Source: a virus
Length of the DNA: 26,645 bases
Strand: one strand, 5' to 3'
IMG/VR virus record: IMGVR_UViG_3300025383_001379
Coordinates: 1-26,645 of that record
Shown here: positions 1 through 26,645 of the stretch, one piece after another
Numbering within the stretch: the first letter of the stretch is position 1
Layout: each line of letters opens with the position of its first letter
The notes under the pieces: generated by a model
Told to the model about the DNA's origin: nothing
Seen by the model: only the letters and a program-made list of their open reading frames with translations
Databases searched by the model: none
Made by a program: the position numbers and the translations under genes

Positions 1-2700
1 ATTTAGGAAGAGCGTCTCAATGTCAAGCATTGGTGCTAGATTTGCTAGGTAATCCAACACCGATTGTGAATACACTTTACGCGGTAGAAAATAGGTGTAC
101 TTGTCTCCATGCATGGATCCTGGAAAAAATGGACTTCCTCCTGGACTAGTGTATGGACTGGGCACTGGAGAAAAGTAAGGGCTTCCGCCTGGACTTGCAC
201 TACCTGGATAAAAAAGCATTTGGTATTCCTCTTTGCTTATGTGATTTGCTTGTGCGTGTATTCTATCACCAACGATCGCATAATTAAATCGGTTGATTCC
301 CGGATGGTCGCTTGCATTCATTAATCCAATCAGCTCATCTAAGGTAGAGTGAGTCGGTACAACATAATCCGAATAGAGAGACATGCGAATTATTGTTCCA
401 GGATGAGGTGGATCAAGATAGAAGCCGGCTTCAAAGTCATCTAAGTAGATGCAATCAGCCATGCGTAACCAGTAAAGAGAGTCCAGAGTGACTCCATTGA
501 AATCATTAAGAGTCAGAGACATGTCGCCATTGCCTAGTCCCCAATAGAGTTTCTTAGGGTGTCTTTGTGCTGGATCAGTGTAGGCAACATACTGACCTAA
601 ATCTGTATCATATAGCTCAACATCATACAGGTTTTGGCCCATTCCATAACGATTCTTATAGAATGCAATCCACTCAAGTAGATTTTTGTATACGTCAAAC
701 TTAACGGCAGCATCTTCATTGTTTAAAACATTGACCTTTGGATAGTAGAAAGGAGTAGCTCCAAAATCCTGCAGTCTCACGTTGGTTAGGTTTGCAAGTT
801 GGTAATTAAACTTGTCCTCAAGTCGAGTGATACCGATAATTTGAGGCTTTTGATCGCTTTGTACTGTGACAAATCTACTAAATGTGCTGATGTTTCCGCT
901 AAAGTCATAGAGCTCAGCAATGATTCGATATTTACCAGCATAAGGTAATACATGAGGCAGCTCATAAAGGTCTATCAGCTTACCCCTAAGGGAAAATGAG
1001 TAGGGATTTGGGGTGTCTTGTACTATTCGCCAATTGACTTCATAATAGTTTCCAAAATCAATATTGCCAAGGGTCCAATACGGACTCAATCCTGGAGCAG
1101 AGGCTCCTAGCTCACCTATTTGTACTCCTGAAAGGTCAGCTAGGGTGAATCCTCCAGTCTCTAATGTAAATATCACCGGAGCACCAATGACTCTTTCTGG
1201 ATCATCGCCAAATTCCCAAGTCAGTTTTTTACCAATATCTGGGAATCTCTGATCCCTTATTTCATTGTAAAAAGTCTTGAAGTTGTCAATTATTTTGACA
1301 ACCTCGTCACGAGTTGAATACCTTTGATTAAACTCAAATGGGTTGTCTGCTCCATTGTTATTGATTCTGCCGACTCCAAAATCTATTCCGCCTGGATCTT
1401 GCATCCTAAAAAGTGGATCTAGAGCGCGTAGAGTAATGTCATGATTTATGTCTGGGTATATTGCAACGTCTGCATGATCGTTGAAATTAAGGGTTGAGAT
1501 CCTGTCTGAATCATTCCAGTTAGCTATTCTTATTCTTTGAAAATAGATGAACTCCCCAATAATGTCCTTGATCTTTACGTTTACCGGTAGAAACTCTAAC
1601 TTTAGCTTATCGTTTAGTAGATTAAGCTTGTAGAAAATCTCGTTCACAGTAAAATCGGTGGTCTCAACCACATTGGGAATTCCCTCGTAGTCATAAGTGC
1701 CGTCCTCCTTTGTGAACTCATAAACTAGAGCAAGAAACTCAGTCTTCTTAAATTGCTTACCCTCACGAATCTGCTTGTTCTTATCGACAAGGTCAAGGGT
1801 ATCAATCACACTAGCATTTAGGTAATCGCTAATGTCTACCATGATCAATTTATTGGTGTTGGTCGAACGAGGGTTAACATTTTGCCAATATTCTTTAATC
1901 TGTAGAACGTCCTTATAACCAAGCATGTTTACAAAATTAGAGAGACCTTTATAGGTTCCGATATATGGGTACACCTGTTCTTTATTGACAAGAAGCTCCT
2001 TTCTTATTCGATTGAGCTCAGCGTAGTCTGGGATTGCCTCCTTAATGTCATAGTCCTTTAGGATATTAGCGTCCTCACGTAGGAACCTGATTCCAAAGTT
2101 TTGTGCCCACGTCCTATATCTTACGTCCTCCTCAATACCCTCACCGTAAAAATCGATTTGTGCTATTTGGACCTTTCCTGCAAGGCTTGAATAAAAGATG
2201 TTGAGAGTTCTTTGAAAGTTTACTTCATTTGTTGGACTGAACGCAATATTTACCTGCAAAGGAAATCCCATATCTAGGGTTCCGCTGGTCGCTGATGAGT
2301 AATCTGAAAATGCGACAACTTTAGAGTCTATTTTACTAATGAACTCAGAATCTAATTGAGTGTCCCTAACTACCTCATAGAGAAAGAACTCGTTAGCCGT
2401 TTCATTTGAGCTCCAAGAAAACTCTAAGTACTCTCCGACTCCAAGGGTGGGAAACTTCCAAGGAACTCGCCCATATTGAACGTTTTCTAAAATAAACAGG
2501 TTCTCATTATCAAAAAGGTAGTTGGATATGCCCTCAAAATAGATCTTACCTTCCCATATATTTGTACTTGTGTTGTACTTTAAGTTGAGGTTACTTCCGA
2601 ATTTATTAAAGAAACTTAGGTTTTGAACTACCATCCAGGGAAAGCTATTTTTATTATTTATTAGTATCCCTAAATTAGATGCTGTAAATTGAACTTTCAC
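1..2700 (-). CDS. Very large putative virion structural protein (C-terminus beyond left edge)
   Basis: I translated the minus strand codon by codon from 2700 to 1 and found one open frame of 900 codons with no stop, so the gene continues beyond the left edge. The first possible start after the in-frame TAG is GTG at 2698-2700, which overlaps the end of the sigma-factor gene by 26 bp; the first ATG lies about 22 codons later. The protein is rich in aromatic, Asn and Asp residues. It has stretches that look like beta-sandwich (Ig/FN3-like) modules, for example around residues 40-110 and 540-620. A Pro-Gly-Ser-rich linker lies near residues 827-860, with SPGGSP appearing twice. No signal peptide or membrane segment is visible. 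Size, composition and position downstream of a late sigma factor suggest a tail, baseplate or fibre component. The exact role is not recognised. Confidence 0.75.
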   Translation of the reverse strand, partial: MKVQFTASNLGILINNKNSFPWMVVQNLSFFNKFGSNLNLKYNTSTNIWEGKIYFEGISNYLFDNENLFILENVQYGRVPWKFPTLGVGEYLEFSWSSNETANEFFLYEVVRDTQLDSEFISKIDSKVVAFSDYSSATSGTLDMGFPLQVNIAFSPTNEVNFQRTLNIFYSSLAGKVQIAQIDFYGEGIEEDVRYRTWAQNFGIRFLREDANILKDYDIKEAIPDYAELNRIRKELLVNKEQVYPYIGTYKGLSNFVNMLGYKDVLQIKEYWQNVNPRSTNTNKLIMVDISDYLNASVIDTLDLVDKNKQIREGKQFKKTEFLALVYEFTKEDGTYDYEGIPNVVETTDFTVNEIFYKLNLLNDKLKLEFLPVNVKIKDIIGEFIYFQRIRIANWNDSDRISTLNFNDHADVAIYPDINHDITLRALDPLFRMQDPGGIDFGVGRINNNGADNPFEFNQRYSTRDEVVKIIDNFKTFYNEIRDQRFPDIGKKLTWEFGDDPERVIGAPVIFTLETGGFTLADLSGVQIGELGASAPGLSPYWTLGNIDFGNYYEVNWRIVQDTPNPYSFSLRGKLIDLYELPHVLPYAGKYRIIAELYDFSGNISTFSRFVTVQSDQKPQIIGITRLEDKFNYQLANLTNVRLQDFGATPFYYPKVNVLNNEDAAVKFDVYKNLLEWIAFYKNRYGMGQNLYDVELYDTDLGQYVAYTDPAQRHPKKLYWGLGNGDMSLTLNDFNGVTLDSLYWLRMADCIYLDDFEAGFYLDPPHPGTIIRMSLYSDYVVPTHSTLDELIGLMNASDHPGINRFNYAIVGDRIHAQANHISKEEYQMLFYPGSASPGGSPYFSPVPSPYTSPGGSPFFPGSMHGDKYTYFLPRKVYSQSVLDYLANLAPMLDIETLFLN

Positions 2701-3073
2701 CGCTGGTGCTAAGTGATAGGAATTCTAGCGTCTCGTCTTTATCCAGTCCGGTCTTCTTGTGGATCTTTTTCCACTCTTTAGCATACCCATTTTTACATAA
2801 CTGTGTAAAATAGGCAAAGGCATTGGGTTTTGCAGATCTGGTCTCGTCAAAACTCTGCCAATACTTAATACAATCGAATATTGCAGACTGTACACAATCT
2901 TCCCTGTCGCGATCATCCCTAAAGTAGAGACGAACTACTGCTCTATTTGCAAGAATAATAAAACTGTCAATCGCAGCAGCGCTTAGCTTCCCTGCCTTTT
3001 TACACTTTATTATTTCATCGGTGAAATCGTTGTTATTGATGTAGTCTTTGTCACCACGTTTTTTTCTAGCCAT
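2675..3073 (-). CDS. 55: T4 gp55-like late-transcription sigma factor
   Basis: This 132-residue protein resembles T4 gp55, the small divergent sigma factor that directs host RNA polymerase to late promoters together with the sliding clamp. The resemblance is in order along the chain. A YINNNDF start of the first helix (residues 11-17) compares with YVNNKEL in gp55. An acidic helix follows (about 54-72). Then come FDET (75-78), PNAFAYFTQLCKNGYAK (83-99) and a lysine-rich helix, matching FDET, a PHAYITQACFNAF-like segment and a basic helix in gp55. It is shorter than T4 gp55 (185 aa), mostly at the C-terminus. The ATG lies 9 bp after the RuvC-like gene, so the two are probably co-transcribed. 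TAAATA-type motifs at several intergenic sites here are the promoter class it should recognise. The match is from memory, not an alignment. Confidence 0.75.
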   Translation of the reverse strand: MARKKRGDKDYINNNDFTDEIIKCKKAGKLSAAAIDSFIILANRAVVRLYFRDDRDREDCVQSAIFDCIKYWQSFDETRSAKPNAFAYFTQLCKNGYAKEWKKIHKKTGLDKDETLEFLSLSTSGESSIYSI

Positions 3074-3082
3074 CCTTTTGGA

Positions 3083-3742
3083 TTATTTTAGGAGACCATG
3101 GATCTTGGTCACACCTAAATAGGCATCTACCATATCGATGATCGGTGAAAGGATCTTATCCCCTTCTATTACCCATTGCTCTTTGTTAATAAGCTTAAAT
3201 AGGTCAGACTCCTTTACAGATTCGATGATTGGGTCACTTTTAAATTTAGCTAGAATGTCTTGTTTGTTTGCGTTGCCTTTACAGCCAATTGCGTTTTTAA
3301 GTTCGCTTGGGCTAAATACAAAAAGCTTGTCGTGATTGAAATTAAGTATTCTGGAGATGAGCTGCTGTTTTAGGATCCCAGTGGCCTGAGCAATATCTAC
3401 TAGTGAGTTACCGCTTGACCCAAATGAGATTCCTTCTATGCAAACCATACACTCTTCCCCTTTTACTTCATTTTCAATAGCACTGACAAACATGTAGATA
3501 GCTTCAAGGTAATTGATCAGCTTGGTTCTTTCAGTAAGATGGTACTCTTGTTCTTTTTTCCTTCGTGAAGTGGTTCTTAGGATCTGGATATTTGGATATG
3601 TTGAATTAATGTAATCGTAATTATCAGAATCTTTTTTACGAACTGTAGTATTAGCTAGTGCGATCCACTTAAATTCTTTAAAATCGCGACAGATGCATGC
3701 TCCAGGGTACAATATTGAAAAGTCGATGCTGATAATGGTCAT
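3083..3742 (-). CDS. RuvC-like Holliday-junction resolvase (RNase H fold)
   Basis: This 219-residue protein has the layout of RuvC-family junction resolvases. The first strand IISIDFS carries D7. An acidic strand CIEGISFGSSGNSL carries E103 and is followed by a helix with a QATGILKQQL segment. A strand and loop, FSPSELKNAIGCKGNANKQ (about 143-161), resembles the Pro/Lys-rich segment before the last helix in RuvC. The last helix, IIDMVDAYLG, carries D203 and D206. These acidic residues would bind two metal ions for cutting branched DNA. In T4 that job, clearing branches before packaging, belongs to gp49 (endonuclease VII); a RuvC-type enzyme here would be a functional substitute, which is inference. 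It is the first gene of the minus-strand unit, starting 69 bp downstream of a TAAATA-type motif. Confidence is high for the fold and moderate for the exact substrate. Confidence 0.72.
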   Translation of the reverse strand: MTIISIDFSILYPGACICRDFKEFKWIALANTTVRKKDSDNYDYINSTYPNIQILRTTSRRKKEQEYHLTERTKLINYLEAIYMFVSAIENEVKGEECMVCIEGISFGSSGNSLVDIAQATGILKQQLISRILNFNHDKLFVFSPSELKNAIGCKGNANKQDILAKFKSDPIIESVKESDLFKLINKEQWVIEGDKILSPIIDMVDAYLGVTKIHGLLK

Positions 3743-3810
3743 TCATAGGAATTATTTTAAGCCTAATCAAGTTATACACTGGGATAGAAAAATAGTTTCA
3801 TCTAATATAA

Positions 3811-3823
3811 AGTATTTATTTTT
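3811..3823 (-). promoter_or_regulatory. Candidate T4-type late promoter for RuvC-like / gp55 / structural unit
   Basis: Read on the minus strand, the sequence is AAAAATAAATACT. It matches the shared AATAAATAnT core seen at 16627, 22380 and 23519 and the T4 late consensus TATAAATA. It lies about 69 bp upstream of the RuvC-like ATG, so transcription would begin near 3800. The motif is short and the region is AT-rich, so this call rests on position and on the recurrence of the motif. Confidence 0.45.
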
Positions 3824-3870
3824 TAAAACCATCACATTTTTCACTAGTATAACTAGGGTGGTGGGTGGGT

Positions 3871-3892
3871 GTAGCTATATAGTACTAGCTAC
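3871..3892. repeat. 7-bp perfect inverted repeat, possible operator
   Basis: GTAGCTA (3871-3877) and TAGCTAC (3886-3892) are perfect inverted arms around an 8-base AT-rich spacer. The repeat sits in the middle of the divergent control region, just after a G-rich tract. Its spacing fits a site for a dimeric regulator as well as a small hairpin. No regulator that could bind it is evident in the window. Confidence 0.4.
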
Positions 3893-3949
3893 TTACTTTA
3901 TTCTTTCTTTAATTATACTATAGTGTTACTCTAGTACTACTCCCAGGCG

Positions 3950-3968
3950 CCCGTACGCGGGAATTTTT
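3950..3968 (+). terminator. Short GC hairpin followed by T-run (weak terminator-like)
   Basis: CCCG-TACG-CGGG forms a 4-bp GC stem with a TACG tetraloop (3950-3961), followed by AATTTTTT. The shape is that of a small intrinsic terminator, but no gene lies upstream on the plus strand. If it acts, it would stop a short leader transcript made inside the control region just before uvdE. The stem is short, so confidence is low. Confidence 0.3.
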
Positions 3969-4000
3969 TAAAGACACCGGATTTAGTGTACTATAGTTAC

Positions 4001-4963
4001 ATGAGATTAGGATACTGCTGCATAAACCTTACCTTAAAGGACAAGGGAATCACCACTAACCGTGGTATGATTAAAAAGACTTGGCAAACCCAAGGCATTG
4101 CACATGCTGCACTGCTTGCTGAGCAAAACTTACATGACATGTACCGGATCCTACAGTGGAACATTACCCAGGACATAAGGGTCTATCGCATGTCCAGTGA
4201 TATTTTTCCTTGGATGAGCGAGTATCGGTTTGAGGACCTGCCCAACTATGCTGCACTCTGTGAAATAGCTCACAAGATCGGAGAGCTTGCCCACACCCAT
4301 AACCTTAGGCTAACCTTTCACCCCGGTCAGTTTGACGTTCTTGCATCCCCTACTGAAAGCATCGTCACTAAGACAATATGCGATCTTGATCAGCATGCAC
4401 GTATCATGGACATGATGGGACTTCCAGCAAATCGTTATTCTGCAATAAACATACACATCGGTGGCACCTATGGTGATAAGGAGTCTGCTGCTGCTCGATT
4501 CTGTGAAAATTTCAAAAGGCTAGCTGAATCAACACAAAAGAGGCTGGTTGTAGAAAACGACGACAAAGCAAGCCAGTTCAGCGTAAAGGATCTATACGAT
4601 CTTGTCTATATAAATACTGCCTGTTCCATCACGTTTGATCATCTGCACCACAGATTTTGCACAGGCGACCTTACTGCTAGGGACGCAGCTCACCTTGCAG
4701 CTCGTACTTGGGATAAGGTGACACCGTTACAACACTATAGCAGTTCTAAGATATACGAAGATGCTACTCTACTTGCTCGTTCCCACTCAGATTACGTGTA
4801 TGAGGTCATACCCGACTATGACATAGTTGCAGATGTTGAAATAGAGGCAAAGGCCAAGGATCTAGCTCTACTCAAATATCGTCAAGACCTAAACCAGATA
4901 CACGATTATAGTATTGATAGAAGACTCTTAATTACTCCACTAAAACTTAATTTTGAAGAATGA
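4001..4963 (+). CDS. uvdE: UV-damage endonuclease, UvdE/UVDE family
   Basis: UVDE enzymes nick DNA 5' to UV photoproducts and other distorting lesions, starting an alternative excision-repair route. This protein has the family's TIM-barrel signatures. The N-terminus MRLGYCCINLTL is followed by a TTNRGM segment, where family members have a TNR motif. Further on are FHPGQFDVLASP (about 106-117, metal-binding His), INIHIGG (His152), VVENDD (Glu185), ITFDHLHHRF (Asp/His near 213-216) and DVEIEAKAKDLALLKYR near the C-terminus. I start it at ATG 4001, not at an in-frame GTG at 3986, because the family begins with MRLGY; this gives 320 residues, the usual size. It is the first gene of the 14-gene plus-strand run. 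Its TGA overlaps the next ATG (ATGA at 4960-4963), so translation is probably coupled. Confidence 0.93.
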   Translation: MRLGYCCINLTLKDKGITTNRGMIKKTWQTQGIAHAALLAEQNLHDMYRILQWNITQDIRVYRMSSDIFPWMSEYRFEDLPNYAALCEIAHKIGELAHTHNLRLTFHPGQFDVLASPTESIVTKTICDLDQHARIMDMMGLPANRYSAINIHIGGTYGDKESAAARFCENFKRLAESTQKRLVVENDDKASQFSVKDLYDLVYINTACSITFDHLHHRFCTGDLTARDAAHLAARTWDKVTPLQHYSSSKIYEDATLLARSHSDYVYEVIPDYDIVADVEIEAKAKDLALLKYRQDLNQIHDYSIDRRLLITPLKLNFEE

Positions 4964-5835
4964 AAATCCTAAATCTAGTACAACCGAATAGCTCAGACAT
5001 TAATTACAAAATTTCCAGTTTTCCAGACGGGCAACAGGACGTAACTATTATCGATTATCCAAGAGTACCGACCTCACTCACCGAACCTATCACAATCCGA
5101 TCTAGGTTCAATTCATTCCGGGATCTTGAGATAATTATCTGTGCGACCAAGGCACTGAGAAATTTGGGAATAGAGGAAATTACCCTCTATGTTCCATACA
5201 TACTTGGAGCACGTAGCGACCGTCAGTTTGTTAATGGAGGTACTTCTTACCTTCGTGACGTTATTGCGCCAATCCTAAACTCTCTAAACTTTAAGCAAGT
5301 GCTGTGCTTTGACGTGCACTCAGACGTTGCCGCTGCCTGCATCAACCGACTTAAGGTACTCGATAACACATCACTAGTGACTGCATTCATCTCACGAGAA
5401 GCTGAAAAGCAAAACTGCACACCTGCTGAGTTTCTTAACACCTGCATTTTTGTTTCACCGGATGGAGGCAGTCTAAAAAAGATCTACAAGGTTGCAAGTT
5501 CTCTAAAATTTGACGGTGAAATACTCACCTGTAGCAAATACAGAGGCACCGATGGTAAACTCAGTAAGACCCATGTTCCTTATCGTATTGACCACTTCTC
5601 AAAAAACTTGGTCATCATCGATGACATTTGTGACGGCGGTCGCACCTTCTTAAACATTGCAGATGAGATCAAAAGGACTCAACCTGAAAGAACTGGCAAG
5701 ACATATCTAATCATCTCACACGGAATATTCTCAGCAGGGCTTGATGACTTGCGCAAGTCGCTAGACGGAATCTACTGCAGCAATAGCTACTCAGACATAA
5801 CTGATCCGTTAGTCACTCAACTTGGAATATTCTAA
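4960..5835 (+). CDS. PRPP-synthetase-like pyrophosphokinase (candidate Adps of a NARP1 pathway)
   Basis: This 291-residue protein is in the ribose-phosphate pyrophosphokinase family. It has FPDG (21-24), PYILGARSDR (79-88, the ATP-binding segment, ARQDR in bacterial Prs), CFDVHSD (116-122, the catalytic His), SKYR (192-195, where Prs has the KRR loop) and IIDDICDGGRT (219-229, the PRPP-binding loop). The last two differ from canonical Prs (KRR, DDMIDTGGT), so the pyrophosphate acceptor may not be plain ribose-5-phosphate. Phage enzymes annotated this way are known to work as Adps, turning ADP-ribose into ADPR-pyrophosphate, beside a Nampt-like partner. Here a Nampt-like gene lies two genes downstream. 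It is slightly shorter than standard Prs (about 315 aa). The family call is firm; the choice between Prs and Adps is inference. Confidence 0.88.
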   Translation: MKILNLVQPNSSDINYKISSFPDGQQDVTIIDYPRVPTSLTEPITIRSRFNSFRDLEIIICATKALRNLGIEEITLYVPYILGARSDRQFVNGGTSYLRDVIAPILNSLNFKQVLCFDVHSDVAAACINRLKVLDNTSLVTAFISREAEKQNCTPAEFLNTCIFVSPDGGSLKKIYKVASSLKFDGEILTCSKYRGTDGKLSKTHVPYRIDHFSKNLVIIDDICDGGRTFLNIADEIKRTQPERTGKTYLIISHGIFSAGLDDLRKSLDGIYCSNSYSDITDPLVTQLGIF

Positions 5836-5849
5836 AAACATCTATCTAA

Positions 5850-6338
5850 ATGAATAACTACACCGAAGTTTATGGGGATCTAATTGCCCTAGCTAAAGAA
5901 GGAAAATTTGATGTGATTGCGCACGGTTGCAACTGCCTTTGCACAATGGGAGCAGGATTGGCTCCACAAATGGCCTCTGCCTTTGGCTGTGACCTATTTC
6001 CACTAGAAGATATAAAGTACAAAGGTGACATCAATAAACTGGGTCAAATAGAAGCCCATCTCATCTCTCGCATGGACATGGAAAGAGGTGTCTTTGTGAT
6101 CAATGCATACACTCAATACTCCTATGGAAAAAATCATACAGATGGAGTTGACACACCAGTAGATTACGAGGCAATCACACTTTGCATGCGTAAGATCAAT
6201 CAAAAATACAAAGGCTTGCACATTGGGCTACCGATGATTGGCGCAGGTCTTGCTGGTGGAGACTGGGAAAAAATCAAGCACATCATTAAACGTGAGCTAA
6301 AAGATTGTATAGTAACTATAGTAATATTTAAAAAGTAA
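5850..6338 (+). CDS. Macro-domain protein (ADP-ribose / Appr-1''-p binding or processing)
   Basis: This is a single macro domain of 162 residues. The signatures are YGDLI (8-12), DVIAHGCNCLCTMGAGLA (21-38, the first ADP-ribose loop with an Asn at position 28) and LPMIGAGLAGGDWEKI (127-142, the phosphate-binding loop). The HGCN..CTMGAGLA form is that of the Poa1p-like branch, which removes the 1''-phosphate from ADP-ribose-1''-phosphate. Other macro domains bind ADP-ribose or strip it from proteins or nucleic acid. It lies between the PRPP-synthetase-like and Nampt-like genes (14- and 9-bp gaps), so it probably works on the same ADP-ribose/NAD+ pool. It could supply free ADP-ribose or remove an ADP-ribosyl signal made by host defences. 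The domain is sure; the substrate is not. Confidence 0.9.
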   Translation: MNNYTEVYGDLIALAKEGKFDVIAHGCNCLCTMGAGLAPQMASAFGCDLFPLEDIKYKGDINKLGQIEAHLISRMDMERGVFVINAYTQYSYGKNHTDGVDTPVDYEAITLCMRKINQKYKGLHIGLPMIGAGLAGGDWEKIKHIIKRELKDCIVTIVIFKK

Positions 6339-6347
6339 AAACAAACT

Positions 6348-7934
6348 ATGTTTAAACCCCCTGCAATATGGTATGCCGATGGCTATAAGCTCGGCCACAG
6401 GAGAATGCTCGCTAAAGGAACAACAAAACTTTACGGCACCTGGATTCCAAGAAGCGTAAAATACGCTCCAGGAAACATTAAAAAGATCGTATCCTTCGGC
6501 CAACAACTGGTCATGCGCTGGTTACACGATGAATATGCAGAAAACTTTTTTGCCCTCCCTAAGGAATCTGCAGTAAAGTTCGGTATGGACATTTCTGCAT
6601 ACCTTGGCATGCCATATGATGCCTCTCACTTTGAGGCTCTTCATGATCTTCAATACCTACCAGTCAGGGTAAAATCTTTACCTGAAGGTATCGAGACTCT
6701 ACCAAACATTCCTCACATGACATTTGTCAATACGGTTGACGGATTTGCCTGGCTGACCCTTTACTTGGAGACAATCATTTCTTCTCTTGCATGGAAGCCT
6801 TCGACATCAGCAACAATTGCTCTACAATACCGTAGAAACCTAGTAGAGTGGGTAATGAAAACTGACTCTAAAAATGCATGGCTAATTGACTACATGGCTC
6901 ACGATTTTAGTGCTCGCGGACTTTCTCCTTGGGATATGCTCTCCTCTGGCCTAGGTCATGCATCTTCACACAAGGGATCCGATACAATTATCGTGATCCC
7001 AGCTGCTCGCTATTTCTATGATGAGCCAGAAAATCAGGTTTGCATCAGTTCAGTGAATGCCTCAGAACACTCAGTGTCAACCACTAAAATATTCACAGTA
7101 GGCGAGCAACAAATGATTGCCGATTGGCTGCAAGACTTTCCAACAGGAATACTTTCAATAGTAGCAGATACATTTGATTTGTGGACACTTATTACTAAGT
7201 ATCTTCCAGCTAACAAAGACGCTATTATGGCAAGAGACGGTAAACTCGTAATACGTCCTGACTCTGGTGATCCTGTAGATATTATTTGTGGAGAATTTGA
7301 ACCATATCGAGTTATCAAAAAGGAAGATATTAATAAACCATTTATTCTTCCTGAAGGGGAAAAATTCATTTTCCTTGAGGATAAAAATACAAAATATTAC
7401 ACTAAGACTAAGGATGGTTTTGTAGATTATGTATATCAACCAAAACACAAAGGAGTTATAGAACTACTTTGGGAAATATTCGGAGGAACAGTAAACGAAC
7501 AAGGTTACAAAGTACTTGACCCGCATATCGGAGCAATATACGGCGATTCTATCACGCTCGACCGCCAAGTAGAAATCTACAAATGTCTTGAAGCTAAAGG
7601 TTTTGCCGCTACTAATATTGTACTCGGTGTAGGATCTTACACATATCAATACAACACACGTGACACTTTCGGCTTTGCTGCTAAAGGTGCCTGGTTTGAG
7701 GCTGACGGAAAAGAGTATGACATCTACAAGGATCCGGTGACAGATAACGGTACTAAAAAATCTCTAAAGGGTCTTGTTGCAGTCTTTGAAGAAGACAGAG
7801 AATATGCGGTAAAAACTCAGTGCACTCACGAAGAGGAAGCTACAGGTCTCCTACATACAATCTATGAAGACGGTAAATTCTACAACCAGACGACCCTAAC
7901 TGAAATCCGTCAAAGAATTGCAAGCATATCTTAA
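6348..7934 (+). CDS. nadV: NadV/Nampt-like nicotinamide phosphoribosyltransferase (candidate Namat)
   Basis: Nampt joins nicotinamide to PRPP to make NMN; the phage variant Namat joins it to ADPR-pyrophosphate to make NAD+ directly. Conserved residues are in place: DGYKLGH (11-17; Asp and Tyr of the nicotinamide site), HDFSARG (185-191; Arg like human R196), NASEHS (237-242; His like H247), VIRPDSGDP (301-309; Arg/Asp like R311/D313), IYGDS (397-401), GVGSYTYQYNTRDTFGF (427-443, the bacterial NadV form) and KDPVTDNGTKKS (461-472). At 528 residues it is longer than typical (about 460-500), with extra sequence around 322-372. It is two genes after the PRPP-synthetase-like gene. No NMN adenylyltransferase is in the window, so the classical route would need a host enzyme to finish NAD+. 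The family is certain; the donor substrate is unresolved. Confidence 0.92.
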   Translation: MFKPPAIWYADGYKLGHRRMLAKGTTKLYGTWIPRSVKYAPGNIKKIVSFGQQLVMRWLHDEYAENFFALPKESAVKFGMDISAYLGMPYDASHFEALHDLQYLPVRVKSLPEGIETLPNIPHMTFVNTVDGFAWLTLYLETIISSLAWKPSTSATIALQYRRNLVEWVMKTDSKNAWLIDYMAHDFSARGLSPWDMLSSGLGHASSHKGSDTIIVIPAARYFYDEPENQVCISSVNASEHSVSTTKIFTVGEQQMIADWLQDFPTGILSIVADTFDLWTLITKYLPANKDAIMARDGKLVIRPDSGDPVDIICGEFEPYRVIKKEDINKPFILPEGEKFIFLEDKNTKYYTKTKDGFVDYVYQPKHKGVIELLWEIFGGTVNEQGYKVLDPHIGAIYGDSITLDRQVEIYKCLEAKGFAATNIVLGVGSYTYQYNTRDTFGFAAKGAWFEADGKEYDIYKDPVTDNGTKKSLKGLVAVFEEDREYAVKTQCTHEEEATGLLHTIYEDGKFYNQTTLTEIRQRIASIS

Positions 7935-7965
7935 CATTTTTTCATTAACAATTATAAAACACAAA

Positions 7966-9837
7966 ATGCAGTATTTACACTATCTACCGTACGCTCTATT
8001 GCTAATTCCGGTATTAGCACTCGTCTTCTATCAGTTCACCCTACGCGCTCTACTCGGAATGGTAATAATTCCCGAGGACAAGATCGGACTGGTGACTAAA
8101 AAATTTGTCCTCTTTGGTGAAAACAAAACAATGCCCGATGGCAAGATCATTGCACTAAAGGGAGAACCAGGCTATCAAGCTAAGACCCTTGCTCCAGGTC
8201 TCTATTGGTTCTACTGGCCATGGCAATATTCAATCGATCAATCACCACTTGTAGTGATCCCTAAAGGTAAAATCGGATTGCTTTCAGCAAAGGATGGAGA
8301 CTCTCTTCCAAAAGGTGCAATCCTTGCTAGACACGTAGATTGCGATGACTATCAAGATGCCACTGCCTTTCTTTCCAATAGCGGACAAAGAGGTAAGCAG
8401 GTAGGCTACCTTAATAACGGAGTCTACCGAATCAATACCTTCTTATTTGATGTGACTGTTGCAGATCTTACCTATATCGAAGACGGACAAATCGGAGTCA
8501 TTACTGCTCTTGACGGTAGACAACTTGAAATCGGTACGATTGCTGGTAACGTAATTGAAAAACACAACAACTTCCAAGACTTTGATAAGTTCCTAGAAGG
8601 TGGAGGTCAACGTGGTCTACAAGAGCAGGTCATTCAAGCCGGTAACTACTCCCTGAATCCATGGGCAGTACAGGTAGAAAAGGTGCCGATGACTCAAATA
8701 CCGATAGGTAGCGCAGGAGTAGTGATCGCATATGTCGGAAAAGTTGGAACCGATGTTACCGGTGAGAGCTTCAAGCACGGAAATATCGTAAGTAAGGGAG
8801 AAAAAGGAGTTTGGGCGACTCCGCTTGATCCTGGAAAGTATGCAATAAACCCATACACCCATAAAATAGAAGTAGTACCAACTACTAACCTCGTACTTAA
8901 CTGGGCATCCGGTCGAAATGAGTCCCACCGACTCGATGAAAAGCTGAGCACAATCACAGTACGTTCTAAAGACGGATTCCCTTTCAACCTAGACGTATCC
9001 CAGATCATACATATCCCTTCAAACGAAGCGCCTAAAGTGATCGCAAGATTCGGTTCAATGCAGAATCTGGTATCTCAAGTTCTGGAACCAACAATCGGCA
9101 ACTACTTCCGTAACTCTGCTCAAGACTCAGACGTCATCTCATTCCTTTCTACAAGACAGAATCGCCAAGATGCTGCAAAGGAGTCAATCAGCAAAGTGCT
9201 AGAAGAATACAACGTACATGCAGTAGACACCCTGATCGGAGATATTGTGCCACCAGAATCGCTGATGAAGACTCTTACCGATCGTAAGATCGCAGAGGAA
9301 GAGAAGGTGACATACGATACTCAACGTAAAGCTCAAGACCAACGTAAGACTCTTGAATCAGCTAAGGCACTGGCTGACATGCAAGGAAAAATGGTTGCAG
9401 CACAGCAATCCGTTGAAATCTCCCAAAGAGAAGCCGAAGCTGCAGTTAAAAAATCTGAGGGTGAAGCAAAAGCCCTTGAACTAAAGGCCTCAGCTCAAGC
9501 AAAAGCAAAAGTGATGACCGCAGAAGCCGATGCAAAACAAATAGAACTCACCGGTGACGCTGAAGCTAAAAAGATCGCAGCGATAGGTAAGTCAACCGCT
9601 GAAGCCTATGAACAACAGGTAAAAGCAATGGGTGGAGACAACTTTGCTAAATTCAAGATCACTGAGGAAATCGGTAAAAACGGAATCAAAATCATACCAG
9701 AAGTGCTTATCTCAGGCGGTGGAGATTCTGCAAATAGCTCTATCAGCGGTCTCCTTGGAATGCAACTCTTGGAAGTGCTAAATTCTAAAAAGGCACCACA
9801 ACAAAACGCTCCAGCAGATCCTACTAAGACCGTATAA
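7966..9837 (+). CDS. Membrane SPFH/flotillin-like protein with four N-terminal tandem repeats
   Basis: I place the start at ATG 7966 (623 residues). An upstream in-frame TTG at 7918 would overlap the nadV end, and the A-rich leader fits 7966. Residues about 5-30 form one membrane segment. Next come four related beta-rich units of roughly 65-75 residues (about 33-95, 96-168, 169-241, 244-306). Each has an IP-x-x-x-IG(V/L) opening, a GGQRG-like or GEKG turn and a closing GxYxINP. The SPFH/band-7 core follows (about 307-450), then an Ala/Lys/Glu-rich coiled coil (about 435-555) typical of flotillins, and a Gly-rich tail. SPFH proteins build membrane-bound ring or cage assemblies and control proteases or membrane domains. 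A phage copy could remodel the host membrane, block superinfection or shield a protease; that is inference. Confidence 0.85.
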   Translation: MQYLHYLPYALLLIPVLALVFYQFTLRALLGMVIIPEDKIGLVTKKFVLFGENKTMPDGKIIALKGEPGYQAKTLAPGLYWFYWPWQYSIDQSPLVVIPKGKIGLLSAKDGDSLPKGAILARHVDCDDYQDATAFLSNSGQRGKQVGYLNNGVYRINTFLFDVTVADLTYIEDGQIGVITALDGRQLEIGTIAGNVIEKHNNFQDFDKFLEGGGQRGLQEQVIQAGNYSLNPWAVQVEKVPMTQIPIGSAGVVIAYVGKVGTDVTGESFKHGNIVSKGEKGVWATPLDPGKYAINPYTHKIEVVPTTNLVLNWASGRNESHRLDEKLSTITVRSKDGFPFNLDVSQIIHIPSNEAPKVIARFGSMQNLVSQVLEPTIGNYFRNSAQDSDVISFLSTRQNRQDAAKESISKVLEEYNVHAVDTLIGDIVPPESLMKTLTDRKIAEEEKVTYDTQRKAQDQRKTLESAKALADMQGKMVAAQQSVEISQREAEAAVKKSEGEAKALELKASAQAKAKVMTAEADAKQIELTGDAEAKKIAAIGKSTAEAYEQQVKAMGGDNFAKFKITEEIGKNGIKIIPEVLISGGGDSANSSISGLLGMQLLEVLNSKKAPQQNAPADPTKTV

Positions 9838-9857
9838 GTAGAATACAAAAAAGAAAA

Positions 9858-10349
9858 ATGATAGCTACTTATAAACCTACAGATGGAGACCCGAATTTTG
9901 TTCGGGTCTCTATTTTTTTAGCAGGCTCTATTGAAATGGGCACTGCTGAAGATTGGCAAACTACACTTACTGATTCCTTTAAGGACCTTAACCTGGAAGA
10001 TGTTGCTTTTTTTAATCCTAGACGCGACGATTGGGATTCTACTTGGGAACAGGATCAAACTAATCCTCAATTTAATTATCAGGTAAATTGGGAATTGACT
10101 CACCTAATGAAAAGCGACATAATTTTTATGTACTTTAGTCCTCTAACAAAATCACCTATCTCTCTTCTTGAGTTGGGACTATTTGCAAACTCTAAAAAGA
10201 TGATTGTATGTTGTCCTAAGAGCTTCTGGAGAAAGGGCAACGTTGATATTGTCTGCACCAGATTTGGAATTCCTCTATTCAATGATTATCGAGAGGCTGT
10301 CGGGGCACTAAGAACGCTAATCGAAACTAAATACTATACACATGGATAA
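9858..10349 (+). CDS. Nucleoside 2-deoxyribosyltransferase-like protein
   Basis: This 163-residue protein has the Rossmann-like layout of the nucleoside 2-deoxyribosyltransferase superfamily, probably the 'Nuc_deoxyri_tr2' branch. Motifs are IFLAGSIE (19-26, nucleotide-binding strand-loop), FFNPRRDDW (51-59), a NWELTHL helix (77-84), SDIIFMYF (86-93) and SPISLLELGLFA (99-110), with E105 in the position of the catalytic Glu. Such enzymes cleave or exchange the base of deoxynucleosides; relatives hydrolyse NMPs. Possible roles are base salvage, removal of unusual nucleotides, or acting on nicotinamide nucleosides given the NAD+ genes upstream. A perfect terminator hairpin lies within codons 8-21, and its T-run encodes part of IFLAGS, so the gene start cannot be moved downstream. 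Its last 8 bp overlap the next gene. Confidence 0.8.
   Translation: MIATYKPTDGDPNFVRVSIFLAGSIEMGTAEDWQTTLTDSFKDLNLEDVAFFNPRRDDWDSTWEQDQTNPQFNYQVNWELTHLMKSDIIFMYFSPLTKSPISLLELGLFANSKKMIVCCPKSFWRKGNVDIVCTRFGIPLFNDYREAVGALRTLIETKYYTHG
9881..9919 (+). terminator. Intrinsic terminator hairpin embedded in the start of a gene
   Basis: GAGACCCGAA (9886-9895) and TTCGGGTCTC (9901-9910) form a perfect 10-bp stem with a TTTTG loop. G-U and A-U pairs can lengthen it outward to about 15 bp (9881-9915). It is followed at once by TATTTTTTT. This is a textbook factor-independent terminator after the SPFH gene, yet it lies 24-62 bases inside the deoxyribosyltransferase-like reading frame. Ribosomes entering at ATG 9858 would cover the stem and prevent it forming, so it probably works as a translation-sensitive attenuator or a partial terminator. 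Confidence 0.8.
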
Positions 10350-10620
10350 TAAAGCACCTAATTTATTACAGGAGGCAATAAAGTATGTTATTACTGAAGA
10401 TTCAGGATTTGTTGCTCAATCAGTCAATCTTCCTTCTATGATTGTTCAAGGAGACAGTTTAGATGAACTTGATCGAAAATTGAGAATTCTTCTTAAGATG
10501 CATATAAATCATCTTACGGAAATTTTGGAACAGCCTTCTCCTTTTTCTTACTATCAGGTAAATGACCTGCTTAGTGAAATCAATACTAAACTCATGAAGC
10601 CAACTTCATTAAATAATTAA
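10342..10620 (+). CDS. HicB-like small protein
   Basis: This 92-residue protein has the pattern of the HicB antitoxin fold: a first strand YVITEDSGFVAQ (15-26), then VNLPSMIVQGDSLDELDRKLRIL (28-50), where a loop leads to an S/T-LxE helix as in HicB. HicB proteins normally pair with a small HicA toxin and carry a C-terminal DNA-binding domain. I see neither: there is no HicA-like gene beside it, and the C-terminus is a short helical tail. It overlaps the deoxyribosyltransferase-like gene by 8 bp and ends 1 bp before the next ATG, so it is translated with them. It may be an orphan antitoxin-like protein that neutralises a host HicA, or simply a domain with a similar fold. Confidence 0.55.
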   Translation: MDNKAPNLLQEAIKYVITEDSGFVAQSVNLPSMIVQGDSLDELDRKLRILLKMHINHLTEILEQPSPFSYYQVNDLLSEINTKLMKPTSLNN

Positions 10621-10621
10621 C

Positions 10622-11656
10622 ATGGGACTATCCGATAACGAAAGAATTGAAAAATCTATTTGGGCAGCCAATCGCATCACCTCACTTGCCCTTAAACTTA
10701 ATTCAGGATCCACCGATTTCTCAAAATGGGAAACTCGAGATCGAGTAGATAGACTTAAGTTATTGTGTCTTGACATAATTCCAGAAATGTCAGCTAGGTC
10801 TGGAAACAGTGCATACTGGCTCCTTGGCTCTGATTCTGAAGTCAGCCGAGTAAAGACTACACTATTTTCAATCGCGTTATATGACAAGATTCGATATACG
10901 ATGACTCCGGAAGCAGATGCTGCAATTGAGGAAAAAAAGAAGGGCTTACCAGACATGTGGGGAAAAGAGATTCGCAAAGAAGAACGTAAGTATTTTGAAG
11001 TCGATGGCTATTTGACAGATCAGGGCTCCACTGTCTATCAAATATTTCAGTGGTGCGAGTCCTTTCAATATGCTTCCAATCGATATGATGATGATCTTTC
11101 TTCCAAGTATTACAGAGTAAACTCAGTAGTTTCTCATATAATGAATGAGTGCTTCAATGTATTTAATAACGAACCGCAATTTGCTGAAGCCTACCTAAAA
11201 TCTATTCTTTTTCCCAAACTTTTAGGCACTAACCAATATGGAAAGTACGAAAGCTGGGATGAACTCACTCGATTCATAATAAAGAATCACCTTCAATATT
11301 CTTTTGTCAACTATGGGAATAGTGAGCATGTGCCATTTCTACTGGATCAGCTAAAAAAGTGGAACGTTGAGCTTGATAAAAAATCAGATATGCGCTCTCG
11401 ATTTAATATTTGGATCCGCCTGATTGCCAATAACTTTGATTCAGACCATTCAAAGAAACCGTTAATTGATCTTTGTAAAAAGCTGAAGATTGATTATTCA
11501 AAGAAGGTCAAGCCGATTCTTGATCGTGCAGCAAAAGAAAAAAAGGCAGAGACTGATTTGCGTAGTCGTTTAGATAAGGAGGATAGCAAACAAGACTATG
11601 TAGACCTAATGGAAAGGGAAACTTCACCATTTCACTTTGAATGGAACAGTGATTAA
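10622..11656 (+). CDS. Unrecognised mostly helical phage protein
   Basis: I do not recognise this 344-residue protein. It is predicted helical and highly charged. It has aromatic-rich stretches such as YQIFQWCESFQYASNRY near residues 138-154 and a Lys/Glu/Asp-rich C-terminal section (about 300-335), and no membrane segment or signal peptide. I see no catalytic motif. It begins 1 bp after the HicB-like gene and ends 45 bp before the next start, within the plus-strand operon. Its ATG (MGLSDNE) is supported by the tight spacing. It opens a block of four uncharacterised genes that ends at two nuclease genes. Confidence 0.75.
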   Translation: MGLSDNERIEKSIWAANRITSLALKLNSGSTDFSKWETRDRVDRLKLLCLDIIPEMSARSGNSAYWLLGSDSEVSRVKTTLFSIALYDKIRYTMTPEADAAIEEKKKGLPDMWGKEIRKEERKYFEVDGYLTDQGSTVYQIFQWCESFQYASNRYDDDLSSKYYRVNSVVSHIMNECFNVFNNEPQFAEAYLKSILFPKLLGTNQYGKYESWDELTRFIIKNHLQYSFVNYGNSEHVPFLLDQLKKWNVELDKKSDMRSRFNIWIRLIANNFDSDHSKKPLIDLCKKLKIDYSKKVKPILDRAAKEKKAETDLRSRLDKEDSKQDYVDLMERETSPFHFEWNSD

Positions 11657-11701
11657 TTTAATTATTTGCAAAATAATAGTATCTTATTTAAAAAAATAGA
11701 G

Positions 11702-12436
11702 ATGAAAGAAAGTAAATCTAAATTAATAAACTCGCTAATAATCGCGATTGACGCTCTAAAGAATGACACAATTTTCTATGACTGGTCAAATCAGTGTTCC
11801 TGCAATGCCGGCGTAGTCTCACAGGCAGTTCTTGGAATAAACGCAAGCAAGCTCGATGAAATGAGAGAGGACGTGTTTTTAGTAATGAAAACGGTGAATG
11901 CTTCTCGTAAAGAAAATAACCAAAAGGAGCTTCCTTGGACCTGGAAAAATGCAGTACAAAATTCGTGCTCAATCACAGGTAAAGATCTTCCCAAAATAAT
12001 TCGCGACCTGGAAGCAGCCGGTCTAACTCGTTCTGATATCGTTCACCTTGAGTACCTTGAAAATCCTGCAATACTTGCAGCAAGTGGAATCAAAAAGGTA
12101 AAAACAGTGAATCGAGTAAAGGTTGGACAGACTGAGCGTACCGAAATAATACCTTCCTCTTCTTTCATCGGACGACTCCTTGGCAAGAAGATACACAAGG
12201 CCATTGTCGAACCAATATACGATGAAACTGTGACTGAAGAGTATCCTACTGAGTACTTTCAAAAGAAGGAAAACCTAATTCTCTACCTTTCTGCTTGGGT
12301 GAAGATCCTTCAGAATGAAGCTCCTCTTGCTACTGACTCTCAACGACTCAATGCTGAGTTACTCAATGCCGTAGCTGATGAAAATTACGAAAGAGCTGCT
12401 GAAATTCGAAACCAATTATCCCTTATCCATGAATGA
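11702..12436 (+). CDS. Bacteroidota-type conserved protein with C-terminal UVR-like motif
   Basis: The start is taken as ATG 11702 (244 residues); an upstream in-frame TTG (11666) would add 12 residues and is less likely. The N-terminal half has CSCNAGVVSQAVLG (32-45), NSCSITGKDLPKIIRDLEAAGLTRSDIVHLEYL (about 87-119) and NPAIL. This strongly recalls a conserved cytoplasmic protein of Bacteroidota with a CNCGHLAQ motif, a C-x2-(S/T)G segment and an AGxTxxDxxHLExLxxP pattern; its function is unknown. That match is from memory. The last 24 residues (ELLNAVADENYERAAEIRNQLS) match the UVR motif found in UvrB, UvrC and Clp-associated proteins, usually a protein-protein contact. The gene overlaps the next by 8 bp (ATG 12429 before TGA 12436). 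Confidence 0.7.
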   Translation: MKESKSKLINSLIIAIDALKNDTIFYDWSNQCSCNAGVVSQAVLGINASKLDEMREDVFLVMKTVNASRKENNQKELPWTWKNAVQNSCSITGKDLPKIIRDLEAAGLTRSDIVHLEYLENPAILAASGIKKVKTVNRVKVGQTERTEIIPSSSFIGRLLGKKIHKAIVEPIYDETVTEEYPTEYFQKKENLILYLSAWVKILQNEAPLATDSQRLNAELLNAVADENYERAAEIRNQLSLIHE

Positions 12437-12851
12437 TAAAAAAATAGTACTAAATCAGATCCGTACGCCGGACGGGACCATACTAAGATCGATGCATCGC
12501 CATGATTTTACTCTACATAAAGATGCAAACGGTCTGACCTACATGGTAGACGGCGGTAATGACTACCTTCATCGTAACGTGCATGAGTCGGCTCCATACG
12601 AAGAGCTTACTGTTTACTCAGATGCTCCTTTTGAAGTCATTCGTGAGAGCTTTCACCGAGGCGGAAGAGGAAAGGACGGAACTCAGCCTTTAACTTGGAC
12701 ACCTTTGCATAAAATGAGTAATCCATGGCTTGAAAATTGTATAATCTACAATGAAAAGCTTGGCATGGCTGACTCTTTTCCTAGCAAAATGTATGCCAAG
12801 GAACTTGAATACAGAGAAAAGAACAACATCTACATAACTGACTCAGAATGA
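12429..12851 (+). CDS. Unrecognised conserved-looking phage protein
   Basis: The start is ATG 12429 (140 residues). A longer frame from 12378 would sit deep inside the previous gene and read its UVR-coding region in another frame. The protein is polar, with TPDGTILRSMHRHDF near the N-terminus, a YMVDGGNDYLHRN segment, and RGGRGKDGTQPLTWTPLHKM around residues 77-96. This style, with many His, Gly and Trp residues, recalls uncharacterised proteins found in several large phages, but I cannot name the family. It overlaps its upstream neighbour by 8 bp and its downstream neighbour by an ATGA, so the three are probably translated as a coupled set. Confidence 0.72.
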   Translation: MNDKKIVLNQIRTPDGTILRSMHRHDFTLHKDANGLTYMVDGGNDYLHRNVHESAPYEELTVYSDAPFEVIRESFHRGGRGKDGTQPLTWTPLHKMSNPWLENCIIYNEKLGMADSFPSKMYAKELEYREKNNIYITDSE

Positions 12852-13402
12852 AACAGATACCTGGAATAATATTTAGGCCCTGCTCTCTTAGCGTAGAAGA
12901 GTATGAAGCTAAACTTGCAGACACTAAATCTTGGACTCAGTCTAATTTTTATGAAACATACAGTGATCACATTGCGGCAATGGTTCTTGTTGCAGACTGT
13001 GCAAAGATCTACATACTTAAAAATTATGAAAATGTAACTGACTGGAGTCAGCTTGATGTGACGATATTTAGCAGAGCCAGCGGAGAATCTACTAGCTATT
13101 ACAATTATGAAGCCACACGTGAGCGTAGAGCTAAACTTGAATCCAAGTTAAATGAATCCTCCCATGGCAAATCAAGAATCTCTGCAAAAAGCCACTCAAG
13201 CAAGGCAGTTAATCGTCTCCTAGATAGAGTGGAGGCCACTCGAAAATTAAGGCACAATCCAATATCCACTCTCACTGATGTTGTGCTAGATCCAACAGAT
13301 GGCGATTTTTCATTGATAATAAACGAAAAGGATCACATGTGGATCCAGGACGAAGCTATCATTATTATCGCACAATACATAGAAAACCAGCTACAAAAAT
13401 AA
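12848..13402 (+). CDS. Unrecognised protein with basic central region
   Basis: This 184-residue protein has no family I recognise. The N-terminal third (about 15-55) looks like a small alpha/beta or helical region with a YSDHIAAMVLVADCAKIYILKN stretch. The middle (about 88-135) is Ser/Lys/Arg-rich with no clear fold and could touch nucleic acid. The C-terminus (about 140-184) has strand and helix character. The start is set by an ATGA overlap with the previous gene. The gap to the next gene is 10 bp. It sits directly before a DnaQ-fold exonuclease, so a DNA-metabolism role is possible but not shown. Confidence 0.7.
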   Translation: MKQIPGIIFRPCSLSVEEYEAKLADTKSWTQSNFYETYSDHIAAMVLVADCAKIYILKNYENVTDWSQLDVTIFSRASGESTSYYNYEATRERRAKLESKLNESSHGKSRISAKSHSSKAVNRLLDRVEATRKLRHNPISTLTDVVLDPTDGDFSLIINEKDHMWIQDEAIIIIAQYIENQLQK

Positions 13403-13412
13403 TCACACATAC

Positions 13413-14165
13413 ATGTACACCCAACCTGAACTCTCAAAGATGGTATTCTTTGACCTTGAAACTGCATCAACTTATGCTACGCTAGACGACCTACGATCTG
13501 TCAATTCAAAAATGGCAGAGCTTTGGGAAAAGCGTTGCGAATACCTTCGTAGCAGGTTTGAAGAAAATAAAATGCTCAGCAATGATGAACTCTATGTCGA
13601 AAAAGCAGCGCTTACTCCTGAATTTAGTAGAATTGTGTGCGCATCCTTTGGCCGTCTCTCTTTTTCGACTGATGACATTACTGGTACGACTTCTATCATG
13701 ACAATAAAAAGCTATGCATCAGACGATGAGGCAGAAGTTCTAGCCGGTATCAAAACAGTTTTTGAAAAATTTGCATCGTACAAATTCGTGGGCCATAACA
13801 TCAAGAGATTTGATGTACCTATGATGTGCAAGAGAATCATAATGTCAGGCTCACCTCTGCCTAAGGGTCTTCAACTTACTAACCTTAAACCTTGGGAAAT
13901 GCCGCTAATTGATACTTCTGAAATATGGAGCTTTGGCGCTTGGCAAGAGGGTTTTGCTTCGCTTGAGTTGCTTGCGACAAGTCTCGATATTGCTACCCCT
14001 AAGGACGATATTAGAGGTGACAAAGTCGGCATGGTCTTTTGGAAAGAAAAAAATGTCAAGCGCATTGCCACATACTGCCAAAAGGACGTGCTTACTGTTG
14101 CGCAAGTCTTACTAAAACTATCAAATCTCCCGGTAGTAGAAGACTTTCAGTTGCAAACCACATAA
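13413..14165 (+). CDS. DnaQ-fold 3'-5' exonuclease (PolB-type exonuclease domain)
   Basis: This 250-residue protein carries the three exonuclease motifs of the DEDD group: FFDLETAS (12-19; Exo I), GHNIKRFDVPMM (127-138; Exo II, D134) and YCQKDVLTVAQV (221-232; Exo III in the YxxxD form, D225). The order and spacing fit the stand-alone predicted exonucleases related to the proofreading domain of family B polymerases (DNA_pol_B_exo2-like). It would remove nucleotides from 3' ends of DNA during repair or recombination. It is followed 3 bp later by a PD-(D/E)XK nuclease, so the pair may work together on DNA ends. The start is ATG 13413. Confidence 0.85.
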   Translation: MYTQPELSKMVFFDLETASTYATLDDLRSVNSKMAELWEKRCEYLRSRFEENKMLSNDELYVEKAALTPEFSRIVCASFGRLSFSTDDITGTTSIMTIKSYASDDEAEVLAGIKTVFEKFASYKFVGHNIKRFDVPMMCKRIIMSGSPLPKGLQLTNLKPWEMPLIDTSEIWSFGAWQEGFASLELLATSLDIATPKDDIRGDKVGMVFWKEKNVKRIATYCQKDVLTVAQVLLKLSNLPVVEDFQLQTT

Positions 14166-14168
14166 TTT

Positions 14169-16563
<2,395 letters not shown>

Positions 16564-16592
16564 TACGGCCATTTTGCGTTCGATTTTAATTG

Positions 16593-16620
16593 AAAGGCAG
16601 CCATTTAGGCTGCCTTTTTT
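16593..16620 (+). terminator. Strong intrinsic terminator after groEL
   Basis: AAAGGCAGCC (16593-16602), loop ATTTA, GGCTGCCTTT (16608-16617), followed by more T. The stem is 10 bp and perfect. It closes the 14-gene plus-strand operon and isolates the next gene, which has its own promoter motif 7 bp downstream. The stem base AAAGGCAGC is shared with the terminator after nrdA. Confidence 0.92.
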
Positions 16621-16626
16621 GTTTCT

Positions 16627-16637
16627 GATAAATAATA
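16627..16637 (+). promoter_or_regulatory. Candidate T4-type late promoter for the giant structural gene
   Basis: GATAAATAATA lies directly after the groEL terminator and about 21 bp before the TTG start of the 1483-residue protein. It matches the TATAAATA late consensus in 7 of 8 positions and the local GAATAAATAAT form. A transcript would start near 16648, leaving a leader of about ten bases. Confidence 0.55.
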
Positions 16638-16657
16638 TAAGAAAATAACACTCAGAT

Positions 16658-19600
16658 TTGACTTCTGTCCTAGACATATTAATAAACGAGATAGCTAATG
16701 TCCTACGAATCCCACCCAGTGAAGTTAAGAGTAAGTTTACAGATGATCAATTAAAGGACTTGCTAAATTCCACCTTGTGTGAGCCGGTTGACGAAGTCGG
16801 TGCTCCATTTGGTGCAATTAGCGAGCTTCCATGTGATGATCTGGCAATCCCAAAATTACTTCAAGCACTTCCCACAGATGCCGTTAAAAATCAATACGAT
16901 GCTCTTGTAAAAAAGGCAGTCACAAATGAGGCAAAAAAGTGTATTGATGCAGTAGACCGAGTGACTAGCGATCTTCAGGTTCAAATTGAGAACTATCACA
17001 AGTACAAGAACCTGCTTGATAAGTTAATTGAGTATAAGGATAACTTTATACCGATCAAGTATTATTATGAGGAGCGATCAGCTGAGATGTCCAGAATACT
17101 TGGCGATTTCGATCCTCTGCTTACCAAGCTTAATGGTCTAACTCAATCGTTAAATAGTAAGAAATCAGATCTTGCAAACCTGATAAATTCAATCACTCCT
17201 AACTCAAATACTAGCGCTTACTCTGTTTCAGTTGGGAATCTTAATTCTGAGATCGCTGACCTTGAGTCTGAGATCTCAGCCACTCAGGCTTTACTTGATT
17301 CCAAAGACCAGTCTGTGCCTATCTTAAATGATGCTACTTACCAAAAGATAATAGATTACTTGGGATCTCCAAATGCAGACCCTGCATACATTTCACAGAA
17401 TATTGCTCTTCTCTACAATAACTATGTAGATCAAAATCTTATTGAATCGGTCGATTCCCTTTTTCTTCAATACTCTGAAGGTATTCGAGCAAAGATAATA
17501 GATCAGGTACCAACAACAATCCAGCAGGCCGTAGACACTTCTTACTTTAGCTTTAGTATATCCATTCCACAACTCGATACTTTTAAGTTTGAGAGCGAAT
17601 CAGTTGACCGAAAGACTGGAGATAGAAAGTCTAATGTGATTGACTTTCCAATACGTAAGAATCCTCTGCTTGAAAAGCAAACTTTCTTTGAGGACTCAGA
17701 CCAATTTAAGGTTTACGAGTTTGAGATAAGAAATAACGTGCACCCAACTGGTGACATATACACAAAGTACTACAACCTGCTAAACGACCCACTAAACAAC
17801 TTTTTTACGCTAGACGATCGCGGTCTAACGACTGAAGCCTCTGCAGTCGATCCTCTAGTTAAGGGCACTTCTTCTGAAAAGAAGAGGGAAGCCGGTTCTG
17901 AGTACTTTATTAAGGATCTCAAAAAGTTACAAGATTTTTATCAGTCATTTGAGACGACTCTTGAAAATAAAAAGGCTCAGGTGAGAGCCGCAGTTATCAG
18001 TCCAAAGCAAGCAGCAATCAAACTCACGATGCAAACAATTGCACGCAAGGAGATCCAATTTGCATTGGCTCTTGGCAGAGTGAATGTGTATCTACCGAGC
18101 CAAAACAGTGCAACTTCTGGAGTCATTGAGACTATTAAGCGTCAAAATCAAGAGTTTCTTCAAAAGGCAACTGACCTTGACCAGGAAATTGCTAGGGTCC
18201 AGTCTCAAGTAGATAAGTTAAAACCTACCCCAGATAACGTAAAGGCTTCTTTGAAGAAGGAGAGCCCTGAGTGCTTTGATAAAATTGATCAGCCTGTACA
18301 GAATTGTGGAGACACATCAAATAAATTAGGATCTGACCCACTATATGTAAACACAATAAAAAATGGCAGCGATCCGACTCTACCTAATTCTACCCAATTA
18401 TGTTATTGGATGGAATTTGCAAAGGTCGCAAATCTACTTGGATTGCTGCCCATACCAAATCTGCCGAACATCACTGAATTGAGGTATTGGCCAGTTGGCC
18501 TTACTATTCCTACTCCTGGAGGTTTAATTAAAATACCTTTGCCGGTAATCTGGCTTCCTCTAATTGTGATCTCTACACCGATGGGAAGTATTGTTTTCTT
18601 TTTGACAATCAACGGTGTCTTTATATCGCCGGTCATATTTTTTGTTTCAAGCAACGGATTTAAACAGCACATATTTACCATTAGGGGAACCTCACCAAAG
18701 TTTGGATACTCTTCACAAGACGAATCCATCAAACCCGGAGTTCAGATGCCTCTTGCTGCTCTTGCTGCTGAACAAAAAGCAAATCGACTTGCTCAAGAAC
18801 TTGCGAATGGAGCCAACTTTAATCTTAGTCCTACTCAACTCGTGCAATTAAATCAGCAGAGAAATATTTTAAACGAGGCTGAGTCGATTGCAACCAAATA
18901 TGGAAATTCAAATCGACTCATGAAGATCGCAAAGGAGAAGGCCAATCTTGAGCAGTCAATTTCAAACCTCACTGATGCTGAGAAGTTGCAAAAGATGATC
19001 GATAAGACTGACTCAATTAAGGACGTTATTGAGGACGCAAAGAGGTCGGTGTTGCAGAGAATTGACGATCTTGGCAAACCTGTAATGTCAACTGCAAACT
19101 CAATTAAATCCAAGATAACTGATAGAACCGCGAGGCTCCTTTCTGATCTTCAATCTGCCCTAGTCAATGGTGACGATACAAAGGCAAAAGAGATCCGTGC
19201 TCAAATGAAAAGCGATGGAGTTTCGCTCGATGAAAAGTTGGGAGCGATACGCTCTGACTTAATGCACTACTTTGATAGGATCACCTTACCTACTGTCACA
19301 ATACCTAAGGATTCTTCTACTCTTGAACCTAAGCAAAACGCAATACTTGATTTTCTAGCGCATATCCTTGAGTTCTCTAGCATGTACAGGACTCAATTCA
19401 TCTCACAAGAAAGTGTCACTGTTAAAAATATATTGCTTGTTCAGCTTGCAAAAAGTAAAGACGCTCTTAAACAGGTCGCTCTAGATTCAGCACAAAGTAA
19501 CAATCAGCTAAACATAGAGAAGGACTTTAATAAAGTACAAAAGCTAATATTAGAGATAAACTCGACTCTTATCGATACAGTAAGTGGAAAGAGGGATCTT

Positions 19601-21109
19601 GGTAGTCTTTCAGCAAAGCAACAGGAAGTCGCTGACCTTCAAAAAAGAGTAAATTCAGAAACCGATCCCGCAGCAAAAGCCAAGCTGCAAACACAATTAG
19701 CCAAGAGTCAGGCTCAGCTTTCCAATATTTTTGAAAACCAAAGAATAAAGGAGATCCTTGCACTGACTCCAGAAGTAATTGCAACTCTTTCAAGTCTTAA
19801 AGTCGAGTTTGATCCTTTTGCTCCATGCTGCGCCAAGAAAGCATTCTCACTGGACCTGTCTGGAATATCACCGGCAATTCCAGTGTTTGAATCGGTTAAG
19901 CTATTGCTAGATCAATATGTGATGGGGCTCTCTCCTCAAAACATAAAGTCACTATTTGGAGGTAAGTCCAATATTTCACCTAGGGAACTTGTTAGCGGAT
20001 ATATTGGGATCATTAAAAATAGCATACCGGCTTCCCTAAGCATACCTGCTCCTGCAATAAATCTGCTCACCTTTGCCAGTTCGTTTGCTGGAGTTCTTAC
20101 GTCTCTATTTGAGATAAAAGTACCAAACGTTGCACTCGAACCAGCTCTTCCTGCAAGGATCTCGATCGATCTAAATATCTTAAAGAAAGTCCTAGCCGAT
20201 GCGCTTCTTGCCTTTTTAAATAATTCTTTGCCTCACGAAAATTCAGCATCTGGTCCGACTCCACAAAGTATAAGTTCAGCAGCCGGTCCCGTTGTAAATG
20301 GCTCATCCGGCCACGCAACAGTAGATCCTTCAATCACCATAGTGAATTGTGATACCGATACTTCACAAACTTCAATACTGTCTAATGGGAACTATGATCC
20401 AAATCATGTCCCATTAATCAAGTCTCCAACTTCTTCACTATACAGCTCTGGAAATATCCTAGTTGCATCTGATCGTGACATACTGCCAGCATTTCAGACT
20501 CTGGCATTTGACTTTTTGAGTCTTAATCCAGGAGATCTACTTGCAATCCTTAAGAATTTTGTGACACTTGGCTTTGATACGGTAGAGCACTTGCTTGATC
20601 CTTTTTATCAAATACTTAGCGCAATAAAAGGTGCGCATGGAGTTAACCTAAACTTGCTAGAATCTGTACAATACTTGATTCCACCAGGAGGACCTCCTGC
20701 ATTTGCCACATTTACTGCATTTGCTAAGGCCAAACAGTTTTCTCCAAAATCCTCTAACTTCAACATAATTGACGCTACTAAAGTGGAAGCACAATTGGGC
20801 ATCGTTGAATCTGTGATGTCGCCTATTGCAAACTCTCCACTACCGACGATACTTGTAGCTGGCGCAGGCGCTCTTGATTCCATTTTGCCCGTTTTAAAGA
20901 TTCCACAAGTTAGTTCTACTGGTACTATATCGACGACTGACTCTAAGGTTGCATCGTTGGCTCTTCGTAGCATACACCCTCTGGTAAGTCAAGACGATAT
21001 TCCTTCATGGGAAAGACTGAGCCCTAAAAATATCCTTTTCCTGCTCTTTCTTGATGAGTTCTTGGCAAACGGTGCAGATAAGCTTGGATTATTTCGTGCA
21101 TATTTATAA
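16658..21109 (+). CDS. Giant putative virion protein with coiled coils and hydrophobic core
   Basis: This 1483-residue protein is not recognised by name. It begins at TTG 16658; the first in-frame ATG lies about 145 codons in and would remove a well-formed N-terminus. Residues about 95-240 are heptad-like coiled coil rich in Leu, Ser and Asp. Residues about 590-680 are strikingly hydrophobic and proline-rich, with repeated IP, LP and TP pairs (such as LPIPNLPN) around long beta-branched runs. Further coiled coils lie near 735-860 and 950-1060, and a Ser/Gly/Thr-rich section near 1190-1230. Length, composition and the late-type promoter point to a structural part of tail or baseplate; the hydrophobic core could be a membrane-penetrating or tape-measure-like element. 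The architecture is seen; the role is inferred. Confidence 0.8.
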   Translation: MTSVLDILINEIANVLRIPPSEVKSKFTDDQLKDLLNSTLCEPVDEVGAPFGAISELPCDDLAIPKLLQALPTDAVKNQYDALVKKAVTNEAKKCIDAVDRVTSDLQVQIENYHKYKNLLDKLIEYKDNFIPIKYYYEERSAEMSRILGDFDPLLTKLNGLTQSLNSKKSDLANLINSITPNSNTSAYSVSVGNLNSEIADLESEISATQALLDSKDQSVPILNDATYQKIIDYLGSPNADPAYISQNIALLYNNYVDQNLIESVDSLFLQYSEGIRAKIIDQVPTTIQQAVDTSYFSFSISIPQLDTFKFESESVDRKTGDRKSNVIDFPIRKNPLLEKQTFFEDSDQFKVYEFEIRNNVHPTGDIYTKYYNLLNDPLNNFFTLDDRGLTTEASAVDPLVKGTSSEKKREAGSEYFIKDLKKLQDFYQSFETTLENKKAQVRAAVISPKQAAIKLTMQTIARKEIQFALALGRVNVYLPSQNSATSGVIETIKRQNQEFLQKATDLDQEIARVQSQVDKLKPTPDNVKASLKKESPECFDKIDQPVQNCGDTSNKLGSDPLYVNTIKNGSDPTLPNSTQLCYWMEFAKVANLLGLLPIPNLPNITELRYWPVGLTIPTPGGLIKIPLPVIWLPLIVISTPMGSIVFFLTINGVFISPVIFFVSSNGFKQHIFTIRGTSPKFGYSSQDESIKPGVQMPLAALAAEQKANRLAQELANGANFNLSPTQLVQLNQQRNILNEAESIATKYGNSNRLMKIAKEKANLEQSISNLTDAEKLQKMIDKTDSIKDVIEDAKRSVLQRIDDLGKPVMSTANSIKSKITDRTARLLSDLQSALVNGDDTKAKEIRAQMKSDGVSLDEKLGAIRSDLMHYFDRITLPTVTIPKDSSTLEPKQNAILDFLAHILEFSSMYRTQFISQESVTVKNILLVQLAKSKDALKQVALDSAQSNNQLNIEKDFNKVQKLILEINSTLIDTVSGKRDLGSLSAKQQEVADLQKRVNSETDPAAKAKLQTQLAKSQAQLSNIFENQRIKEILALTPEVIATLSSLKVEFDPFAPCCAKKAFSLDLSGISPAIPVFESVKLLLDQYVMGLSPQNIKSLFGGKSNISPRELVSGYIGIIKNSIPASLSIPAPAINLLTFASSFAGVLTSLFEIKVPNVALEPALPARISIDLNILKKVLADALLAFLNNSLPHENSASGPTPQSISSAAGPVVNGSSGHATVDPSITIVNCDTDTSQTSILSNGNYDPNHVPLIKSPTSSLYSSGNILVASDRDILPAFQTLAFDFLSLNPGDLLAILKNFVTLGFDTVEHLLDPFYQILSAIKGAHGVNLNLLESVQYLIPPGGPPAFATFTAFAKAKQFSPKSSNFNIIDATKVEAQLGIVESVMSPIANSPLPTILVAGAGALDSILPVLKIPQVSSTGTISTTDSKVASLALRSIHPLVSQDDIPSWERLSPKNILFLLFLDEFLANGADKLGLFRAYL

Positions 21110-21137
21110 TTTTTCTAAAACTTTTTACCAGTTTGGT

Positions 21138-21150
21138 GATATAAATTACT
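21138..21150 (+). promoter_or_regulatory. Candidate T4-type late promoter for S1-like gene
   Basis: GATATAAATTACT contains TATAAATT, one base off the T4 late consensus TATAAATA. It lies 15 bp before the S1-like ATG, in the 56-bp gap after the giant gene. A second AT-rich stretch, TTATAAAAA, follows at 21150 and could be an alternative. Confidence 0.45.
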
Positions 21151-21165
21151 TATAAAAATCACTGA

Positions 21166-22335
21166 ATGAATCCATTCCTAACAACTGAACTTGACCCGTT
21201 TGCAAAGGTCGGAAAATACAACGAATCTATCTCTCTAACTGAGGACGATAAGAAGAATAAAGTAAGAGTCTATTGTCAAGAACCATACGCTCAAATGCTA
21301 TACGATATGATGAGCGGTCGTGAATCTTCTGGCGTACAGAAGATCACTAGCAAAGACCTTACTGAAGGTGAAGTTTACAAGGTAAGACCCAAGACACTAT
21401 ACACTGATGACAAGACTCTTCTTGTTGAAGAAATAAACTCAGGAGTAAGTATTTGTATTCCTCTCAAGGAATACTCAAAACCACTTGAGGATCTTGTTTC
21501 AGGAAACATCAAGGACTTTTATGTTACCCTATACAAGGTGACAAAAAGCGGAGAGTATTTTGGATCAGAGAAGAAGGCACTTTCAGTTACCTACAAACAG
21601 GAACTTTTTGATCACCTTAATAACAGCACTTGGTTTGACGTGAAGATCAAGCGTTTGATAAAAGGCGGTTACCTTGCGATCTATCAAAACGAGGTGGAGT
21701 GCTTTATTCCAGGATCGCATGCAGCAGCAAACGTTGTTCATAACTTCAATGACATGCTTGGTAAAACTCTTACTGTCATGGTGGATAACTACGACGCTGC
21801 AAACGACCTCTTTATTCTTTCTTACAAGAAGTACATTGCCAAGTCAATGCCAACGATGATCAGCGAACTCAGCTTCGATGTTCCATACGCTGGTGTACTT
21901 ACCAATTCTCCATATGACTTTGGAGTATTCGTAGAAATCGACGGATATTACACTGGACTCATCCACAAATCTGAGTTCCAGAACTACGATGAGATTCGTA
22001 AGACTCTAAGAGCCGGTGATAAGATCCAGGTATACGTTAAGGACGTTACTCAAAAGGGAGACCAATACAGAATAGTTCTTACCTTGGACCAGTCTCAAGT
22101 AAGCACTGAAAAGATGCAGTGGCAGACTCTGCGTAACAGGACCGAAAACCAAAGCTTCAAGTACACAGTTAACGAAAATAAAAATTCAATATCAATAGAA
22201 ATTGATGGAGAAAAGTTTGATGTCTCTTTGAAGAGACAAGACCTAAAAGATAACCTCAATCGTTATCCTCTGGTTAAAGTATTTAAGGTCGACCCTATCA
22301 AGAAGAGCCTTAAATTTGAATTCGTAGAAGCCTAA
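21166..22335 (+). CDS. S1-repeat RNA-binding protein
   Basis: This 389-residue protein contains at least two S1-type OB folds. One is at about 155-220, with a KRLIKGGYLAIYQNEVECFIPGS segment. The other is at about 237-305, with GVLTNSPYDFGVFVEIDG followed by GLIHKSE, the classical S1 'GVFV...GLIH' pattern. A weaker third copy may lie at about 60-140, and the C-terminal 70 residues form a beta-rich tail. Ribosomal S1 binds mRNA leaders at the ribosome; large phages are known to carry S1 homologues. With Shine-Dalgarno sequences nearly absent in this window, a phage S1 could favour phage mRNA at start codons; that is inference. It sits alone between a TAAATA-type motif and a terminator-like hairpin. 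Confidence 0.85.
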   Translation: MNPFLTTELDPFAKVGKYNESISLTEDDKKNKVRVYCQEPYAQMLYDMMSGRESSGVQKITSKDLTEGEVYKVRPKTLYTDDKTLLVEEINSGVSICIPLKEYSKPLEDLVSGNIKDFYVTLYKVTKSGEYFGSEKKALSVTYKQELFDHLNNSTWFDVKIKRLIKGGYLAIYQNEVECFIPGSHAAANVVHNFNDMLGKTLTVMVDNYDAANDLFILSYKKYIAKSMPTMISELSFDVPYAGVLTNSPYDFGVFVEIDGYYTGLIHKSEFQNYDEIRKTLRAGDKIQVYVKDVTQKGDQYRIVLTLDQSQVSTEKMQWQTLRNRTENQSFKYTVNENKNSISIEIDGEKFDVSLKRQDLKDNLNRYPLVKVFKVDPIKKSLKFEFVEA

Positions 22336-22375
22336 TCCAATTTTTTAACTTAGACAAGACACTCCCTAAAAAGAC

Positions 22376-22395
22376 TCTTGAATAAATAATCAAGA
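22376..22395 (+). promoter_or_regulatory. Candidate late promoter inside a small inverted repeat
   Basis: GAATAAATAATC (22380-22391) matches the local late-promoter form. It is framed by TCTTGA (22376-22381) and TCAAGA (22390-22395), a 6-bp perfect inverted repeat. The 21 bases from 22380 match 23519-23539 at all but a few positions, so this is a repeated element. It lies upstream of a long hairpin and of nrdB. Confidence 0.5.
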
Positions 22396-22401
22396 TGATC
22401 T

Positions 22402-22473
22402 AAAGTCCTATCACTTACTTAATTTTTTTGATGCTCACGCACTTACGAGTTATGTTAGTGATAGGATTTTTTT
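22402..22473 (+). terminator. Long hairpin with T-run before nrdB (terminator, or 3' end of a small RNA)
   Basis: TCCTATCACT (22406-22415) pairs perfectly with AGTGATAGGA (22457-22466). AAAG/TTTT pairs lengthen the stem outward to 14 bp, and seven T follow the right arm. The loop is large, 41 bases, and includes its own T7 run and two copies of CACTTAC. The T-run and strong stem give an intrinsic terminator for the S1-like gene. Because a promoter motif lies just upstream, a small transcript of about 80 bases (22394-22475) is also possible. Confidence 0.65.
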
Positions 22474-22492
22474 GTCTAAAATAATAAGTAAT

Positions 22493-23494
22493 ATGTCAAT
22501 TTTTTTAGAACGAATCGAATACAAACCATTCGAATTCCCAATTTATTACACCGAGGGCTGGCTTAAACAAGCACAGGCCTTTTGGCTTCATACTGAGATC
22601 TCTATGCAAGGAGATGTTAAGGACTGGAACGAAAACCTAACTCCGTCTGAGAAGAATCTAGTCGGTAATATCCTCTTAGGTTTTGCTCAAACTGAATGCG
22701 CAGTATCTGATTACTGGACAGGCATGGTCACAAAATGGTTTCCGAAGCACGAGATCAAGCAGATGGCAATGATCTTTGGTTCTCAGGAAACGATACATGC
22801 AGTTGCCTATTCCTACCTAAATGAGACTCTGGGTCTTGAAGATTTTAGAGCCTTTTTACGTGAGTCTACCACTTCTGCAAAATTCGATTTCCTGATGGAG
22901 ACTCGGTCAGATTACACACACATCGATCTTTTTGAATCGGCTGATGCCAGAAAGGATGTTGCTCGATCTCTTGCAATATTCTCTGCTTTTGCAGAAGGAG
23001 TTTCTCTCTATTCTTCATTTGCGGTTCTCTATTCCTTCCAGATGAGAAATCTACTTAAGGGAATCGGTCAACAAATGAAGTGGTCAGTAAGAGACGAATC
23101 GCTTCACTCAAAAATGGGATGCCAACTCTTTAGACACATGTGTGAAGACTATCCAGAGCTTAGAACGGCAGTTCAGTCACAAGTTGAAGAGGCTGCTACC
23201 TTAATGGTTGAGCTAGAGCTTAACTTCATCGATAAAATGTTTGAGATGGGAGACCTTGATAACCTTAAGTCAGTCGATCTCAAGGAGTTTATTAAGAAGA
23301 GAGCAAATGAAAAGCTTAATGAGCTAGGATACGAAGGCATATTTGAGTATTCAGAAGAACTTGCAAGTAATCTTGACTGGTTTTATCACCTTACTGGTGG
23401 TGCAACTTGGACAGATTTCTTTTCAATGCGACCGACTGACTATTCTAAAGCAGGAGAAAATGAAAACTGGGATGAAGATCATCTTTTTTCTTAA
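22493..23494 (+). CDS. nrdB: Ribonucleotide reductase class I small subunit (beta)
   Basis: NrdB carries the di-metal/tyrosyl-radical site that NrdA needs to reduce ribonucleotides to deoxyribonucleotides. I start it at ATG 22493 (333 residues); an in-frame TTG at 22472 lies in the terminator T-run. Metal ligands are in order: D41 in SMQGDVKDW, E99 and H102 in SQETIHAVAY, E168 in FAEGVSLY, and E202 and H205 in RDESLHSKMG. The radical tyrosine is at Y106, four after the His, as in the standard enzyme. The helix spacing with an extra segment before ETIH fits the group common in Proteobacteria and Bacteroidota, not the E. coli Ia form. It is separated from nrdA by an inserted homing endonuclease gene. 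Confidence 0.95.
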   Translation: MSIFLERIEYKPFEFPIYYTEGWLKQAQAFWLHTEISMQGDVKDWNENLTPSEKNLVGNILLGFAQTECAVSDYWTGMVTKWFPKHEIKQMAMIFGSQETIHAVAYSYLNETLGLEDFRAFLRESTTSAKFDFLMETRSDYTHIDLFESADARKDVARSLAIFSAFAEGVSLYSSFAVLYSFQMRNLLKGIGQQMKWSVRDESLHSKMGCQLFRHMCEDYPELRTAVQSQVEEAATLMVELELNFIDKMFEMGDLDNLKSVDLKEFIKKRANEKLNELGYEGIFEYSEELASNLDWFYHLTGGATWTDFFSMRPTDYSKAGENENWDEDHLFS

Positions 23495-23518
23495 TTGTAG
23501 TTTTATCATCTAACTATA

Positions 23519-23540
23519 GAATAAATAATTAAAATGATAA
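23519..23540 (+). promoter_or_regulatory. Candidate late promoter before the homing endonuclease gene
   Basis: GAATAAATAATTAAAATGATAA is a near copy of the element at 22380. TTATCAT (23503-23509) and ATGATAA (23534-23540) form an inverted repeat around it. The GIY-YIG ATG follows 4 bp later. It may have been carried with the mobile gene or copied from the nrdB leader. Confidence 0.5.
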
Positions 23541-23544
23541 TTCT

Positions 23545-24249
23545 ATGTATATCTATAAAACTAAAAATTTATTGAATTCTAAAGTATATATTGGAAAAAG
23601 TGAAAAAGAGTTTACTGATAAGTATTTAGGATCAGGTAAAATTCTTTGGAGAGCAATAAAAAAATACGGAATCTCTAATTTTAAAGTTGAGCTAATAGAA
23701 ACCTGTTCATCTATTGAAGAATTAAATATCAGAGAGAAATTTTGGATTAGTTATTATTCAGAAAATTCGTATAATCTTGCAGCTGGGGGAACTGGAGGCT
23801 GGACTACTCGGTATTATACAAGTCAGCAGCTTGATAATTTTAAAAAGAATTTGTCAAATTCATTAAAGGGTAGAAAACACTCAGATGAAGTAAAATTAAA
23901 ATTAAGTTTGAAAAATAAAAATAAATTTTTTGGAGATGCTGCACATCTTTCAGATAAAGTTAAATCTATCTGGGCAGACCCTACTTCTATCTTTAATAGT
24001 TTGGAGTATAGAAATAAATTAGCTATTGCTGGAAAAAAAAGAAAATGGTCAGATGAAACTAGGCGTAAGATAAGTGAAAGTAAACTTGGTAGTAAAAATG
24101 GAATGGCAATACAAATACAAGTAGACGATGATATATACGCAACTAGACGGGAGTGCGCAAAAAAATATAACATTTCAGAAACTGCTGTTACTAAAAGGTG
24201 CTTAAGTAAAAATTTTACCAATTGGAAAATTGTTTCAAAGAATAACTAA
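23545..24249 (+). CDS. GIY-YIG homing endonuclease with NUMOD motifs
   Basis: This 234-residue free-standing homing endonuclease has an N-terminal GIY-YIG nuclease: YIYK (2-5) and VYIGKS (14-19), a conserved Arg (R36), Glu (E64, in EKFWI) and Asn (N77). Two NUMOD3-type DNA-binding motifs follow, around 107-122 (KGRKHSDEVKLKLS) and about 167-183 (KWSDETRRKISESKLGS). A C-terminal helix-turn-helix (ATRRECAKKYNISETAVTKR) is NUMOD1-like. Such enzymes cut related genomes lacking the gene and spread by repair. The codons are clearly more A/T-rich than those of nrdB and nrdA, a sign of recent transfer. It lies in the nrdB-nrdA gap, a known hotspot for mobile endonucleases in T4-like phages. It has no intron and both flanking genes are intact. 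Confidence 0.92.
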   Translation: MYIYKTKNLLNSKVYIGKSEKEFTDKYLGSGKILWRAIKKYGISNFKVELIETCSSIEELNIREKFWISYYSENSYNLAAGGTGGWTTRYYTSQQLDNFKKNLSNSLKGRKHSDEVKLKLSLKNKNKFFGDAAHLSDKVKSIWADPTSIFNSLEYRNKLAIAGKKRKWSDETRRKISESKLGSKNGMAIQIQVDDDIYATRRECAKKYNISETAVTKRCLSKNFTNWKIVSKNN

Positions 24250-24251
24250 AG

Positions 24252-24260
24252 TTAAATAAA
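24252..24260 (+). promoter_or_regulatory. Weak TAAATA-type motif before nrdA
   Basis: TTAAATAAA lies 17 bp before the nrdA ATG in the 28-bp gap. It keeps only the TAAATA core of the local motif and could be chance in AT-rich sequence. Confidence 0.2.
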
Positions 24261-24277
24261 GATTTTTAAAACATAAC

Positions 24278-26083
24278 ATGGAAAATAAAGAAATAAATCA
24301 CGGCGCAGAATTTGGCTGGGAAGTGGGCGTACACTTTCCCGTCTGGGCCAACACAGAAATTTACGCAAAAACTGTATCTAAAGGATACTTACTACCTGGT
24401 GAAACACCAAAGGACGCTTATTGGAGAGTCGCGACGACTATCTCTAAGCGTTTAGCCAAGCCTGAGCTTGCCAGCAAGTTCTTTGACTACATCTGGAGAG
24501 GCTGGCTAAATTTAGCAACTCCAGTCTTATCGAACACTGGTACTGAGAGAGGCTTGCCGATCTCCTGCTTTGGGATCGATGTTGCTGATTCAATTCAAGA
24601 TATTGGTGGTAAGAATCTTGAAATGATGTTACTTGCTAAACACGGTGGTGGTGTTGGAATTGGTATCAATCAAATCCGTCCTGCCGGCGCTAAAATATCG
24701 CAAAACGGCACTTCTGATGGTGTCGTACCCTTTTGTAAAATATACGACTCATCGGTTCTTGCAACCAATCAGGGATCAGTTCGTAGAGGCGCAGCTTCTG
24801 TGAACATGGATATTGAACATGGCGACTTTTGGGAATGGCTTGAAATACGTGAACCTAAAGGTGACGTGAATAGACAGTGTCTTAACCTACACCAGTGCGC
24901 AGTCGTTTCTGACTCTTTTATGAGCAAGCTTGAAGATGGTGATAAGGAAGCTCGCCGTAGATGGGCAGCAGTACTAAGAAAACGCAAAGCAACCGGCGAG
25001 CCTTACATCATGTACAAAGGAAACGTAAACCGCCAGAATCCAGAAGCCTATAAGAAAAATGGACTAAAGGTATATATGACAAATATATGCTCTGAGATCA
25101 CCCTGCATACTGACGAGAATCACTCTTTTGTTTGTTGTTTATCTTCACTTAACCTTGCCAAATATGATGAGTGGAAGGACACAGACCTCATCTATACAGC
25201 TACGTGGTTTCTTGACGGAGTTCTTGAAGAATTTATCCAACGCGCTAAATACATGCGTGGATTTGAAAACTCTGTGCGCTCAGCAGAGAAAGGTAGAGCA
25301 CTAGGACTAGGAGTTCTTGGTTGGCATACCTACCTGCAAGAGAGAAACATTCCATTCGATTCTCTACAGGCTCAATTTGAGACCAGAAAGATCTTTTCTC
25401 AATTTAAGATCGAAAGGGAAAGAGCAAGTCGCGATCTTGCTAGAGAATACGGTGAACCTCTATGGTGTGCTGGGACTGGAATGAGAAACACTCACACTAG
25501 CGCAATTGCGCCGACTGTCTCAAACTCAAAGCTGTCTGGCAACGTTTCTCCAGGAATAGAAGTATGGGCAGCTAACGTGTTTACTGAACAGACTGCAAAG
25601 GGTACTTTTATTCGCAAGAATCCTACTCTTGAAAGGGTTCTTGAAAAGATCGGACATAACACCAAGGAAGTATGGGATAAGATTCTTGAAGACGGCGGAT
25701 CTGTTCAGGGACTTGATTTCATGGACTCTTTCTTTGTAAAAGCAGGAGACAAGTCTTTTCCAATCAGTAAGAATAAGCTCACTAAGCTTCCAGAGATGGA
25801 ACAGACTTCATATATCCCTCTTAAGGATGTGTTTTTAACATTTAAAGAGGTCAATCAATTGGAATTAGTAAGACAGGCCGGACTTCGTCAGCAGTACATC
25901 GACCAGTCTGTTTCTCTTAACCTTGCGTTCCCAAATGAAGTTGAGCCTAAATTTATAAATCAGGTTCACATGGAAGCATACAAAGCGGGAGTTAAGACCC
26001 TTTACTACATGCGAACTGAATCTGTTCTTAGAGGAGACATTGCGGCAAGAGCAACAAAAGACTGTCTTGCATGTGATGGCTGA
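24278..26083 (+). CDS. nrdA: Ribonucleotide reductase class I large subunit (alpha), short form
   Basis: NrdA holds the active site that reduces ribonucleotides. Conserved residues are in place: C97 (ISCFG, one of the redox pair), N269-C271-E273 (NICSE; thiyl radical Cys and Glu), CCLSSLNL (285-292; the second redox Cys at 286 or 287) and LYYMRT near 576 (the Tyr-Tyr radical-transfer pair). The C-terminus is CLACDG, the shuttle cysteine pair that takes electrons from thioredoxin or glutaredoxin. At 601 residues it is shorter than E. coli NrdA (761). It begins directly at the catalytic domain, without the ATP-cone that senses ATP/dATP, so it should escape dATP inhibition; this is common in viral and some bacterial alpha subunits. 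It is followed by a strong terminator. Confidence 0.95.
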   Translation: MENKEINHGAEFGWEVGVHFPVWANTEIYAKTVSKGYLLPGETPKDAYWRVATTISKRLAKPELASKFFDYIWRGWLNLATPVLSNTGTERGLPISCFGIDVADSIQDIGGKNLEMMLLAKHGGGVGIGINQIRPAGAKISQNGTSDGVVPFCKIYDSSVLATNQGSVRRGAASVNMDIEHGDFWEWLEIREPKGDVNRQCLNLHQCAVVSDSFMSKLEDGDKEARRRWAAVLRKRKATGEPYIMYKGNVNRQNPEAYKKNGLKVYMTNICSEITLHTDENHSFVCCLSSLNLAKYDEWKDTDLIYTATWFLDGVLEEFIQRAKYMRGFENSVRSAEKGRALGLGVLGWHTYLQERNIPFDSLQAQFETRKIFSQFKIERERASRDLAREYGEPLWCAGTGMRNTHTSAIAPTVSNSKLSGNVSPGIEVWAANVFTEQTAKGTFIRKNPTLERVLEKIGHNTKEVWDKILEDGGSVQGLDFMDSFFVKAGDKSFPISKNKLTKLPEMEQTSYIPLKDVFLTFKEVNQLELVRQAGLRQQYIDQSVSLNLAFPNEVEPKFINQVHMEAYKAGVKTLYYMRTESVLRGDIAARATKDCLACDG

Positions 26084-26105
26084 TAAATTGCATTAACCCA
26101 CATTT

Positions 26106-26139
26106 AAAAGGCAGCAGTACTCAGTATTGCTGCCTTTTT
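26106..26139 (+). terminator. Strong intrinsic terminator after nrdA
   Basis: AAAAGGCAGCA (26106-26116) pairs with TGCTGCCTTTT (26128-26138). The stem continues inward through GTAC/GTAT pairs to a TCA loop, about 15 bp in all, and ends in five T. It closes the nrd region and shares its lower stem (AAAGGCAGC) with the terminator after groEL. Confidence 0.92.
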
Positions 26140-26141
26140 GG

Positions 26142-26155
26142 TTAAATATATAATA
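26142..26155 (+). promoter_or_regulatory. TAAATA-type promoter candidate before the capsid-targeted protein
   Basis: TTAAATATATAATA follows the nrdA terminator by two bases and lies 18 bp before the ATG at 26174. It holds the TAAATA core and then TATAATA, which also resembles a sigma-70 -10 box, so late or host-type use cannot be told apart. Confidence 0.4.
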
Positions 26156-26173
26156 CAATACAATCACCAATCA

Positions 26174-26645
26174 ATGAGCAAGCATATTCTTAACTATTCA
26201 CAATTTATCAACGAGCAGAGCATGGGAGGACCTGTTCTGCCTGGAGCTTCGCCTGAGGCTCCTCCAAAGGACGAAAAGCGTTACAAATTTGTTTTTATAG
26301 ACGATGACGGTGAGCTTGGACTAAGGAGAAAGAAATATCCAGACGGCACAGTTTCAGCTGACTATCCTACCTACTCAACAACTGAAACCGACATTAAGGA
26401 CTGGACAGATAAGAACATAAGAGCAGACGGTAAGCTCACAAGCACAGTCGCAGATATTCGTAAGAAAAATATAGTAGATATTGTGACTGGAAAAAAGGTC
26501 AATATCGCAGACGATGACATGCCATTCATTGAAAAGTTAAAAAACGCTGTCTCTACTGATCTTTTTGCAGACAACGAACCGGACGTAAATATCATCTTTA
26601 CCCGTAAGAAAGAACCGACGACTCAACAGGTTGATGTAACCTTCA
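26174..26645 (+). CDS. Protein with T4-like capsid-targeting N-terminus (C-terminus beyond right edge)
   Basis: Translating from ATG 26174 gives 157 open codons that run off the right edge. The protein starts MSKHILNYSQFINE. T4 internal capsid proteins and scaffold parts start with a similar short peptide (MKTYQEFIAE in an internal protein), which is cut after Glu by the prohead protease at an (L/I)-x-E site; here the site would be I12-N13-E14. A Pro-rich linker follows (about 19-35). Residues 36 on are polar alpha/beta, with IDDDGELGLRRKKYPDGT near 42-59 and a Lys/Asp-rich middle that I do not recognise. It may be an internal head, scaffold or injected protein. A late-type motif lies upstream. 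Confidence 0.75.
   Translation, partial: MSKHILNYSQFINEQSMGGPVLPGASPEAPPKDEKRYKFVFIDDDGELGLRRKKYPDGTVSADYPTYSTTETDIKDWTDKNIRADGKLTSTVADIRKKNIVDIVTGKKVNIADDDMPFIEKLKNAVSTDLFADNEPDVNIIFTRKKEPTTQQVDVTF

Follow-up and report, generated by a model that had tools for sequence, protein, structure and literature searches.

A predicted NARP1 NAD+-reconstitution cassette with an interposed macro-domain gene in a fragment of a large phage

The window (the whole stretch of DNA analysed, 26,645 nucleotides of IMG/VR record IMGVR_UViG_3300025383_001379) was a 26.6-kb fragment of a large phage. As an earlier note made from the letters alone had described, three adjacent, co-oriented and tightly packed genes occupied positions 4960-7934 of the + strand: a divergent Prs-fold gene (4960..5835, 291 aa), a macro-domain gene (5850..6338, 162 aa) and a Nampt-fold gene (6348..7934, 528 aa), with intergenic gaps of 14 bp and 9 bp respectively. 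A UvsE UV endonuclease gene (3986..4963, + strand; TIGR00629, 195 bits, cut-off 124) preceded them, its stop overlapping the start of the Prs-fold gene (ATGA at 4960-4963); it is probably not a functional part of the NAD+ pathway. An SPFH/Band_7 (flotillin-like) gene (7966..9837; PF01145, 92 bits) and a PF15891 nucleoside 2-deoxyribosyltransferase-like gene (9858..10349; PF15891, 123 bits) followed on the same strand. The SPFH gene has an ATG start at 7966; the first-listed start, a TTG at 7918, overlaps the Nampt-fold gene. The cassette probably represents a NARP1 NAD+-reconstitution module (probability about 0.8), the two-enzyme pathway whose founding paper reportedly appeared in Nature in 2024.

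The assignment of the 4960 protein as a putative ADP-ribose pyrophosphate synthetase (Adps), and not a canonical PRPP synthetase, is well supported. Its match to TIGR01251 (ribose-phosphate diphosphokinase) scored 69-70 bits, 43 bits short of the 113-bit cut-off. Identities were low (24-25% to the two characterised Adps, 22% to Escherichia coli Prs) and branches long, so the assignment was based on motifs and on the tree split. The loop DDICDGGRTF was exactly that of the Adps from Escherichia phage JohannRWettstein (Bas63), and a Bas63-type DVHSDV motif was also present; among 57 dereplicated relatives, 55 had a DDICDGG-type loop and most an HSxV motif. The 4960 protein and both characterised Adps split from five cellular Prs in the tree (SH-aLRT 99), and at 13 discriminating columns it carried the Adps state at 6 and the Prs state at 0. 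Two altered Prs loops had been put forward earlier as fitting an ADP-ribose acceptor. Both sequence readings were correct, and DDICDGGRT kept its value as the Bas63 loop, but SKYR in place of the KRR of Prs was dropped as evidence, since the Adps of Bacillus phage SPbetaL1 reads HKQR there and K-x-R is found in both families.

The 6348 protein is likewise well supported as a nicotinamide ADP-ribose transferase (Namat), judging from its residues. Its top PDB matches were 9w5x and 9w5w, both SPbetaL1 Namat. The adenine "selectivity clamp", GSYTYQYNTRD (residues 429-439), agreed exactly with the published SCH adenine-clamp motif GSx(T/S)x(Q/N)x(N/V)TRD, in which positions 3 and 7 are aromatic; here these are Y431 and Y435, which aligned with F392 and Y396 of SPbetaL1. 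The SCL of a Namat carries either Arg or a Lys/Tyr followed by a stacking residue; the 6348 protein had K38 and then Y39 at the position of SPbetaL1 R40, and Bas63 has K42 followed by W. The catalytic core of SPbetaL1 (F189, D215, R306 and the catalytic His) corresponded to F187, D212, R303 and H241. All published NAD+-contact residues of the crystallised SPbetaL1 Namat were kept or swapped as in Bas63 Namat: F187, S188, R190, D212, A238, R303, D305, G399, D400, S401, G429, S430, Y431, Y435, T437, R438, D439, D11, Y13 and K38, together with the catalytic H241.

A tree against true Prs and NadV had been suggested as a check, and it was informative for the Adps half only, which clearly did not group with Prs. 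In the Nampt-family tree, SPbetaL1 and Bas63 Namat did not form one clade and pNAD1 NadV nested beside SPbetaL1 Namat. This tree cannot by itself tell Namat and NadV apart and was dropped as the deciding test; the distinction was drawn from the clamp residues instead. Clamp residues S430, Y431 and Y435 agreed with Namat and not with pNAD1 or KVP40-type NadV; the corresponding positions are A396, Q397 and R401 in Haemophilus ducreyi NadV and GGG in the KVP40 type. The Acinetobacter baumannii "NadV" was withdrawn as a PRPP-type outgroup because it carries the Namat clamp and lies immediately downstream of an Adps-like gene. Namat retains PRPP activity in vitro (PMC12774641). The NARP1 core is well supported by residue-level agreement with characterised Adps and Namat.

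Gene linkage was analysed in 59 dereplicated IMG/VR Adps loci and in 31 large Adps-bearing virus records. Adps and Namat occurred together in 54 of the 59 loci, a clustering far from chance. Macro genes were detected with a family-specific profile because Pfam Macro was too insensitive (2 of the 31 records); the Pfam scan of these records added no macro gene except a distant one in record G017. Of the macro genes, 13 of the 14 in the large records lay 63-947 bp downstream of Adps on a consistent strand, with 0.27 expected, in a statistic that ignores shared ancestry and relies on a profile built partly from the counted loci. The macro gene is nevertheless an optional accessory of NARP1, absent from 17 of the 31 large records and from the SPbetaL1, Bas63 and Itos loci.

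Cultured phages showed several arrangements. In SPbetaL1 and Bas63, Adps and Namat are adjacent and co-oriented, in that order as in the window, and the full clamp and catalytic residues are shared, with identities of 24-25% (Adps) and 39-44% (Namat); unlike the window, no macro gene lies between them. The Vibrio phages Noelle (Thalassavirus) and K412 had the gene order of the window, Adps-macro-Namat, annotated merely as hypothetical protein or phosphatase, though no SPFH or PF15891 neighbour was recognised within the stretch of Noelle examined. Pakpunavirus phages (Pseudomonas phages Adele, PAK_P4 and SRT6) also hold Adps, Namat and a Poa1p-like macro gene in one cluster, but with the macro gene downstream of Namat, the order being Adps-Namat-macro in PAK_P4 and SRT6.

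The 5850 protein scored below threshold for PF01661 (21.1 bits, cut-off 22) and for DarG (26.9 bits, cut-off 250); its macro identity was confirmed later by a profile match and by the predicted fold, whose alignment left out two rows from public phage records, and the protein is of the TARG1/Poa1p/DarG/BT1257-like kind. The closest folds included TARG1 and DarG. H25 and N28, at the positions of Poa1p H23 and N26, were invariant in 22 macro proteins; TARG1 and BT1257 share the Poa1p-type His, and the position of Poa1p Ser30, variable across the family, was a Thr (T32). The Asp of the TARG1 GCGLD loop (D125, the catalytic Asp of the GxGLD loop) aligned with Ala135 in the loop GAGLA. Identity was 31% to the PAK_P4 macro protein and 36% to that of Noelle.

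In the proposed pathway, NAD+ would first be split into nicotinamide and ADP-ribose by a NADase defence of the host, such as TIR or SIR2. Adps would then use ATP to pyrophosphorylate ADP-ribose at its 1'' position, and Namat would couple the resulting ADPR-PP with nicotinamide, so that NAD+ is formed directly and no NMN adenylyltransferase is needed. Both steps, predicted from homology and residues, are very likely. The macro protein would act on derivatives linked at 1'' or 2'' and liberate ADP-ribose as substrate for Adps, candidates being ADPR-1''-phosphate, O-acetyl-ADPR, ADP-ribosylated macromolecules, immune ADPR conjugates and decayed ADPR-PP. The recurrent neighbourhood suggests that the macro protein feeds NARP1, and this role, the release of free ADP-ribose, is the likeliest of those considered, at a little under even odds. 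RES-family NAD+ phosphorylase toxins, though a possible source of ADPR-1''-phosphate (PMC8883491, PMC9503650), were not adopted on the evidence from NatT, for which one Pseudomonas aeruginosa study saw no phage-defence role (PMC11535050).

The macro gene may alternatively be an independent counter-defence gene that shares an anti-defence island with NARP1 and has no metabolic tie to it; its product would sequester or cleave an ADPR-type immune signal (e.g. that of Thoeris) or counter DarT-like toxins by removing ADP-ribose from DNA or protein. This possibility carries appreciable weight. The nearest folds of the macro protein include TARG1 and DarG, which take ADP-ribose off macromolecules; many phages encode macro domains, for which a role against soluble ADPR derivatives has been proposed (PMC9503650); and the macro gene lies far from Adps in some cultured phages (25 kb in Klebsiella phage MJ359, 63 kb in Escherichia phage Antha). 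Set against this are the tight, strand-consistent position that 13 of the 14 macro genes take immediately behind Adps and the Ala at the TARG1 Asp position; moreover, such a hydrolase would also free ADP-ribose usable by Adps, so that the two roles overlap.

Ordinary salvage, in which a phage PRPP synthetase would supply PRPP, NadV would make NMN from nicotinamide and NAD+ would be completed by an NMN adenylyltransferase, either the host's or an unseen one of the phage, is improbable. It accords with the family-level matches, to Prs and to NAPRTase (PF04095, 107 bits; NF006629, nicotinate phosphoribosyltransferase, 431 bits, above its cut-off of 405), and a NadV is compatible with the Nampt-family tree. 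The Namat-type clamp and the scores of the 4960 protein against Prs (0 of 13 columns, well under the model cut-off) argue against it. So does the distribution of PF01467, the NMN adenylyltransferase-type domain: no match was found in the window or, counting the window, in 15 of 32 records (E <= 0.001). The absence of an NMN adenylyltransferase from the window, used in the earlier note as support for an ADP-ribose acceptor, was confirmed but is weak evidence, the window being a fragment and a distant gene being possible. One PF01467 match, beside the cluster of locus L026, was not accepted as an NMN adenylyltransferase, since by eye it resembles a glycerol-3-phosphate cytidylyltransferase-type protein. 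NadV-NadM salvage (KVP40 type, Bambus; NARP2-like) also makes NAD+ from nicotinamide through a Nampt-fold enzyme, but KVP40-type NadV lacks the clamp, shows 28% identity to the 6348 protein and is partnered by NadM with no Adps nearby; the NARP2-type cluster of Bambus consists of NadV and NadM, with no Prs seen nearby.

A role of the macro protein as a phosphatase of ADPR-1''-phosphate in phage RNA repair, and not in NAD+ supply, is also improbable. The protein has the Poa1p-like His and Asn, and RNA ligase genes occurred in 12 of the 59 related loci as well as close to the clusters of Noelle, PAK_P4 and SRT6; but the scan of window proteins recognised no RNA ligase, and the neighbour of the macro gene is Adps, not a ligase.

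The NARP1 core was already known, and its macro supply is also in print: the phage Adele paper of December 2025 speculated that a macro protein beside NARP1 supplies ADP-ribose (PMC12846349). What is new is the scale of the macro linkage. The macro gene had been put forward earlier as a new third component; the tight, recurrent linkage to Adps stands, but the gene is optional and "new" was an overstatement, since the macro link was already in print and since RyDEP, the third gene in the NARP1 operon of mycobacteriophage DyoEdafos, has been demonstrated experimentally to make ADPR that NARP1 converts to NAD+ (PMC13232231). RyDEP, a glycosidase with a RyR domain that acts on 2'/3'cADPR, is unrelated to the macro fold of the window. 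NARP1 is a general answer to immunity that depletes NAD+, and the tight gene order in unrelated phages ties to it a macro domain whose part had so far been a matter of speculation. Adps and Namat can also be recognised by their residues among phage entries that carry the names "ribose-phosphate pyrophosphokinase" and "nicotinamide phosphoribosyltransferase".

PF15891 is nominated as a second NARP1-linked enzyme family. A PF15891 gene was found in 19 of the 31 Adps-bearing records, in all 19 within 11.3 kb of Adps and on the same strand; the protein matched the fold of 4mcj (TM 0.82) and had an invariant E105 in an ELG motif. By family chemistry it could release ADP-ribose analogously to the macro protein by acting on an N-glycosidic bond, a role that, beside the observed linkage, we regard as doubtful. 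Doubtful as well is a wider, speculative reading, that in many large phages NARP1 is the last stage of a larger module for harvesting ADP-ribose, in which macro and PF15891 proteins (and, in relatives, NADAR or DUF1937 proteins) would degrade different ADPR conjugates or immune signals derived from TIR, while Adps and Namat would rebuild the freed ADP-ribose into NAD+, the phage thus silencing the alarm and refuelling from its debris; if so, PF15891 would be an undescribed anti-defence glycosidase family. The SPFH/Band_7 family occurred in 12 of the 59 Adps loci and was linked to Namat in related phages, and Bambus, like the window, has a flotillin gene nearby.

The 26,645-base virus record carries GroEL, ribonucleotide reductase, UvsE and further large-phage genes. 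Three co-oriented genes lie close together: an Adps-like gene (ADP-ribose pyrophosphate synthetase; 4960-5835), whose start overlaps the UvsE stop by ATGA, a macro gene (5850-6338) after a 14-bp gap, and a Namat-like gene (nicotinamide ADP-ribose transferase; 6348-7934) after a 9-bp gap. An SPFH/flotillin-like gene (7966-9837, ATG at 7966) directly follows Namat, and a PF15891 gene (9858-10349) comes next in the same run. Promoter- and terminator-like matches across the cassette stretch were no more numerous than in shuffles, which makes a single transcript the likely prediction. Elsewhere in the window, a NUMOD3-bearing homing-endonuclease-like gene (23545-24249) lies between nrdB and nrdA, and a 132-aa protein encoded beside a RuvC-like gene (2675-3073, minus strand) gave a marginal match to sigma-70 region 2 (23 bits, cut-off 24).

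On the Prs model, which has a cut-off of 113 bits, the Prs-like protein reached 69-70 bits. Comparing three Prs with both characterised Adps (Bacillus phage SPbetaL1 and Escherichia phage Bas63) gave 13 columns in which each set is uniform but the residues differ; the window protein has the Adps residue in 6 of them and the Prs residue in none. The loop DDICDGGRT, taken in the earlier note as a sign of NARP1 (the two-enzyme NAD+-rebuilding pathway), is indeed that of Bas63 Adps (DDICDGGRTF, exact match). Of the trees proposed there, the Prs-like half separated as expected, five cellular Prs splitting from all phage proteins, window and both characterised Adps included (SH-aLRT 99, subject to a long-branch warning), but the Nampt-family tree was not decisive, because the characterised Namats did not form one clade. 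By residues and tree, the gene is assigned as a predicted Adps.

The structure paper on SPbetaL1 Namat gives the NAD+ contacts and the clamp motif GSx(T/S)x(Q/N)x(N/V)TRD. It also describes a loop position that varies, occupied either by Arg or by Lys or Tyr with a stacking residue after it (PMC12774641). Every published contact was mapped using the SPbetaL1 and Bas63 sequences, and the window protein has the full set, with S401 and K38 in the Bas63 state. In the same mapping, H. ducreyi pNAD1 NadV deviates at the adenine contacts (A396, Q397, R401, E47), and the KVP40-like NadV of PG216 and KP15 show GGG instead of the clamp. The top PDB matches were 9w5x and 9w5w, identified as SPbetaL1 Namat because the chain, used as query, matched the SPbetaL1 genome at 100%. 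Among 59 dereplicated Namat-like proteins from IMG/VR loci, GS plus an aromatic residue was present in 58, and clamp position 7 was Tyr, Phe or His in 39. By its residues, the gene is a putative Namat; the two window enzymes are likely Adps and Namat, and the NARP1 core reading as a whole is likewise likely (probability about 0.8).

Related arrangements were seen elsewhere. In Acinetobacter baumannii NZ_CP104448 (a 4.09-Mb, chromosome-sized record filed as plasmid), a "NadV" with the full Namat clamp (R28, GSFTYNYLTRD) comes after an Adps-like ORF nearer to phage Adps than to Prs, and the two are probably a bacterial NARP1 pair (L151:518-2952). A fused Adps-Namat ORF of about 806 aa was found in a large virus record, G017 (L052:5992-8409), and PHROG 12872 looks like this fusion.

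The pathway itself is already known. A December 2025 paper on Pseudomonas phage Adele identifies its Adps and Namat by name (PMC12846349), and a May 2026 preprint showed that RyDEP, which is encoded within a NARP1 operon, opens 2'/3'cADPR and so yields the ADPR from which NARP1 makes NAD+ (PMC13232231). Phage macro, NADAR and NadV networks were described by Iyer et al. in 2022, in whose text a search for PRPP terms found none (PMC9503650). The window is therefore regarded, given the Adele and RyDEP work, as a diverged NARP1 with an accessory known in principle; what this analysis adds is the assignment at residue level, statistics on the linkage and gene orders from cultured phages.

By profile search and by its modelled fold (mean pLDDT 86), the macro protein groups with TARG1, BT1257, Poa1p and DarG, and its H25, N28 and C29 are invariant across 22 relatives. 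Among 31 Adps-bearing records (89-511 kb each, 5.46 Mb in total), 14 carried a macro gene. In 13 of these 14 it follows downstream on the Adps strand at a distance of 63-947 bp, against 0.27 cases expected so close. The nominal P of 3e-22 is inflated, because the records share ancestry and because some of these loci contributed to the macro profile. Noelle and K412, two cultured Vibrio phages, have the exact Adps-macro-Namat order, and in the Pseudomonas phages PAK_P4 and SRT6 the macro gene comes last (Adps-Namat-macro). The macro gene is an optional part of NARP1 loci, since none was found in the SPbetaL1, Bas63 and Itos loci read, and the best match lay 25 kb from Adps in Klebsiella MJ359 and 63 kb away in Escherichia phage Antha. 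The earlier proposal of a new third component is accordingly overstated: the accessory is optional, and for Adele it had already been speculated that the downstream macro protein hydrolyses 1''-ADPR derivatives, feeding NARP1 (PMC12846349). Supply of ADP-ribose to NARP1 is a plausible candidate role for the macro protein, held tentatively.

Over the 59 dereplicated Adps loci, the commonest neighbours were Namat (54), the PF15891 family (25), an unassigned, HAD-like upstream ORF (23), macro (19), RNA ligase (12), SPFH (12), NADAR (8) and DUF1937 (6). This ORF, called HAD-like by eye and without a Pfam match, is short and lies directly 5' of Adps (median distance -7 bp; e.g. L092:4318-4734) and is missing from the window, where UvsE occupies that place. 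PF15891 is strongly linked to NARP1 in large phages: 19 of the 31 Adps-bearing records have it, in every case on the Adps strand and no more than 11.3 kb away. Its predicted fold matched 4mcj, a putative nucleoside deoxyribosyltransferase, with weaker matches to YtoQ and to MilB, a CMP N-glycosidase; E105 is invariant in the family, a putative member of DrHyd. TIR, DrHyd and SLOG enzymes cutting nucleotide N-glycosidic bonds form one clade according to Iyer et al. (PMC9503650). That the PF15891 protein would be a further ADP-ribose supplier is speculative and rather unlikely. The linkage of the macro and PF15891 families provides a testable extension of NARP1. NADAR (e.g. L013:7584-8054) and DUF1937 (e.g. 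L083:4977-5318) genes also recur next to NARP1, and are further candidate ADPR- or nucleotide-processing enzymes. The SPFH/flotillin-like gene comes immediately behind Namat in the 12 of 59 loci too (e.g. L118:882-2270), and Brevundimonas phage Bambus has a flotillin gene near NadM-NadV.
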